Origin: Kaistella montana
Lineage (GTDB): Bacteria; Bacteroidota; Bacteroidia; Flavobacteriales; Weeksellaceae
Assembly: GCF_024436175.1 (NCBI RefSeq)
Contig: NZ_JANFQP010000002.1
Span: forward strand, 124,001-188,000
DNA length: 64,000 nt
Direction: 5' to 3'
Shown here: piece after piece, positions 1 to 64,000 of the stretch
Numbering within the stretch: the stretch's first letter is position 1
Layout: the number at the start of each line of letters is the position of its first letter
Position numbers and translations under genes: made by a program
Notes under the pieces: model-generated
Databases searched by the model: none
Seen by the model: the letters and a program-made list of their open reading frames with translations, nothing else
Told to the model about the DNA's origin: nothing

Positions 1-610
1 ATCGGTTTGCACCATATTCAATGTCGAAAACCTCTCCTTTTTCAATATCCAGAAGCGCGTATTTATACTGAATCAATTGGTCTGCAGGTAATTCTACCGC
101 TGCCTCCCAGATTCCGAAATCGGTTTGAAGCATATGAACCGCATTCGGGTATTCCCAATTTCCCAAAGCTTCACAATTTCCGAGCAAAACCACTTGCCAG
201 TTTTTTTGGTAAATCGGAGCTTCCAGACGGAACAAATGCGTGTGTTTCTTCAATACCGAAGCTTTCTCCGCTTTGAAACCGCTTAATTTATTTTTAAGGA
301 TTTTATTGTTCAAATAATTTTCAGGGAAATTTTTGGAATTCCAAGCATCATAAATCGCAAATTCGGTGTATTGATGCGGAAAATTCAGGTGGTGAAGTGA
401 AAATTCCTCTTGAAGAATATCGCCGTATTCATTCACCATTTGATATTTGTAGCTGATCGATTTCGAAAAATAATCAACCTCAGCTTGCCAATTTCCGTTA
501 TCTATGTATTGCAAAAGATGGATTTTATCTTCGCTTCCTTCTTCCATGATGAGAACCTGAATTTTTTCGCCCAGGTTCGTTCTGAAATTAATATTGAAAT
601 AAAGTTTCAT
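1..610 (-). CDS. malQ: 4-alpha-glucanotransferase (MalQ), N-terminal part, runs off the window
   Basis: Read on the minus strand from an ATG at 610, the frame stays open to the window edge (203 residues). The protein begins MKLYFNINFRTNLGEK, typical of Bacteroidetes amylomaltases, which carry two starch-binding CBM20 domains before the GH77 catalytic domain. The first module spans about residues 1-110. A second begins near residue 125 and shows the CBM20 signature VVLLGNCEALGNWE. The enzyme transfers maltooligosaccharide units in glycogen/starch metabolism. The catalytic domain lies outside the window, so the activity is inferred from the domain order. Other CBM20 proteins are possible but less likely. 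Confidence 0.72.
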   Translation of the reverse strand, partial: MKLYFNINFRTNLGEKIQVLIMEEGSEDKIHLLQYIDNGNWQAEVDYFSKSISYKYQMVNEYGDILQEEFSLHHLNFPHQYTEFAIYDAWNSKNFPENYLNNKILKNKLSGFKAEKASVLKKHTHLFRLEAPIYQKNWQVVLLGNCEALGNWEYPNAVHMLQTDFGIWEAAVELPADQLIQYKYALLDIEKGEVFDIEYGANR

Positions 611-744
611 AAAAGGCTTTAATTTGAGTTGCAATTTAGGAAAATTCTATGTTTTTAAAACCAATTAAACCGTTAAAAGTGAAATTTATTTCAATAGCTT
701 ATTTGTTGATTTACAAATATTTACGAACCCGAACGCTCTGGACA

Positions 745-783
745 CAAAAAAACCTTTCCAGCGAAGCGCTGAAAAGGTTTTAA
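745..783 (-). terminator. Rho-independent terminator of cysS
   Basis: Inverted repeat AACCTTTtCAGCG / CGCTGAAAAGGTT around a short loop. It lies just 3' of cysS and is flanked by an A run on the plus strand, which is a U run in the minus-strand transcript. Confidence 0.75.
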
Positions 784-802
784 AATAGGATAAAAACGAA
801 AT

Positions 803-2269
803 TTAGTTCAAAGAATACGTCGTTCCGTCTCGGCCATCTTTCAGTTCGATTCCTTCGGCCAACAAGCGATCACGAATTTGATCTGAAAGTTCGAAATTCT
901 TTGCTTTTCTCGCCTGATTTCTCAGTTCAATCAATACTTGCAAAGTTTGGTCGAGTTTTTCATTATTGTTTTCTTCAATATTTTGAAGCCCTAAAACCTC
1001 ATACACAAAACTTTCCATCTGAGATTTCAGAAGTTCCAAATCCGAAGCAGAAATTTGTTCTTTTCCATCTTTTAATTTAAAGATAAAATTCACCGCTTCG
1101 AAAAGATGCGCAATCAAGATCGGAGAATTGAAATCATCGGTTAATGCGGCATAACATTTCTCTTTCCAATCATTAATATTAAATGAAGATTCTTGCGCAC
1201 CTGAAGGCACAATTTGGCTTAAAATCTTCATCGCTTCCATCAATCGTTGAAAACCTTTTTCACTTGCAACCATCGCTTCATTCGAAATGTCGAGAACACT
1301 GCGGTAATGCGCTTGCAGAAAATTAAATCGCACAATCGTTGGATGAAAAGGTTTTTCAAAAAAATCGTTGTTTCCAGAAACGAGCTCCATCGGAAGGATA
1401 TAATTTCCGGTAGATTTGCTCATTCTTTGTCCGTTCATGGTGAGCATATTCGCGTGTAACCAATAATTTACGGGTTCGGTACCGTTGCATGCTTTACCTT
1501 GAGCCACTTCACATTCGTGATGTGGAAATTTCAAATCCATTCCACCGCCGTGGATATCGAATTTTTCACCTAAATATTTCGTGCTCATCGCGGTACATTC
1601 CAAATGCCAACCAGGAAAACCTTCACCCCAAGGCGAGTTCCAACGCATGATATGAGCCGGAGAAGCCGCCTTCCAAAGTGCAAAATCTTGTGGATTTTTC
1701 TTCTCGTTTTGTCCATCGAGATCGCGAGTATTGGCGAAAAGTTCTTCGATATTTCTTCGGGAAAGTTCTCCGTAATTCAAGCCTTTATTGTTGTATTCCA
1801 ACACATCGAAATACACGGAACCATTGCTTTCATAGGCAAAACCTTTATCGAGTAATTTTTGGGTAAGTTCGATTTGTTCGAGGATATGTCCGGTCGCTGT
1901 AGGTTCGATGGTTGGAGGAAGTAGGTTGAAAGTATCCAAAACCTTATGAAAATCGACGGTATATTTTTGTACAATCTCCATTGGCTCCAGCTTTTCGAGG
2001 CGCGATTGCTTCACAAAACGGTCGTTATCCACATCGCCATCATCGGTGAGGTGACCAGCATCGGTGATGTTTCTTACGTAGCGTACTTTGTAACCCAAAT
2101 GCATGAGCGTACGATAAATAAAATCAAAAGACATAAAAGTACGCACGTTTCCGAGGTGTACATTGCTGTAAACGGTAGGTCCACAAACATACATCCCGAC
2201 ATTTTTTTCGTGAATGGGTTTGAAGATTTCCTTTTCGCCGGAAAGCGAGTTGTATATTTTGAGTTCCAT
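803..2269 (-). CDS. cysS: Cysteinyl-tRNA synthetase
   Basis: Class I aminoacyl-tRNA synthetase that charges tRNA-Cys with cysteine in the cytoplasm. The 488 residues are a normal length. Visible motifs are the zinc-ligand Cys29 in CGPTVYSN, the HIGH-type signature HLGN at 38-41, WHLEC with Cys225, HHECE around 250-254 (further zinc ligands), and the KMSKS loop as RMSKS at 282-286. The C-terminal helical anticodon-binding region ends at SLN. It is followed by a good terminator and preceded by folE 80 bp upstream on the same strand, so the two may share a transcript. Nothing unusual. Confidence 0.97.
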
Positions 2270-2350
2270 TATTTAAAATTAAAAGATTAAAAATTGAAGG
2301 ATTAAAAAAATAGAATCTTAGCTCTTATTTTTTAATTGAATCCTTGTCGC

Positions 2351-3016
2351 TTAGTCGAATTTAGCGTGGCTTCCTACGTAATGCAAAAATTCTTGTCTGG
2401 TAATAGGATTCGTTCTGAAAATGCCACTGAGTTCTGCGGTAATTGTTGAGCTTGCGGTATCCTTGATGCCGCGACAATTCACGCAGAGATGTTTCGCATC
2501 GATGATACAGGCCACATCTTTGGTTCCCAACGCTTGTTTCAGCGCATCCACAATCTGCATCGTCAATCTTTCCTGAACTTGAGGACGTTTTGCGTAATAA
2601 TCGACCAATCGGTTGATTTTGGAAAGTCCGATCACTTCGCCATTAGAAATATAAGCTACATGCGCTTTCCCGATAATCGGTAGGAAATGATGTTCGCAGA
2701 AAGAATAGACGGTGATGTCTTTTTCCACCAGCATTTGGCGGTATTTGTATTTATTGGAAAACGTGGAAATTCCGGGTTTATTTTCTGGAAGAAGCCCTCC
2801 GAAAATTTCGTTCACATACATTTTCGCCACTCTTTTCGGGGAATCTTTCAGGGAATCGTCGGTCATATCCATCCCTAAAGTTTCCATAATCTGATGAAAA
2901 TGTTGTTGGATAATTTCAATTTTTTCCTGAGGCGTTTTCTCGAAAGCATCAGCTCGGAGCGGAGTATGGTCTTTTCCGGTGAACAGATCGTCGTCGTTAT
3001 CAATCTCTTGATTCAT
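2351..3016 (-). CDS. folE: GTP cyclohydrolase I
   Basis: Converts GTP to 7,8-dihydroneopterin triphosphate, the first step of folate/pterin synthesis. The 221-residue protein has the expected zinc- and substrate-binding motifs SFCEHHFLPIIGKAHVAY and KHLCVNCRGIKD, plus the GLSKINRLVDYYAKRPQVQE segment of the family. The N-terminal 30 residues are acidic and variable. It lies between sprA and cysS on the same strand. A hairpin upstream separates it from sprA, so it probably has its own promoter. Confidence 0.96.
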   Translation of the reverse strand: MNQEIDNDDDLFTGKDHTPLRADAFEKTPQEKIEIIQQHFHQIMETLGMDMTDDSLKDSPKRVAKMYVNEIFGGLLPENKPGISTFSNKYKYRQMLVEKDITVYSFCEHHFLPIIGKAHVAYISNGEVIGLSKINRLVDYYAKRPQVQERLTMQIVDALKQALGTKDVACIIDAKHLCVNCRGIKDTASSTITAELSGIFRTNPITRQEFLHYVGSHAKFD

Positions 3017-3098
3017 ATCTCTTTAATAAAAAGACAAAATTAGGGATTTAATTTTTTAAAATGATAAAGAATTAAGAGGTGAGCGCATCTTTGCCACA

Positions 3099-3133
3099 AA
3101 AAAAAACTCAGAACCGAAATCCTGAGTTTTTTA
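3099..3133 (-). terminator. Terminator downstream of sprA
   Basis: CTCAG / CTGAG stem flanked by runs of A on the left and T on the right, giving an extended AAAAAACTCAG...CTGAGTTTTTT hairpin. It sits immediately after the sprA stop codon, is suited to ending the ruvA-sprA transcript, and could work in both directions. Confidence 0.7.
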
Positions 3134-3136
3134 TTT

Positions 3137-6100
3137 TTAAAATCCGCCGCCACTTCCAGCGAAAGTAAAGGTCGCTGTGAGTCCCGCCCGAATGGTAGAG
3201 AGCGGAAACGCGGTAGAAATTTTGTATTTGGTGAGCAACTGATCGTAGAAGAATCTTAAACTGAAATTCTGCGACATGTTATAATCTGCGGAAAGCTTAA
3301 TGCTCATCATTTTTTGTCCACCAGTAACCTGCGAATCGTTCTGTAAAATATTAGTGATTCTGGTTTGGCTGTCTCTCAAGGAGAAATCACCGCGGATATT
3401 AAGGTCACTTTTGATGGTTTTTGCTTTTCCTTTGAAATTCATTTTCAGTTTTAAATCTTTGATGATATATCCAAATCCGAGAATGTATTCTTTACCCACA
3501 TCTTCGGTTAAGGTATGGTTTACCAATCCAAGCATAAACATTCTGTCGCGGTTGTATTGCGCCCGGAACTGCATATTGTTTCTCATGGTAACATCAGCAC
3601 CAATCAACGGCGCAAAAGCTTCCACATAGCCTACTTGTGAGAATGTATAACGATTGAATTCATTTCCGAAAGCATCAGTTTGCGGAGCCGTAGCATTGTT
3701 CTGCATGTTATAGAAATCTACACTCGATTGAATTCCCGATGCGGTATAAGTAGAACTGTAAGAATGCAGAATATCAAATTTCGAGAACTGGCTGTTGACG
3801 ATCGGGATATTTTTGAGTCCTGAATAGGTCACTCTCCAGTTCGGAAGTGGGAACCCTGATTTTTTAGGATCTGAAAGTTTACCGTTAACCGATTTCCCTT
3901 CTACCGCTGCTTGAAACGCCGGAATTAATACATACGCATCTCCCAAACCTTTTCCGCTGGCGAAATCGGCTTCATTATAAACACCGCCGGACTGAAGATA
4001 AATCTGCTTGGCATTTTCGTACATGTTATCATAAATGGTTTTCCCATCAACAAAAGCAGTATTGAAAGTCCATGCGGTTTTCGAATAGGTAATCATATCG
4101 GTACCGAATGAAAGTTGGAATCCATTGGCTGGGTTAGAATCAGCATCCACATTATAACCACCTTGTACAAAATTGCTGTTGTAGTTTTTCAACACGTTCA
4201 GATCAATTCTGAAATCATTAACCGGCATAATTTGTACGTTGGCCAGGAAGTTTTGGTTCTTCATCTGGGTGTAGGCATCGTTCATATAAGCAGAATTCGA
4301 AAGCCAGCCGTTTTCGATAACAGTTCTTCTGATATCCGCTTGAGAACCTAAAAGGAATCCATAAGTTGGTCCACCTAAAGTCTGTCCATATCCGTACCAA
4401 TTCGGCGCAGAGAGCAAACCTGGAAGCACCGTTCCATTGTTTTCATTGTAAGAAATATCGAGTTGCTTCACCGAGGTTAAAGCGAAAGCAATACTTTGCA
4501 ACGGATTCAGTTTGTTTTTAAATTTATAGCTTTTAAACGTTTTCTTAGAGTTTTTTTTCTGCCATACCAAGTTGTATGCATTATTCAGGGAATCAATTTC
4601 CCTTTTGCGTTTTTGCATTGTGGTATTGATTTTCTGGAAATACTTAAACTTGCTGAAGAATTTCGGAACATCCACAGTAGAAGTCGCCACGATATTGTTG
4701 GTGTTTTGTCCGATACTTCCCAAACTTTCGGCCGCGTTGGTTTCTGGATTGACGAAGCTTGTCATCACAGTACTTCTCGCGTTCCAATTATAAGTAAATC
4801 CGTACCCAAGTTCCGCGTTGATGAAATCAAGGTATGGGAGATACTCGAACGGGAATTTATAATTCAGCTGTACGCGATGGTTGTATAAAACCGGTCTTCC
4901 CGCTCGCAATGGATTAGCGAAAATCGACTTGTTGTTCATCTCGTTGACGTTCAAATTATCATTCAGAGTTCTCATTGCGGAATTGATTTCCAACTTCAAT
5001 GATTTGGTAAAATTGAATGTTAAACCATATTGCCACCCAAAATAGAAGTTTCGGTTTCTGATGACATCAAAATTCTGGTTGGAATTTCCATTAAGAATCG
5101 CTTCGATATTTCGGAATTCAAGTTCGTTGTAATTTCTATCGATTTCAGTTCGGAACGATAATCTGGTAGGAATTGGATTAAAATTAACTTCTTTGATGAA
5201 TCTTAAATACTTATAAGATTTTGCGGTATCGCTCACGATTTTGTTGAACGGTCTCAACACCCACGGTTTGAATGAATAATTGTAATCAATATATCCTCTC
5301 AAATATTGGCGGTAGTTTTTCTTGGTGTATACATCGCGATAATAATCATCATTATACACCGCAGTAAGAGAAAGGTTTTCTACATCATAGAACTTCGGTT
5401 TTTTGTCAGGATTCATACGGTCTTTTCGCATGTTTACCACTCCGATGCTTCTTTGCTGGGTATAAGTTCTGGTTACTTTTTTCAGTTCCGCTTTATTCGG
5501 AGCCTCTTCGAAAGTTACATCATTATCCAGCGGATTGTATTTAGGATCTTCGATGGTTTGGGTATAGGAATAGTTGACAGGAATCTTCATTCCCGCTTTT
5601 TCAGGCAATAATTTATCCGCATTTACGGTCGTATTGATGGTGAATGCTGAAAGTGTAGACTGTGCTCTCTCGGAAGGTTTCTGGGTAATTCCGCCGAAAC
5701 CGATGGTAGAATATGATCCATTCGCGTTAACGGTAGCAAAATCTCCGAGGTTGAAGTTGACACTTGCATTTCCGGCATAACCGCCTTTGTTTTCAATTTC
5801 CGAAAGTCGGATTTCATTCACCCAAAGTACCAACTCTTTAGTCGTGGAAACACTTTTGTTGCGAACCCCTAACATAATGGTGGTCACATTTCCTAAACTC
5901 GGTCTACCTTTGATAAAGATTTTTTTATTAGGATCCAAAGTTCCATAATCCAAGTCTTCAGTTCTCTGATCGATGGTTACAGAAGAATTCTGGTCTCTTC
6001 TAAGTTTTGCATCAATGAAATTCTGAACCTCCAAATTCACGGTATTGTCTGTCGGCCAGATTTCGAGTGGTGAAGTTGCATTTTTCGGCGTATAGGTTAA

Positions 6101-9100
6101 TGAAGTTTCGTATTCATAGTAGTTATCGGTTGCGTCGCTACCAAAACGGATAAAGAATTTCGCATCCGCATCCAAGCCATTGCTTTGTGCTCCAGCTCTT
6201 ACATCTTCAGCATGTACGAAAAGTTCTAATTTTTTGTATCTGCGCATATCCAATGCTACATTTTTGAAAACTCCTCTTGAAGATTTAGGTTCAATTGGTG
6301 CGGTTTTCATGTATAGAGATGCTTCATTTTGTCTTTGCGCACCAGCATTTCCGCTAAGAACTTGTCTCTCGATTCCCGGTGGCAATACATATGGCGGTTT
6401 GTTCAGTCCGTTTTCTTCAAGGTTTACACTTCCAACATCCAGGTTGTCATTGTTGACCACGTTCACGCCTTCTGTATCAGTGTTGATTGTTGCAATATCT
6501 TTGGTGTATTTTCTCCAATCACTTCTTACCAAATCCAATGTTCCGAAACGCAGGGTTGAAGTTTGATCAAAACCTGTTAATAAAATTCTGGCAAAACGAA
6601 CATTGTTAAGAACCGCAGGATCGTGATCTCCGGCATCGGTAACAAATTGAGAAACCGGAACACGGAAAAGATACCATTTGTTGGATGAAGTCTGCCCATT
6701 TTGGAATTTTGCTTCTACTACTTTTTCATCCACGATGAAGTTCTGTCCTAAAGTAAGACTAGTTTTATCCAGATTGATGTTGTATTGGTTATAGTTTTCA
6801 CTTTGGTCCAGGTTGTAGTCGCGGTTTACATCTTCCGCATCCGGAGTTTGGGTGGCTACTTCCAATGAATTGCTTTGGGAATTGCCTTCGGGACCACGGA
6901 AATATTTGTAGCGCTCCAAAAGTGATGAAGCTTGCGCACCTTGGAACTGATCTGAAAGGTAAAACACAAAATCATCGGATGCAGGATCTGGCGTATTTGT
7001 CACCGGATTGATAAAATTAGTTCCGAATTTTGCACTTTCACCTTGTGCATCAAGGCCGTCATACCCTAAATCTTGTGCGGCTCTTTCTTCATTTTCCGTA
7101 GAAAAAGCATACAAAATTGGGAATTGGTTCGGCTGAGTTCCCCAGTTGGTCGTCGTAGTATTTGCCGGTATATTTGGAGTTGGCAATCCATTTTCGTACT
7201 GTAATTTTCCATCTTTCAACACATCTTCGGAAACATTTCCTAATTGCAGCAATAATTTCGGATTGGCACCTAAGTTTTTACCATCAGCATACGGATCCAT
7301 CATCCAAAATTCAACGTATTCAATATTTGAATTTACGAAATTGGATACGGTGATAGGTCTCATCAAACCTGCCCATCTTTCTTGGGTGGTTTCATTGTTC
7401 GGATTCACATTGTACGGACCTCTTTCATTTGGGAAATAGGTAATGTCGAAAGTATTGGTATAAAGTTGTTCGCCCGCCACGAAATCTCTGGAATTGTAGA
7501 GTTCCTTGGTTTGCACTCTGCGGGAAGCGTGGTTGGATAACGCTTCAGCATTAATTCCGTTCGGTGCTTTTCCTCCAATTCCATAAAACCTTGGATCGAT
7601 ATTGTACCAAGTCAGCAAACCTCTTCCGTTGCCGTGAGACAAGTCGTCATTGGCATTGGCATTCGAGAAAACAGGTTCGGGATTGTGTTCCGGCTTGGAA
7701 GCTAAGCTCCACATTGCAGGTTCTTTCAAAGAAATTTTCGAGGTGCTCTGTTCGAAATCGTCGATATAAGATTGGTCACCGATTCCTTTGTTTTGTCCCG
7801 GAATCAGATAGGCTCCTTCTGCCATAAAACTTAGGTTGGAAGGCGCTTCGGTATTCACTAATGGGATTTTATCCGTCAATCGGGTAAGGAAAGGCAGCTC
7901 GTTATTATATAGAATATTAAAACCCGCCATGGTATTGTTCACCGCCTCTTGTCCGAAATTTACTTTTTGAGTTAAAGGAGTTTCAGAATAATTAACCACA
8001 GTACCACCGACCGTCAAATGCTCATTAAATTTTCTTTCTAAATTCAATCCCAAGAATCTTTTTCTTTGGGTATTGAAGGTTAATTGATTTTCAAGAGAAA
8101 TATTGATGGCTTGTCCGGATTGTTTCACTGCTTCATTGATGATATTCACCGTTCCGAGCATATAATCTACAGTAAAATCGACTCCTTCCTGAAGTTGAAC
8201 TCCATTGGCGGTTACTTTCACAGAACCTTGAGGAACATTGATTGCCCCAAGAGAAATTCCGGTTCCTTGCGAGCCTTTAAAACGACCTTCTAAGGTATAA
8301 GCCAAAGCCAAACGGTTTTCCGAAGCTACGTTTTTGAATTTATCATACAAATCATTGAAGACAAATTTAGGATCGCTGCTTCCCAAAACGTTTTGCAGAT
8401 ACACTCCAAAAGGTTTCGCTTTGGTGAAAATAATTTTTCCGTTTTCAGGATCGATGGTAATCTTGTTCACAAAATCGAAAATACCGTCTCCGGTGGAAGC
8501 GCCATTTTGCTGTAAATCGTTATTCATATTCAGGCGATCCCAGTTGAATAATTTAAGGAGATTGGTGTCCTGCACCGCCGTTCCCGGAAGGTAATTCACC
8601 TTTCCGTTTTGGGCATCTCTTAAATAGACATTTAATAAAAATCCGTCCTGATTGATCTGGTTCGAATTCAAAGAATAAATATTCTTCATCATCAAATCCC
8701 ACATCGGCGTCGTGGTCGTAGTTTTGGTATTCGATTTCAATAATTTAGTAATCAAAACCGGGCTTTCTTCGGAGAACTCCCCAACTTTATACACTTTGCT
8801 ATCTCCGTTCAAGGTATAGGTATAAGCGACCAACAAAAGTTGGTTATCATTCAATCTTTGGTTCAATGAAATATACCCTAACTGTGGATGATAGGTAAAT
8901 TCGCTTTGGGTAAGTTTTCTGGCTTTTCTGTTGAAGATGAATTGTTCGCCATCGGAATAATTTTCAGGAGAACCATTCGCGTTGGGAAACGATTGTCCGT
9001 TGATGGCATTATACGCCGTATTGACATCTCTGATTCCCGCTCCAAGACCTGTAATCCCTTGATACAAACTATTTTGCGAGTTGTCCGGATATCCGGAAAT

Positions 9101-10204
9101 TCCTTCTCCCAAATCTCGGATTCCGAGAATTCCTTTCTGGTCCTGAAGATTCCCAGAACCCTGATCAAGCACCCACGCTTCAATTCTTGTGATGCTGACT
9201 CTGGAATTAATCTGAGGATAATTGAGCAGCGCATTGTCATAAGAATTGAGGAAGTAATGACCGAGATAGTAGTGTTGGTTGTCTTCGTAATCAATCGCGT
9301 TGAGTTTGAATGTGTTCATCACGCCACCGCCTTGTGCAACTATAGTTCGGGATTCCCCTTGTTGTTGTGAGAATACCAAAGTACCGGTCGTTTTCCCTAA
9401 TTGAAATTCAGTTTTCAAACCAAAAAGCGATTCTGAACCTCGGATTAAACTGGTAGAAAGCGGCATATTCACGTTACCGAACTCTACCCTTTTGATGATT
9501 TTGTCTTCGCCACCGGTTGTTTTATCATTTAAACCTTTGGTTTGCAAGTCTTTCCACGTTCCTTTTGCTTGCCAAACTAAATTCATCCGGTTTTCAAAGG
9601 CAAAACCACTTTGAGTGTCATAGTTGGCTTTAAGTTGCAGATTTTCACCTACTTTACCCAATAATCCCAATTGAATTCTTTGTTGAATATCAATCGCAAA
9701 ACTGGTTCTGTTTTGCGGTAAAATCAGTGGATTATCTATTTTTTGGTATAATCCGCCAATGTCGAAAGAGGCGAAACCTTGAGGAATAATTTCAATTTTA
9801 TTCCCACCAAAAATGGATTCGAAGAGTTTGTTTTTGATGTTTACACTGGGTAGAAGTCCTTTTTTCAGGGCATCCGTTTGGTCTTTTCGGTAGCCGATAT
9901 TATTGATAGCCGATTTTTCTTTGTAATATTCACTCAATTGGTTGGTGAGCATATATTGATGATATGCTGCAACCGACATAGATATGGGATTTCCCACCAC
10001 TATATTTCCTACTTTGGGGTAAAGAAAATACCTTCCGCTAGCCACGTCATAGAAGGCATCATATCGGATAGGATTGGGCAAGGAATAATCTTCTCTTACA
10101 GAGGAACTATCAGCAGGTTTTACCTGTGCACTGATGCTGGCAAATGAAAAACACAGGATTACTAAAAGTATAAATTGATTCTGAAAAAAATTATTCTTCT
10201 CCAA
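3137..10204 (-). CDS. sprA: SprA/Sov, outer-membrane translocon of the type IX secretion system
   Basis: Giant outer-membrane protein (2,355 aa, close to the family's usual 2,300-2,500) that forms the very large beta-barrel pore through which T9SS cargo, including gliding adhesins in motile species, crosses the outer membrane. The N-terminus is a classic signal peptide (hydrophobic FILLVILCFSFASI, cleavage after SAQ). The body is rich in alternating beta-barrel strands and Asn/Thr/Gly loops. The C-terminus ends in a barrel strand, LTATFTFAGSGGGF. The start codon lies 3 bp beyond the ruvA stop, so it is co-transcribed with ruvA. The gene is intact, implying a functional T9SS whose other parts lie outside the window. 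Confidence 0.96.
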   Translation of the reverse strand: MEKNNFFQNQFILLVILCFSFASISAQVKPADSSSVREDYSLPNPIRYDAFYDVASGRYFLYPKVGNIVVGNPISMSVAAYHQYMLTNQLSEYYKEKSAINNIGYRKDQTDALKKGLLPSVNIKNKLFESIFGGNKIEIIPQGFASFDIGGLYQKIDNPLILPQNRTSFAIDIQQRIQLGLLGKVGENLQLKANYDTQSGFAFENRMNLVWQAKGTWKDLQTKGLNDKTTGGEDKIIKRVEFGNVNMPLSTSLIRGSESLFGLKTEFQLGKTTGTLVFSQQQGESRTIVAQGGGVMNTFKLNAIDYEDNQHYYLGHYFLNSYDNALLNYPQINSRVSITRIEAWVLDQGSGNLQDQKGILGIRDLGEGISGYPDNSQNSLYQGITGLGAGIRDVNTAYNAINGQSFPNANGSPENYSDGEQFIFNRKARKLTQSEFTYHPQLGYISLNQRLNDNQLLLVAYTYTLNGDSKVYKVGEFSEESPVLITKLLKSNTKTTTTTPMWDLMMKNIYSLNSNQINQDGFLLNVYLRDAQNGKVNYLPGTAVQDTNLLKLFNWDRLNMNNDLQQNGASTGDGIFDFVNKITIDPENGKIIFTKAKPFGVYLQNVLGSSDPKFVFNDLYDKFKNVASENRLALAYTLEGRFKGSQGTGISLGAINVPQGSVKVTANGVQLQEGVDFTVDYMLGTVNIINEAVKQSGQAINISLENQLTFNTQRKRFLGLNLERKFNEHLTVGGTVVNYSETPLTQKVNFGQEAVNNTMAGFNILYNNELPFLTRLTDKIPLVNTEAPSNLSFMAEGAYLIPGQNKGIGDQSYIDDFEQSTSKISLKEPAMWSLASKPEHNPEPVFSNANANDDLSHGNGRGLLTWYNIDPRFYGIGGKAPNGINAEALSNHASRRVQTKELYNSRDFVAGEQLYTNTFDITYFPNERGPYNVNPNNETTQERWAGLMRPITVSNFVNSNIEYVEFWMMDPYADGKNLGANPKLLLQLGNVSEDVLKDGKLQYENGLPTPNIPANTTTTNWGTQPNQFPILYAFSTENEERAAQDLGYDGLDAQGESAKFGTNFINPVTNTPDPASDDFVFYLSDQFQGAQASSLLERYKYFRGPEGNSQSNSLEVATQTPDAEDVNRDYNLDQSENYNQYNINLDKTSLTLGQNFIVDEKVVEAKFQNGQTSSNKWYLFRVPVSQFVTDAGDHDPAVLNNVRFARILLTGFDQTSTLRFGTLDLVRSDWRKYTKDIATINTDTEGVNVVNNDNLDVGSVNLEENGLNKPPYVLPPGIERQVLSGNAGAQRQNEASLYMKTAPIEPKSSRGVFKNVALDMRRYKKLELFVHAEDVRAGAQSNGLDADAKFFIRFGSDATDNYYEYETSLTYTPKNATSPLEIWPTDNTVNLEVQNFIDAKLRRDQNSSVTIDQRTEDLDYGTLDPNKKIFIKGRPSLGNVTTIMLGVRNKSVSTTKELVLWVNEIRLSEIENKGGYAGNASVNFNLGDFATVNANGSYSTIGFGGITQKPSERAQSTLSAFTINTTVNADKLLPEKAGMKIPVNYSYTQTIEDPKYNPLDNDVTFEEAPNKAELKKVTRTYTQQRSIGVVNMRKDRMNPDKKPKFYDVENLSLTAVYNDDYYRDVYTKKNYRQYLRGYIDYNYSFKPWVLRPFNKIVSDTAKSYKYLRFIKEVNFNPIPTRLSFRTEIDRNYNELEFRNIEAILNGNSNQNFDVIRNRNFYFGWQYGLTFNFTKSLKLEINSAMRTLNDNLNVNEMNNKSIFANPLRAGRPVLYNHRVQLNYKFPFEYLPYLDFINAELGYGFTYNWNARSTVMTSFVNPETNAAESLGSIGQNTNNIVATSTVDVPKFFSKFKYFQKINTTMQKRKREIDSLNNAYNLVWQKKNSKKTFKSYKFKNKLNPLQSIAFALTSVKQLDISYNENNGTVLPGLLSAPNWYGYGQTLGGPTYGFLLGSQADIRRTVIENGWLSNSAYMNDAYTQMKNQNFLANVQIMPVNDFRIDLNVLKNYNSNFVQGGYNVDADSNPANGFQLSFGTDMITYSKTAWTFNTAFVDGKTIYDNMYENAKQIYLQSGGVYNEADFASGKGLGDAYVLIPAFQAAVEGKSVNGKLSDPKKSGFPLPNWRVTYSGLKNIPIVNSQFSKFDILHSYSSTYTASGIQSSVDFYNMQNNATAPQTDAFGNEFNRYTFSQVGYVEAFAPLIGADVTMRNNMQFRAQYNRDRMFMLGLVNHTLTEDVGKEYILGFGYIIKDLKLKMNFKGKAKTIKSDLNIRGDFSLRDSQTRITNILQNDSQVTGGQKMMSIKLSADYNMSQNFSLRFFYDQLLTKYKISTAFPLSTIRAGLTATFTFAGSGGGF

Positions 10205-10207
10205 ATG

Positions 10208-10792
10208 TTAAATATTTTTTAAAATTTGCTTCACTAAATCTTCGACAGAGAGTTCCGGATTTTGCTTCAGAAACCGGTCTGCGATCTTCTCACTAATCTT
10301 TTTGGCAATTCCCAAAACCTCTAATGCAGATAACGCTTCTTCCTTCACTTTATTATTCACCACCGAAGAAATATTTTCCTCAGAGTTGTTGAATTTTTGG
10401 ACTTTATCACGCAAATCGACAATGATTCTTTCGGCGGTTTTGGTACCGATTCCCTTTACCTTTTGAAGCAACGCACTGTTGTTTGAAAGGATGGCTGAAG
10501 CAATCTCGTCCAAACTCAAAGAAGAGAGCATAATAATGGCTGAAACAGGTCCTACTCCATTAACACTTATTAACAGATTGAACATTTCTTTTTCTAAAAT
10601 TGTGTTAAAACCGAAGAGCAAGTGTGCATCTTCGCGGATAATTTGCTGAATATTGAGAAAAGCAGGTTGCCCTAAATGAAGTTTTTCGGAGGTTTGAAGG
10701 CTGATTCCCACATAGTAACCAACGTCGTGTACATCGATCACTACCGAAGTTGGATTGAGTTCCTGAACGGTTCCCTTTAAAGAGTAAATCAT
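10208..10792 (-). CDS. ruvA: Holliday junction branch migration complex subunit RuvA
   Basis: DNA-binding subunit of the RuvAB branch-migration motor used in recombinational repair. At 194 residues it is full length: an N-terminal OB-like domain (1-62, MIYSLKGTVQEL start), a helix-hairpin-helix region (LLISVNGVGPVSAI and LLQKVKGIGTKTAERIIVDL, about 70-135) and the small C-terminal RuvB-contact domain. It lies 3 bp upstream of sprA. Its upstream flank is the start of a large variable region, so its former upstream neighbour and promoter context may have been displaced. Confidence 0.96.
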   Translation of the reverse strand: MIYSLKGTVQELNPTSVVIDVHDVGYYVGISLQTSEKLHLGQPAFLNIQQIIREDAHLLFGFNTILEKEMFNLLISVNGVGPVSAIIMLSSLSLDEIASAILSNNSALLQKVKGIGTKTAERIIVDLRDKVQKFNNSEENISSVVNNKVKEEALSALEVLGIAKKISEKIADRFLKQNPELSVEDLVKQILKNI

Positions 10793-11907
10793 GAGTTATT
10801 TTTGAAGAATCCAAATATAGGATTTTTAAAATTTTAATCCTTAGGATTTTGAAGATTTTACTCAACAGAGTGATGTTGTGTTTTTAACCACAAAAGTTTT
10901 TGTTTAGAGAAAAGAAGAAAGATTTTTTGGAGTATGGAGTATGATGTATGGAGTATGTTTTTTAGCGGTACAAAGATGCATCGCGTTCAAAAGGTTGCTG
11001 TAGAATCTGCTTAATCAGCTAGGCAGTCTTTGTTCTGTTCCCATCTTCCCGCTTCTGAATTTTCCAACCTTTTAACCCTCTAACTTCTTAACTTTCTAAC
11101 TCATTTTAACCATTAAGAAATTAAAAGAAATGGATGATTATGATATCGTCCCTATGGGATTTGTGTGCGTCACTATTTATTTTTCTATTAAGGTGTTATC
11201 CCTACGGAGCATTTTAAGAAGAAATCACAGGATTTTTCGGATTTAAATGAAATATCGGCAGAATTTTCAGCGGTGTGTTTCTAATTAAATCGTTCAATGA
11301 GTTCGGTTGAATCTGCATAATCAGCGAGACGTACATATTAGCAAAAAAAATTAAAATAGTCAAGTGTAAGTTCCGGTTACGACCGTTTTTGCCGAAAATG
11401 ACTTTTTTTGCCGAAAAGGGAGCTTTTTGCCGTTAGGAGGTTAGTGCCTTTATGGTGGGCTAGGACTGGGCTTTGACTGGGAGAAAACTAGGCTTTGAGA
11501 TTGGAGATTTTAGATATCAGACTATGATTAGAATTGTGAATCGCGGTAATAAAAAAATTAGCAGTAAACAATAAACAGTACGCCTTACGTAGTATGCTTT
11601 CACATACCAGGCAGAGATATTAGATATGAGATAGCCATTAAAACATAAAGATTGTCTGCCAAAAATTCCATGTATCCGAATTGGGAATTGATCAGCAGAA
11701 AATTGAAACAATTGCACAAATATAAATGAGCCATAGGTTCAGAATAGGCCACTCTCACGCAACAGGTTATGAATTGTCGGCGGCCAACTTTGCAGAGATT
11801 AGGTTAAGTACAGAAAGTAAATAACCGTTAGGCCTTACAGGTAAAAGAAGATTTTTTTATGATTTACGCTTGGTCTTTTACTAGTATCCCTGAATTTCGG
11901 AACTCCT
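10793..11907. other. Gene-less 1.1-kb stretch with degenerate dispersed repeats
   Basis: I see no convincing coding region: the short open frames lack family features and start signals. About 10875-11110 is a degenerate copy of a repeat also found at 16425-16665 and, in part, at 15627-15710. Low-complexity words such as TAACCCTCTAACTT and GGAGTATG recur. The rest shows nothing I can name. Confidence 0.6.
10875..11110. repeat. Degenerate dispersed repeat, copy A
   Basis: Shares an ordered series of blocks with copy B at 16425-16665: TTTAGAGAAAAGAAG, then CAAAG-purine-TGC/CGC...TTCAAAAGG, then GCT(G/A)TAGAATC, AATCAGC, AGTCTTT and TAACCCTCTAACTT. By eye the central 70 bp are roughly four-fifths identical. 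No transposase or terminal repeat is visible. Confidence 0.55.
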
Positions 11908-12111
11908 CTATTTCGGACTCTCGTAGCAAACGGTCTGTCCGTTTTCGTAGTAACAATACGGCTTAGCGACCTCTTTCACTGCATTTCCCTCAGCGCGTTC
12001 GCAAGAACTGAATGTAAAAAGTGCAGCACACATCAGAGCTGATGCCACTGCAAGAGGAACCCACTTTCTGCTGTTTTTGTTATTCATAATTAATCCTAAT
12101 AAATTTTTCAT
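11908..12111 (-). CDS. Small putative lipoprotein of unknown function
   Basis: Unrecognised 67-residue protein. A basic N-terminus is followed by a hydrophobic segment (VPLAVASALMCAALFTF) and a lipobox-like SSC, so it is probably exported and lipid-anchored at Cys33. The mature part is short and contains a pair of cysteines in CYYENGQTVCYE, possibly a disulfide loop. Translation may instead start at the Met 8 codons further in (12087), which gives a tidier signal peptide (MNNKNSRKW...). It stands alone between two non-coding stretches. I infer a surface lipoprotein and cannot suggest a role. Confidence 0.5.
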   Translation of the reverse strand: MKNLLGLIMNNKNSRKWVPLAVASALMCAALFTFSSCERAEGNAVKEVAKPYCYYENGQTVCYESPK

Positions 12112-12594
12112 ATTTATTTTTTTAGTAGATCCTTTTTCTTTCTCTCATCCAGGGTATCATTCCATCTACAAAAGCTATTATGAATAATCTCTCCCCCTAT
12201 TTCAATATGCACTGATCAATTACAAATGTGAATAATAAATAAAAAACATACAATACCTCTTTTAGGGTATAATTTAACATCAATTAAAGATCATTTCATT
12301 TTCTTATAATGCTCGTCGTGCTAAGTTCAAGAAAAAACATCCCAAGATTGTTGTTACGAAATGTACCTTTTAATATTCTTTTGTTCGTGCCAAAGACCAT
12401 CAATGTTTCAATCTGAAAAAAATTTATTTTAGGCAACCCAACCTGAAATTTTCGACACTAAACTCCATTTTCATAGCTTGCGAAAGGTGAAAAGACGCCT
12501 AGCACTACTTTCCTGACTTGCTTCGCCACGATTGTAGCATAAGGTTAATGAAACTACTAATTTAGCAATATATAACCTATAGTGATACCCAATT
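12112..12594. other. 480-bp intergenic stretch, nothing recognised
   Basis: AT-rich sequence between the small lipoprotein gene and the MORN-repeat gene. No open frame of interest, strong hairpin or repeat was seen. It presumably contains the promoter of the lipoprotein gene near its left end. Confidence 0.5.
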
Positions 12595-13179
12595 TTACTG
12601 AATCAGGTTTCCTTTTTCGTCATATTTTTGACTTTTGAGAGGAGTCATTCCGATAAAACTAGAATAAACTTCTCTTAGAATGCCGTTTTCATCATATATT
12701 TTCCATTCTCCATCAGGATTTCCATTATTGTAACTTCCTACTTTATTTAATTTTCCATTCTCAAAGTAGGATTTAAAGGGCCCTCTTTCGACTTGGTTTC
12801 CATACATCAGTTTGGCCACATCTGTATCTGGCAACCATAAGTGTGTTTCGGAATAAACATTTCCATTTTCATAAAATAATGTTTCTGTCACTTCTGTAGG
12901 AGAGGTATAATTTAAAATTCCATCTAATTTTCCGTTTGCATGATAAAATTTCCATTCTCCAAATGGCTTCCCATTGGAATTGTAGTAGGCTGTAGTTTGT
13001 AATTTTCCGTTTTCATGATAAAATTTCCATTCTCCGATAGATTTCCCTTCGGAATCATAGTTGCCGGTTTGTTCCACATTCCCATTCGGATAATACGTTT
13101 TATGCTCCTTATTTTGTGAAAAAATGAATACAGGATACAGGAGTAAAATTACTGTGATTATAAAGGTTATTACTTTCAT
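12595..13179 (-). CDS. Exported MORN-type repeat protein (YwqK-like)
   Basis: 194-residue protein with a signal peptide (MKVITFIITVILLLYPVFIFS) and about six repeats of the MORN_2/YwqK type, with a core like GEWKFYHENGKL. Two of these (near residues 50 and 73) are almost identical. Related proteins are annotated as YwqK-family antitoxin-like or surface-exposed repeat proteins in Bacteroidetes, but the antitoxin label is weak for a secreted form. It lies in a cluster of three minus-strand secreted-protein genes with a LuxR-type regulator beyond them. The function is unknown; a cell-envelope or extracellular binding role is inference. Confidence 0.7.
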   Translation of the reverse strand: MKVITFIITVILLLYPVFIFSQNKEHKTYYPNGNVEQTGNYDSEGKSIGEWKFYHENGKLQTTAYYNSNGKPFGEWKFYHANGKLDGILNYTSPTEVTETLFYENGNVYSETHLWLPDTDVAKLMYGNQVERGPFKSYFENGKLNKVGSYNNGNPDGEWKIYDENGILREVYSSFIGMTPLKSQKYDEKGNLIQ

Positions 13180-13280
13180 TTTCCAATAATTTTAATGGTT
13201 GAAGCTAGGATTAAAATAATTTTCATAATGCTCATCTGAAAGATTGACGGTATTAAACCTATGATTTAGGCAGGAACACA

Positions 13281-13318
13281 AGAAAAGATTCCGTCTTATT
13301 GGTAAGACGGATCCTTTC
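13281..13318 (-). terminator. Terminator downstream of the 13337-13927 gene
   Basis: Hairpin with arms GATTCCGTCTTA (13287-13298) and TAAGACGGATC (13303-13313), one bulged base and a 4-nt loop. It is followed in the minus-strand sense by CTTTTCTT. It separates the two-gene secreted-protein unit from the MORN gene. Confidence 0.6.
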
Positions 13319-13336
13319 CTGTTTTTCCATCATTGT

Positions 13337-13927
13337 TTAATTATCATTTCCACCGGTTGCATTCCATATATCATCGGGTATTGCGTCAGAACATGGATTC
13401 TGGTTTGGATTCACAATGATGAGTTTTAAAGATTGTGAAGCCTGTTTTGCATAATCCCTATATTCTTTATTTGTTTTCATAGCACCTGCTAAGGCCGTAG
13501 CTGAGCAGAATGCCCAGGCCTGAACTTCTTGATCAGCCCCATCTTCTGCCAACTTTTTATATTTATTGGCAACTTCCATATAATGGGTATTTACTTCATC
13601 CGATGCTGATGCGGAACTTTCGCGATGAAAAACAGTTGCATTTCCAGTATTTGAAGAAGTAAAATTCAGGGTATTATTATCCACTATCTCTACATAATAA
13701 GTTTTATTAAAACCAGAATGGTAATACTGATAGGTATTGCCACTCATCAGGGTATAAGGAGTAGTTCGATTTGGCTCTACTACAGTAAATTTTCCAGCCT
13801 CAAGTTGTGCTTGTATAGAATAATTTCCTCCCTCCATTACAAATATTCCTTTTTGAAATTGATTTTGAGAAAGAAATAAAGTGCTATAAAGAAGGCTCAT
13901 TAAAAATAAAAAAGTTTTCATGGGCAT
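13337..13927 (-). CDS. Secreted protein of unknown function
   Basis: Unrecognised 196-residue protein. Signal peptide MPMKTFLFLMSLLYSTLFLS (the second Met at residue 3 is an equally good start). A beta-rich N-terminal half (residues 25-95) looks like a small lipocalin-like or META-like fold, followed by a helical region with KYKKLAEDG and the tail NPCSDAIPDD. It overlaps the upstream 100-residue gene by 10 bp, so the two are translationally coupled and probably work together in the envelope. No catalytic motif is visible. Confidence 0.6.
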   Translation of the reverse strand: MPMKTFLFLMSLLYSTLFLSQNQFQKGIFVMEGGNYSIQAQLEAGKFTVVEPNRTTPYTLMSGNTYQYYHSGFNKTYYVEIVDNNTLNFTSSNTGNATVFHRESSASASDEVNTHYMEVANKYKKLAEDGADQEVQAWAFCSATALAGAMKTNKEYRDYAKQASQSLKLIIVNPNQNPCSDAIPDDIWNATGGNDN

Positions 13928-14220
13928 TGTCTTTTAAGTGATTCTGCTTTTTCAAAATTATCAGCATCATTACAACCATAAGTTCTTGCATAAAACTCCC
14001 AGTTGGCTCTGCATTGCGCTGATAATCTACTAGGAATTTGAATCGTATTTTCTACCCCTGTTGGACATTTATACTTATAAGTATAGGTAGAATTATCTTG
14101 CGTACTTGGAGAAACATCTTCCTCCGTGTCTCTTGAACCAAAAAGTTCCGAAAAATCACACTGTTCCGCGCTCAACAAAACAAAGAGCGCAAAAATTGAA
14201 GTCATGGTCGTTTTAATCAT
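13918..14220 (-). CDS. Small exported cysteine-containing protein, unknown function
   Basis: 100 residues with a hydrophobic N-terminus (TTMTSIFALFVLLSAEQC) that could be a signal peptide or lipoprotein signal ending at Cys21. The mature region is acidic, then holds a compact Cys-containing segment (CPTGVENTI, SAQCRANWEFYARTYGC, RQCP), so disulfides are likely. It is the first gene of a coupled pair with the 13337-13927 gene and is divergent from the LuxR-type regulator 154 bp away. I do not recognise the family. Confidence 0.55.
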   Translation of the reverse strand: MIKTTMTSIFALFVLLSAEQCDFSELFGSRDTEEDVSPSTQDNSTYTYKYKCPTGVENTIQIPSRLSAQCRANWEFYARTYGCNDADNFEKAESLKRQCP

Positions 14221-14373
14221 TGTTGTGTTTTTAAAAGATTAACATAAAAATTATTCATTAATCAATAAATATTTAAATATTTTATTAATTTTAAACAAAA
14301 TTAAACTTTTCAATGGCCATTTAAAATACCCAAAAAACGGTATTTTATAATAATTTTTTAACCCCTTGTACAA

Positions 14374-15162
14374 ATGGACTCAAAAAAATTACCTCTGCAA
14401 ACACAAAGTTTCCATCCGCTTATTGAAATATGGGAACACACTCAGATTTTTCACCGGGAAATTACAAAGCTCAAAAGTCCTCCACTGAAAAAGGTATTCA
14501 GCGATTTTATTGCTGTTGGACCATATTATCATTACACCATTGATGTCGCAAGTGGCACAATAAGAAATGTACATGAAAACATTTTGAAAATGCACGGCAT
14601 TCAAGAAATACCCAATACATTAAGTGAAATCATAGCACTCATCCATCCCGATGATCTTCATTTCGTATTGGAAGCTGAAAGAATGTGTTATGAAAAAGTA
14701 CAAGAAATAGGAAGAGAGCATCTGCTTCAATTAAAAACCAGCTATTGCTTTAGGATGCAGACAGACAAAAACAAGTACGAGCTGTTCCACCATCAGGCCA
14801 TACACACCCATATCACCGAAGAAATCAAGGTGGCGCAGACTATCAATATCCACACCAACATCCAGCATATCACCTCCTGTAACAATTACACTGCACTCGT
14901 TACAGGCATCGGAGAAAGGGACGATTTTTATCAAATACAATTCCTAAGCCCCAATAGAAATCAACTTGCTCAAAGATTCACCAAACGTGAAATTGAAATC
15001 ATAAAACTAATTGCCAATGGTTTCAATACACGAAAAATATCAGAACTCCTGAACATCTCCCACTATACCGTGGAAACTCACCGCAAAAAGATTCTGGGAA
15101 AAACGGAATGCAGGAACAGCTCCGAATTAACCCGGATGGCTCTAGAACAAGGTATTATATAA
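14374..15162 (+). CDS. LuxR-family helix-turn-helix transcriptional regulator
   Basis: 262 residues. The C-terminal 65 residues are a clear GerE/LuxR DNA-binding domain (FTKREIEIIKLIANGFNTRK...ISHYTVETHRKKIL). The N-terminal part contains a PAS-like segment (YHYTIDVASGTIRNVHENIL, then IHPDDL) of the type found in many Bacteroidetes regulators. No receiver domain is present, so it is an orphan sensor-regulator. It is divergent from the secreted-protein pair at 13337-14220, which are its most likely targets by position only. Confidence 0.85.
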   Translation: MDSKKLPLQTQSFHPLIEIWEHTQIFHREITKLKSPPLKKVFSDFIAVGPYYHYTIDVASGTIRNVHENILKMHGIQEIPNTLSEIIALIHPDDLHFVLEAERMCYEKVQEIGREHLLQLKTSYCFRMQTDKNKYELFHHQAIHTHITEEIKVAQTINIHTNIQHITSCNNYTALVTGIGERDDFYQIQFLSPNRNQLAQRFTKREIEIIKLIANGFNTRKISELLNISHYTVETHRKKILGKTECRNSSELTRMALEQGII

Positions 15163-15266
15163 TGAGATTAATGCAAAGGCGCTTCGCCTAAAAAGCTCGG
15201 TGAATTGTTGAATTTAGAAAAATAGTGTTAAATTATTTCGTTGCAGAAAGGATAAACGCCGCCATT

Positions 15267-15558
15267 CACCAACAAAGAAAATTGGGAACAACTGAAAACT
15301 CCACATGCAAAAATTGAAAAGGAACACGGAAATTCTTGGGGAAACGTATTGACGACCTATACGGCAACTTCGGAAAACAAAATCGACTTCGGAGGAACGA
15401 AAGTCACTCTGAATAAGGTAACCTATGTGGAAGGTTATTCTAAAACCCAATATCTTTTGATGAAATTTTCCGGGATGTCGGGAATGTGGGGAAACGCATT
15501 GTTTTTAAACAACGAAATCTTCATTGACGCTGAACACATGGAAATGGGAATTCGTTAG
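15267..15558 (+). pseudogene. Detached 3' fragment of the retropepsin-like gene at 17545-18456
   Basis: The 292 bases match positions 18165-18456 without gaps and with only about eight substitutions, ending at the same stop codon. The similarity runs on about 30 bp past the stop (ATTAAGGATGGAGGATGGAGGA). Upstream of 15267 the sequence is unrelated, and the catalytic aspartate segments of the parent are absent. An ATG at 15349 would give 69 residues, but a functional product is unlikely. It is a recent partial duplication or recombination scar. Confidence 0.85.
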
Positions 15559-15919
15559 ACTTACTGATTAAGGATGGAGGATGGAGGAGGAATAATTAAT
15601 GATGAATATGTCTCGCTTTTTGTAATGAGTGACAGACTATCCTTTCTTTCGGGTATAGCTTATGAGTGTAAATTTCTGTTTTTCAACACAAAGGCATTTT
15701 TTTAGAAGATAGGTGTTTCTGACTGAAGGGGAAAAATATAATGTAGTGGTTTAGCGTAAAGACATAATGGCTATATGAAAGGATTAACTTCGTCGTATTT
15801 CATTTTGCGTGGGAAACCAGAAGGTTTATCTTCATTCACCTCATTATATATTGTCAATAAAAGTAAATGAGGTTGTTTTTGTTGTACATTTGATAAGGAA
15901 ATTAACCTTAAACAACAAA
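15559..15919. other. 360-bp gene-less stretch with repeat remnant (copy C)
   Basis: About 15627-15710 resembles 16425-16518: GACAGA-TAT-CTTTC, a GGGTAT block, CTGTTTTTCA, CAAA and TTTTTTTAGA in the same order. The remainder presumably carries the promoter of the 15920 gene. No coding sequence was seen. Confidence 0.5.
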
Positions 15920-16393
15920 ATGATAAAAAATTTATTTCTTTTAATTTTTTGCCTACAGGCAACTCTTTTTTTTGGACAAACAAAATTCAGCAACGAAAAA
16001 CTAGCCCTGGTCAATGATATTTTTTATAAAACCACGAAGCAGACAGTCAGCTCATTTATGAAAGACAAAGGTTTCGGCGATCCTGAAGTTGAAACAGAAG
16101 AGAATGGTGATGTATTCTATTTTGATAAAACGTATCATGATGTTGAAGTGATGTATAACACCGAGGGTAAAATTATGGGGGTTATCCTTAATTATGGCGG
16201 TGCAATGAATAATGCTTTCATTGAAATGGAACTGCAGGAAGAAGGATTTGTATCGGTTATCGATGCTGACAACAAGGAAGAGGAAAGGAAAGAGTGGAAA
16301 AAGCCGGGCTCAAAATATACCTTTTTGACCTTCACGAATGAAAAAGGCAAATACGGAACATTGTTTTTCTTTTATGATCAGAGAAATGAATAG
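15920..16393 (+). CDS. Secreted protein of unknown function
   Basis: 157 residues when started at the ATG at 15920. This start is preferred to one 37 codons upstream because it begins directly with a signal peptide (MIKNLFLLIFCLQATLFFG, cleavage near QT). The mature part is acidic, with an alpha/beta pattern (VETEENGDVFYF, GKIMGVILNYGG, YTFLTFTNEKG) that could be a small PepSY- or lipocalin-like fold. I do not recognise the family. It is flanked by repeat copies C and B and stands as a single gene. Confidence 0.6.
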   Translation: MIKNLFLLIFCLQATLFFGQTKFSNEKLALVNDIFYKTTKQTVSSFMKDKGFGDPEVETEENGDVFYFDKTYHDVEVMYNTEGKIMGVILNYGGAMNNAFIEMELQEEGFVSVIDADNKEEERKEWKKPGSKYTFLTFTNEKGKYGTLFFFYDQRNE

Positions 16394-16918
16394 CTTCGAT
16401 TAATCAATTCCTTCCACTTGCAATAAATGACAGATTATTCTTTCCTGGGGTATGACTTTGCAATGAACATAAACTTCTGTTTTTCATCGCAAAAGATGGC
16501 GATTTTTTTTAGAGAAAAGAAGGAAGAAGAATGAGGAAAGATTTGGTCGTGCAAAGACGCTTCGCTTTCAAAAGGGTGCTATAGAATCCGCTCAATCAGC
16601 GAGACAATCTTTCTTCTAGTTTCTGGCTTTTCTAACCTCTTAACCCTCTAACTTTTTAACTTTTTTAGTGGAACAAAGCCGCTTCGCTTAGCAAAGAGAT
16701 CGGTGAGAGTGAGGTTTTGAGTTTTTGAGTGATTGAGGATTTAGACTCTCGCTGATTTTGTAGATTGAGCCTATTTAATTTATAAATATTAGGCATAAAG
16801 CCTACTGCTTGCTGTTTAAAGCAGCTCATTCTTTTTTGAATTGAGAATTTATTGTAAATTGGCAGAAGTGATTCGGTAATAAGCAATACATGTTTTTCCC
16901 GAGACCATTTCTATTAAA
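16394..16918. other. 525-bp gene-less stretch containing dispersed repeat copy B
   Basis: Positions 16425-16665 are the most complete copy of the degenerate repeat family (see copy A at 10875-11110). A second, shorter hit of the CAAAG-CGCTTCGCTT motif is at 16672-16690. The rest precedes the XRE regulator and presumably holds its promoter. Confidence 0.55.
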
Positions 16919-17458
16919 ATGAACCTAGTAAAAATCCTAAGAGAACGAAAAAACATGACGCAAGCTGAGCTTGCGGAACGCTCAGGAATTTCTCTCAGAA
17001 CCATTCAGCGCATTGAGGCTGGTGCCACGCTGAAAGGTTTTACTTTGAATGCGATTGCTCAATCACTGGACACTGCTCCCGAAAATCTGCTTCTGAAGCA
17101 AGAACAAGTAATCGACACGGAAAGAGCAAAATTGATCAACCTTTCAGTATTGACGGGTTTGATTATTCCTTTCGGCGGAATTATTTTCCCTTTAATCCTC
17201 ACTTCGAAAACCAAAGACACTGCCAATAAAAAATTAGGCAATAGCATCGTAGAAATCCAAATTATTTTAACGGCAATCTTTTCTGTTGTGCTGATGATGA
17301 TCCCATTTATTCAGAAAAATCTTACGTTGAAATTCTCCCTTTTTATGGTCGCAATTGTTGCTTTTCTACTGCTCAAACTAGTTGTAGTGATCGTCAACGG
17401 AATTTCTTTAAACAGAAACAACAATCTGTATATTCGATTGAAAACCAATTTCTTATAA
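16919..17458 (+). CDS. XRE-family regulator with membrane-spanning C-terminus
   Basis: 179 residues. The N-terminal 65 form a textbook HTH_3 domain (LRERKNMTQAELAERSGISL, then RTIQRIEAGATLKGFTLNAI). The C-terminal half has about three hydrophobic segments (145-170 is clear, and LTGLIIPFGGIIFPLIL near 77-93), so this is a membrane-tethered DNA-binding protein, a form common in Bacteroidetes. It lies 86 bp upstream of the retropepsin-like gene on the same strand, and the two could form a unit. The signal sensed is unknown. Confidence 0.85.
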   Translation: MNLVKILRERKNMTQAELAERSGISLRTIQRIEAGATLKGFTLNAIAQSLDTAPENLLLKQEQVIDTERAKLINLSVLTGLIIPFGGIIFPLILTSKTKDTANKKLGNSIVEIQIILTAIFSVVLMMIPFIQKNLTLKFSLFMVAIVAFLLLKLVVVIVNGISLNRNNNLYIRLKTNFL

Positions 17459-17544
17459 ATACCATCATACAATTGTCGTAAAACTGTCGTCTGTTTTTTT
17501 GCTTCTTTAATCCCTAAATTGCTGAACATTGCAGAAAAAAAAGC

Positions 17545-18456
17545 ATGAAAACAATCAAAAAGATTATGGTGGGTATTTTCACAGTGTTTGTACTTTCCCT
17601 ATTGGCAGGTTATTTCTATTTCGACCGCAAATTTACGCCCGAAGAAAACACATTGATTCTTAAAAACGAAAGCGGAAAAATCCCTATTCAATGGGTAGAT
17701 GAATCCAAAAGCGTATTGCTTCTGCCCATTCATTTTAAAGGAGATTCGGTTACTTATTATCTTCAATGGGATACCGGAAGTCCTTCAACCGTTTTCTATA
17801 AAAAAGCGATTCAAAAAATTCCTAAAATTCAGATTCAAGACCATACAGCAAAATGCCTTTTCACCATCGGGAATACTGAAATACAATCTGAAAAAATAAA
17901 GATTCTGGATTTCGGAAAGGAAAACGATTCCGCAAGATTTAAAATCATTGGTACTTTGGGCGCCGATGTCTTGGAAAACAGGAAAACGGTTCTTAATTTT
18001 AAAGACAATACCATTGAACTCAACCTGAAAACAATTCCTTCCCACTTCCGTGGAAAAACTTTCGGATTTGAATTGAAGAAAAGGAAAATCATCATCCCCG
18101 CTCTACTCAATGGAAAAAAGGAAAAATACCTATACGATTCGGGCAGCAGCGCTTATGAATTGCTCACCAACAAAGAAAATTGGGAACAACTGAAAACTCC
18201 ACATGCAAAAATTGAAAAGGAACACGGAAATTCTTGGGGAAACATATTGACGACCTATACGGCAACTTCGGAAAACCAAATCGACTTCGGAGGCACGAAA
18301 GTCACTCTGAATAAGGTAACCTATGTGGAAGGCTATTCTAAAACCCAATATCTTTTGATGAAATTTTCGGGAATGTCGGGAATGTTGGGAAACGCATTGT
18401 TTTTAAACAACGAAATCTTCATTGACGCTGAACATCTGGAAATGGGAATTCGTTAG
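17545..18456 (+). CDS. Membrane-anchored retropepsin-like aspartic protease family protein
   Basis: 303 residues with an N-terminal membrane anchor (IMVGIFTVFVLSLLAGYFYF). It has two aspartyl-protease-like signatures: WDTGSPSTVF near residue 75 and YDSGSSAYEL near residue 198. The first keeps the D-T-G catalytic triad and the second is DSG. The soluble domain would face the periplasm. Substrates are unknown. The 3' third is duplicated at 15267-15558 with about eight substitutions. It probably follows the XRE regulator in one transcript. Confidence 0.72.
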   Translation: MKTIKKIMVGIFTVFVLSLLAGYFYFDRKFTPEENTLILKNESGKIPIQWVDESKSVLLLPIHFKGDSVTYYLQWDTGSPSTVFYKKAIQKIPKIQIQDHTAKCLFTIGNTEIQSEKIKILDFGKENDSARFKIIGTLGADVLENRKTVLNFKDNTIELNLKTIPSHFRGKTFGFELKKRKIIIPALLNGKKEKYLYDSGSSAYELLTNKENWEQLKTPHAKIEKEHGNSWGNILTTYTATSENQIDFGGTKVTLNKVTYVEGYSKTQYLLMKFSGMSGMLGNALFLNNEIFIDAEHLEMGIR

Positions 18457-18609
18457 ACTTACTAATTAAGGATGGAGGATGGAGGATAAAGGATGGAGTA
18501 AGATGTCCTTCCCCGATATAGGTTGACCAAAAAAAATCACCTACTTCCTACTCCCTACGTTCTACTTCCTACTTCAATCTCCCATCTTCCCGCATCTAGC
18601 TTTCTTAAA

Positions 18610-19434
18610 TCACTTTTTCACTTTCACGTCGATGTTGATCGCTGGTGCTGCTATTCCGATTTTTTCCCAATTTCCATAAAATGAACGGTAATATCCCGGT
18701 CTGAAAAGCGCACCACTCAATGCCACTTTTCCATCCGATTGACCGATAAACTGGATGCCTACAAAGAATTTGCCTTGAAGCCAAATCTTTTCATTGCTTA
18801 TATCCACAGAAAAAGTAGAATCTTGTAACTGATCTCGAGTAATCGTTGCGATAATGTCTTTATTTAAAAGCAAATTGTTGGGCTTTCCGTCTTTTTCATC
18901 ATAAATCGTGTAACGAACTTTGATGGGCGTTGTCGCTTCGAATCTTGAAAAGTTGATGTTGATTTTGCTGAGTTTCAGTTTTTTGCTTGAGCTGAATTCC
19001 ACCGCAGTTTCTTCCACTACCGAATTTCCTTTTTCCATATTGGGGGTAAACATCACCGATTTCGACTTGGTGTTCACTCCCAGATTTTTGTCTTTGTATT
19101 GATTGGGCACAAGAACAACTTCCTGAATATTTGTTACTTTTTCATACAGATAAATGGGATGAGGATTCTCCTTTACAAAATCCCCCACTGTAGTCCTGAA
19201 TTGCTTGTATCCGGGAACCGCAACCATCAGTTCTTTGTCTTTGGAAATCGCATCCAATTGAATTTGGAATTTCCCGTTTTCATCAGCTTGAGTTCCAAAA
19301 TTACCATCCACAATTCCAATTTTAGCATAAGGAATCGGTTGATGGTCTTCTTTTGATAAGACTACTCCAGAAATGGTTTGTGCCTGAAAAGTGAAGAATA
19401 CAAAAATGACAAATAGAAAATTGAGTTTTTTCAT
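18610..19434 (-). CDS. Exported carboxypeptidase-regulatory-like (CarboxypepD_reg) domain protein
   Basis: 274 residues with a signal peptide (MKKLNFLFVIFVFFTFQAQ). Directly after it comes a CarboxypepD_reg-like beta-sandwich (ISGVVLSKEDHQPIPYAKIG, then TQADENGKFQI), as found at the N-terminus of TonB-dependent receptors and surface proteins. The C-terminal 150 residues are a second beta-rich domain of unknown type ending KVKK. No barrel and no TonB box are present, so it is not a receptor. Probably periplasmic or surface-located; role unknown. Confidence 0.75.
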   Translation of the reverse strand: MKKLNFLFVIFVFFTFQAQTISGVVLSKEDHQPIPYAKIGIVDGNFGTQADENGKFQIQLDAISKDKELMVAVPGYKQFRTTVGDFVKENPHPIYLYEKVTNIQEVVLVPNQYKDKNLGVNTKSKSVMFTPNMEKGNSVVEETAVEFSSSKKLKLSKININFSRFEATTPIKVRYTIYDEKDGKPNNLLLNKDIIATITRDQLQDSTFSVDISNEKIWLQGKFFVGIQFIGQSDGKVALSGALFRPGYYRSFYGNWEKIGIAAPAINIDVKVKK

Positions 19435-19891
19435 AGGTTAAATTTGATTGCAAACTACTAAAAATTCTCGGGTCAAATCTCTCAAAAAAAGGTTAAATAT
19501 CTTTTTGTTTTTGTTAAATTTTAAAAAAAAGCCATTGGGGAGGCTGTATTCATTTAGTTTAGCTTCCTACTACTTATTAAAGCGTACTGCATATAATTTT
19601 TCTACCGCCAAAAAAGCAAAAACTTTTTATTGATATCGTTCTTATTAACAGTACAAAGGTACTTCGCTTTCAAAAAGACAACTGTGGGTTTTGATGGATC
19701 TGCGAGAAATTAAAGCGTATCGCCTATTACTTATAGCTAACCATCTGTGCCTGTCCCTTCTATCATCTTGACTCTCGATTCTCTACTCCTGACTTGTAAA
19801 TCGTCAGCAAAAAGTGTACTGATTTAGTTCAGAACTAAGATAGTGTTTTCATAATAAACAGAACAAAAAAAATAATTAAATTTGATTTATT
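19435..19891. other. Gene-less stretch up to and including the left end of the IS element
   Basis: Contains a short relic of the dispersed repeat (CAAAGGTACTTCGCTTTCAAAA at about 19654-19676) and, from about 19811, the left terminal region of the insertion sequence. A 61-codon open frame inside it has no features and is not believed. Confidence 0.5.
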
Positions 19892-20248
19892 ATGACAGCC
19901 AAAAAACCCATCAGCAATCCTGAAAATTATTTAAAAGACATCCGTCGCAAAACCAGAAGGATTTTCACGGCGGAACAAAAGATCCTCATTGTGATGGAAG
20001 CCCTTCGGGCAGAAACTTCCATTGCCGAACTCTGCCGCAAGCACGCTATTCAGGAATCTACCTTCTACAAATGGAACAAAGAATTCATTGAAGCTGGTAA
20101 AAAACAACTCTCGGGAGATACTGTTCGCCAAGCAACCGCCGAAGAAGTCTCTCAGCTTCGGGAAGAGAATCGCAAGCTTAAAGAAACGGTTGCCGACCTT
20201 GTCATCCGCTACGACATCGTAAAAAAAAGTTTGGAAATTCTGGAATAA
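19892..20248 (+). CDS. IS3-family transposase OrfA (helix-turn-helix subunit)
   Basis: 118 residues with the HTH_8-type fold of IS3/IS911 OrfA (FTAEQKILIVMEAL, IAELCRKHAIQESTFYKWNK) followed by a C-terminal leucine-zipper-like coiled coil (VSQLREENRKLKETVADLV). Near its end lies a run of eight A followed by G (20221-20229), a canonical -1 slippery site. The -1 frame is open from there through OrfB, so an OrfAB fusion transposase is expected as well as OrfA. Confidence 0.93.
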   Translation: MTAKKPISNPENYLKDIRRKTRRIFTAEQKILIVMEALRAETSIAELCRKHAIQESTFYKWNKEFIEAGKKQLSGDTVRQATAEEVSQLREENRKLKETVADLVIRYDIVKKSLEILE

Positions 20249-20268
20249 CCGAAAAATACAGAAAGTAT

Positions 20269-21252
20269 ATGAGGTTGTTACCTGAAGAAAAACTGGAAAT
20301 CATCCAAATGGTTACCCGTAGTGAAATCGGTGTCAACAGGACACTCAGGGAACTTGGCATTCACAAAAGCACCTTCTACAAGTGGTATAATCTGTACCTT
20401 GAGAAAGGTGAAGCGGGATTTCATTCTTCCCCTTCTTCTGGCAGAAGGCAGTGGAACAGCATTCCTGAAGAAGAGAAAAATCTGGTGGTAGAAATCGCTT
20501 TGAATTATCCTGAACTCTCCAGCAGAGAACTGGCTCATAAAATCACCGATGAGAAGGGCGTATTTATATCAGAATCCAGTGTTTACCGTATTTTAAAGAA
20601 AAGAGGACTGATAACGGCTCCATCACACATCCTGATTTCTGCCTCGAATGAATTTAAAGATAAAACCAATTTTGTTCACGAAATGTGGCAGACGGATTTT
20701 ACTTACTTTAAAATTCTGGGTTGGGGCTGGTACTATCTAAGCACCGTGATTGACGATTTTAGCCGCTATATCGTTCATTGGGAGTTGTGCCGAAATATGA
20801 AGGTGAATGATGTTCAAAGAACCATTGACCGAGCTGTGAAGAAAGCAGGTTTAAGAAAAGGGCAAGTTCCGAAACTTTTGTCGGACAACGGTTCTTGCTA
20901 TATTACCGAGGAATTAAAGGAGTATTTACACGATAATCACGGCATGAAGCAAATCCACGGAAAGCCCGCTCATCCACAGACGCAAGGCAAGATTGAACGC
21001 TACCACAGGACGATGAAAAATGTGGTGAAACTGCATCATTATTGCAGTCCAGAGGAATTGAAATCGGCTTTGGAAGTATTTGTAAACCGCTATAAAAATG
21101 AGCGTTATCACGAATCTTTGAAGAATCTCACTCCAGCGGATGTGTACTTTGGAAGAGCCGATGAAGTGTTGAAAATAAGACAGCAGATAAAATCTGAAAC
21201 TCTAAAAAGAAGAAAAAAGGAATATTACAAAAGAAAATTAATCGAAACCTAA
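20269..21252 (+). CDS. IS3-family transposase OrfB (DDE integrase core)
   Basis: 327 residues. An HTH region (TLRELGIHKSTFYKWYNLYL) is followed by an rve integrase core with the DDE triad in context: WQTDFTYFK (first Asp), SDNGSCY (second Asp) and KIERYHRT (Glu), ending in the conserved LTPADVYFGRA. It catalyses DNA cleavage and strand transfer of the IS. The -1 frame upstream of the ATG has no stop back to the A8G slippery run at 20221, so the main active form is probably the frameshift fusion. The gene looks intact. Confidence 0.95.
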   Translation: MRLLPEEKLEIIQMVTRSEIGVNRTLRELGIHKSTFYKWYNLYLEKGEAGFHSSPSSGRRQWNSIPEEEKNLVVEIALNYPELSSRELAHKITDEKGVFISESSVYRILKKRGLITAPSHILISASNEFKDKTNFVHEMWQTDFTYFKILGWGWYYLSTVIDDFSRYIVHWELCRNMKVNDVQRTIDRAVKKAGLRKGQVPKLLSDNGSCYITEELKEYLHDNHGMKQIHGKPAHPQTQGKIERYHRTMKNVVKLHHYCSPEELKSALEVFVNRYKNERYHESLKNLTPADVYFGRADEVLKIRQQIKSETLKRRKKEYYKRKLIET

Positions 21253-21446
21253 TTTTTTTCTTTTTAAAAGCAAAAAACTAAACTTTAAATTCTATATTTG
21301 AAACAGAAAACACTCTCTAAGAAATAGTACACTTTCTTTTGAAGACATACAAACTGGACTTTATAAATATAAAAAGAACAACGTGAAATCTTTGCCTCAT
21401 AAACTTCAAACCCGCTAATAGAAACACTTTGTTACCCACAGTAGTT

Positions 21447-22040
21447 TTATTCATTTTGTTTGGCTTGCTGAATATTGTGATGAGCAATTAACACGTGAAC
21501 TTTTTCGATTCCATACTCTCTAATTAATCCTGTATTTTGGAAAATAAATTCCTCAATAATCTTTTCACTTCTTTTTTGTTGTGAAAAACTTGCAATTAAT
21601 TCTCCTATAAAATAAAATGGGACATTTATTATTCCTCGGAAAGACAAAAATCCTAAAGTTGCAGTTTTGATATAACTCTTTTTTCGAAGTTGTTTCCCGC
21701 AAGATTCACAAACAATTATTTCAGAATTGAAAGTTGAATCAAGTGCTGAAAGATAATGAATATTAAAACCTTGCACATTGTTAAATTTTTTTCCACATTC
21801 ACTGCATTCAGAGTTTTGAATTTCTTTCTTCAACTTTTGTAATTCAGCGCCTTTGAAAAAGTTTCTTTCTAGTTTTATCCAGTCAAGAAGGTTTTTGTCA
21901 AGATTCCGCCTTAAAATTTCAGACTCAAGAATTGGAATAGCATCCCCACGCAAACTCTTGCTTTCATTCATCGCAAGATTAACTATTTTTTGGTCGTTAA
22001 ATTTCTGGTAGGCTTCGGTTAATTCTTTTGTTGTGAGCAT
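21447..22040 (-). CDS. Protein with CxxC zinc-binding pairs, unknown function
   Basis: About 197 residues from the ATG at 22040. Starts up to 15 codons upstream are open but give an unlikely N-terminus. The N-terminal half is helical. The middle holds two CxxC pairs (CSECGKKF and CESCGKQL) that would bind one zinc ion, followed by a hydrophobic stretch (GIINVPFYFIGELIASF) and a helical tail. I do not recognise the family; a zinc-ribbon membrane-associated protein is a fair description. It lies between the IS right end and the left boundary of the putative integrated element. Confidence 0.6.
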   Translation of the reverse strand: MLTTKELTEAYQKFNDQKIVNLAMNESKSLRGDAIPILESEILRRNLDKNLLDWIKLERNFFKGAELQKLKKEIQNSECSECGKKFNNVQGFNIHYLSALDSTFNSEIIVCESCGKQLRKKSYIKTATLGFLSFRGIINVPFYFIGELIASFSQQKRSEKIIEEFIFQNTGLIREYGIEKVHVLIAHHNIQQAKQNE

Positions 22041-22132
22041 TGTCTTGGTACTATTGCAGGTAACACTCAAATACATGTAATTCATTTGAGAGGTGCTTTA
22101 AACAGGGCTTAATAGTAGATTTATTGGCGGCT

Positions 22133-22157
22133 AAGTACAACATAAGTACAACAAATT
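22133..22157. repeat. Candidate attachment site, left (attL-like)
   Basis: AAGTACAACATAAGTACAAC followed by AAATT. It matches 53998-54023 in the same orientation, with one base missing and two or three mismatches. It consists of two AGTACAACA units 11 bp apart and touches the stop codon of the thermonuclease gene. Confidence 0.5.
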
Positions 22158-22713
22158 AAAAATGTTCTATAAAACTGTAAATAACTTTCTTTTGCTTTTG
22201 GGCTTGGAAACAAATATACTGAAAATAAGGTAATTGAGCGCAAAAATATGAATTTGCTGCTTTTGCCCATCCGTTTAGTAATATTAGTTCATTCAGACAT
22301 TCGCCGGAAGGCAGAATAACATACGCCAGATCCCTTAGCCAAAAATCTGTGCGGTTCTTTGGTTCGGTGAGCAAGGTGATTCGTGTGCCTGGCGGACATA
22401 CATTCAAAACATAGTCCAGGGATTGCAGTCCGAGGTTTTGCAGTATGGAGGCAGGCGCACCGCTTTTCGCTTCATCCTCGCGCATCTTTCTTGATAAATG
22501 AACTTCCGGTGCATCCAAACCATAAAGTCTTATTTCACGCCTTTGCTGTGTGAATTCCTGTTTCACTTTTAAACTGTCTCCGTCCAAGACTTCTTCCACA
22601 ATCCAAAATGGCTGGACATGGATGTTTTTAATCTGAAAATATTTTGCGGACGGATTTCCTGTTGTGCTGCCTTCCATTTCGTTAAGGCTTACACTAATTG
22701 CATTGTATTTCAT
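22156..22713 (-). CDS. Thermonuclease (SNase)-family nuclease
   Basis: 185 residues with the staphylococcal-nuclease fold signatures: VLDGDSLKV (42-50, Asp ligand), IRLYGLDAPEV with Arg62, Asp67 and Glu70 matching the SNase catalytic Arg/Asp/Glu, and LRDLAYVILPSGECLNELIL with the second Arg. There is no signal peptide, so it appears intracellular, unusual for a secreted-nuclease family but common on mobile elements. It is the first gene inside the left boundary repeat and is divergent from the 22822 gene. A role in element biology or defence is inference. Confidence 0.85.
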   Translation of the reverse strand: MKYNAISVSLNEMEGSTTGNPSAKYFQIKNIHVQPFWIVEEVLDGDSLKVKQEFTQQRREIRLYGLDAPEVHLSRKMREDEAKSGAPASILQNLGLQSLDYVLNVCPPGTRITLLTEPKNRTDFWLRDLAYVILPSGECLNELILLNGWAKAANSYFCAQLPYFQYICFQAQKQKKVIYSFIEHF

Positions 22714-22743
22714 TGATTTACAGTATTTTAACTATTGTTTTTT

Positions 22744-22751
22744 CAAAGTTA
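22744..22751 (-). promoter_or_regulatory. Possible -7 element (TAACTTTG) for the thermonuclease gene
   Basis: Fits the Bacteroidetes TAnnTTTG -7 consensus about 30 bp upstream of the ATG. The -33 element is not convincing. A perfect TGTCTAGACA palindrome lies nearby at 22770-22779 in the divergent promoter region. Confidence 0.3.
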
Positions 22752-22821
22752 ATAAATGAAATTTGTATCTGTCTAGACAACAGTGTTTTTCTCTCTTTTC
22801 TAATTTTTAAAATTTAAAACA

Positions 22822-23625
22822 ATGGCAAGACAAAAAGGCCTTATGAAATACGTCGGAACAATCGGTGACGTTAGGCATTTTAAAATCAAAGGTCAGGAAG
22901 GATTTTTCGCCGGTATGGTCGGCGGTCCAACTGCACAGCAGGTGCACTCTGCACCGGAGTTCGAAAGAACACGCGAAAATATGAACGAATTTGGCGGTTG
23001 CGCCAAGGTCGGTAAATCGTTAAGAACGGCTCTCTCCGCTCTTATGGGAAAATTTACGGATCCACAGGTAACCGGTCGTTTAACTTCTATCATGAAGAAA
23101 ATCAATCTGGAGGACGGTACCGAAGCCAGAGGTTACCGAAAAGTTGAAGTGTCCACTCAGAGGAATTATCTGCTTGGATTTGAATTCAACAAAAACCTTT
23201 CTATCTCCGGTATTTTTAATGCTCCTTACGACATCGAGCCGGATGCAGGAAGAACTTCTTCAGATTTTATCGTTGCAGCTTTTAATCCTGCTGATCTGAT
23301 TACTGCTCCGTCAGGTGCAACTCATTTCAGACTGATTAACGCGATTTCGGTTCTTTCTGATTTTTCTTACAATCCGACCACAGGAACATACGAACCTGAT
23401 GACATGGTGAACAATGAGCTGACCAACATCGCTTATTCGCCGTACATTCCGTTGGATGTTCCTTATGCAGGTGATACCATTACAGCAACATTTCCGGGTG
23501 CTCCTGTTTTGGACAATAAAGTTTCGGTGGTTCAGTGTATCGGAATTGAGTTTTTCCAGGAAGTCAACGGAAACCACTATCCGTTCGCGAGTGGAAACTG
23601 TCTCAAAATCGAGGAAGTTTTTTAG
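22822..23625 (+). CDS. Phage-like protein of unknown function, possible structural protein
   Basis: 267 residues that I do not recognise as a named family. The N-terminus MARQKGLMKYVGTIGDVRHF is basic. Next comes a helical region (residues 50-95), and the C-terminal 160 residues look beta-sandwich-like (ISVLSDFSYNPTTGTY, DVPYAGDTITATFPG). No signal peptide, membrane segment or catalytic motif is visible. It has its own strong terminator 17 bp after the stop, so it is expressed apart from the genes that follow. That layout suits an abundant structural protein. It sits directly upstream of a DUF5675 gene and two small membrane-protein genes, a layout reminiscent of phage structural and lysis genes. 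Confidence 0.55.
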   Translation: MARQKGLMKYVGTIGDVRHFKIKGQEGFFAGMVGGPTAQQVHSAPEFERTRENMNEFGGCAKVGKSLRTALSALMGKFTDPQVTGRLTSIMKKINLEDGTEARGYRKVEVSTQRNYLLGFEFNKNLSISGIFNAPYDIEPDAGRTSSDFIVAAFNPADLITAPSGATHFRLINAISVLSDFSYNPTTGTYEPDDMVNNELTNIAYSPYIPLDVPYAGDTITATFPGAPVLDNKVSVVQCIGIEFFQEVNGNHYPFASGNCLKIEEVF

Positions 23626-23641
23626 GAAAACAACTTCTAAG

Positions 23642-23669
23642 GCCTTCCCAAACCGGGAAGGCTTTTTTG
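23642..23669 (+). terminator. Strong terminator after the 267-residue gene
   Basis: GCCTTCCC / GGGAAGGC stem with a 5-nt loop followed by TTTTTTGTTT, 17 bp after the stop codon. It isolates the 22822 gene from the downstream DUF5675 operon, or attenuates read-through into it. Confidence 0.85.
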
Positions 23670-23693
23670 TTTAATCTCCAAATCTTACAAAAA

Positions 23694-24146
23694 ATGAAAG
23701 CAAAAATAATCAGGGTTGCACAGGGCAAAAACTCTACGCTTTCCCATCTCTACATTGACGGCATTTTTCAGTGCTTTCTGCTTGAAGATAAAATCAGAGC
23801 CGTTAAGATAATGAAGCAAACTGCCATTCCGGAAGGTGTTTTTAAACTCCGTCTTAATACCTGGGGAGGAATGAACAAGACCTATTTTCCGAAATATGGA
23901 CCAATCCATAAAGGAATGATTGAAATTGCCGATCTTCCAACATTCAGCTCGGTTTACATTCACGTTGGAAATACGATTGAACATACGGCAGGATGTCCGC
24001 TTGTCGGACTTTCCTATATCAGGAAGGACGGCGATTATCAGGTTCTGCAGAGCGTGGACGCTTACAAACAGGTTTACAGAAAACTGTATGAAGTGGCAAC
24101 CGAAAAGGATAATCAGATTGAAATCAGTAACAATTTTCAATTCTAA
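23694..24146 (+). CDS. DUF5675-family protein
   Basis: 150 residues from the ATG at 23694; the frame is open 9 codons further upstream but would start inside the terminator. The sequence matches my memory of DUF5675: STLSHLYIDGIFQCFLLED near residue 16, IPEGVFKLRLN near 42, and YIHVGNTIEHTAGCPLVG near 90 with a conserved His and Cys. The H...C arrangement recalls L,D-transpeptidase/YkuD-like folds, and family members are frequent in phages, so a peptidoglycan-active lysis role is plausible but not proven. It is followed 3 bp later by a small membrane-protein gene. Confidence 0.65.
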   Translation: MKAKIIRVAQGKNSTLSHLYIDGIFQCFLLEDKIRAVKIMKQTAIPEGVFKLRLNTWGGMNKTYFPKYGPIHKGMIEIADLPTFSSVYIHVGNTIEHTAGCPLVGLSYIRKDGDYQVLQSVDAYKQVYRKLYEVATEKDNQIEISNNFQF

Positions 24147-24149
24147 AAA

Positions 24150-24422
24150 ATGGCACTAATGGAAAATGAAATCACAGTGAGCGTGTTCTTTGGTTTTATC
24201 AGTAGTGTTCTTTTGGCGGTAGTCGCATACTTTATACGGCAACTGCACACCGACTTTAAAAGTATGGAAAAGGATATGTCGGAAGTCAAGACAATGGCAC
24301 TGGTCATCAAAACCGAGTTTAAGAACAGTTACGATCTTCTCAATCAGAAGGTTGAATATTTGGAACAAAGAATCAATAAAATCGAGTTGAATCAAATTAA
24401 AAATCAAGACAATGAAAAATAG
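24150..24422 (+). CDS. Small membrane protein with coiled coil (holin-like position)
   Basis: 90 residues. One N-terminal transmembrane segment (VSVFFGFISSVLLAVVAYFI, residues 10-29) is followed by a charged coiled coil (MEKDMSEVKTM, LNQKVEYLEQRINKIE). It starts 3 bp after the DUF5675 gene and overlaps the next gene by 11 bp. The architecture resembles small phage holin- or spanin-associated proteins, but single-pass coiled-coil proteins have many roles. Confidence 0.6.
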   Translation: MALMENEITVSVFFGFISSVLLAVVAYFIRQLHTDFKSMEKDMSEVKTMALVIKTEFKNSYDLLNQKVEYLEQRINKIELNQIKNQDNEK

Positions 24423-24708
24423 AAATTTAAACTTAGTGGATCGCGTATTGGAACCAACGCCAAAATGGTTCAGAATTGTTAGAAATCTTGGACTGGCTTT
24501 ATCAGCAGTTGGCGGTGTTCTTGTGGCTGCTCCGGTGGCTCTTCCTGCAGCAGTCGTTTCCGTCGGTGGGTATTTGCTTCTGAGCGGAACGATTATTGGC
24601 GCGGTTAGTCAGACAGCAATAAGCCAGGAAGAATATGGCGACAGAAACTGGAAATCCCGGGAAAATTCATCGGAAAATTCACCAGGTGAGTCAGGAAATC
24701 AGCCATAG
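24412..24708 (+). CDS. Small membrane protein with two hydrophobic segments
   Basis: 98 residues. After a basic/aromatic N-terminus (PKWFRIVRN) come two adjacent Gly/Ala-rich hydrophobic segments (about 26-46 and 48-68; LALSAVGGVLVAAPVALPA, VGGYLLLSGTIIGAVS), then a hydrophilic Ser/Asn/Glu tail. It overlaps the previous gene by 11 bp and is followed by a terminator, so it is the last gene of the cassette. A membrane-permeabilising role is inferred from the context. Confidence 0.6.
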   Translation: MKNRNLNLVDRVLEPTPKWFRIVRNLGLALSAVGGVLVAAPVALPAAVVSVGGYLLLSGTIIGAVSQTAISQEEYGDRNWKSRENSSENSPGESGNQP

Positions 24709-24740
24709 TCAGGTGCTTAACTTCAACGAAAATTATTCAG

Positions 24741-24772
24741 GCCGGTTCAAAAGACCGGCTTTATTATTTGCT
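24741..24772 (+). terminator. Terminator of the DUF5675 cassette
   Basis: GCCGGT / ACCGGC stem with an 8-nt loop followed by TTTATTATTT, 32 bp after the stop of the 98-residue gene. Confidence 0.7.
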
Positions 24773-24933
24773 TTCCTCAGTTTGCACTGTTTGCTATAAA
24801 GGGGCGAAATATGTATGCTTTATGTTGCGCTTATCGGTTAAATCAGGGTGAATCAAGTCAAAGTCAGGGTGTGGAAAAATTAGCGAGGGCATCCGGCGGC
24901 TGGTCGGCGCGTTAAAATTTGGGAAGCCGGGCA

Positions 24934-24961
24934 AATAAAAAACTTCCCGAAGGAAGTTTTT
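24934..24961 (-). terminator. Terminator of the 24967-25392 gene
   Basis: AAAAACTTCC / GGAAGTTTTT stem with a short loop immediately 3' of the minus-strand gene, giving a U run in its transcript. Confidence 0.75.
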
Positions 24962-24966
24962 GAATT

Positions 24967-25392
24967 TTACATTGTTAAATAATACCTGCGAACTAACGAA
25001 TGCCGCAGTTCCTGAATGGCTTTGGACTGCTCTTGGATCTTCTGCTCCAGTTCCCAGGTGGATTTGATTTTGTTAACCATTTCCGGGTTTCTAGTTGCTT
25101 TTTCAATGCCGGGTTGAATCCATTGCAAAAGCAGTTTTTTCAAGTCTGAAAGGCGAAGCATTTCAATGACTGAGCCGCAAAGGTGCGGGTGAAAGAAACC
25201 GTTTTTCCAGAGGGCGTAAAAGGTCCAGTAAACGGTTTCAATTTCTTCGGGACTGCTGCAATAAAAAATAAAGCAGTTCGGGCAGGGTTCAAACATTGGT
25301 TTTCCTGCGTTTCTCCCTCTTGAAAGGATGTAAAGAGCCGTTTTCGGGGCTGGACTGTGAACTGAGTAAGTGCGTACTTTGTGTTGAAGCAT
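24967..25392 (-). CDS. Mobile-element-associated protein, possibly DUF6943
   Basis: 141 residues. A beta/loop N-terminal region contains a conserved-looking block FEPCPNCFIFYCSS (CxxC near residues 37-40) and LYILSRGRNAGKP. An aromatic-rich segment (YWTFYALWKNGFF) and a C-terminal coiled coil (WELEQKIQEQSKAIQELRHS) follow. It resembles a small protein common on flavobacterial genomic islands that I recall as DUF6943, but I hold that name loosely. It has its own terminator, and its 5' side faces the long structured non-coding region. Confidence 0.6.
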   Translation of the reverse strand: MLQHKVRTYSVHSPAPKTALYILSRGRNAGKPMFEPCPNCFIFYCSSPEEIETVYWTFYALWKNGFFHPHLCGSVIEMLRLSDLKKLLLQWIQPGIEKATRNPEMVNKIKSTWELEQKIQEQSKAIQELRHSLVRRYYLTM

Positions 25393-25432
25393 AATTTTGG
25401 TTTAAAAAATTTTGCTCCGCGAAAAATTTTTC

Positions 25433-25625
25433 AAAAGAAAAAAAAGAAAAAAAAGAAAGTGCTCCACCCTCGTGGAAGGAAAATGCGATGCAATATTTTT
25501 TTGCAAAAAGTATTGCCGTATTTTATTTCACGGAAATAGTTTTTGCAAAAAACCGTTTACGGCTTGATATTGTCAGCACATTTTCCTGACAACAGAACTT
25601 TACTTTCTTTTTTTTTATTTTTTCT
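25433..25625. repeat. Nested inverted-repeat block with two TTTTTGCAAAAA palindromes
   Basis: Outer arms: A-rich AAAAAAAAGAAAGT ending at 25460 and T-rich ACTTTCTTTTTTTTT from 25602. Middle arms: AGGAAAATG (25477-25485) and CATTTTCCT (25579-25587). Inside are two identical 12-bp palindromes TTTTTGCAAAAA at 25498-25509 and 25540-25551, 42 bp apart, about four helical turns. This suggests a cruciform or multi-site protein-binding region. Confidence 0.65.
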
Positions 25626-26375
25626 TGGTGCCTGATCCTCGATTGAGGCGCAATCAAGGCTGTGGGAAGAATGGGAAAAGACAGGTGCATAGTGCTGTGA
25701 ATACTTGGAACAGTGCTATGCTCCTGTGCGCGGTGACGGAAGTGTATAGACGCCTGGAATGAAACGGCCCATCAAGTCCGCGAAGGGAAAGGCGGCTATA
25801 GACTGGAGGAACTTGGGAAGGTGTTGGCAAAACGGGGAAAAACACTCGCAGGAAAATGGTGCTTTACATCAGAGGCAAGATACGAGAACCGAAACTCAAG
25901 ACGGAATGGTAACAAGCGGCTGCAAAGACTGTGGTATGGAATGCTGAAAGAAAATGCTTTGCTTGGGAATTTTCAGCACGCGCCACAAACACAATACAAA
26001 CCTTTGCCTATGAAACCAAAGTGTTTTTGGTGTGTGATGAAAATAATGGAATGGAAAAAGCAATTTTGCGAATGACCTTGTTTATTCTTTTTAATGGAAT
26101 TCGCGAAATGCTAATGCATTTTCTTCAGTATGGAATACGACTGTGCGCGGTGACGAAAGCGACTGTATTGCCACTAAACTTTTCCGCTAAAAAAAAGCAA
26201 TACAGTGGCTGAAGGAACTGGCTAAATCCCCAAACTCTCTGCACCATTTTTCTGCATCCTTGAATGGGTGGCGGGGATAATGTAGGTTTTCGATTGGGAA
26301 ACTGCCCGTGTAAATTATAACTGCACTGGCGGCTGGAAGGCGGTGGCTCCTGAGGGCTTGCCCGAAGGAAAGGAA

Positions 26376-26501
26376 AGCATTTTACATAATCTCAAATTAT
26401 AGGCACATATGATGCTGGTTTGCACGTAAGGGAGCCTGCGGACTGGAGGGCAACGTTGTAGCGGTTGGCAAGTGCGTATAATTTCGATTATGTAACTTGC
26501 T
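26376..26501. repeat. 31-bp imperfect inverted repeat around a 65-bp centre
   Basis: Left arm 26376-26406 (core ACATAATC...AAATTATAGGCAC) and right arm 26472-26501 (GTGCGTATAATTTCGATTAT), mutually reverse-complementary with a few mismatches and one bulge. It lies 30 bp downstream of the PIN gene. It could be a large hairpin terminator, a small RNA or a miniature-element relic. Confidence 0.55.
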
Positions 26502-26531
26502 GTGGCAGAGCGGGGATAATTGATAACAATT

Positions 26532-27071
26532 TTAAACAATTGTAATCACATCAATTTTTTGAGCAACCGTCTTTAAATCTCCGTCGTTAGACACCATTTT
26601 GTAGTTATTCAAACGGCAAACTTCGGTAAAATAACTGTCGTTAAAATCAATATTCTCAAAATCCTGGTAAATATTCGTGAAATCCAAATTATGAAAACTG
26701 TCACCAACTCTAATCAAATTTGGCAGTGCAAGTATTTTGTTTAAAAGAAGTTTGATCGAGTTCACGGAATTTTTATACTCAGCAGTGCCTACAAAATCTT
26801 TCTTAAAATCTTTTCCATAAAAGTTATTGCTTTCTTTCCATTGATTAAAATCTCTGCGGAGGAGAACGTTAGAAAATTCAGAAAATACTAATGATGTAGA
26901 ATAAATAGAGTTATTTCGCTGTAGGATATCCGCAAAAAGCGCAGAATAAATTTTCTGTTCTTTAATTTGAAAATTGGCTACTGTTCCAAATAACAGCAAC
27001 CAAATATTTGTATCAAAAAAATATTGGTCTGAAAAACTAATTTTGTGATTATCAATATTAACTACCGCCAT
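26532..27071 (-). CDS. PIN-domain nuclease-like protein
   Basis: About 179 residues from the ATG at 27071, which overlaps the upstream STAS-like gene by 14 bp; a start 35 codons earlier would sit deep inside that gene. PIN features in order: YFFDTNIWLL (first Asp), SLVFSEFSNVLLRRD (Glu) and NDSYFTEVCRLNNYKMVSND (two late Asp). These acidic residues bind metal for RNA or DNA cleavage. PIN proteins are usually toxins or effectors, but here no VapB-like antitoxin is adjacent; the partner genes are STAS-like and GHKL-ATPase genes. It is the last gene of the operon. Confidence 0.75.
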   Translation of the reverse strand: MAVVNIDNHKISFSDQYFFDTNIWLLLFGTVANFQIKEQKIYSALFADILQRNNSIYSTSLVFSEFSNVLLRRDFNQWKESNNFYGKDFKKDFVGTAEYKNSVNSIKLLLNKILALPNLIRVGDSFHNLDFTNIYQDFENIDFNDSYFTEVCRLNNYKMVSNDGDLKTVAQKIDVITIV

Positions 27072-27411
27072 AAATGGACTCGTTATTATTTTTTTCAAAG
27101 AAATCCTTATTGGCAAAATATTCTTTTGCTCTATTAATAACGTCTCTGAAAAGTGAAACATCATTGGAATCAACATTAGATAGAAAGACTTTGCTATTTA
27201 AAAAATCTCCCGAATATTTTTGATCCTTAAAAAGAGAACCAATTGCTGCGTTAAGAAATGCTGTAATAATTAATGAAATACCTTCAAAATCAAGGTTTAC
27301 AGATTCATCTTTCTCCAAATGCCTTTGGATTTGCTCATAAACCAAGTTGCCGTTTTCAGTGGAAACAGCCAAATCGGTCCCGATAACGTCAATAACTTTT
27401 AAATGTATCAT
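27058..27411 (-). CDS. STAS-like (DUF4325) protein
   Basis: About 117 residues from the ATG at 27411; an ATG 7 codons upstream is also possible. The pattern VNLDFEGISLIITAFLNAAIGSLF is the beta-strand plus helix of STAS-like DUF4325 domains, which resemble anti-sigma-factor antagonists. It lies 11 bp or more after the GHKL ATPase gene and overlaps the PIN gene. STAS plus GHKL ATPase pairs normally form partner-switching regulators (SpoIIAA/SpoIIAB style). Here the pair is joined to a nuclease and a restriction enzyme, so it may gate an effector. Confidence 0.75.
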   Translation of the reverse strand: MIHLKVIDVIGTDLAVSTENGNLVYEQIQRHLEKDESVNLDFEGISLIITAFLNAAIGSLFKDQKYSGDFLNSKVFLSNVDSNDVSLFRDVINRAKEYFANKDFFEKNNNESIYGGS

Positions 27412-27443
27412 AAAGATATCTGTGGATGACAAATGTAATCATT

Positions 27444-28325
27444 TTAAAATAAATTGCTTAAATCTTCTTTTTCGTCATTTAAACTATAAAAACTTGTGTC
27501 ATTAAAGTTAAATGTAATATTCACGATGGTTCCCTCAAAATAATTGTCTAAAATCTCTGTTGTAACCAAGCCATTTCTGTATTCATAAAATCCATTTGCG
27601 GAAACAATCTGAATTTTTCCTCTGTTCAGTTTAATAAACTCAAAAATGAGTGCCAAACCTAAACCACCTGAAGTCTGCAATTTCGTTGTATTTCCTTTTA
27701 CCATGGCCCACTCTATTGCTTCACGTGCATCAATTTCCTTACCACGAAATGAAGAAACATTCTCTTTGATGTTCAAACCCTTATCTACGACGGTAAAATG
27801 TAAAGGTTTATTTGGTTTTCTTGGAAAAAACTGGCCGCAGGTGTGTATAAAGTCGCATTTGCCGTGAGTTCTTGCATTTTCATAAATCTCGAAAATATTA
27901 CGCAAAATTTCTTTAGAGAGCATTTTTGAAATTGCAGGAAAATCTCTCTTGCCCAACAACTGATTCTTGATATAGTTGTTAAATCCCTCATCGTCTGCCG
28001 GTTCGAACCTCATATATCGTAGCGAAGTGTCATAGTCATCATGAACCGGTGCATAACCTAATTGCGTAAGAAATTCATTTTTTCTAAGTATGGTTTCAAC
28101 CCTGTTAATTACGTTATGAAATTTCACCTTATTATTATTGTAAAAGAGCATTTCGAGCATTACGCCAAAAACCGCGGACAAGTTGGCTTCAAAAAAAGAT
28201 ACTTCCTTAAAATCAAAAATAATTTCCTGTTCTTTTAAATCTTTCACAGAATGGAACAGGTTTACAAAGAAATTATAACCTTCATAATCGCTTTTTATGT
28301 CGTTGGGGATTTTAAGGAAAATCAT
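27444..28325 (-). CDS. GHKL/HATPase-domain ATP-binding protein
   Basis: 293 residues. The N-terminal 110 have a STAS- or MreB-like strand pattern (EIIFDFKEVSFFEANLSAVF). The rest is a GHKL ATPase: N-box IFEIYENARTHG near residue 147, G1 box TVVDKGLNIKEN near 178, and G2 box TSGGLGLALIFEFIK near 220. There is no histidine phosphorylation box or sensor domain, so it is not an ordinary sensor kinase; it resembles an anti-sigma-type kinase or a MORC/Hsp90-like switch. It is followed by a STAS-like gene, a natural partner. Confidence 0.8.
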   Translation of the reverse strand: MIFLKIPNDIKSDYEGYNFFVNLFHSVKDLKEQEIIFDFKEVSFFEANLSAVFGVMLEMLFYNNNKVKFHNVINRVETILRKNEFLTQLGYAPVHDDYDTSLRYMRFEPADDEGFNNYIKNQLLGKRDFPAISKMLSKEILRNIFEIYENARTHGKCDFIHTCGQFFPRKPNKPLHFTVVDKGLNIKENVSSFRGKEIDAREAIEWAMVKGNTTKLQTSGGLGLALIFEFIKLNRGKIQIVSANGFYEYRNGLVTTEILDNYFEGTIVNITFNFNDTSFYSLNDEKEDLSNLF

Positions 28326-28357
28326 TAAAATAATAATCTAAAAAGGTTGGATAATTT

Positions 28358-29389
28358 CTAATATGTGATTTCTCTATAAATTGCCAATGGATAAATACCA
28401 ATTTTTGGATAAGTTGGTACGAAAAAGAATTTATCTAAATTTTCAAATGTTGAAAACATATTCCTAAATGCTTTTTCAAAAGCCATTGTTTCATTTAACT
28501 TTTCATCATCTAACAGTATAAATTCGTCGTCTGTGTGCTTTCTCTTATCTTCTTCTGCAGGGCTTGAAGTCAAAATCCCAAGAACGGTTAGTTTTAAATT
28601 TGGCCTAGAACCATATGTGTATATGAGCCTGTTGTAGTCGCCAATTGTTAAGTTTTTTTCTTCTAAGGAAGCAAGTATTTGAAAATCTGAAAATTCATCA
28701 AATGGTAATAATCTAAAGTTTAATCTATCGGGTGAAAAAGTATCTAAAAAAGTCTTCATACCCTCAATCCACTTTTCATCAAAAAGAGTAACACCAAGAT
28801 TATCCTCAATCATTTTATCTAATTTCTTCTCTATATTTGAAAGGGCTATAAAATCTTTATGGTGCGCACTTTTATTTTTAGAAATTTCTTTTTTCTTATC
28901 ATTTACCTGAATTCTTAAACTGTTAAGTTCAGGATTATTTTTAAGATTGTCGTAATTTATAAATCTCGATATATCATTAATGTTCGAAGATATCAACTTC
29001 AATTTCTTAAAGTCCTCAAATTTTGACCAACCGCTTGCTTTCACAAAAGATAATTCTTCAAATTTTTTAGTGAAGTCAGAAAAAGAAATATTACCATTTC
29101 TAAATGTTTCATTAATATTTGTCAGAATATTTTTCTCCGATAAATCTCGTTCAAGTTGGTTTAATACCTCGTGAAATAATTCAACTTTTTCAGTTTTTAT
29201 AGTTTTCTCTGTAGTTTTTCCTCCTGTATTCCCTTTGACAATTTGAAGGTTAAAACCTATACCACCTTCAAAATTACTTTCATCTTCAAATGCACGTGAA
29301 ACTTCTTGTAAGAAACCACCTGAAATTTGACTACTGATTGATTTTACCTTTTCAAAATCAAAATAAATTAAATCTTTTATTGTTTCCAT
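28358..29389 (-). CDS. Operon protein of unknown function, possibly DUF6414
   Basis: 343 residues. It begins METIKDLIYFDFEKVKSIS, and the C-terminal KIGIYPLAIYREI resembles my memory of DUF6414 proteins. The middle (residues 150-200) is a charged coiled coil (RIQVNDKKKEISKNKSAHH), and residues 215-270 are alpha/beta. No signal peptide or enzyme motif is visible. The stop and start codons leave 14 bp after the restriction enzyme gene and 32 bp before the ATPase gene, so it is an integral member of the operon. DUF6414 genes are often seen near defence genes. The assignment is tentative. Confidence 0.5.
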   Translation of the reverse strand: METIKDLIYFDFEKVKSISSQISGGFLQEVSRAFEDESNFEGGIGFNLQIVKGNTGGKTTEKTIKTEKVELFHEVLNQLERDLSEKNILTNINETFRNGNISFSDFTKKFEELSFVKASGWSKFEDFKKLKLISSNINDISRFINYDNLKNNPELNSLRIQVNDKKKEISKNKSAHHKDFIALSNIEKKLDKMIEDNLGVTLFDEKWIEGMKTFLDTFSPDRLNFRLLPFDEFSDFQILASLEEKNLTIGDYNRLIYTYGSRPNLKLTVLGILTSSPAEEDKRKHTDDEFILLDDEKLNETMAFEKAFRNMFSTFENLDKFFFVPTYPKIGIYPLAIYREITY

Positions 29390-29403
29390 TATATCTGTAA
29401 TTG

Positions 29404-32301
29404 TTACGCTCCCTCCACCAAAGCAATTTCCTCGTCGGTAAGGTTGTAGAGTTGGTAAACGGTTTTATTAATTCGATTATCTAAAGACTGAATAAGGTTT
29501 CGGTAGAAATTTCTATCATGGTCTGAAACGGCTTTTTGCTCATCTTTTTTGGCTTGAAGCATTTGCTCTACCAATTTTACCAAAGCGTCGTGGAGCGGTT
29601 GGTTTTCGGGCGTGATTTTGGGGATGGGTAGTTGTTCTACGTGTGTTTTCTTAACCTGCGCCAAAACTTCACCCTTTTCGGGATTTAATTGCTGATAATA
29701 AAAATCAGTAAGTTTTGAATTTAAATTTCCTAAAACAAAATTTCCATTAATATACTGAGGAATTACAATATTAAGATTATCACGTGCTATTATATTTCTA
29801 CCAATAATTGTCGCAATGATTCTGTCTGCAGTTTGACGAATAATGATTTTTTCTTCGGCTTGGAAAATTTCCGGTTTTCTAGGTTCTGCCAACCATTCAC
29901 CATATTGTATCCAACTGTTTTCATTCCAAAAATTAACATATTTGTTCATTAAACTTCCGCGAAGTAAAGGCAACCAATTTTCACCTTCCGGTTTATGCTG
30001 ATTTTCTTTTACAAAAGGTTTTTCATCAACAATTTCACGAGTTTGTTTTGGAACACCTTTGCCAACTTGAAAAGGTTTCACACCAACTGTCGAAATAGAA
30101 CATTCTTTCAAAAAGATAGAATTTGCCAAAATTTTCTTATACAACTGCGTTTCTTCCGGTCTTGCCAAAACATTGACGATTTCACCATTTTTTTCAAAAG
30201 CATTTTGGTCTAATTGCTGATAAGGAATTGCTTTTTCATCTTGCACCAAATCCACATCAAAGTAGTTTTCTTTTCCTGCATTTCCATTCTCAAAAATAAT
30301 GACGTGTGTATCTACAACAGCATCGAAAATATGTTTTTTACTATGCAGAATTTTTTTCCAACTATAAGCATTTAGTAGATGTTTTCTAATATTGGTAAAC
30401 GTAACACTCTGCAACCAAGTATTAGGGATAATTACGCCTAACAAACCTGTTTTGTTCAGCAAATGGTGGTAGCGTTCCAAAAACAATAAATACAAATCAT
30501 ACTGATAGTTTTGGTGCTGATAATTCTGCTGAAAAAACTTCAAAATAAACTTATCTAAAACTTTCACATACGGTGGATTTCCCACAATCGCATCAAAACC
30601 GGATTGCTTCGTTCCTCGTGCAGATGAAAACACCATTGGAAATGCCTGTTCAAAATCGAACGGGTTGAGTTTGCGCATTTCTTCTTTTCCAAACTCCAAA
30701 ACGCCGTCCATAATTTCGTAACCAATCAGCGAGTTTCCACATTTGATATTTCCGGATAAATCGGGCAGAATTTTTTCGGCAAACAACACATTCATATCAT
30801 TTGCCGTTGCCATTGTTTCATCTTCCAACAATTTCAGAAACAGGGAAACCTGCGATACTTCGGTTGCCTGCAAATCGATATCTACCCCAAAAACATTATC
30901 GAGCAAAATCTGCTGTTTCTGCCTGATGCTCAATACCCAAATCTGGTTTTCGGTATCGAATATACAACCGTCCTTTTTGGCGTCGTCGGAGTTTTGGTTG
31001 TAATATTTTTTATAATAATCCAACAAAAAATCATACACACCAATGAGGAAGGAACCGCTACCGCAGGCAATATCCGCAAATTTCAGTTTGGCGATTTCCT
31101 TTGGCTTTTTGTCGGCTATTTTTTTGCCAACGGTATTTTCTACGATATAATCTACAATGTATTTCGGCGTATAAAACACACCGCCTGCTTTACGCACTTC
31201 GGGTTTCAGTTCTATGCGCGCCTTACCGTCTTCCACCACAATAATCTTCCCTAAAAATCTTTCGTAAATATTCCCAAGAATGTGGATGGGAATGTAATTG
31301 AAATCGTAAGGTGTATTGGTATGGTCAAGATCCTGCGCTATGTTTTTGAAGAGTTCTTCGTTGGCACCGAGGAAAGCGTTTTTATCGATAAAATGTTCCT
31401 TAAAAACCACTCCGTTGTATTTGGCATCCAACCTTTTGGACAGTTCTATAAACTTGCGCCAAGGATGTTCGGAAGTTGAAATGCCATGCATTAAATCTTC
31501 GGGTTCAATCTGCTTGTCTTCGAGGAAACGGATAAACACCAAACGGTCTATGGTTCTTTGTGTGGCTTCAGTAAGGTCGTAATGGTCGAGCGTAGGATTG
31601 TTTTGATAAAATGCCTGTGCCATTTGCAGACGGATATCGTCGATATAATCGAGGAAACTGTCGTCGATACTTTGGTAGCGTCCTCCGAAAAGTTTGAGTT
31701 GTTTTGCCTTTCCTTTTGGCTGCGGAAGATTTTCGACAAATTTGGTAAGATTGCCTGCGTCGACGGCTTCGCGGGAAAAGAGCCAATAGAATTCTGAAAA
31801 CTTCTCCTCGTCCAACAAATCCAAATATTTGTAGTATTTGATTTCATTGGAAAGAATGGTATCAAAATCGGGTTTAAACCGACAGTCAATCAAAACAATT
31901 TCCTCAAAATCAGTAAGTATTGAGATACCAGTTTGCGAGTTCCATCCATATTTTGCCGTTTGAAAATAATCGTCACGGTTTTGTCTTAAAGTACGGGATG
32001 GTTTTTTGGCTTCCACAAAGAACTGCACTTTTTTGAAATCTGGAGCGAGATAAAACGCATAATCTGCGCGTTTCTGCGCCTGATGTCCTTCCTGCCTTTG
32101 CGGCTTTTCCACCTTAACTTCCTGCTCGAAAGGGTTTTTCTGAATGTCATGCAGAACATCCCAGTCTAAAGCCATAAACAGTTTATCGATAAAATCCTGA
32201 CGAACACGGGCTTCCACATAAGACGGCGAAAGATAATGCGCTTCATTGGCTTTGAAAGTTTCAATGAGTTCTCTTGTTTTAAGATAGGCGTTTTGGAGCA
32301 T
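29404..32301 (-). CDS. Type IIG-like (Eco57I/TaqI-type) restriction-modification enzyme
   Basis: About 965 residues from the ATG at 32301, which gives the family-like N-terminus MLQNAYLKTRELIETF. In order: a PD-(D/E)xK nuclease domain (RADYAFYLAPDF...VEAKKPSRT, near residues 78-104), an adenine methyltransferase with SAM motif I FADIACGSGSFLIG and catalytic NPPY in DAIVGNPPYVKVLD, and a C-terminal TaqI-like target-recognition domain (LNSKLTDFYYQQLNPEKGE). One polypeptide would therefore methylate and cleave. It is the first gene of the five-gene minus-strand operon. The recognition sequence cannot be told from this. Confidence 0.9.
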   Translation of the reverse strand: MLQNAYLKTRELIETFKANEAHYLSPSYVEARVRQDFIDKLFMALDWDVLHDIQKNPFEQEVKVEKPQRQEGHQAQKRADYAFYLAPDFKKVQFFVEAKKPSRTLRQNRDDYFQTAKYGWNSQTGISILTDFEEIVLIDCRFKPDFDTILSNEIKYYKYLDLLDEEKFSEFYWLFSREAVDAGNLTKFVENLPQPKGKAKQLKLFGGRYQSIDDSFLDYIDDIRLQMAQAFYQNNPTLDHYDLTEATQRTIDRLVFIRFLEDKQIEPEDLMHGISTSEHPWRKFIELSKRLDAKYNGVVFKEHFIDKNAFLGANEELFKNIAQDLDHTNTPYDFNYIPIHILGNIYERFLGKIIVVEDGKARIELKPEVRKAGGVFYTPKYIVDYIVENTVGKKIADKKPKEIAKLKFADIACGSGSFLIGVYDFLLDYYKKYYNQNSDDAKKDGCIFDTENQIWVLSIRQKQQILLDNVFGVDIDLQATEVSQVSLFLKLLEDETMATANDMNVLFAEKILPDLSGNIKCGNSLIGYEIMDGVLEFGKEEMRKLNPFDFEQAFPMVFSSARGTKQSGFDAIVGNPPYVKVLDKFILKFFQQNYQHQNYQYDLYLLFLERYHHLLNKTGLLGVIIPNTWLQSVTFTNIRKHLLNAYSWKKILHSKKHIFDAVVDTHVIIFENGNAGKENYFDVDLVQDEKAIPYQQLDQNAFEKNGEIVNVLARPEETQLYKKILANSIFLKECSISTVGVKPFQVGKGVPKQTREIVDEKPFVKENQHKPEGENWLPLLRGSLMNKYVNFWNENSWIQYGEWLAEPRKPEIFQAEEKIIIRQTADRIIATIIGRNIIARDNLNIVIPQYINGNFVLGNLNSKLTDFYYQQLNPEKGEVLAQVKKTHVEQLPIPKITPENQPLHDALVKLVEQMLQAKKDEQKAVSDHDRNFYRNLIQSLDNRINKTVYQLYNLTDEEIALVEGA

Positions 32302-32732
32302 ATAGTTTTTATGGTTAAAAAAAGGATAATGCAATTTACAGAAAAGCAATGAAGTAAAAAAAAAGTAAGTAAAGTAAGTAAGTTTAGAAACAAAAACTTT
32401 TTATAAAAAATGACTGCGAAAAAAACTATTTAAAACAATGAAGAAAAGCGAAAAATAAGGAAGTGCTAAGCGCCGTTTGCGCTGAAAGTTTCTGTTTCAG
32501 CATTTTTTTTCTGAGAGAAAAAATAAAAATTTTGTTTTGGCGAACTTTGGTTACTTTACTTACTTTGAGGAAATGTCAGTTTCTTATCTCAATTAAAATA
32601 GGTGATACGCAACAAATAAAACCAACTTTCTAACAGACAAAAGTGATGTTATTTACCTTTGTGGTTATTCGGAATATGAAATATTTTTTGTAAATTCAGA
32701 ATTCGTACAGATTTCAAATTCAACTTAGCAAA
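32302..32732. promoter_or_regulatory. Divergent intergenic region between the defence operon and the two-component system
   Basis: Contains a perfect 16-bp inverted repeat: AAAGTAAGTAAAGTAA at 32362-32377 and its reverse complement at 32551-32566, 173 bp apart. Between them is a hairpin, GCTGAAA / TTTCAGC, followed by eight T (32481-32509), which would terminate plus-strand transcription. The two inverted arms may be operator sites or ends of a small inserted unit. Confidence 0.5.
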
Positions 32733-33407
32733 ATGAAAATCCTTATTGTAGAAGACGAAAAATTTCTTGCCGAAAGCATTCAGGAATATCTGAAGAAGCA
32801 GTATCAAACCGAAATTGCACAGGATTTTGAATCTGCAAAAGAAAAAGTGCTGAATTACGATTACGACTGCATTTTGCTGGACATCACGCTTCCCGACGGA
32901 AACGGCCTGAATATTCTGAAAATTTTAAAAGAGGAAAATAAAACCGAAGGCATCATCATCATTTCCGCAAAAAATTCGCTGGACGACAAAATTTTGGGTC
33001 TGGAACTGGGTGCAGACGATTATCTTCCCAAACCTTTTCACCTTTCCGAACTTTCTGCAAGAATTTCTTCCGTCATCCGAAGGCGAAATTTCGACGGAAA
33101 TAATGTATTGAAAATTAATGATTTAGATATTGATGCTGTTGCCAAAACCGTGAAGTTTAAGCATCAATTTCTTGATTTGACGAGGACTGAATTTGATTTG
33201 CTCGCTTTTTTAATTTCAAACAAAAACAAAGTGGTTTCAAAAAGTGCCATTGCGGAACATATTTCGGGAGACCAAGCCGAATTTTTCGATAATTTTGATT
33301 TTATCTACGCCCACATCAAAAATTTGAAAAAGAAAATTACCAATTCCGGAGCCCGAGATTTTTTGAAATCCGTTTACGGAATGGGCTATAAATACGAGGT
33401 TTTTTGA
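32733..33407 (+). CDS. OmpR/PhoB-family response regulator
   Basis: 224 residues. Receiver domain with the acidic pair EDE at 7-9, phospho-acceptor Asp50 (CILLDITLPDG) and Lys100 in YLPKPF. A winged-helix Trans_reg_C domain follows (LTRTEFDLLAFLISNKNK, ending YGMGYKYEVF). It regulates transcription in response to the kinase encoded next to it. Its stop overlaps the kinase start by 4 bp, so the two are coupled. Likely targets by position are the PepSY-like and membrane-protein genes just downstream. Confidence 0.95.
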   Translation: MKILIVEDEKFLAESIQEYLKKQYQTEIAQDFESAKEKVLNYDYDCILLDITLPDGNGLNILKILKEENKTEGIIIISAKNSLDDKILGLELGADDYLPKPFHLSELSARISSVIRRRNFDGNNVLKINDLDIDAVAKTVKFKHQFLDLTRTEFDLLAFLISNKNKVVSKSAIAEHISGDQAEFFDNFDFIYAHIKNLKKKITNSGARDFLKSVYGMGYKYEVF

Positions 33408-34648
33408 AACTTTCCCACTACATATCGCTTCGTTACATCGGTTTGGCAATGGTTATTTTGCTGGCCTCAATTCCTGCATTTTATTTTGCCCTGCAACACA
33501 TTATGCTGAAAAATGTGGATGATAACCTGAAGGAACAAAAACACTGGATTGAAAATCAGCACCATTTAGATGTAAGAAATTTGCCCGCTTTCAATAAAAA
33601 TATTCAGGTAAGCGAAGTTCAAAATACCGGAAAAGAAACTTTTTCTACCGCTAATATTTACGATGAAGGAGAACAGGAAAACGTCAAAACGCGAAGCCTG
33701 ATTTTTTATAAAACCCAAGACAAAAAAAACTACGAAATCGTTCTGCACCGTTCGTTGGTGGAATCTGAAGACATCCTGAAAACCATTGCACTTCTTCAGT
33801 TTCTGCTGTTTGTTTTAATGTCGGCTTCGCTGTTGCTCATCAACCGCAATGTGGAAAAAAACGTGTGGAAACCCTTCTACAAAATGCTTGAAATTCTGAA
33901 GTTGTACCGCATTGAGAAAGATTCGGAAATTTATCTTCAACAAACTAAAATTGCAGAAATGCAAAGTCTGAACACCTCGGTTGCCGATTTGGTGACGCGA
34001 AATAAAAAACAGTTTCTCGCGCAGAAAGAATTTACCGAAAATGCTTCGCACGAACTGCAGACACCACTGGCCATCATCCAAAATAAAACCGAACTGCTGT
34101 TGCAAACCGAAAACCTATCTGAAGAACAAATGAAGATTATCGGACAGATTTATGAGACCAACAACCGGCTTTCACGTTTGAATAAAAGTATGCTGTTGCT
34201 TTCTAAACTGGATAACGGACAATTTCAGGAGCGTAAGGAAATCCAACTTTCTCGATTGGCGGAAATGATTATCGAGGAATTTAAAGCATTTTATCCGCAG
34301 AAAAATCTAATTTTCGTCGAAAATTTTAAGACTCAAAAGACGGTTTCCGCTGATGAAAATTTAGTGCGTACGCTTCTGGGAAATCTGATTTCCAACGCGA
34401 TAAAGTACGCAGCACCAAATTCAGAAATAGATGTGGATTTGGATGAGAGGTATTTTCAAATCTCTAATGTGGGAAAACCTCAAGAATTAGATACAAACCG
34501 GCTTTTCAAAAGATTTCAGAAGCAGAATCCTGATGGCTCCGGCAATGGATTAGGCTTGGAAATTTCTAAAAAAATCTGCGAGATGTATGGTTGGAATCTT
34601 ACTTATGATTTCAGGAACGCACGGCATTTTTTCAAAATTGATTTCTAA
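33404..34648 (+). CDS. Sensor histidine kinase
   Basis: 414 residues. It starts at a TTG codon that overlaps the response-regulator stop (TTGA at 33404-33407); no ATG fits as well. Two membrane segments (about 11-30 and 128-147) flank a periplasmic sensor of about 95 residues. The H-box is ASHELQTP with His216. The N-box NLISNAIKYAA and the G-box GNGLGLEISKKICEMY complete the catalytic domain. The signal sensed is unknown; neighbouring ion-transport genes suggest an envelope or ionic stress signal. Confidence 0.93.
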   Translation: MKLSHYISLRYIGLAMVILLASIPAFYFALQHIMLKNVDDNLKEQKHWIENQHHLDVRNLPAFNKNIQVSEVQNTGKETFSTANIYDEGEQENVKTRSLIFYKTQDKKNYEIVLHRSLVESEDILKTIALLQFLLFVLMSASLLLINRNVEKNVWKPFYKMLEILKLYRIEKDSEIYLQQTKIAEMQSLNTSVADLVTRNKKQFLAQKEFTENASHELQTPLAIIQNKTELLLQTENLSEEQMKIIGQIYETNNRLSRLNKSMLLLSKLDNGQFQERKEIQLSRLAEMIIEEFKAFYPQKNLIFVENFKTQKTVSADENLVRTLLGNLISNAIKYAAPNSEIDVDLDERYFQISNVGKPQELDTNRLFKRFQKQNPDGSGNGLGLEISKKICEMYGWNLTYDFRNARHFFKIDF

Positions 34649-34777
34649 AAACCATAGGTTTTGTTAAAATTTCGTTAAACTTTTTACTTAACTTCAAAAT
34701 TCAGTTTTCATACAGATTTGGTTGGCAATTTTGTCCTGTAAAAACAAAGTAAATGTCTAACCTAAAAATTTAACAAA

Positions 34778-35224
34778 ATGAAAAAGACAATTTTAATTCC
34801 AAGTGTAGTAGCAGTTTTAGCAGGCGGTGCCCTTTTCGCACAGCAAAATCAAAAAAAATCAGAGGGTGAAGTTCCGCAAGCAGTTCTGAAGGCTTTTCAG
34901 AGGGATTACCCCAATGTGAAAGATGTAGATTGGGATGCTGAAGACGGCGCGTTTGAAGCAGAATTTGACCTCAACAAACAGGAAATTTCTGTAACTTACT
35001 CTGCAACCGGCCAAAAGCAGGAAACCGAAACTGAGATTGCGCTTAGTGAACTTCCTGCGAATATACAAGCCTACGCACAAAAAAAAAATCTGGGCAAAAT
35101 AAAAGAGGCATCCAAAATTGTAAATGCAGACGGTTCAACCACTTACGAAGCGGAAGTGAAAAACGGAGACGCCATTTTTGACCAAAACGGCAATTTCCTG
35201 AAAATCAATCAGGATAAAGATTAA
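34778..35224 (+). CDS. Periplasmic PepSY-like domain protein
   Basis: 148 residues with a signal peptide (IPSVVAVLAGGALFAQ) and a PepSY-like (BLIP-type) fold. Two repeats each begin with a helix of the type PQAVLKAFQRDYPNVKDVDW and PANIQAYAQKKNLGKIKEAS, followed by beta strands. Such proteins are common just downstream of Bacteroidetes two-component systems and are strongly induced by them. It lies 130 bp after the kinase and before a terminator. A role as periplasmic sensor-accessory or stress protein is inference. Confidence 0.8.
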   Translation: MKKTILIPSVVAVLAGGALFAQQNQKKSEGEVPQAVLKAFQRDYPNVKDVDWDAEDGAFEAEFDLNKQEISVTYSATGQKQETETEIALSELPANIQAYAQKKNLGKIKEASKIVNADGSTTYEAEVKNGDAIFDQNGNFLKINQDKD

Positions 35225-35233
35225 AATTTTTTC

Positions 35234-35272
35234 CCAACTCTTTCAGCGTTCCAAACGCTGAAAGAGTTTTAT
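35234..35272 (+). terminator. Terminator after the PepSY-like gene
   Basis: Perfect 14-bp arms AACTCTTTCAGCGT (35236-35249) and ACGCTGAAAGAGTT (35255-35268) with a 5-nt loop and trailing T. It can work in both directions. Confidence 0.85.
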
Positions 35273-35291
35273 CACATAAAAACCAAAAATT

Positions 35292-36041
35292 ATGAACACA
35301 GAAACCTTTAGCAAAGTCGCGAAAATCACGCTGATTTTTTGGCTCATGAAAATTGTGGCGACCACCCTCGGCGAAACTTTCGGGGATTTTATTTCACAAA
35401 CCTTAAATCTCGGTTATTATGTCGGTTTAGCGGTGACGGCCGGAATTTTTCTAGTGGCACTTCTTCTTCAATTGAATGCCAAAAAATATGTTCCGTGGAT
35501 TTTTTGGTTCGTGATTATCGGAACCACCACTTTCGGCACAGAAATTTCAGATTTTATTGACAGAACTTTGAAGGTCGGCTATACGGGCGGAACAATAATT
35601 CTCCTGTCCGGACTTGCGATTTCCCTGTTGTTGTGGTACAAAAAGTATAAAAACTTGGAAGTGTACCCAATCACGGAACGTACCAAAGAAGTTTATTTTT
35701 GGGTGGCGGTTCTTTTCTCAAATTCTTTGGGTACCGCTTTTGGTGATTTTTTGGGCGATAGTTTGGGCCTCTCCTATTTTCAGGGCGCGGTGATTTGCGG
35801 CGGCATTATTTTGATTGTTGTCTTACTGCACTACTTTACGAAAATTAATCATATTCTGTTGTTTTGGATTGCCTTTATTTTCACCCGTCCTTTTGGTGCA
35901 ACTTTCGGCGATTTCCTTACAAAACCACTTGCAAAGGGAGGTTTGGATTTGGGAACTTTGAATGCTTCACTGGTTTCCGTCGGAATTATGGCTGTCTTAA
36001 TTTTTATTGCCCACAGAAAACATCTACAGGAAGATGCCTGA
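35292..36041 (+). CDS. COG4705-type multi-pass membrane protein
   Basis: 249 residues with about eight transmembrane segments arranged as four similar repeats. Each carries a motif like TLGETFGDFISQTLNLGYYV, TTFGTEISDFIDRTLKVGYT, GTAFGDFLGDSLGLSYFQGA or GATFGDFLTKPLAKGG. The repeated (G)xxF/EGDFL-L-GY pattern is the signature of this uncharacterised family of bacterial inner-membrane proteins. It follows the PepSY-like gene and its terminator and probably belongs to the same two-component regulon. Function unknown; transport is plausible. Confidence 0.8.
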   Translation: MNTETFSKVAKITLIFWLMKIVATTLGETFGDFISQTLNLGYYVGLAVTAGIFLVALLLQLNAKKYVPWIFWFVIIGTTTFGTEISDFIDRTLKVGYTGGTIILLSGLAISLLLWYKKYKNLEVYPITERTKEVYFWVAVLFSNSLGTAFGDFLGDSLGLSYFQGAVICGGIILIVVLLHYFTKINHILLFWIAFIFTRPFGATFGDFLTKPLAKGGLDLGTLNASLVSVGIMAVLIFIAHRKHLQEDA

Positions 36042-36089
36042 TTTTAATGTTAAAAACTTAGTTCTATGGTTGGAAAGATGAATAAAATT

Positions 36090-37331
36090 TTATTTTTCCC
36101 TCAAGACTCTTTTAGAAAATCTGCCAATGGTAATTCCCTGAATAAGAATACTGAACACCACCGCAATATAGGTAACGACCAACAAAATATCGCGGGTTTC
36201 ATTATCGGGAAGCGACAGCACCAACGCCAACGACAAACCACCACGCAAACCGCCCCAAATGATGACTTTTGCTTCATCTTTTCGGATGTCTAAAATTCTT
36301 GGGAATAGCCTCCTCGGTACACTTACCGCCAAAAAACGTGAAAATATGAGGATAAGGACGGATAAAACGCCCAAAATCAAATATTTAATATCGAAATCAA
36401 TGACTACCAAAACCAAGGCGATTAAGATAAATAAAAGTGCGTTCAGAATGACATCCACCAATTCCCAAAATTTGGCGACGTATTCTTCAGTTCTGTCGCT
36501 CATGGCCTGTCCTTTCCTGAAATTTCCGACCATCAAACCCATAATAACCATCGCCAAAGCCCCGGAAATATGCAAAGTGGAAGAAATAAAATAGCCCAAC
36601 ATCACAAACGCAAGCGTTAATAAAACTTCCGTTTCGTAATGGTCTATCGTGGAAAGTAAATAATGCAAAATGTAACCGATAATTAAGCCAAAAATAACTC
36701 CGCCCACGGCTTCCTGAACGAAGAGCCACGCAAAATGACCGGCATCAAAACCTACCGCATTTACGCCAATCATTTCCGTTAGCGCAATAAATAAAACCAC
36801 GCCAATACCATCATTAAAGAGCGATTCGCCCACAATCGTAATTTCCACTTTTTCGGGAACCTTGGCTTCTTTCAAAATACTCAAAACTGCAATAGGGTCT
36901 GTTGGCGAAATGAGCGCCCCGAAAATAAAGCAATACAGCATCGGAATATCCAATCCTAAAAGCAAAGCCACATAATGAAAGACAAACGCAATGAAAACCG
37001 TGGAAAACAAAACACCGCCAACCGCCAAAACGCTGATATTTTTCAAATGATTTTTCAGCGCAAACCAATTGGTATGAAGCGCGCCGGCAAAGAGCAGAAA
37101 ACCCAAAAAGATATTTAATACCGAACTGCTGATATCGGATTTTACCACCAAATCACGAATCTGAAGAAAAGGTTCCGCATAAAAATTTTTGGTGATTATT
37201 ACCACAAGCGACAAAACCACAGAGAGAAAAAACAAACCAATAACGAAAGGCAGTTTGATAAACCGCTGATTGACATACGCCAAACCCGCAGACAACGAAA
37301 TAAGAAGTATTAAATAGTAATACGGTATCAT
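36090..37331 (-). CDS. Cation:proton antiporter, CPA1/NhaP type
   Basis: 413 residues with about 12 membrane segments. The family motif FGALISPTDPIAVLSIL (near residue 138) and FNDGIGVVLFIAL (near residue 175, the Asn-Asp ion-binding pair) identify it as a sodium or potassium/proton exchanger. WGGLRGGLSLALVLSLP near the C-terminus is also typical. It exchanges monovalent cations for protons across the inner membrane for pH and salt homeostasis. It overlaps the DUF389 gene by one base (TAATG), so the two are translationally coupled. Confidence 0.92.
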   Translation of the reverse strand: MIPYYYLILLISLSAGLAYVNQRFIKLPFVIGLFFLSVVLSLVVIITKNFYAEPFLQIRDLVVKSDISSSVLNIFLGFLLFAGALHTNWFALKNHLKNISVLAVGGVLFSTVFIAFVFHYVALLLGLDIPMLYCFIFGALISPTDPIAVLSILKEAKVPEKVEITIVGESLFNDGIGVVLFIALTEMIGVNAVGFDAGHFAWLFVQEAVGGVIFGLIIGYILHYLLSTIDHYETEVLLTLAFVMLGYFISSTLHISGALAMVIMGLMVGNFRKGQAMSDRTEEYVAKFWELVDVILNALLFILIALVLVVIDFDIKYLILGVLSVLILIFSRFLAVSVPRRLFPRILDIRKDEAKVIIWGGLRGGLSLALVLSLPDNETRDILLVVTYIAVVFSILIQGITIGRFSKRVLREK

Positions 37332-38611
37332 TATTTTTCTCTGTTGTAAAGTTCGAGTGTATCTACTTTCAGGCGCACTTTAAGCCATTTTTGCAGTTTC
37401 TCCCGTTCCTGTGCAGACAGTTCGCCATCTGCATCATAAATGGCCACCGGAATTACGGAAGCACTATCTGCCTCGGTTAAAACTTCCTGTTTGGAAGCGG
37501 AAAGCGATTTTAGTTCCGGAAAAAATGCTTTGGCTTCTTTATAAAGATTATCGGTGTTAAAAGTATAGCGGTTGATTTTAGCATTCAGTTCGGCTGCAAT
37601 TTTGGAAGCATCATTGGCTGCCTCATTATTCTGAATTTTATTGGCTTTAGCCAAAAAAGCGCTGTCCTGACGAATGATGAGTTTCGTATTTTCCAAACCG
37701 AAGTCTGCCATTTTTTGGTTTTCTTCAGCAATTTGAGCCGCCGTAAAGCGTCGTGTAAGAAACGCCAATTCCACTCTGCGCGGGTCTGTAGAATAATAAG
37801 TTTTGCGATAAACAATAGTATTTCCCTTATCTTCAAATTCTTTGGTGATATACTGCGAAACCTTGTCATAAAACCTCTGCTGCTGAATAAAGCGATAAGC
37901 AAAATATACACTTGGAATAATCATCAGCAAGGTGATTCCCGTAATCCAGTTTCTTACGGAACTTGCTTTTTTGTTATCCACCAAACTTGCTGCCGGATAA
38001 TTGAGGTATTTCACAATAATGAACGTCGCAATACAGATAAAAACGCAGTTGATGGTATAGAGAAACATCGCCCCGGCAAAATACCCGAAGTTTCCGGTTG
38101 CCAATCCATAACCTGCCGTGCAGAGCGGTGGCATTAAGGCCGTAGCAATAGCCACACCCGGAATCGGGTTTCCTTTTTCAACTCTCGTTACGGCAATTAC
38201 GCCAACCAAACCACCAAAAAATGCAATGAGAACATCATAAATATTAGGTGCTGTTCTCGCTAAAATCTCAGACTGCGCTTCCTTGAAAGGCGAAAGTAAA
38301 AAGTATAAAAATGAGACTATTAAACCCACTAAAGTAGAAATCAGCAGATTTTTGAGGGATTTTCTTAACAACGTGAAATCGTAAATTCCCAGTGCGAAAC
38401 CCGCACCCACAATTGGTCCCATTAGAGGTGAAATTAACATTGCACCGATAACCACCGCTGTTGAATTGACATTCAGACCAACGGAAGCCACCATAATGGC
38501 ACAAGCCAAAATCCAGAAATTGGAACCCGAAAAGGAAATACTGTTCTTTACATTTTCTAATACTTTTTCCTTGTTCTCTTCGCCGTTGTGAAGGTTGAAA
38601 AGTTTGTTCAT
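37331..38611 (-). CDS. DUF389-domain membrane protein
   Basis: 426 residues. The N-terminal two thirds hold six or more transmembrane helices with the DUF389 hallmark GLNVNSTAVVIGAMLISPLM and GNPIPGVAIATALMPPLCTA. The C-terminal 180 residues are a soluble domain with the coiled-coil-like RFTAAQIAEENQKMADFGLE. The function of DUF389 is unknown, though the conserved polar membrane motifs suggest a transporter. It is the upstream partner of the antiporter gene in one unit, and an MscS gene precedes it 33 bp upstream. Confidence 0.88.
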   Translation of the reverse strand: MNKLFNLHNGEENKEKVLENVKNSISFSGSNFWILACAIMVASVGLNVNSTAVVIGAMLISPLMGPIVGAGFALGIYDFTLLRKSLKNLLISTLVGLIVSFLYFLLSPFKEAQSEILARTAPNIYDVLIAFFGGLVGVIAVTRVEKGNPIPGVAIATALMPPLCTAGYGLATGNFGYFAGAMFLYTINCVFICIATFIIVKYLNYPAASLVDNKKASSVRNWITGITLLMIIPSVYFAYRFIQQQRFYDKVSQYITKEFEDKGNTIVYRKTYYSTDPRRVELAFLTRRFTAAQIAEENQKMADFGLENTKLIIRQDSAFLAKANKIQNNEAANDASKIAAELNAKINRYTFNTDNLYKEAKAFFPELKSLSASKQEVLTEADSASVIPVAIYDADGELSAQEREKLQKWLKVRLKVDTLELYNREK

Positions 38612-38644
38612 TTACAGGATAATTTAGCCCCTAAAATTACAATT

Positions 38645-39490
38645 TTATTCTTTATACCATTTCAGTTCCTGAATATTAGCCGGCATAGAAATACCGTTGG
38701 TAAGCAGATTGATTTTCACCTGATCAATCATTTCGCTGCGGATCATCAGGGCATCGCGACGGTAATCTTCGGCTGCCACCCAGAAAAATACCTTTATATT
38801 GACGGAATTTACACCCAATTCGTCCGTCATTACGAAAGGTTCGCGGTCTTCATCTTTTAAAGAAAGCGGATGACTGTTCATCGTGTTCAAAATGATTTTT
38901 TTGGCTTGGTCAATATCATTTTCGTAAGCAATACCTACCATAAAATCCATCCGGAAATAGCCGTCTTCAGTAAAGTTGAACACCGGTTTTTTTATCACGT
39001 CGCTGTTCGGAATATAGACATCTTTGCCGTCAAAAGTCTTCAGTTTGGTGTAGCGGAACTCCATGGATTTTACCCTGCCGAATATATCGCCGATACTCAC
39101 CGTATCATTAATGTTGAAAGGCCTGTTGAACGACAGAATAATTCCTGAAATAAAATTTTCTCCGATATCCTTAAAGGCAAATCCCAAAATCACGGCAGAA
39201 GCACCTGCGGCTGTTAAAACTCCTGTAGCAATTCCGTCCAAGCCGGCAACTTTCAGTCCGAACATAATAACGATAATGACAAATACGGTTTTAATGGCTT
39301 TGATCAAAAAATTGGTCATCAACGGGTCTGTCGATTTGCCTGCTATAAACTTCCGTGAAAGGTCCGTGAGTTTATTGGCTATAAAAATGCCCAATGCAAT
39401 TACCAAAATTGCGGCAAGGAGACTGGGAATCTGTTCTACAAAACTGTTCCAACTGTCCTGAAATGACTGTATTAATTTTCCGGTTTCCAT
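38645..39490 (-). CDS. Mechanosensitive channel, MscS family (first of two)
   Basis: 281 residues. Three transmembrane segments with the Gly/Ala-rich pore helix (GVLTAAGASAVILGFAFKD, near residue 95) lead into the MscS beta domain (FNINDTVSIGDIFGRVKSM) and the C-terminal alpha/beta domain. Opens under membrane tension to release solutes in hypo-osmotic shock. Same strand and close spacing (33 bp before DUF389, 30 bp after the second MscS) point to one operon. Confidence 0.92.
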   Translation of the reverse strand: METGKLIQSFQDSWNSFVEQIPSLLAAILVIALGIFIANKLTDLSRKFIAGKSTDPLMTNFLIKAIKTVFVIIVIMFGLKVAGLDGIATGVLTAAGASAVILGFAFKDIGENFISGIILSFNRPFNINDTVSIGDIFGRVKSMEFRYTKLKTFDGKDVYIPNSDVIKKPVFNFTEDGYFRMDFMVGIAYENDIDQAKKIILNTMNSHPLSLKDEDREPFVMTDELGVNSVNIKVFFWVAAEDYRRDALMIRSEMIDQVKINLLTNGISMPANIQELKWYKE

Positions 39491-39520
39491 TTATATTTCA
39501 TATTAATTAATATACCCTCA

Positions 39521-40351
39521 TCAATTTGCCTGGTGAACAACTCTCTGAGGAAAAGGAATTTCAATATCGTGCTGTCTGAACGCCTCAAAATATTTAACTC
39601 TCAATTCACTTTTGAGATTTTCTACCCTGAACGGATCACTTGACCAGAAATAAACATTAAAAATCAAGGCAGAATCTGCATAATCATTAAATCTAACGAA
39701 CGGTTCCGGTGTTTTTGCCACTTTCGGATTAGCGGCAGTTACAGATTTTATAATATCCATAACAGTCTGAACATCTGAACTGTAAGCAACACCCACCTGA
39801 ATATCAAACCGTGAATTGAGATTGCTGTGCGTCCAATTGAACAGATTGTTTTTGGTGAGAAAAGTGTTCGGCAGAATCACATATTTGTCGTCCCGCGTTA
39901 AAACGGTGGTGGTTCTCAAATTAATTTCCTTCACCTGACACACCAGGTTATCCACTTCAATAATATCGCCCACTTTAATGCTCGAATCCAACAGCAACAC
40001 AATTCCTGAAACAAAGTCGCTGAAAATATTCTGCAAACCCAAACCAATACCCACCAATAAAGCTGCGGAAGCGCCCATCAAAACAGAAACATTTATGCCG
40101 ATCATATCCATCCCGAGAATGAAACCAACAACATAAAGAACGTATTTAATCAGACTGAAAATGGTGAACTTTTTAGATTCGTCAAGTTTATGAGAGCGGT
40201 AAATCAGTTTCCGAATGAGTTTTATAATAAAATTCAAAGCCAAAATAAAAATGACTAAAAATATCAGCGAAGAAACCGAAATATCGGCTTTACCAATGGT
40301 AAAAAGTTTGAAGTTCAAGAGTTCTCTGAACGTAAATTCTATATTTTTCAT
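39521..40351 (-). CDS. Mechanosensitive channel, MscS family (second of two)
   Basis: 276 residues. Pore helix region VLMGASAALLVGIGLGLQNI (near residue 90), then the beta domain SSIKVGDIIEVDNLVCQVKE and the C-terminal domain ending PFPQRVVHQAN. It is a clear paralogue of the preceding MscS but divergent, so not a recent duplication. It starts 5 bp after the stop of the APC transporter gene, implying co-transcription. Confidence 0.92.
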   Translation of the reverse strand: MKNIEFTFRELLNFKLFTIGKADISVSSLIFLVIFILALNFIIKLIRKLIYRSHKLDESKKFTIFSLIKYVLYVVGFILGMDMIGINVSVLMGASAALLVGIGLGLQNIFSDFVSGIVLLLDSSIKVGDIIEVDNLVCQVKEINLRTTTVLTRDDKYVILPNTFLTKNNLFNWTHSNLNSRFDIQVGVAYSSDVQTVMDIIKSVTAANPKVAKTPEPFVRFNDYADSALIFNVYFWSSDPFRVENLKSELRVKYFEAFRQHDIEIPFPQRVVHQAN

Positions 40352-40356
40352 AATTT

Positions 40357-42096
40357 CTACATAATTAATCTTACACCACCCAAATCTGCCACACGATAAC
40401 TAAACCGGTCGCTTGGCGAGGCTATGAACATAAAGTTTTTCGGTATATTCCAATGGCGGGAAAGCTCATCGATCAGTTGTGGTGTAAACTCGCCGGGAAT
40501 TTCTACAAACTCGATATCAATTTCCGGATAGGCACGGTCCAAAACACGAAGGTCCGATTTTAAATCTCCGTTGTCATCACCTGCTCGGAAAACATTTACC
40601 ACTTTAAGTTTTTTGGTGGTCTCGTTATTCTGCACATACTGCATCACCTTATTCATAATGGCCACATCATCTTTTTTTGTAAAAAACACGAACTCCTGCG
40701 AATGAATATTGCGGTTTAAACGCCGTAAATATCTGTTTGACCCGACGAAAAATTTCCTGAAAGGTCTGGAAAATGCTTCTAAACCCGAAATTAAAGCCGA
40801 AATAATGATGGTTCGGTTCAGCATAACGCCCACCACCAATAATGCCGGAATTAAATATTGCAAAAACGTATAAAAAGCCGCTTTGTTAAGCAAAATGTTA
40901 CCAAAAAATGCTAAAACTACAAATGAAACCGCAATCAAAACATTCAAAACAGTTGCTCTTTCGGGACGCGGAAGTTTTCGCCGCTTGATTTTCAGCAGTA
41001 AATTCCCTATTCCGAAAAGTGCCATTACCGAAAGAAATGAAAAGGTATAAACCCCTGCAAGCGAAGCCAAATCGCCTTTTGTAGCAAACAATACGGAAAC
41101 ACACAGAATTAGAAAACCTATTGCAATTCTGTAAAAAGAGCCTTTTTTGTTGGTTTTCAGAAAATAATTGGGCAAGATTCTATCTAAAGTCATACGGTTT
41201 ACCAAACCCAAAACACCCACGAAAGACGTAAGAACTGCACCACAAAGCACCAAAACCGCATCAATGGAAATAATGGTTGCAAGCCAACTTCCGCCGGTTT
41301 TGCTGCCAAGGTAAGCCAATAATGCCGAACTGTGCTCCTGAACATCGGCCACAGGAATTATAAAAATCACCAAAAGCGCCATCACAGGATTGAAAAAACT
41401 AACGACCGCCCACATATTTCTTAATGTTTTCGGGAAGACGCCGTGCTTCTGTTCTTCCACAAAATTGGCTGAACTTTCAAAGCCTGAAATCCCCAACATT
41501 GCTGCAGAAAATCCTAAGAAAAGTGCCGTGAGTAAATTTCCGCCCTTCACCGGCAAACTCCAATTGAGTTCGAAAACATCTAAACCATTTCCCAAAACAA
41601 ACACAATTCCCGTAATAAGCAATAAACTTAAAGCGGCTAAATGGGTAATAAAGATTACCACCGCAACAATTGCCGATTCCGAAATTCCTATAATGGTTAA
41701 CAGCGTAAAAATGCCTAAAACCACTACTGTTGCCAACATTACATTCACCGGAATTAAATGGTCGAGATAATGCATGGCTTCCGAAGCGGAGATTACCGCC
41801 GTTGCCATATAAGACAGCACCGTTAAAGCCGCCGCAACTGAAGCCACTTTTTTTGAGGACGTATTGAGCAATACATTGTAAGCACCGCCGTTTAATGGCA
41901 AAGCACCCACAACTTCTCCATATATTTTCCTGAATAGAAACAAGACCACAGCAACTACCAAAAGTGAAATCCAGGCAAACTGACCGGCATACATCACGGT
42001 AAGCGCTGAAACATACAGACAACTTGAACTAATGTCGTTTCCGCTGATTGCAGTGGACTGTAGCTCGTTGAGTTTTTTATGAACGGACTTTTCCAT
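40357..42096 (-). CDS. APC-family amino-acid/polyamine permease
   Basis: 579 residues. The N-terminal 420 form about 12 transmembrane segments with APC features (ISGNDISSSCLYVSALTVMY at the start, GALPLNGGAYNVLLNTSSKK near residue 68, GISGFESSANFVEEQ near 202). The C-terminal 150 residues are a soluble domain with Rossmann-like strands, as in some large APC permeases. The substrate is unknown. It overlaps the GNAT/hydrolase gene by 20 bp, so the two are coupled, suggesting import and processing of an amine or amide. Confidence 0.88.
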   Translation of the reverse strand: MEKSVHKKLNELQSTAISGNDISSSCLYVSALTVMYAGQFAWISLLVVAVVLFLFRKIYGEVVGALPLNGGAYNVLLNTSSKKVASVAAALTVLSYMATAVISASEAMHYLDHLIPVNVMLATVVVLGIFTLLTIIGISESAIVAVVIFITHLAALSLLLITGIVFVLGNGLDVFELNWSLPVKGGNLLTALFLGFSAAMLGISGFESSANFVEEQKHGVFPKTLRNMWAVVSFFNPVMALLVIFIIPVADVQEHSSALLAYLGSKTGGSWLATIISIDAVLVLCGAVLTSFVGVLGLVNRMTLDRILPNYFLKTNKKGSFYRIAIGFLILCVSVLFATKGDLASLAGVYTFSFLSVMALFGIGNLLLKIKRRKLPRPERATVLNVLIAVSFVVLAFFGNILLNKAAFYTFLQYLIPALLVVGVMLNRTIIISALISGLEAFSRPFRKFFVGSNRYLRRLNRNIHSQEFVFFTKKDDVAIMNKVMQYVQNNETTKKLKVVNVFRAGDDNGDLKSDLRVLDRAYPEIDIEFVEIPGEFTPQLIDELSRHWNIPKNFMFIASPSDRFSYRVADLGGVRLIM

Positions 42097-43786
42097 TTCT
42101 TACATTTTTTTCTTTAGTTTTTTCCTGCATAATTTCGTTGATGCCAATCATTCCTATAGTTCCCACCGGCATATCAACACGGTTTCTGAGGCTGGTATAA
42201 CGCGCCTCCACTTCTACAGGCAATTTTCGGTCCGAAGCAATTTCTTTCACTTCAAACTCCTTGGTGCAGGACATAATGTTATAAAGATCACTTCTGCGGT
42301 CTTTCAGGTTTCTTACGCTGCCATATTCGTGGAGCTCGTCCAATAATTTTAAATCTACATCAGCAATCAAAATCATTTCAGTGTTTGGTGTGGATTCACT
42401 TTTCACGGCGTTACTCGGAAAGGCAAAATCGCTTGGCGTGAAAACCGCACTTTGCGAATAATGAATATCGAGATTTTCCACCTGCGGAAGATTGCCCACA
42501 TTTCCTGTAATTGCCACGTAACATTCGTTTTCTATGGCTCTGGCTTCGGCACATTTTCTTACACGCATATAGGCATTCTGCGTATCGGTAAGGTAAGGCA
42601 CAAACAAAATCTGCATGCCCTGGTCTGCCAAGATTCTGGGAAGTTCCGGAAATTCAACATCGTAACAGATCAAAACGCCCACTTTTCCGGCATCGGTGTC
42701 AAAAGTTTTAATAGTATCTCCACCTTTCAAGCCCCAATATTTGGTTTCGTCGGGCGTAATATGAATTTTGTCGTAACGGTCTATTTTCCCGTTTCTGTGA
42801 CACAGGAAACCCGTGTTTTTCAGTTCGCCGTTTTCGTAGAAAGGCATACTTCCGGCAATGATATTTACATTGTAAGCAACAGCCAATTCACTAAATTTAT
42901 CCCGGATTTTAAGCGTGTATTTGGAAAGCAAACGCATGGCTTCGGCTTCAGAAACATTTTTGAATTCCGCCATCAGCGAGGTGTTGAAATATTCCGGAAA
43001 TAAGGCAAAATCGGATTTGTAACCGGAAATAGCGTCCACAAAATATTCTGCCTGCGTAAACAAATCATCCAAATTTTTATACATCCTCATCTTCCACTGC
43101 ACCAAGCCGATACGGACGTTTTTCTTTGGTGTTTTTCTGTCGGAATCTTCCTCTTCATAAAAGACATTGTTCCATTCTAAAAGCGTTGCAAATTCCTTGC
43201 TCTGCACATCTTCCGGAATATAGTTTTTAATAATTTTTCTCACATGGAAATCGTTGCTCATCTGAAAACTCAGCACGGGGTCATAAATTTCCTTGTGTTT
43301 TACTTTTTCAAGATACTGTTTTGGTGAAAGTTCATCGGCGTATTTATGATAAAAAGGAATTCTGCCACCGAAAATAATATTCTTAAGGTTCAGTTTTTCG
43401 GCAAGTTCTTTTCGCGCGTCATACAATCTTCTTCCTAATCTTAACCCTCTGTAATCCGGGTGGATAAAGACTTCTATACCGTAAAGCGTTTTTCCGTTTT
43501 CATCAAAGGAAGAAAAAGTGTAATTTCCGGTGATTTGTTCGTAGGTATGCCTGTCTCCGAATGTATCGTAATCTACAATTAGCGAGAGTGCGCATCCGGC
43601 AACTTTTCCGTCAATAAGGACAACCAACTGCCCTTCCGGAAAAATTTCTGTTAATTTTTGAATGGATTTTTCACTCCAATAACTGCCCTGCCAATTGGGA
43701 TATGCCTTCTTCATGACGGTCAATAATTCTGAATACTGTTCAGGTTTTAGAGCACAAATTTCTATATGTTGTGTTGAATTCATCAT
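42077..43786 (-). CDS. Bifunctional GNAT acetyltransferase / carbon-nitrogen hydrolase
   Basis: 569 residues, a known two-domain fusion. Residues 1-165 are a GNAT domain (VFIHPDYRGLRLGRRLYDAR, the acetyl-CoA loop). Residues 225-510 are a nitrilase-superfamily hydrolase with the Glu-Lys-Cys triad in FPEYFNTSL, DKIHITPDETKYWG and VGVLICYDVEFPEL. Such fusions may acylate and hydrolyse amides, but the substrate is not established. Translationally coupled to the APC permease. The first of two adjacent Met codons is used here. Confidence 0.9.
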   Translation of the reverse strand: MMNSTQHIEICALKPEQYSELLTVMKKAYPNWQGSYWSEKSIQKLTEIFPEGQLVVLIDGKVAGCALSLIVDYDTFGDRHTYEQITGNYTFSSFDENGKTLYGIEVFIHPDYRGLRLGRRLYDARKELAEKLNLKNIIFGGRIPFYHKYADELSPKQYLEKVKHKEIYDPVLSFQMSNDFHVRKIIKNYIPEDVQSKEFATLLEWNNVFYEEEDSDRKTPKKNVRIGLVQWKMRMYKNLDDLFTQAEYFVDAISGYKSDFALFPEYFNTSLMAEFKNVSEAEAMRLLSKYTLKIRDKFSELAVAYNVNIIAGSMPFYENGELKNTGFLCHRNGKIDRYDKIHITPDETKYWGLKGGDTIKTFDTDAGKVGVLICYDVEFPELPRILADQGMQILFVPYLTDTQNAYMRVRKCAEARAIENECYVAITGNVGNLPQVENLDIHYSQSAVFTPSDFAFPSNAVKSESTPNTEMILIADVDLKLLDELHEYGSVRNLKDRRSDLYNIMSCTKEFEVKEIASDRKLPVEVEARYTSLRNRVDMPVGTIGMIGINEIMQEKTKEKNVRNGKVRS

Positions 43787-43869
43787 ATTACTGATTTTAA
43801 ATTTTAGATTTTAAATGTTAAATGTTGTTTTCCTGAAGTTTAAGAAAACGGTTCGGAGTAAGGAAAATT

Positions 43870-44751
43870 TTAATGCTGAAGATTTTTACGGAACGTTTCG
43901 GGTGTTTGACCTGTAGAATTTTTGAAATATTTCCCAAAATGAGAATTGTCGCTAAAACCCAATTCCAAAGAAATCTGCCTCACGGAAAGTTTTGTGTGCG
44001 AAAGCAGCCGTTTGGCTTCCAATACAATACGGTTTTTAATGACGTTACCTGCCGGTTTGCCAAGATATTCTTTTACCACTGCATTAAGGTAATTAGGCGT
44101 TACGGACAATTGAGCAGCGTATTCCTTAGGCATTTTTTTCTCCCGAAAGTGCAGATTGACCAAAGTACGGAACTCGGAAACCAATAAACCCTTATGGTCT
44201 GAAACAGAAGCCTCGAATTTAGAATTCTCTGACGCCGAGGACATCTTCAACACGCAGGTTTTCAGCAACAAACAGATGACTTCCCGAGAATAGCCATTCT
44301 TTTTTTGGAATTCGAGTTTGATGTTTTCAAAAATGTTCAGCCAAAAATTTTTCTCGCGTTCGGGTATGTCAATATATACCGGCAGACTTTCTACCGCCGT
44401 ATCGCTTTGCACCAAATCATTACCGGTAAATATAAGATTGTAAAAGGATTTTGAAAAAAGCAGGATGTAGCCTTCGACATGGGAAGCAATATTCCAAGAA
44501 TGTATCTGGTCGTAATTGATAAAAAAAAGTCGGTTGGGTGCGATTGGGTATTCTTCAAAATCGATGCTGTGCGAGCCATTACCCTCAACGGTGTAAATTA
44601 AAGCGTAAAAATCGTGGCGGTGTGGTTCCGAAAGATGCGGGGCATCCTTTAAGAAGTGGGCAAAGCGGTAAAAGTCAAAATCTACCACGTCCGCATCATG
44701 CTCTTTTATATTTTTAACAGTATATTTTATCAGTGTGTCAAAATCTTCCAT
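43870..44751 (-). CDS. AraC-family transcriptional regulator
   Basis: About 293 residues from the ATG at 44751 (MEDFDTLIKY). Upstream Met codons would place the start inside the promoter/operator. The N-terminal cupin has HRHDFYALIYTVEGNGSH near residue 50 and binds an unknown ligand. The C-terminal double HTH has SVTPNYLNAVVKEYLGKPAG, LSVRQISLELGFSDNSHFGK and YFKNSTGQTPETFRK. Its promoter overlaps a perfect 14-bp palindrome, and the same element recurs before the universal stress protein operon, so it likely regulates both itself and that operon. Confidence 0.92.
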   Translation of the reverse strand: MEDFDTLIKYTVKNIKEHDADVVDFDFYRFAHFLKDAPHLSEPHRHDFYALIYTVEGNGSHSIDFEEYPIAPNRLFFINYDQIHSWNIASHVEGYILLFSKSFYNLIFTGNDLVQSDTAVESLPVYIDIPEREKNFWLNIFENIKLEFQKKNGYSREVICLLLKTCVLKMSSASENSKFEASVSDHKGLLVSEFRTLVNLHFREKKMPKEYAAQLSVTPNYLNAVVKEYLGKPAGNVIKNRIVLEAKRLLSHTKLSVRQISLELGFSDNSHFGKYFKNSTGQTPETFRKNLQH

Positions 44752-44760
44752 AAGCGATTT

Positions 44761-44812
44761 AAAATATACCACAAAGATAAAATATACCATAAAATAAATT
44801 ATGGTATATTTT
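44761..44812 (-). promoter_or_regulatory. araC-type gene promoter with palindromic operator
   Basis: Arms AAAATATACCATAA (44779-44792) and TTATGGTATATTTT (44799-44812) are perfectly complementary, with a further half-site AAAATATACCA at 44761-44771. On the minus strand, ATGGTATATTTTATCTTTG (44772-44790) places a TAnnTTTG -7 element directly against the box, so binding would block or position RNA polymerase. Confidence 0.7.
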
Positions 44813-44862
44813 AACACTGTCATGGAACAATTTATAAGTTTAAATTATGAAATAGTTATTTA

Positions 44863-45987
44863 TCAAATGCGTTTCACGAAATGGTTTTTTCTTTTTTTTA
44901 TTTGATAGCCAATATCCGAAATGACTTTCTTTTCCACATAAGAAGAGTTCATCACACTCAACAAGCTCATATAGTTCAGCTCAAAAGCAACCGTGTCTCC
45001 CACTTTATAATTCTTGTAGGAATTTTGCAGGTCCAAGACCAACATATCACTGCTTTGCCCCACGATTTCGAGATTTTTATTGACGGGCTTAATATTTTTG
45101 GGTGACAAATCTAACAGACCAATATCCACAATCGCCCTTGTGGTATTTTTTATTTTTTTCAGGTTATTAAAATCTTTTTTCTCTCCGGTGAGATTTGTTC
45201 CTAATTTTCCTTCGGGAATATTGGGTTTTTCTTTAATCTCAATAATTTCGGCGTTCAGTTTAAAGACATCGTGATGCATGCCTTCAATAAAGGTATCGTC
45301 GTAAACATTGGTTCCAAAGAACAAAGTTTCGCCAATCCGGAAGTGGTTGATATACGGTGGCATTTCGTCGTTCAACACCAACGGTATCGAAACAGATGCA
45401 CCTCCTGAAATATAGGGAATACGAATATTGAAGGTCTTTTCAATTTCTTGTTTCGACTCGTGAAGCAGTTTCATTTTGTCGTAATCGGGCAACACGCCGT
45501 TCATGCAGCAAAGATTGGTTCCGATACCCACTATTTCTATGTTAGGAAGTTTCAATATTTTACCAAAAAAATCTAAAAGCTTTTCCCGAACGACACCTTC
45601 CCGCAATTCACCCATTTCAATCATTATAACAACTTTATGAAATTTATTCAGCGAGACTGCTTTACTGGACAATAAGGACAAGGTTTCAACTTCTGTATTA
45701 AAACTCACATCAGCATATTTTACAACATCATCCACAAAAGTTAAAGGGACGGGCTTAATATAGACGGTCTGTACGTCCGGGTTTAGGGCTTTTATTGTTT
45801 TTAAATTTGAAATTCTGGAATCGCAGAATTCGCCAATAGGCAACGAAAGCACTTCATACAGAAATGTATCGTTACCGCACAGCACTTTGGTTACCACGCT
45901 CCATTCTATATTTTTTTTAGAAAAAAAACGATTAAGATAATTGAAATTCTCCCTTAGTTTTCTTCTATTGAGTGTTACTATTGACAT
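44863..45987 (-). CDS. Alanine/ornithine racemase-like PLP enzyme
   Basis: 374 residues of fold-type III (alanine racemase N-terminal barrel). The PLP lysine is Lys34 in VVTKVLCGN. Strand motifs EIVGIGTNLCCMNGVLPDYD and PYISGGASVSIPLVLND follow, with IGLLDLSPKNIKP in the C-terminal part. The closest type by length and motifs is the ornithine/alanine racemase family (OrrA-like), so the substrate may be ornithine, lysine or another amino acid. It overlaps the GNAT gene upstream by 23 bp and is the last gene of the usp-GNAT-racemase operon. Confidence 0.82.
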   Translation of the reverse strand: MSIVTLNRRKLRENFNYLNRFFSKKNIEWSVVTKVLCGNDTFLYEVLSLPIGEFCDSRISNLKTIKALNPDVQTVYIKPVPLTFVDDVVKYADVSFNTEVETLSLLSSKAVSLNKFHKVVIMIEMGELREGVVREKLLDFFGKILKLPNIEIVGIGTNLCCMNGVLPDYDKMKLLHESKQEIEKTFNIRIPYISGGASVSIPLVLNDEMPPYINHFRIGETLFFGTNVYDDTFIEGMHHDVFKLNAEIIEIKEKPNIPEGKLGTNLTGEKKDFNNLKKIKNTTRAIVDIGLLDLSPKNIKPVNKNLEIVGQSSDMLVLDLQNSYKNYKVGDTVAFELNYMSLLSVMNSSYVEKKVISDIGYQIKKRKNHFVKRI

Positions 45988-46426
45988 TTTTTTCGTTTGG
46001 TAGGCGCATTTCGAGATACTTCGAAGTAAAGCCTAATTTTTCGTAAAGATATTTTGCGGGATTATCAGGTTCGCAATGCAGCGCAATAGCACCATCGCAA
46101 ACCTTGATTGTTTCCTGCATCAGTTTTTTTCCAATTCCTCTGCCTCTGTATTTTTCGTGGGTAGCAATGTAAACTAAAATATTTTCGGGAATGTATTTCT
46201 GCATCCCTGTTTTATTGACTACGACTGCACCCACAATCATTTCTTTGTCTGTAGCGACAAGCAGATAACCGCCTTTTCCGTTTTCATTTTCGGAAACGTA
46301 GTTTAAGGCAAGCATAATATCGTCTTTCGGGTCACCAAATTCTTGCAAATGTTCGAAAAGAAAATTAGCAACTTCGTGACGGTAAGACAGCGGAATGTGT
46401 GTATTGGAAAACTTTATAATTTGCAT
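45965..46426 (-). CDS. GNAT-family N-acetyltransferase
   Basis: 153 residues with the GNAT core: ILVYIATHEKYRGRGIGKKL (the acetyl-CoA-binding Q/RxxGxG/A loop near residue 95) and ALHCEPDNPAKYLYEKLGFT near residue 120. The substrate is unknown. It overlaps the racemase-like gene by 23 bp and follows the universal stress gene by 15 bp, so the three are one unit. A role acting on an amino-acid product of the racemase is possible. Confidence 0.88.
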   Translation of the reverse strand: MQIIKFSNTHIPLSYRHEVANFLFEHLQEFGDPKDDIMLALNYVSENENGKGGYLLVATDKEMIVGAVVVNKTGMQKYIPENILVYIATHEKYRGRGIGKKLMQETIKVCDGAIALHCEPDNPAKYLYEKLGFTSKYLEMRLPNEKNVNSNTQ

Positions 46427-46441
46427 TTGTGTTCGTTATTT

Positions 46442-47353
46442 TTAAACCGGCATCATTGGATAAGGCATAGCCACATACTCCTGGGCAGGCGTAGCCTCTT
46501 CTTCTTTAGGGAAGAACAAAACCGGTCTTTTGGATTTATAGACTATATTTTCAGTAAAATTATTTTTGAATAGTTGGGTAAAAGATTTTTCCGTAGAAAC
46601 ATTTACCGCAATCAAATCCGAATTATTTTCGTCTCCGATTGCCAAAATATCGTTGTGAGGTTCCAAAGAAAATTTTAAATCCTCTTTAATAGTAGAAATT
46701 TCAGAATTGTGTAATTTTTCACTAAAAATTTGTACTTTATTTCCTAAATTCCGGATGTTACTCTTGCGATCGAAAGCGTCGATAGCCACAAGACGAACAT
46801 TGGCTTTATTCTTTTTGGCGATTGGCATTACAGACTGCAGTTTATCTTCCACCGCCTTTACATTGCGAATCGGAAAAAGGATTTTTTCAAACTTTTCCTT
46901 ATTGAAATTTTCAGGAATCGTCATGACCGGTACCGCACTGTTTGCGATAATCTCATAGGTATTCGAACTGATAAAGCCCGGTCTTCTTTTTGGATATTGC
47001 ACAGGCATCAAAATGAGGTCTATGTTTTTCTGCTTGCTGTATTTCAGAACTTGTGTAGCGACAGATCCAATGGCGTGTTGGGCGATAACATCTTCATTTG
47101 TAATTTTCCTCATCACCATTTTGTAAGTTGCTAATTGTTTTTCCGCAGACTCAATCATTGCGTTTCCGTGGAAAAAAAATTTTCCGCTCGATACACTTCC
47201 TGTTCCCAACAATGAGATAGGGATCACATTAAGCACATGCACCTTAGCACCGTGACGGTTAGCTACTGCTGCAGCGATGTTCAGAAATTTTTCATTTCTA
47301 CGGGTAAAGTCTAGGGGAATCAGTATATTTTTTATTGCATTATTCATCTTCAT
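46442..47353 (-). CDS. Universal stress protein, two Usp domains
   Basis: 303 residues with two UspA-like halves. The first starts NILIPLDFTRRNEKFLNIAA and ends with QVLKYSKQKNIDLILMPVQ. The second begins near residue 155 (KILFPIRNVKAVEDKLQ) and ends DILAIGDENNSDLIAVN. The nucleotide-binding G-2x-G-9x-G(S/T) loop is weak, so ATP binding is uncertain. First gene of an operon with the GNAT and racemase-like genes. Its promoter carries the AraC-type box at 47366-47384. Confidence 0.88.
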   Translation of the reverse strand: MKMNNAIKNILIPLDFTRRNEKFLNIAAAVANRHGAKVHVLNVIPISLLGTGSVSSGKFFFHGNAMIESAEKQLATYKMVMRKITNEDVIAQHAIGSVATQVLKYSKQKNIDLILMPVQYPKRRPGFISSNTYEIIANSAVPVMTIPENFNKEKFEKILFPIRNVKAVEDKLQSVMPIAKKNKANVRLVAIDAFDRKSNIRNLGNKVQIFSEKLHNSEISTIKEDLKFSLEPHNDILAIGDENNSDLIAVNVSTEKSFTQLFKNNFTENIVYKSKRPVLFFPKEEEATPAQEYVAMPYPMMPV

Positions 47354-47365
47354 AAAAGTTTAGTG

Positions 47366-47384
47366 CAAAGGTAAAATATACCAT
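47366..47384 (-). promoter_or_regulatory. Promoter/operator of the universal stress protein operon
   Basis: On the minus strand ATGGTATATTTTACCTTTG. It differs by one base from the element before the araC-type gene and contains a TAnnTTTG -7 match (TACCTTTG) directly abutting the ATGGTATATTTT box. Confidence 0.65.
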
Positions 47385-47546
47385 ACTTTCAGTGTGGGAA
47401 GATTTAGGCGGATGGTGGTACAATTTACATTCGTGAATACTAGAGGCTTGCTATCTACTGGAATATAATCAAAACCTTTAGAAATTATATTATTATTTAG
47501 GTTAATTATATTTTTCATAGCAAATTCGTTCCTCAGGAAGCACTAA

Positions 47547-48839
47547 ATGTATTACATAGAAATATTGGTTCTATTCTTAATGATATTATTAAACGGCATT
47601 TTCTCAATGAGTGAAATCGCATTGGTATCTGCAAAGAAATTCAAATTTGAAAATTTGGCTACAAAAGGAAGTGCCAATGCTAAAAAAGTAATACCACCCG
47701 CCGAAAAACCGAATACATTTTTATCCACCGTACAGATTGGCATTACCTTAATCGGCATATTTACAAGTGTTTACAGCGGCGATAAAATTACTGAAGATGT
47801 AAAAGTATTCCTTTCGAGGTTCGAGTCACTGCAGCAATATTCTGATTCAATCTCCGTGGTGTTGGTACTTGTTATATTAACATTTTTTTCCATTGTTTTT
47901 GGGGAACTCATTCCGAAAAGAATGGGCCTGATTTTTCCGGAAAAAATCGCCGTGATGATGGCAAAACCCATGATATTGCTTTCCACCATTGCAAAGCCGT
48001 TTATCTGGCTGCTTACCAGCACCAATAATTTTGTCCTTGGTATTTTCGGTATAAAAGAAAAAAATGACGGACTGGTAACCGAAGAAGAAATAAAAGCCAT
48101 GCTGCACCAAAGTGTGGAAGGTGGTGATGTGAAAATAATAGAGCACAATATTGTTGAGCGTGTATTCGCATTGGGAGACCGACGTGTGCGCGAACTGATT
48201 ACGCCAAGGAAAGACCTAATTTATTTCGACATTACCGACGGGTTGCAGATGATAAAAGAAAAAAGCAATATAGAATCCCATTCCATTTATCCTGTGGTAG
48301 ATAAGAACCTGGATAATTTGATAGGATATGTATCTGTAAAAGAGCTTTTTTCTCAAGTTACTGATTCTGAAGAATTTCAACTTAGGTCATTTATAAGCGA
48401 ACCACTATTTGTGCATGAAAACACTGCTGCTTACCGGGTTTTGGAACAGTTTAAAACTAAAAGAATTTACTACGCATTTGTTGTTGACGAATATGGCTTC
48501 CTGGAAGGATTGATTGCGATGGATGACTTAATGGATGCCTTAATAGGTGATGCAACCGATTATGGACAAAGAGAAATGCAGATTTCTGAAAATACTGACG
48601 GGAGTTTTATATTGGACGGTCAATTTTCCTACTACGAACTATTGCAAAAATTATAATTGGAAGATGAGTATGAACCCGGTGACTATAACACCGTGGATGG
48701 TTTCCTCATCTCCCAACTGCAACATTTCCCAAAAGAGCGAGAAGAAGTTTTTTGGAACGATTATATTTTCACCATTCTTAAAACTGATAAGAAAAGGATT
48801 GAAAAAGTGAGCGTAAAGCCTGCAGCAGAACAGACTTAG
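47547..48839 (+). pseudogene. CNNM/HlyC-type hemolysin-family transporter gene with in-frame TAA
   Basis: The frame is open for 369 residues, stops at TAA (48654-48656), and continues in the same frame for 60 more family-typical residues (LEDEYEPGDYNTVDGFLISQ...). In order: a DUF21 transmembrane domain (residues 1-185, ILVLFLMILLNGIFSMSEIA), two CBS repeats (about 200-335) and a CorC_HlyC transporter-associated domain cut by the stop. CNNM proteins move magnesium or related cations. A single base change restores the full 430-residue protein, so this is a recent nonsense mutation or a sequencing error. Confidence 0.85.
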
Positions 48840-48873
48840 TACAAAAACATCCCTATTTTAACATATTTAAAAA

Positions 48874-51054
48874 TTACGATTTAAAGCGGAACGGAATTTC
48901 CTGCTGCACAGCACATACCTTCTTAACCTCTGAACCCTCTTTATTTTTAGCATCTACTATTTCTGGTTCCAAAAAATTAACTGCGTACACATAGGAGTTA
49001 TTTTTCATCACCCGGTTGTAACCATGTTTTCGTAACGCTTTTCCCAATTTGTTTACAGAAGCATCCGATATATTTAGATTTGCCCGGCTTGTTATCATTT
49101 GCAGAATTTGTGTGGTGTTTAAAAAGTACTGGGCGGTTTCTTTTTCTGCACTTTCAAACCAAGTTAAAAGCAATTCCTCTTCCGGACTTCTTAACTGATA
49201 CTGTTCGTTGTTGGCGTTAATCTCTTTGATTTCTTCCTGATTGAACCAATGGCGGAATTCTGATTTGTAGAGTGATACTGCCTGAGCATACACTTTGTTG
49301 ATATCAATATTATGGGTGTATTCGATATTTTCTACTTCGAAGCAAAGGAAACGGCGTGAGCCGGTTGTATCATTTAAAAATTGGGCGGTGTTTACAGAAC
49401 CTGCGAATGATGCACGTCTTGGCATATTTTCATTGTTGTGTCCGTAGGCTTTTCGCATTCTGATGTGGGTTTTAGTGATGATTTCTTTAAGGGAACCTAT
49501 TTCAGTTTTATTTAAGTTTTCCAATTCGTCCAAATTGATTAACATACATTCTGCTAAGTGAATTAAAGTGTCTTTATTGCTTGGGTTTATAGTCCCGGAA
49601 AAGATATATTCTTTCAAAGGTTTAGGCATCAGTTTTTCTATCCACGTTGTTTTTCCTAAACCTTGCTTTCCACTAAAAACAATTACTGTTTGATTGACTT
49701 GCTTTTCATCGAGTACACAAGCCACCATAGCCACAAACCATTTTTTGAAACACACTCTCCATAAATCTTGTTTTGTGGTGGTTATAGTATCTGCAAGCAG
49801 TTCTATATAGTCGGTTTCATCAGTGTTTGCCTGCAGATTGTTGAAATAATCTTCAAACGGATCGTACATTTCGCAGTAGTCGGAATGCAGGAGATTCCGT
49901 AAGGAATTGATGCTGCATTTCACTTTGGCTTTTAAGATTTCGCGAAGGATTGAGTTTTCGGTGAAGTCGGTCATTGGTTTGTATTTGTATGCTTTTAACG
50001 TTTTAAATTCTAATTTCCCTAAAACAGTGTTGTAACGAAAGTTGTAACGGTTGTTGAGAAACATTTCCAGTTTGTCAATGTAGGACGGTTGTTCTTCATC
50101 GTCATCAGAGAAATTTCCGTCTTCGGTTTTTGTCGCGAACGGTTCACCGGAATTTTTTCTATTACTCGTCAATCGATCGGATTTCGCAGATTTTTTTGTT
50201 GGTGTAAAAGTATCTGTGTTATGTTCTGCGGTGTTTTGGTAGGCACTCTGGACTGCTGTTGTAACTTCTCTTGCATCATAGCCATAATCCGCTAAAATAT
50301 AGCCCAATGCCATTGCTTCCGAAATTCCTTTACGGTTCAGATTGTTGGCTAAAGCAAAAACGAAGTTATTACGGTTGCCTTCAGTGAACTGGATTTTCTT
50401 TTCGGTGAAGCGGACAGCATGCTCATACAAAACATCATAATCCGCTTGCGGATTATTTTGATGTTTTGAGATTCCTCGCTTTTGCGCGGAATGACAATCT
50501 TCTATTTTCGGATTATCAGCAAAGATTTCGGAATTTTCGTTCAGGTATAATTCGGGATCAAAGGACATAAAGCAAAGTCTTGTAATGTCTTTTCCTGATT
50601 TATCGATTTCTACCTCCAATAATTCTTCGAAATATCGCTGTAATTCCAAGAAGGTTTCTTTGTGCTGTTCTTTATCCGTCGAAACTTTCACGAAAATTTT
50701 CAGTCCATTTCCTGAAGGACTTACGAATGAAGCAAATACAAAATCATCCATTCTTATTTTAGTCCTGCATTGCTGGAGTTTTTCTTTTTCGAGTTTGTCT
50801 ATATCCAATACCATTAATCCGTTGTAATTGGTAAGGAATTCCATTTTTCTGCCGCCGTTAAATGTTGCACTGGGCGTAAATGCCGGAAGGGATTTTTTTG
50901 CTCTTTCTGCGGCTTCTTTCTTGTCGTCGGCAAGAGATTTTCTTAAATAAGTGATAGCGTTTTGATATACTCCGGTTTTAATATCGGAAAGGATTTTCAG
51001 AATATCTTTTTGTTCGGTTACTTCGTTGAAGTTTTTAAATATGGTGGATTTCAT
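48874..51054 (-). CDS. VirE/BT4734-type primase-helicase of a mobile element
   Basis: 726 residues. The N-terminal region (1-200) matches the BT4734/BF3469 (VirE N) fold with primase-like NYNGLMVLDIDKLEKEK and FASFVSPSGNGLKIFVKV. The middle has a PriCT-like helical part. The C-terminal VapE/VirE helicase has the Walker A loop FSGKQGLGKTTWIEKLM and the following MLINLDELENLNKTEIGSLK. Such proteins initiate replication of Bacteroidetes mobile elements. It lies between the cargo and the excisionase-like/integrase genes, part of the element's core. Confidence 0.88.
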   Translation of the reverse strand: MKSTIFKNFNEVTEQKDILKILSDIKTGVYQNAITYLRKSLADDKKEAAERAKKSLPAFTPSATFNGGRKMEFLTNYNGLMVLDIDKLEKEKLQQCRTKIRMDDFVFASFVSPSGNGLKIFVKVSTDKEQHKETFLELQRYFEELLEVEIDKSGKDITRLCFMSFDPELYLNENSEIFADNPKIEDCHSAQKRGISKHQNNPQADYDVLYEHAVRFTEKKIQFTEGNRNNFVFALANNLNRKGISEAMALGYILADYGYDAREVTTAVQSAYQNTAEHNTDTFTPTKKSAKSDRLTSNRKNSGEPFATKTEDGNFSDDDEEQPSYIDKLEMFLNNRYNFRYNTVLGKLEFKTLKAYKYKPMTDFTENSILREILKAKVKCSINSLRNLLHSDYCEMYDPFEDYFNNLQANTDETDYIELLADTITTTKQDLWRVCFKKWFVAMVACVLDEKQVNQTVIVFSGKQGLGKTTWIEKLMPKPLKEYIFSGTINPSNKDTLIHLAECMLINLDELENLNKTEIGSLKEIITKTHIRMRKAYGHNNENMPRRASFAGSVNTAQFLNDTTGSRRFLCFEVENIEYTHNIDINKVYAQAVSLYKSEFRHWFNQEEIKEINANNEQYQLRSPEEELLLTWFESAEKETAQYFLNTTQILQMITSRANLNISDASVNKLGKALRKHGYNRVMKNNSYVYAVNFLEPEIVDAKNKEGSEVKKVCAVQQEIPFRFKS

Positions 51055-51148
51055 TTTGTTAGAAGTTAGATTTTAGAAGTTAGATTTTAGAGAAAAGCCC
51101 TCACTGAATTTGAGGGCTTAAAGGTTTCAGCGCTTGGAACATTGTCAG

Positions 51149-51430
51149 TCACTTTTTCGCGAAAGACTTGTTGTAGTGATCCTGCATGGTCTTTTCAACA
51201 TCAGACAGTTTGTAGTAGATTTTACTGCCTACCTGGGAAAAAGAAATCTTCCCTTCATCGCGCCAGGTCTGTGCTGTTCTGCGTGAGATTTTCAGCATTG
51301 CGATTAATTCTTCATTGTCCAGGAATACTTCCTGTTTTGCTGCTGTCTTAGCGTTAAGTTTTTCGTGAATCTCATTAATTTTTGAGATTAGACCATCAAA
51401 TTGCTCTTTTGATAAAATAATTGCTTCCAT
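51149..51430 (-). CDS. Excisionase-like helix-turn-helix protein (HTH_17)
   Basis: 93 residues from the ATG at 51430, chosen over one 10 codons upstream because MEAIILSKEQFDGL is the family-like start. A MerR/Xis-type winged HTH (NEELIAMLKISRRTAQTWRD, then GKISFSQVGSKIYYKLSDVE) occupies residues 35-80. In Bacteroidetes islands this gene nearly always neighbours the VirE-type primase and integrase and controls excision or replication. Confidence 0.9.
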   Translation of the reverse strand: MEAIILSKEQFDGLISKINEIHEKLNAKTAAKQEVFLDNEELIAMLKISRRTAQTWRDEGKISFSQVGSKIYYKLSDVEKTMQDHYNKSFAKK

Positions 51431-51519
51431 AATATTTTTGGGTTTAAGATTATGAAGCAAAGTTGTGGGAAAGAAAAAAGTCCGGAAGTCCCGAAATGGT
51501 CTCGCCGGGACTATTCTTT

Positions 51520-52428
51520 TTACAACAGTTTATCTAAGTCTATGCGTTTGTGAGAGTTAGGTCGTTTATCATTTTTTGAAGGGCGCAAAATAGTTTCAAC
51601 TGTAGCGGGACTTAATGAAAGTCCCGCTCGATCTTCAAATGAATTTACGATAACCGCAACAATATCCTGCACTGAACCGTCAATAAAAGGCTTTCCATCC
51701 TCAAACATCTCACGATTCAACTGGAAAAACACATCAACAATCTGATTTACATTGCAGTTGATCCTTAGTTTGGAATATGGCAATAAACCTTCCGGGGTGG
51801 AAGGCAGAGCATTCTGCATTTCTGCTTTTGCTTTGGCATAACTTTGAAGTTTTCCAATGAGTTTCTGGCATTCCTGTTCAAAGTCCGGCAATTTGTTATT
51901 TATCAATTCCAGTTCTGCTGTACTGTATTCAAAAATTTCGGTTGTGAGAAAGAACACCTTTTCCTGTATCGTAGGGAGTGAATGGCATTTTAATTTCGAT
52001 TCCTTAAAACTGAAATATCTTTCCTCTGACTGTGCGTTTATTTCTCTTGCCGGTGGTCTCTTAGTTTTTTCTTTTGATTTTTCAATTTTGAGTTCCTGCC
52101 TTTACAGTTCAATGCAGGTCTGAAATTTCATCAGTTTAGAATCACGCTTTGCCTCATGGAAGATTTCCTCATTCTCGGAAATGAGCTTCTCAAACTTGTT
52201 GAGCCAAAACATGGGATCTTTGACCAGGCTACAATGGTGGTTCAGAAAGTCGGGAATGTTGGAATTGTTTTGGTTGAAGGCCTTTGTGAAGAGTGCCTGG
52301 CAGTATGTTTCGAGGGTTTCCTCCGGGATTTTTTCAATATCAAATAAGGCGTTGAACGCGTCCGTAACCTTTACAGACGAAAATTGCACGAAGGGTGCAG
52401 TTTCCTTTATGAGATACCTGGAAGCCAT
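51520..52428 (-). pseudogene. RteC-like mobile-element gene split by an in-frame TAA
   Basis: One reading frame runs from the ATG at 52428 to the stop at 51520, broken only by a TAA at 52102-52104. The 108-residue N-terminal part and about 193 codons after the stop read as one protein of about 302 residues. The C-terminal part (YSKLRINCNVNQIVDVFFQL...KNDKRPNSHKRIDL) resembles the RteC domain of Bacteroides conjugative-element regulators. A CAA-to-TAA change would explain the stop. The family assignment is moderate; the frame continuity is direct observation. Confidence 0.7.
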
Positions 52429-52677
52429 GGCTATGATATATTAGACTTTCTTTTATGAAAGTATTGTTTGCTTTTAACTGCATTGTTTGGTTTTTAAGCA
52501 AAAATCTTTTAAAATCATAACCGAAAACATTAAGATTTTCACTTTTAGCGACTAAATGTAAATTTAGGAAATTGGATGCAAACTTTTAAAAAAGAAATTT
52601 TCTGAAATAAAAAAAACCTTAAAAAAAGATTTTAAGGCTTTGAATATCTACTTTTTAGGTTATCAACAGAATAGAAA

Positions 52678-53895
52678 TTAAATTACAAACTGATCGACCG
52701 CTTTTGAAAGTTCTTCATTTACGATTTTGGCATAAATCTGCGTGGTGGAAATATCTTTATGATCTAAAAGTTTTGAAACGTGCTCAATCCTCATGCCCTT
52801 ATTTAAAGCCATTGTGGCAAATGTATGACGGCTTAAATGGAAATGGAGTGTAAAGGGGAATTCCAAATCCTTACCTAATTTACGGAGATAGACATTGCAC
52901 AGTCCGTTTTGGTTTGAAACAGCTCTTCTCCTTCCTTCTGCATCAATCGAAAAATAATTTTTTTCCGTAATTGCAGGAAAAAGAAATTCCCCCAGATTGT
53001 CGGGATGGTTTCTGTATTTTTTGATGATTTTCTGCGCGGTTTCGCCAATTTTGAAATGGTGTACACGCCCGGTTTTTTCGACCTCTTTACGAATCATGTG
53101 TGTTTCTGGATCGTATTCATATACCGTAAGCGTTACAACATCTGAAAATCTTAAACCTCCCGCAGAAACCGAAAACATAAACAGGTCCCGGTATAGTTCT
53201 GCCTTAGACCGTCCTTCAAACTTATGCTTCTTTAGTTTTTCAAACTGCTCTTCTGTCAAGAAGTTTCTTTTGCTGGGTTCCGTCTCCAACTTGAGTTTCT
53301 TGAATGGATACAAGCTTTCATCAATGATTTCCTCTTCCTGGGCGTGCTTGAACATCATAGAAAGAACAATCATACTTAACTTTTGGGAAGTCTTATTGTT
53401 TTTCAGAACATTTCCGGCATACAGCATATAGTCTTTTAGAAGGCCAACTGTAATATCATCAAACATAATACTGTCGTCATTGACGAAGCTTTTGAATTTT
53501 TTTAGTTGCGATGCGTAAACTTTGTAAGTTTGCGGAGAGTAGATGTGTTCCAGCTTTTTCAGCTTTTTCTCGGAATATTCAAAGAATTTTACATGGTCTT
53601 TTCCCTTGATGGCTTCCTTTAATTTTCTGGCAGTAACAGATTTTGATTTTCTTTCGGAATCGGCAATAGTTGCTGAAGCTTCGGCAAGTTTTGCCATAAG
53701 CATCGCATTCATCCGGGCACTGTTGGGGAAACTCTTGCGGACTTTCTTATTGTCGTCATCCCATTGGGACGGGTGAACCTTTAGGCCGGTGCTGATAAAC
53801 TTTGACTGTCGGTCATGAATAAGCCGGATGTAAAGCGGGCATTTGCCTTCCTTATCAGGCTGCTGCGTTCTGAGGATAAATTTCACTGAGGCCAT
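52678..53895 (-). CDS. Tyrosine recombinase / site-specific integrase
   Basis: 405 residues from the ATG at 53895 (MASVKFILRT), with a Bacteroidetes-type N-terminal arm-binding domain, a SAM-like core-binding domain (about 105-200) and a C-terminal catalytic domain. Catalytic residues are visible: Arg in AGGLRFSDVVTL, the HxxR in HLSRHTFATMALNKG, His in LLDHKDISTTQ and the Tyr nucleophile in IYAKI. It would integrate and excise the element. Its upstream region carries several GTACAAC motifs and the right boundary repeat. Confidence 0.95.
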   Translation of the reverse strand: MASVKFILRTQQPDKEGKCPLYIRLIHDRQSKFISTGLKVHPSQWDDDNKKVRKSFPNSARMNAMLMAKLAEASATIADSERKSKSVTARKLKEAIKGKDHVKFFEYSEKKLKKLEHIYSPQTYKVYASQLKKFKSFVNDDSIMFDDITVGLLKDYMLYAGNVLKNNKTSQKLSMIVLSMMFKHAQEEEIIDESLYPFKKLKLETEPSKRNFLTEEQFEKLKKHKFEGRSKAELYRDLFMFSVSAGGLRFSDVVTLTVYEYDPETHMIRKEVEKTGRVHHFKIGETAQKIIKKYRNHPDNLGEFLFPAITEKNYFSIDAEGRRRAVSNQNGLCNVYLRKLGKDLEFPFTLHFHLSRHTFATMALNKGMRIEHVSKLLDHKDISTTQIYAKIVNEELSKAVDQFVI

Positions 53896-53994
53896 AAGCA
53901 AAATATATTTTCGATGTTGTACTAAAAATTCTGTTTTTTGAAAAGGAACGCAAACCGCTGAAATACTGTATATTCAAATGGATGCAACCTGATA

Positions 53995-54021
53995 CAAAGG
54001 TACAACATTTAGTACAACAAA
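53995..54021 (-). promoter_or_regulatory. Possible integrase promoter overlapping the boundary repeat
   Basis: Minus-strand TACCTTTG (53995-54002) fits the TAnnTTTG -7 element, with TTTG at 54018-54021 upstream. The 15-nt spacing is shorter than usual. If real, integration would regenerate or alter the integrase promoter. Confidence 0.35.
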
Positions 54022-54023
54022 TT
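53998..54023. repeat. Candidate attachment site, right (attR-like)
   Basis: AGGTACAACATTTAGTACAA followed by CAAATT. Near-identical in the same orientation to 22133-22157, and located about 100 bp upstream of the integrase start, where such sites are expected. Confidence 0.5.
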
Positions 54024-54462
54024 CTATTTTCCGTTGCTTTTTTATGCTTTTAATTTAACAGTTAAAAAACAAATGTAGCCTATTAATAGGCATTTAGAAG
54101 TATTTTGAAACATTGATTTGAATATATCGTACAACACATAAATTTACGTATCTTTTCGAAAAGACAAAGTTTTTATTACAAAAAACGCATAAAAAAACGA
54201 AACATTTTGGTGCAGTTCAACCTATCTGAAAATCCCACAAAACTCTTTTGAACATTTTTCAAAACCACACAATATATTCATCCAACTTGGCAATTCCATT
54301 GCGTAATTCTCATTTATTCGTGAATATTTTAAATTATTCGTAATGAAAGTTTGATAAGGCTACCTTATACAAACCTTATACCTACTCTTATTATTGAATT
54401 CAAAATAAAAGCACTACATTTTTTGAAATATGAAAATACAATCGGATTACGACTAGTGTTTC

Positions 54463-54503
54463 TAAAAAAACAACTGCAAATCCAGAAAATGCAGTTGTTT
54501 GAT
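54463..54503 (-). terminator. Terminator of maeB
   Basis: AAACAACTGCA (54469-54479) and TGCAGTTGTTT (54490-54500) form an 11-bp stem with a run of A on the plus strand before it, i.e. a U run in the minus-strand transcript, just 3' of maeB. Confidence 0.8.
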
Positions 54504-54518
54504 AAGGTATTGATAAAA

Positions 54519-56810
54519 CTATTTTTTTGCAGCCTCTCTTCTTTGAGCATCCAGTACTGCGATGGTAGCGAGGTTGACGATTTCGTCTACACTTGCGCGC
54601 ATCTGGAGAACGTGAACCGGTTGTTTCAGTCCCATTAGAATTGGTCCTACGACTTGTGCGACCTTCATTCCACGGATGATTTTGTAGGAAAGATTGGCAC
54701 TTTCGAGGTTCGGGAATACAAATACATTCGCCGGAGTGGTACCGAGTTTCGAGAACGGATAATCGGAAAGGTGATCCGCATCCATCGCAAAATCGGGTTG
54801 TATTTCTCCATCCACAATCATTTTTGGGTACTTTTCATGAAGGATAGAAACTGCTTTCGCTACTTTCTTGGAAGTCTCCGAAATCGCCGCGAAGTTTTCG
54901 AAAGACAACATCGCAATTCTCGGCTCGATGGCAAAAGATTTCACCACCATTTCCGACATTTTAGCAATATTGACCAAGTCGTCAGAAGTCGGGTTCTGGA
55001 TGATCGAAGCATCTGAGAAGAAGATTGGTTTTTTCTCGGTAAGGATCATCATCATCGACGCTACTTTGTCCACGCCTTTTTCTTTTTCAATCACTTCAAG
55101 AACCGGTCTCAAAGTAGAAGAATAGTTTTTGGAGAATCCTACGATCAAAGCATCGGTGTCGCCGTTTTTAAGCATCAGCGGACCGAAATAATCTCTCTGG
55201 CGAACATATCGTTTCGATTTGTACTCGTTCATTCCTTTTCGCTGGCGAAGTTTCCACAAAGATTCGCGGTAGATTTTGCGGTTTTCTTCTTGATCATCAT
55301 CGGCAGGATCAACAATCTGTACATCGAGCTCGATGCCGAATTTCTTCATCTGTTCTTTGATGTATTTTTTCTCTCCGAGAAGGATCGGTTGTGCAATTCC
55401 TTCTTCGTAAAGGATTTGCGCAGCTTTCAATACGTTGTATTCTTCAGCATTCCCGAGAGTTACCCTTTTCGGATTGGCTTTGGCGCGGTTCTGCATCATT
55501 CGGATGAGTTTTTCGTCGCGGCCCATTCTGTCGAGCAATGCGTTTTCGTAATCCTCGAAATTCTCAATTGGTTTTCCGGCAATTCCGCTTTCCATCGCTG
55601 CTTTCGCCACAGCTATCGAAACATTGGTAATCAAACGATTATCGAAAGGTTTCGGGATGAAATATTCTCTACCGAAACTTAAGTTCTTTAAATTATAAGC
55701 CAAAATCACCGCTTCCGGAACAGGTTCTTTCGCAAGATTTGCAATCGCGTGTACCGCTGCGAGTTTCATGGCTTCGTTAATTCCCGTTGCTTGCACATCA
55801 AGCGCTCCACGGAAAATGTAAGGGAATCCCAAAACATTGTTCACCTGGTTAGGATAATCGCTTCGTCCGGTCGCCATGATGGTATCTTTTCGGGTTTTCA
55901 TGGCCAAGTTGTATTCAATTTCCGGATCTGGATTCGCGAGTCCAAAAACAATTGGATTCTCAGCCATTGAAAGCAACATTTCCGGAGTCATCACATTCCC
56001 TTTAGACAATCCTATGAAAACGTCAGCACCTTTCAACGCATCTTCCAAAGTTTCCAATTCCGTTTGTGCAACGAAATCGAGTTTTTCAGGCGTTAAATTC
56101 TCTCTTTTTTGGTTGATGACTCCTTTGGAATCGCACATGAGGATATTTTCTTTCTTCAATCCCAATTCTACATAGAGTTTGGTACAGGCAATCGCTGCAG
56201 CACCGGCTCCATTCACCACGATTTTCACCTCATCGATTTTCTTGTTGGCAATTTCCAAAGCATTGATTAACGCTGCCGCAGAAATAATCGCTGTTCCGTG
56301 CTGATCATCGTGCATCAAAGGAATATTGAGTTCTTCCTTAAGTTTTTGTTCGATATAGAAAGCTTCGGGTGCTTTGATGTCTTCAAGGTTAATGCCCCCG
56401 AATGTCGGTGAAATTCCTTTAACGATTTCTATGAATTTATCAGGATCAGTTTCATTAATTTCGATATCAAAAACATTGATGTCTGCGAAAATTTTGAATA
56501 ACAATCCTTTACCTTCCATTACTGGTTTGGATGCTTCGGCACCAATATTTCCTAGACCTAAAACTGCGGTACCGTTAGAAATCACGGCTACCAAATTACC
56601 TTTTCCGGTATAATCGTAAACGGTTTTAGGATCTTTCTCAATTTCGAGACACGGAATTGCCACTCCCGGTGAATACGCCAGAGATAAATCTCTCTGTGAG
56701 GAATGGGGTTTGGAAGGGATGACTTCAATTTTTCCCTTCGGCTCGATGCTGTGATAATCGAGTGCTGCCTGGTTGAAGTTTTTTTCGTCTCGGTTGTTTT
56801 TGCTTGACAT
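54519..56810 (-). CDS. maeB: NADP-dependent malic enzyme with phosphotransacetylase-like C-terminal domain
   Basis: 763 residues from the ATG at 56810 ([16 protein letters not shown]); a start 19 codons earlier is less typical. Residues 1-430 are the malic-enzyme core ([41 protein letters not shown](P)-binding [19 protein letters not shown]). Residues 440-763 are the phosphate-acetyl/butyryltransferase-like domain found in MaeB proteins, thought to be regulatory. Oxidatively decarboxylates malate to pyruvate, producing NADPH. In related genomes I recall ruvA and sprA close downstream; here they lie 43.7 kb away. Confidence 0.95.
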
Positions 56811-56870
56811 AATATTACGGTTTTTTGCAAATTGCAAGTGTATGATTGATCGAGCCTCGATGGGCACGAT

Positions 56871-57731
56871 TTATTCTAAATTGAGGATGTATTTCTTGTG
56901 GTATTCTACCAAACTTTCGATAGGTTTTTGTACCACTTTTCCGATTTGCAGGTTGAGTTCTGCTGCTGCTGCTCTTAAAATATCTTCATAAATATAGGCG
57001 ATATAGCCAATGAAATTGATTTCCGATTCGCCCACTTCCGGATAAGGAAGTACCTGATAATCGAGGAAGTTCTTCATCTCGTCGAACACCATGTTCTGAA
57101 AATACGGATGTTTCTTTCTTTCTGCCACAAACTTGTTGAACTCGCCCAAATACGCATTCGCACGCGGATTGTGGTACATGCTTCGGATTGCCTCTTCGAT
57201 GGTTAAATGATAGGTTTCAATGAAATCGGCTTCGAGATCTTTCGGAAGTTTTTTCATGAAGAATCTTCTCAGCAGATGTTTTCCCAACGCGCTTCCGCTG
57301 CCTTCGTCGCCGATAAGGAATCCCAAAGACGGCAAATCGGTTCGGATTTTATTCCCGTCGAAATAGCAAGAATTGGAGCCGGTTCCGAGTATGCAAATGA
57401 TAGCAGGCTTCCCGTTATAGGCCGCATAAGCCGCAGCAGTCATATCTTCTTTGACGTTGATTTCAGCCGTAGGAAAGGTTTTTTGGAATTCATCCGCCAC
57501 TTTTTGGGCGTTATCGGGAGTTCCGCAGCCGGATCCATAAAAAAACACTTTTTCGATCTGGCTTTTAAGTGTGAAGAGTTCCTGATTTTTATCGATTTCC
57601 TGCATGATAAAATCAGGATTGATGATGTTAGGATTGAACCCCAAAGTGGTAGTTCTTGTTTTTAGTTTTCCGGAGTTTTCCAGAATAACCCAGTCACATT
57701 TCGTGGACCCACCGTCGATAATAGCAATCAT
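56871..57731 (-). CDS. BadF/BadG-type N-acetylglucosamine kinase
   Basis: 286 residues of the ASKHA fold: MIAIIDGGSTKCDWVILE at the start (phosphate-binding loop), ICILGTGSNSCYFDG near residue 113 and FLIGDEGSGSALGKHLLRRF near residue 138 (adenosine and sugar-site motifs). The family phosphorylates GlcNAc or related amino sugars in peptidoglycan recycling or sugar use. It sits 60 bp upstream of the maeB ATG on the same strand and is probably co-transcribed. Confidence 0.88.
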   Translation of the reverse strand: MIAIIDGGSTKCDWVILENSGKLKTRTTTLGFNPNIINPDFIMQEIDKNQELFTLKSQIEKVFFYGSGCGTPDNAQKVADEFQKTFPTAEINVKEDMTAAAYAAYNGKPAIICILGTGSNSCYFDGNKIRTDLPSLGFLIGDEGSGSALGKHLLRRFFMKKLPKDLEADFIETYHLTIEEAIRSMYHNPRANAYLGEFNKFVAERKKHPYFQNMVFDEMKNFLDYQVLPYPEVGESEINFIGYIAYIYEDILRAAAAELNLQIGKVVQKPIESLVEYHKKYILNLE

Positions 57732-57865
57732 ACGTTGTACAGTTTAATCTGCTAAAATATTAATTTAATTTTAAACCTTTTCCGAAAGAAGCATTTATTT
57801 TATGCAATGCAGGAAGCATTGAACCAATTGCATCTTCACCTAAAATTTTTTCGGAAAAACAAGGG

Positions 57866-57893
57866 ACTAAAAAAACGGGCTAAAGCCCGTTAA
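57866..57893 (-). terminator. Terminator of the nifU-like gene
   Basis: AACGGGCT / AGCCCGTT stem with a 2-nt centre, preceded on the plus strand by seven A, giving a U run for minus-strand transcripts. Confidence 0.8.
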
Positions 57894-57921
57894 TTTACTA
57901 TAGTCTGAAGGAATTTTGATA

Positions 57922-58164
57922 TTATTCCACACTGATCACCTCCGAAATTTCAGGGGCAAACTGCTTGATGGTATTTTCCACCCCCAGTTTCATGGTTGAG
58001 AAACTCATCGGACATCCGTTGCAATTGCCTTGCAGTTTCACATAAACCTTGTGGTCTTTGATGTCGATCAGTTCGATATCGCCGCCATCTTTATTGAGAA
58101 ACGGCCGAATGCTTTCCAGTGCTCCGAGAACTTTGGCGGTGATTTCTTCCATTTTAGTTTGCAT
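57922..58164 (-). CDS. NifU-like C-terminal-domain iron-sulfur scaffold protein
   Basis: 80 residues consisting only of the NifU C-terminal domain: VLGALESIRPFLNKDGGDIE, then the cluster-binding CxxC in GNCNGCPMSFSTMKLGVEN. Carries a labile Fe-S cluster for delivery to target proteins. It lies 40 bp downstream of the Mrp/ApbC gene, another Fe-S carrier ATPase, so the pair forms an Fe-S maturation operon. Confidence 0.92.
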   Translation of the reverse strand: MQTKMEEITAKVLGALESIRPFLNKDGGDIELIDIKDHKVYVKLQGNCNGCPMSFSTMKLGVENTIKQFAPEISEVISVE

Positions 58165-58203
58165 GTTTTTCTATTTATGTTGAATAAGCTGATCCTTTCG
58201 GTA

Positions 58204-59307
58204 TTACTTTTTAGGTGAGCAACCCGCCATGGTTGTAATTTTTACGGCTTCAGTCGGCGGAAGGTTTTTGTTTCTTTCCACCAAACTTTCAATCATGTTT
58301 TGGGCAGTTTTGGTATAGATTTCCGCAATCTTAGAACCTTCTTGCAAAGAGGCAGGTCTTCCGACATCTCCCGCTTCGCGGATGCTTTGGATCAATGGAA
58401 TTTCTCCCAATACTGGGATTCCCAAATCTTCAGCAAGGTATTGAGCACCTTGGTTTCCGAAGATATAATATTTGTTATCCGGTAATTCTTCCGGAGTGAA
58501 ATACGCCATGTTTTCAATCAATCCTAAAACAGGAATGTTGATGCTTTCCATTTGGAACATTGCAATTCCTTTTCTTACGTCGGCAAGTGCAATATGCTGT
58601 GGAGTACTTACAATCACCGCTCCGGTTACCGGAACTTCTTGAATAATGGACAAGTGAATATCCCCAGTTCCCGGTGGCAAGTCGATTAAAAGGAAATCGA
58701 GTTCTCCCCATGCTGCATCGCGGATCATTTGATTCAAAGCTTTGCTCGCCATAGGTCCACGCCATACTACTGCTTGGTTGGCTCCTGAGAAATATCCGAT
58801 AGAAAGCATTTTCACGCCGTAATTTTCAATTGGCTTCATCAAGTTTCTTCCGTCCACTTCCACCGAAATAGGTTTTGCGCCTTCGGTATCAAACATGGTA
58901 GGAACGGATGGTCCGTAGATATCAGCATCCAGAATTCCTACTTTGAAACCCATTTTGGATAAAGTCACCGCAAGATTCGCCGCTACGGTAGATTTTCCAA
59001 CCCCACCTTTACCGGAAGCTACTGCGATAATATTCTGGATTCCAGGAATTTGTTTTCCTTTGATTAAATTTTGCTGTACTTCGGAAGGTTCCGGAGAAGC
59101 AATTTTTAGTTTCAAAACGATATCTTCCCCAAATTCGGAGGCGAAAGCCTGCTTCATCGCTGCTTCGAGTTTCTTTTTCTCGTGCATCGCCGGGGAATGC
59201 GCCGTCATATCAATATAAACATCATTTCCCATCAACTGGAAATTGTGTACCAAATCATCTACTTCTATTTCTTTCAGAAATGCCTGAACTTTTTCTTTCG
59301 TCAACAT
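58204..59307 (-). CDS. apbC: Mrp/NBP35-family iron-sulfur carrier ATPase
   Basis: 367 residues. N-terminal MIP18/DUF59 domain (1-85), then a P-loop ATPase with the deviant Walker A IIAVASGKGGVGKSTVAANL and LDADIYGPSVPTMFD. The usual CxxC cluster motif is not evident, but C-terminal AGCSPKK supplies a cysteine. Loads and transfers Fe-S clusters to apoproteins. Operon with the NifU-like gene. An alternative name is mrp. Confidence 0.92.
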   Translation of the reverse strand: MLTKEKVQAFLKEIEVDDLVHNFQLMGNDVYIDMTAHSPAMHEKKKLEAAMKQAFASEFGEDIVLKLKIASPEPSEVQQNLIKGKQIPGIQNIIAVASGKGGVGKSTVAANLAVTLSKMGFKVGILDADIYGPSVPTMFDTEGAKPISVEVDGRNLMKPIENYGVKMLSIGYFSGANQAVVWRGPMASKALNQMIRDAAWGELDFLLIDLPPGTGDIHLSIIQEVPVTGAVIVSTPQHIALADVRKGIAMFQMESINIPVLGLIENMAYFTPEELPDNKYYIFGNQGAQYLAEDLGIPVLGEIPLIQSIREAGDVGRPASLQEGSKIAEIYTKTAQNMIESLVERNKNLPPTEAVKITTMAGCSPKK

Positions 59308-59600
59308 TATTGTATGTAATAAATTAGTTTACAAATTTACGATTTTTAAATTATTTAGAATAAGTAAAATTAATGATAATTGTTGGTTTGAAATGAAGGA
59401 TCTTGATCTTAATTGAAAATCCGGTTCATCTATTATTTAAGCCAAATATTAATATTTTCATCATCATATATTAAATAAATATGCATTTTTATGACTAAAA
59501 GCTGTTTTTATTATAAAATTATGAATAAATTTACATTGGTATTCAATGGAAATGAAACATTTAAGATCCATTAAAAAAAATTAATTAAAAATTTAAAAAG
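59308..59600. other. Divergent intergenic region between mrp and aqpZ
   Basis: Very AT-rich 293 bp that must hold the promoters of the mrp-nifU unit and of aqpZ. No clear operator, repeat or small gene was seen. Confidence 0.4.
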
Positions 59601-60323
59601 ATGAATGTTACTTTAAACGCAAAATTTATTGCAGAAATGCTGGGAACCATGGTCTTGGTACTTATGGGCTGTGGGAGTGCCGTAATCGCAGGAGCCGACG
59701 GAACTACGGGCGTTGGATTGTTAGGAATTGCTTTTGCTTTCGGATTAAGTGTCGTGTCAATGGCGTATGCTATTGGTCACATTTCGGGTTGCCACATCAA
59801 CCCTGCGATTTCCATTTCGATGGTGGTTGCCGGCAGGATGAAAGCCAAAGAAGCCCTGATTTATATTGTTGCACAAGTGATTGGTGCCATCATCGGTGCC
59901 GGAGTTTTATACCTTATTTTCAGCAATCATCCCGGTTTTGAGATGAAGCCTTGGGCATTAGGAGCGAACGGCTGGGGAACAGGATATTTGGGAGAATACA
60001 ATACGACTGCTGCTTTTGTCGCTGAATTCATCTTCACTTTTATTTTCCTGTTGGTCATCCTAGGTTCCACCTCCACCAAAAATATCAACGGCGGTTTTGC
60101 CGGATTGGCGATTGGTTTGTCTTTAACCTTGATTCATATTGTTGGGATTAAAGTGACCGGTGTTTCAGTAAACCCAGCAAGAAGTATCGGACCAGCTGTT
60201 TTTGCAGGTGGAGAAGCATTATCTCAGCTTTGGCTATTTTTGGTTGCGCCAGTTTTAGGAGGCATCGCAGCTGCTTTCATTCATGGATTTTTAATTGAAA
60301 ATCCCAAAAACTTTACAGAATAA
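59601..60323 (+). CDS. aqpZ: Aquaporin Z-type water channel
   Basis: 240 residues with six membrane helices and the two NPA half-helices: SGCHINPAISISM near residue 62 and VSVNPARSIGPAVF near residue 190. The His in the loop before the second helix pair and the Arg after the second NPA fit a water-selective AqpZ rather than a glycerol facilitator, as does the normal length. Mediates rapid water flow across the inner membrane. Single gene with its own terminator. Confidence 0.93.
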   Translation: MNVTLNAKFIAEMLGTMVLVLMGCGSAVIAGADGTTGVGLLGIAFAFGLSVVSMAYAIGHISGCHINPAISISMVVAGRMKAKEALIYIVAQVIGAIIGAGVLYLIFSNHPGFEMKPWALGANGWGTGYLGEYNTTAAFVAEFIFTFIFLLVILGSTSTKNINGGFAGLAIGLSLTLIHIVGIKVTGVSVNPARSIGPAVFAGGEALSQLWLFLVAPVLGGIAAAFIHGFLIENPKNFTE

Positions 60324-60337
60324 AGTTCATTAAAACC

Positions 60338-60378
60338 ATAAAAAAATTTCTGCCCTAAAAAGCAGGAATTTTTTATTG
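60338..60378. terminator. Bidirectional terminator between aqpZ and brnQ
   Basis: AAAAAATTTCTGC / GCAGGAATTTTTT stem (60341-60375) with A run and T run on its two sides, suited to both converging transcripts. Confidence 0.75.
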
Positions 60379-60400
60379 ATGTAAAGAATTATTGACCTCA

Positions 60401-61726
60401 TCAATCAGCCGCATTCGCTTCCCGATGCGCTTTTCTTCCACTGTTGAATCCTGCAGCAATAAAGAAAGCTGCAAAAGATGGCAAAAGCCATTCTAAATGA
60501 TGTTCCGAAAATGGCAACCAACTTTTTAGCGTTTCAATAGGTTCCACCAAGACATTCAATTGCTGAAGTACAGAGAGCGATGCAACAACTCCTGCCGTGG
60601 TTACCGCAGCTACATAAGGCGTTCTGGAAAAGATGATTTTCCCAAAAAACAAGACGGTAAGAATCAGCGCAAAGGTGATTGGATACACAAAACCAAGAAT
60701 TACCACTGCATATTCTATAATCTCATCGACACTTTTAACGGAAAAAAATGCAGAGACCAAACAAGTAAGCAATACCCCGACTTTGTAACCTATTTTTCCT
60801 TTTGAAAATTCCTGCAAGAAACTTCCCATCGCAGATGTGAGCGCAATTGCAGTCGTAAGACAAGCCAAAGCCACTGCAACAGAAATCACCAACGTTCCGC
60901 TTTCACCCATGAGGTTGTGTGAAATATTCAAAAGCAATTCGGTACGCGAAACTTTTTCAGAGAATTCATAACCGGAATGGGCACCAAGATAAATCAATCC
61001 TCCATAAATGAAAAGCAACGCCACCATAGAAATCAATCCCGCCGCAATGGTAATTTTAAAACGGTCTTTCGCATTGGTATATCCTTTATCAATTGCTGCA
61101 GAAATAATAATTCCTGCAAAAATCACCGAAGCCAACACATCTAAAGTCTGATACCCTTCATGAAACGCAAAAACAAAAGACTGTTGCGTGGTAACACCGG
61201 TAGATTCCGCAGCTGCAGTAGGATTCATGATGCCTATGGTCACCAAAATTCCCAAACTGAGAATAAGGAATGGTGTGAGGAAATTTCCAATAATATCGAC
61301 AATTTTAGACTCGGAAACCGATAAAGCCAACACGATTGCAAAGAAGATTAAGGAAAAAAGAATATTGTTGAATTCCGGCAACAAAGGCTTCACCCCTATT
61401 TCGAAAGTAGCAGCAGCTGTTCTTGGAATCGCCACCAACGGACCAATACAAAGCATAATCAGCACTGCCAAAACTGTGACAACCACGGGATTTACTTTTC
61501 GGCCTAGATCGGTAAAGGATGTTCCGAAAAGCACCACGGTAAGTACTCCTAAAAACGGAGAAACAATCCCTGTGGTAAAAAAACCGGCAATGGCAGAAAA
61601 CCATTCATCTCCAGTTTTCAGTCCGATAAAAGGAGGCAGAATTAAATTTCCTGCTCCAAAAAACATGGCAAAAAGTGCAAATCCTAAAGTGACCGCAGTA
61701 CCTAATTTATTTTTCATTTTTCTCAC
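60401..61726 (-). CDS. brnQ: Branched-chain amino acid transporter (LIV-II, BrnQ)
   Basis: 441 residues (or 438 from the Met at 61717) with about 12 membrane segments. The N-terminal FALFAMFFGAGNLILPPFIG is the sodium/substrate-binding unwound helix of the LIVCS family, and QQSFVFAFHEGYQTLDVLAS near residue 187 is also diagnostic. Sodium-coupled import of leucine, isoleucine and valine. It follows the symporter gene by about 50 bp on the same strand. Confidence 0.92.
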   Translation of the reverse strand: MRKMKNKLGTAVTLGFALFAMFFGAGNLILPPFIGLKTGDEWFSAIAGFFTTGIVSPFLGVLTVVLFGTSFTDLGRKVNPVVVTVLAVLIMLCIGPLVAIPRTAAATFEIGVKPLLPEFNNILFSLIFFAIVLALSVSESKIVDIIGNFLTPFLILSLGILVTIGIMNPTAAAESTGVTTQQSFVFAFHEGYQTLDVLASVIFAGIIISAAIDKGYTNAKDRFKITIAAGLISMVALLFIYGGLIYLGAHSGYEFSEKVSRTELLLNISHNLMGESGTLVISVAVALACLTTAIALTSAMGSFLQEFSKGKIGYKVGVLLTCLVSAFFSVKSVDEIIEYAVVILGFVYPITFALILTVLFFGKIIFSRTPYVAAVTTAGVVASLSVLQQLNVLVEPIETLKSWLPFSEHHLEWLLPSFAAFFIAAGFNSGRKAHREANAAD

Positions 61727-61779
61727 CCTTCAACAACATCATTCTATTTTTGAATCGAAAATAGCCCTATTAAAAAATA

Positions 61780-63030
61780 TTACAACGTTCCACCATGGTC
61801 TTCAAGCTGCCCTTCCCATTTGGAAACAGAAGAAGTAGCCAACGCATTCCCCAATACATTGGTCATGCTTCGTCCCATATCGCAGAAATGGTCGATTGGG
61901 AGAATGAGTGCAATACCTTCCGGCGGAATCCCAAACATGGTACAAGTGGCCACAATAATCACCAAACTGGCTCTCGGAACTCCTGCAATTCCTTTGGAAG
62001 TAAGCATCAACACCAAAAGCATGGTGATTTGTTGACCAACAGACATTTCGATGCCGTAAATCTGCGCGATAAAGATAGAAGCGAAGGTCATGTACATCAT
62101 ACTTCCATCGAGGTTGAAGGAATATCCTAAAGGCAAAATGAAAGAAACAATTCTGTTGTTGCAGCCGAATCTTTCGAGTTCTTCTACCAGTTTCGGGAAT
62201 ACTGCTTCTGAACTGGTGGTAGAAAATGCAATCAACAATGGTTCTTTAATTCTTCTCAACAATTCGAAAAGTCGGTTTCCTAAGATAAAATAACCTACCA
62301 AAAGCAAAACCAACCATAAAATTCCCAATGCAAAGAAGAAATCGCGAAGGTAAATGGCATATACTTTAAAGATTTCAAAACCGTTGGTTGCTACTACAGC
62401 AGCAATGGCTCCCAAAACTCCAAACGGTGCAAACCACATGATGTAGCCTACCATTTTCAGGATGGCGTGTGCGCAAATATCGAATGCCTTAATGATCGGT
62501 TTTACATACTCTTCGCCCATATTCGCCAAAGCCACGCCAAACATGATGGAAAATACCACAATCTGCAAGACTTCGTTGGTGGCAAATGCTTCAAATAAAC
62601 TCTTTGGAATGATGTGTTTTACAAAATCTTCCATCGAGAAACCTTTGCTCGACTTCAGGAGTTCATCCGCCGAAGAAACATCTTGTATTGGGAGTTTGGT
62701 AACGTGTCCCGGCTCTAGCCAATTGACCAAAACCAAACCGATAAACAGCGAAACCAAAGAAGCAGTGATAAACCACAGCATCGCCTTGGTTCCTACCCTT
62801 CCAATCATTTTGATATCACTCATTTTGGCAATTCCCACGACTAAAGTAGTGAATACCAACGGCGCGATGATCATCTGAACCAATCGGATAAAGATGGTCC
62901 CGAGAAGTTTGATGTTTTTGGAAAATCCTTCCGCACTTTCAGGATATTGGGTGTGAACAATGCCGCCCATAATAACCCCTAAAATCAGTGCAATAATGAT
63001 GGCAAAGAAGAGTTTGTTTTGACCTTTCAT
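61780..63030 (-). CDS. Dicarboxylate/glutamate:cation symporter (DAACS family)
   Basis: 416 residues with eight helices and two re-entrant loops. Signatures are the serine-rich hairpin AFSTTSSEAVFPKLVEELER near residue 270 and SFNLDGSMMYMTFASIFIAQ near residue 310, plus GRSMTNVLGNALATSSVSKW at the C-terminus (substrate-binding Asp and Asn). Imports glutamate, aspartate or C4-dicarboxylates with sodium or protons. Substrate choice between GltP/GltT and DctA types cannot be fixed from sequence. Probably co-transcribed with brnQ. Confidence 0.9.
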   Translation of the reverse strand: MKGQNKLFFAIIIALILGVIMGGIVHTQYPESAEGFSKNIKLLGTIFIRLVQMIIAPLVFTTLVVGIAKMSDIKMIGRVGTKAMLWFITASLVSLFIGLVLVNWLEPGHVTKLPIQDVSSADELLKSSKGFSMEDFVKHIIPKSLFEAFATNEVLQIVVFSIMFGVALANMGEEYVKPIIKAFDICAHAILKMVGYIMWFAPFGVLGAIAAVVATNGFEIFKVYAIYLRDFFFALGILWLVLLLVGYFILGNRLFELLRRIKEPLLIAFSTTSSEAVFPKLVEELERFGCNNRIVSFILPLGYSFNLDGSMMYMTFASIFIAQIYGIEMSVGQQITMLLVLMLTSKGIAGVPRASLVIIVATCTMFGIPPEGIALILPIDHFCDMGRSMTNVLGNALATSSVSKWEGQLEDHGGTL

Positions 63031-63381
63031 AGTTTTTGTATTGTATGTTCAAATGAAACCGTGTGAAACAATGTGGTTTCCAATTAATTTTTCAAAGATT
63101 TACAAATATATGTTTTTTTGTTTTTTATGCATGATGAGGCAAATTTGTTCATGATTTCATCGCATTTCTTTGATAAATTTCACCAGTAACGGATTATCAT
63201 TCTGATTTTCAAAAATTTACCTTTAATTAAAAATACTATTTCTTATTTATTAAAAAAAGGGAAAAAACAGAAAAGATGATTTTGTTTTTAACGGAAAGAT
63301 TGATCCAGTCTTATGTTTCCCGAAAAAGCATAAAAAAACCTCCGGAAAATCCGGAGGTTGAATTATTTTAAAGAGGATGAA
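63031..63381. other. Intergenic region upstream of the symporter gene
   Basis: 350 AT-rich bases with no gene. It contains the promoter side of the symporter gene at its left and the terminator of the SH3 protein gene at its right. Nothing else was recognised. Confidence 0.5.
63332..63362 (-). terminator. Terminator of the BON-SH3 operon
   Basis: AACCTCCGG (63337-63345) and CCGGAGGTT (63351-63359) form a 9-bp perfect stem with a short loop, with seven A before it on the plus strand (U run on the minus strand). Confidence 0.85.
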
Positions 63382-63801
63382 TTAAGCTTGCAAATATCTT
63401 GCGTAAGCGTAACCTTCTTCTCCATCAGCAGTTTTTACTTTCCACCAATCTTCGGAAGTTTGTTCTACCAAAGTTACTGATTCACCTTTTGCTGCTTTCC
63501 CAACGATTGCTGCGTCAGTTGAAGGTTCTTGTCTGATATTAAGGTTTGAATCTTCTGTAGCTACAGTTAATGCTGCACCAGCTGCTAAACCAACTACCTG
63601 AACATCCACGTTGATATCAGATGCGGAATAAGTAGAATCGATTGCTCCAAGTGCGTTCCATACTGCATCTTTCGCTGCGGTAGAACCTGCGTTTCCTGAA
63701 ACATAAAGAATTCCGTCTTGTTCGGTTACTTGAAGATTAGAAACTCCTGCCGATTGAGCTGCGGAGATTACTCCTGCGTATTTATCTTGTAATGCACTCA
63801 T
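63382..63801 (-). CDS. Small protein with BON-like N-terminus and C-terminal SH3b domain
   Basis: 139 residues without a signal peptide. Residues 1-70 look like a BON-type fold (VSNLQVTEQDGILYVSGNAG, then AAKDAVWNALGAID). Residues 78-139 are a bacterial SH3 domain (SNLNIRQEPSTDAAIVGKAA, EDWWKVKTADGEEGYAYARY). It lies 6 bp after the BON-domain gene and forms an operon with it. BON domains bind membranes or glycan and SH3b often binds peptidoglycan, so a cytoplasmic or envelope stress role is possible. Function unknown. Confidence 0.82.
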   Translation of the reverse strand: MSALQDKYAGVISAAQSAGVSNLQVTEQDGILYVSGNAGSTAAKDAVWNALGAIDSTYSASDINVDVQVVGLAAGAALTVATEDSNLNIRQEPSTDAAIVGKAAKGESVTLVEQTSEDWWKVKTADGEEGYAYARYLQA

Positions 63802-63807
63802 AGTAAA

Positions 63808-64000
63808 TTATTTAACAGTGTAATTATAGTTAACTTTTCCAGCTTTCAAAGCGTCCACAGACATTTTGATTTTTCTTGCTTGCTCTGGAGAAACATTTCC
63901 GGTAAGAGTAAGCTCTCCGTTTACAACTTCTACTTTCACTGAAGGGAAATCTTTCACCGCATCAGTCACTTTTTGTTGAACAGCAGGATCAACTGCAGAA
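63808..64000 (-). CDS. BON-domain protein, C-terminal part (gene continues beyond the window)
   Basis: 64 codons read on the minus strand from the window edge to a TAA at 63808-63810. The fragment VTDAVKDFPSVKVEVVNGEL, then TLTGNVSPEQARKIK, is the alpha-beta core of a BON domain, a phospholipid-binding module of envelope-stress proteins such as OsmY. Only the C-terminus is visible, so signal peptide and domain number are unknown. Followed 6 bp later by the SH3 protein gene. Confidence 0.75.
   Translation of the reverse strand, partial: SAVDPAVQQKVTDAVKDFPSVKVEVVNGELTLTGNVSPEQARKIKMSVDALKAGKVNYNYTVK

Follow-up and report, generated by a model that had tools for sequence, protein, structure and literature searches.

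Two kinds of described elements come closest to the locus reported here. The NBU elements of Bacteroides combine an Arm-DNA-bind_5/SAM_5-type integrase with a primase and an HTH protein, and carry a mob gene. Phage satellites of the PICI and P4-like types typically measure 7–20 kb (PMC13376191), and P4-like satellites carry defence hotspots with variable anti-phage cargo (PMC9122126). In the literature that we searched, we found neither descriptions of islands of the kind presented below nor of phage satellites in Bacteroidota.

The window analysed here is a 64,000-nucleotide stretch of Kaistella montana DNA in which the initial annotation had placed a phage-like cassette of four genes at 22822–24708; all four predicted ORFs are indeed present there, on the forward strand (Table 1). 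They code for a protein that we term MARQ, a DUF5675 protein, whose ORF starts at 23694 (the previously given start at 23667 being an alternative TTG), and two small membrane proteins, m1 and m2. Among the best 80 named homologous loci, MARQ, DUF5675, m1 and m2 occur in the same order and on the same strand within 2.5 kb in 68, and all six genes, if those for an SNase-like nuclease (seen in 69) and a DUF6943 protein (seen in 58) on either side are counted in, are present in 40, with contig ends lowering all of these counts. m2 is kept in all 68 complete cassettes. Given that order and strand are retained in this fashion, the four-gene arrangement is, judged by comparison of the loci, not a product of chance, and the survey for the same genes in order that had been proposed as a check turned out in its favor. 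By the same comparison, the earlier coordinates are too narrow: the SNase-like and DUF6943 genes bracket the conserved four-gene set. The strong terminator that had been ascribed to the first gene is likewise recovered as an 11-bp stem followed by a T run, and when we folded 18 further copies of the locus, most showed a hairpin with a diverged stem 3′ of MARQ. Since the hairpin is kept though its stem sequence has changed, a separate MARQ transcript appears to be a conserved property of these loci.

Table 1. Features of the island and its two ends in the window (positions are those of the window)
Feature	Position	Strand	Description
Left (MARQ-side) island end, att core TAACACTCAAATACATG	22061–22077		Sharp TAAC-core boundary across many loci
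Paired direct repeat TACAACATAAGTACAAC	22136–22152	+	Probable integrase arm-type site; found on the MARQ side of most islands
SNase-like nuclease gene	22156–22713	-	185 aa; PF00565, E 1.8e-4, over cut-off
MARQ gene	22822–23625	+	267 aa; no named family; name taken from first residues
Intrinsic terminator of MARQ gene	23639–23671	+	11-bp stem at 23639–23665 plus T run
DUF5675 gene	23694–24146	+	150 aa; probable peptidoglycan-active enzyme; PF18925
m1 gene	24150–24422	+	90 aa; one N-terminal TM segment, then charged tail (hydropathy)
m2 gene	24412–24708	+	98 aa; TM hairpin, holin-sized (hydropathy)
DUF6943 gene	24967–25392	-	141 aa; PF22105, E 1e-45
Conserved non-coding block	25400–26530		Probable cis-acting region; right-hand conserved block in all close copies
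Variable cargo	26532–48870		PIN protein, DUF6414 protein, type IIG restriction-modification enzyme (29404–32349), other genes
BT4734/VapE-like primase-helicase gene	48874–51054	-	726 aa; PF05272, E 1e-43; PF08800, E 9e-38
HTH_17 gene	51149–51460	-	Probable excisionase/regulator; PF12728, E 2.4e-10
Two ORFs (51520–51957 and 52102–52428)	51520–52428	-	Single ~297-aa ORF in most relatives
Tyrosine integrase gene	52678–53901	-	407 aa; PF17293, PF13102, PF00589
Second paired direct repeat TACAACATTTAGTACAAC	54001–54018	+	Probable integrase arm-type site; near integrase
Probable right island end, diverged att core AACACATAAATTTACGTA	54133–54150		Tentative; weak match; position relative to integrase as in sister island G000b

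From the genes that accompany it, the four-gene set almost certainly constitutes one end of a tyrosine-integrase island of ~32 kb (window ~22.06–54.15 kb), in which the integrase lies 30 kb from the MARQ module, a link that the initial annotation had not made. In the genome G032, two 20,130-bp segments that are 99.9% identical each run from an integrase end to a MARQ end in the following order: tyrosine integrase, VapE-like primase, type II CBASS, DUF6943, m2, m1, DUF5675, MARQ and SNase. An independent 4.4-kb cassette (22.13–26.53 kb), which DNA alignments had suggested, was discarded because this duplication proved to be 20 kb long and to include the integrase. Further islands that we examined display the same layout, with the primase and HTH_17 genes beside the integrase in most, the exceptions being G162, without a detected primase, and G411, where the available stretch ends before the integrase. 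In the sample of genomes from the family, MARQ and a related integrase on the same contig and within 60 kb of each other face one another in 28 of 28 co-located pairs, with spans of 16–44 kb that mostly exceed 20 kb. Automated scoring returned 27 of these 28 as convergent, since the tandem islands of G162 led the script to pick the neighbor’s integrase in place of its own (C1:1205944); several unpaired MARQ genes are near contig ends or in small contigs. The cargo between the two ends differs from island to island, featuring, for example, a type II CBASS system in G032 and type ISP restriction-modification and GmrSD systems in G000b. At the integrase end, the primase homologue of G026 matches phage primase/helicase families in PHROGs, and the core gene corresponding to the two ORFs at 51520–52428, for which Pfam offers no family, is probably broken in the window island.

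The left ends of these islands show a sharp TAAC-core boundary with unrelated sequence outside, and five relatives (G000b, G026, G021, G032 and G162) have direct repeats of 12–25 bp, one copy lying at the MARQ end and its partner past the integrase; in the window island the right att partner has diverged and gives only a weak match. Moreover, a paired repeat of the form TACAAC-N(5-6)-TACAAC lies near the SNase stop codon and ~100 bp upstream of the integrase start (at 22136 and 54001 in the window) and was present in each of the eight islands checked, at a single end or at both, with 0.045 expected per shuffled 32-kb element. These repeats are probable arm-type sites of the integrase. The islands sit in more than one kind of attachment site: their ends adjoin a tRNA gene in L125 and L130, whereas in G032, G021 and G162 a dispersed inverted repeat of ~200 bp provides the site, with its end as the point of attachment. 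In these three genomes (in G032 at L049, 11550–17060), such imperfect inverted repeats, which resemble integron attC (GCTAACG..TTGGCG...GTGCGGG / CCCGC..TTTGCCAATACAATGTTAGC), also separate the small single genes of arrays. An integron-like cassette with attC ends was considered and rejected, as the integrase belongs to the island type and the above tRNA genes adjoin other copies; hence, we read the attC-like repeat as an attachment site.

The genes ruvA and maeB are adjacent in 14 of 19 relatives and separated by 43.7 kb in the window (10793–54518), and this gap is an insertion hotspot. As it also holds 11 kb of other accessory DNA (10.8–22.1 kb) and a transposase pair at 19892–21252, the relatives show an empty locus at the level of genes and not a base-exact site; a search for a base-level empty site of the window island found none, its flanks being themselves accessory. 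Next to the module, pieces of the non-coding block recur at other MARQ copies of the same genome; an Rfam search of the block gave nothing over the gathering score, and it is perhaps a replication origin or packaging region. It also contains a dif-like motif (GTGCGTATAATTTCGATTATGTAACTT, about 26470–26500). A dif/Xer site as the right end of the module was rejected, as the true second end lies at the integrase.

Among plasmid records, MARQ occurs in just one, the circular p1 of Marivirga sp. BKB1-2 (25,320 bp; L224, NZ_CP129969.1), which belongs to a distant branch with a MARQ that is 31% identical. In it, a MARQ-type module (MARQ, DUF5675 and m2) and a tyrosine integrase are placed back to back and divergently, and the stretch between them holds two paired arm-like repeats (TGTCCA type, with 0.008 expected), which are 192 bp apart and have no further copy in p1. 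No VapE homologue was detected in p1. Since the module and the integrase would come to stand back to back if an island closed on itself end to end, p1 looks like a circularized island of this distant MARQ branch, and it offers the best evidence that such islands may exist as circles. At the level of sequence, comparison establishes the architecture of the island, both of its ends and the repeats of its recombination sites, together with its occurrence in multiple copies and the existence of a circular replicon built alike.

MARQ is widespread in its lineage. The K. montana genome itself has four copies and a fifth, diverged one that was recovered by profile search; a match is present in 110 of 197 genomes sampled from the family, and 497 pattern-confirmed loci were found among 84,980 species genomes. 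The named hosts are Bacteroidota (Kaistella, Chryseobacterium, Empedobacter, Flavobacterium and Lutibacter), and the hosts known from MAGs are labelled Chitinophagaceae, Saprospiraceae, Cytophagales and Sphingobacteriales. Four genomes (G060, G161, G142 and G177; L210–L213) bear single-copy, short MARQ relatives of ~211 aa in a conserved chromosomal neighborhood without DUF5675, which are possibly a domesticated version. Between the window and G027, which belong to different genera, MARQ is 99% identical whereas SNase and m1 of the same pair stand at 76–78%, and this difference points to recent exchange combined with strong constraint on MARQ.

The initial annotation had noted that no capsid, terminase or tail gene is nearby, and had offered two interpretations: that the cassette is what is left of a small unknown phage, or that it is a secretion/lysis device which has been domesticated. 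The observation is sound. Neither the window island nor the listed relatives show any apparent capsid, portal, terminase or tail gene, and Pfam and PHROGs scans of selected island proteins from the window and its relatives, covering part of the cargo, returned no capsid, terminase, tail, portal or relaxase families. Neither interpretation has held up: the set is intact, present in multiple copies and across the 110 genomes of the family mentioned above, and forms the end module of an integrase-carrying island. A related proposal, namely that the locus is a remnant or minimal form of a small virus of an unknown type with MARQ as its capsid protein, would account for the strong, conserved terminator and separate transcript, the lysis-like genes and the very high conservation of MARQ. 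We hold it to be highly improbable, as MARQ is conserved as part of a 16–44 kb island and has neither a viral fold match nor a phage record. MARQ is absent from 50,697 phage records, and its only match in the virus collections is a single IMG/VR contig (L034). As the initial annotation had it, this 267-residue protein is without a family: scans of Pfam, NCBIfam and PHROGs with the window protein were empty, and it matches no known enzyme. Its profile has no match among PDB sequences, and of 42 members compared with PHROGs, three match one unknown family, weakly.

The AF2 model of MARQ is confident (pLDDT 91.6, pTM 0.80), with the N-terminal half predicted as helical and the C-terminal one (about residues 130–267) as rich in beta structure. 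A search for capsid, jelly-roll or tube folds, which the initial annotation had recommended, found nothing at E ≤ 0.001 in the PDB or among viral models (BFVD). A second look returned resemblances at Z < 5 to C2-like and glycoside-hydrolase sandwiches, and the best-ranked hits of these fold searches include weak beta-sandwich resemblances only, with no capsid-type match of the jelly-roll or HK97 kind. The N-terminal 115 residues carry a net charge of +8 and the remainder −13, a split that is compatible with, though not evidence for, binding of nucleic acids or other polyanions. Another Bacteroidota family, DUF6266 (PF19781), is encoded near MARQ-type genes in G279 and G271, and directly adjoining them in L220 (9017–9676), L225 and L235. 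Its N-terminal motif looks similar to that of MARQ, but the comparison of profiles shows no demonstrable homology (hhalign probability 0.5%), and we rejected a common origin as unsupported. As a separate observation, the L034 contig has the genes for SNase, MARQ and DUF6943 without DUF5675, ~3 kb from ORFs that by eye resemble Mu-like head genes; no VapE homologue was found in it.

The DUF5675 protein is a clear member of its family (PF18925, E 4e-30, 104.4 bits versus a cut-off of 26.7) and also matches phrog_1501 (E 1e-19); H90 and G100-C101, which could supply the His/Cys active site of a putative L,D-transpeptidase-like fold, are invariant in 16 module copies. Its predicted structure is poor, with confidence too low for a fold search. 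Homologues are found in 163 phage records, and several of these bear the annotation name of an L,D-carboxypeptidase/transpeptidase or of a peptidoglycan hydrolase; the homologue in a Thiohalocapsa phage has neighbors at less than 1 kb whose annotations read Rz-like spanin and hemolysin. The phage proteins, including those of crAss-like phages, belong to the same Pfam family as the island copy, but they are only about 24–37% identical to it, and the island copy is embedded in a non-viral island together with MARQ. Family scans gave weak, non-significant matches of m1 to XhlA and an Rz-like spanin, and neither m1 nor m2 has a homologue in the phage records at E 0.1. We found no literature on DUF6943, and DUF5675 figures only in two vibriophage papers. 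Since a TM-plus-charged-tail protein and a TM hairpin follow a DUF5675 protein with homologues in phages, the three genes are reasonably likely to be a lysis module, in keeping with the lysis-like layout that the initial annotation had recognized.

Such a set could also be deployed in immunity: DUF5675, m1 and m2 would lyse or stop a cell upon infection, MARQ or SNase would be the sensor or an effector, and kin and the island would thereby be protected. This anti-phage suicide module would easily explain a lysis set without a capsid, and the set does adjoin other defence systems in a mobile island. However, the module holds a near-fixed place by the recombination site at the island end and is constant whatever the cargo, which suggests a core function; hence, we regard a role in suicide as rather improbable.

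The reading that we favor, to which we would give an even chance as a whole, is that the island is satellite-like and bears a lysis-like module at one end. The SNase, MARQ-DUF5675-m1-m2 and DUF6943 genes together with the non-coding block form its conserved end, and the tyrosine integrase, HTH_17 protein and VapE-like primase the other, with variable cargo, often anti-phage systems, in between. Excision by the integrase would yield a circular form of the island for the primase to replicate, and the separate MARQ transcript would give rise to large amounts of the protein. DUF5675 might cleave or remodel peptidoglycan and m1 and m2 breach the membranes, so that the cell contents would be released upon activity of the island or of a helper phage. 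Given that the proteins scanned include no capsid, terminase or relaxase, transfer would most likely proceed via the machinery of another element, as in phage satellites. In this scheme MARQ might be an abundant accessory protein, possibly associated with particles, which is the least certain step. That the borrowed machinery belongs to a helper phage is suggested by analogy with phage satellites, and we put this forward tentatively, as a plausible proposal falling a little short of probable. We speak of satellite-like islands, and not of satellites, because they run to 16–44 kb from MARQ to integrase, mostly over 20 kb and thus beyond the typical satellite size, and because no helper is known. 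Also weighing against the favored reading are the lack of significant phage homologues of m1 and m2, the lack of a match between MARQ and any structural protein, the weak right att core and apparently broken core ORF of the window island, and the distance of the Marivirga branch, in whose circle VapE was not detected.

Alternatively, the machinery could be that of conjugation. Here the island would be an integrative mobilizable element of the NBU type, moved by another element, and the end module would have a function other than lysis, for instance in wall remodeling or entry exclusion. The Arm-DNA-bind_5/SAM_5-type integrase accompanied by a primase and an HTH protein, the richness of Bacteroidota in conjugative elements and the near absence of MARQ from virus collections all speak for it. 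Set against these are the Pfam scans of proteins from several islands, which revealed no relaxase where NBUs would have mob, and the typing of the Marivirga circle p1 as non-mobilizable; on balance, we see it as a somewhat unlikely contender. Returning to the satellite-like reading, its broadest form would have the islands constitute an undescribed, phylum-wide class of satellite-like elements of Bacteroidota that spreads together with a conserved end module of its own, with MARQ as a new protein associated with particles or acting in DNA packaging, and DUF5675, m1 and m2 as the lysis genes of the element itself; this we consider unlikely.

Whatever the mode of transfer, hundreds of Bacteroidota genomes carry relatives of MARQ, yet Pfam, NCBIfam and PHROGs hold no model for it. 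Because the islands that it marks include carriers of restriction and CBASS genes, MARQ provides a handle for finding mobile defence islands. Moreover, it poses a testable question: why does an island in which no capsid has been found keep a lysis-like set at its end?

With regard to known systems, the MARQ islands resemble the NBU-type elements of Bacteroides in the architecture of the integrase and in their primase and HTH genes, but differ in that no relaxase gene was found in them and in possessing the MARQ/lysis-like end module. With the P4-like and PICI satellites they share an integrase at one end, a small HTH protein, a phage-type primase, anti-phage cargo and the apparent lack of a capsid of their own. 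Unlike those satellites, they have no identified helper, cos/pac site or capsid-remodeling gene; they are also larger, have so far been seen only in Bacteroidota, and carry a lysis-like module alongside MARQ.
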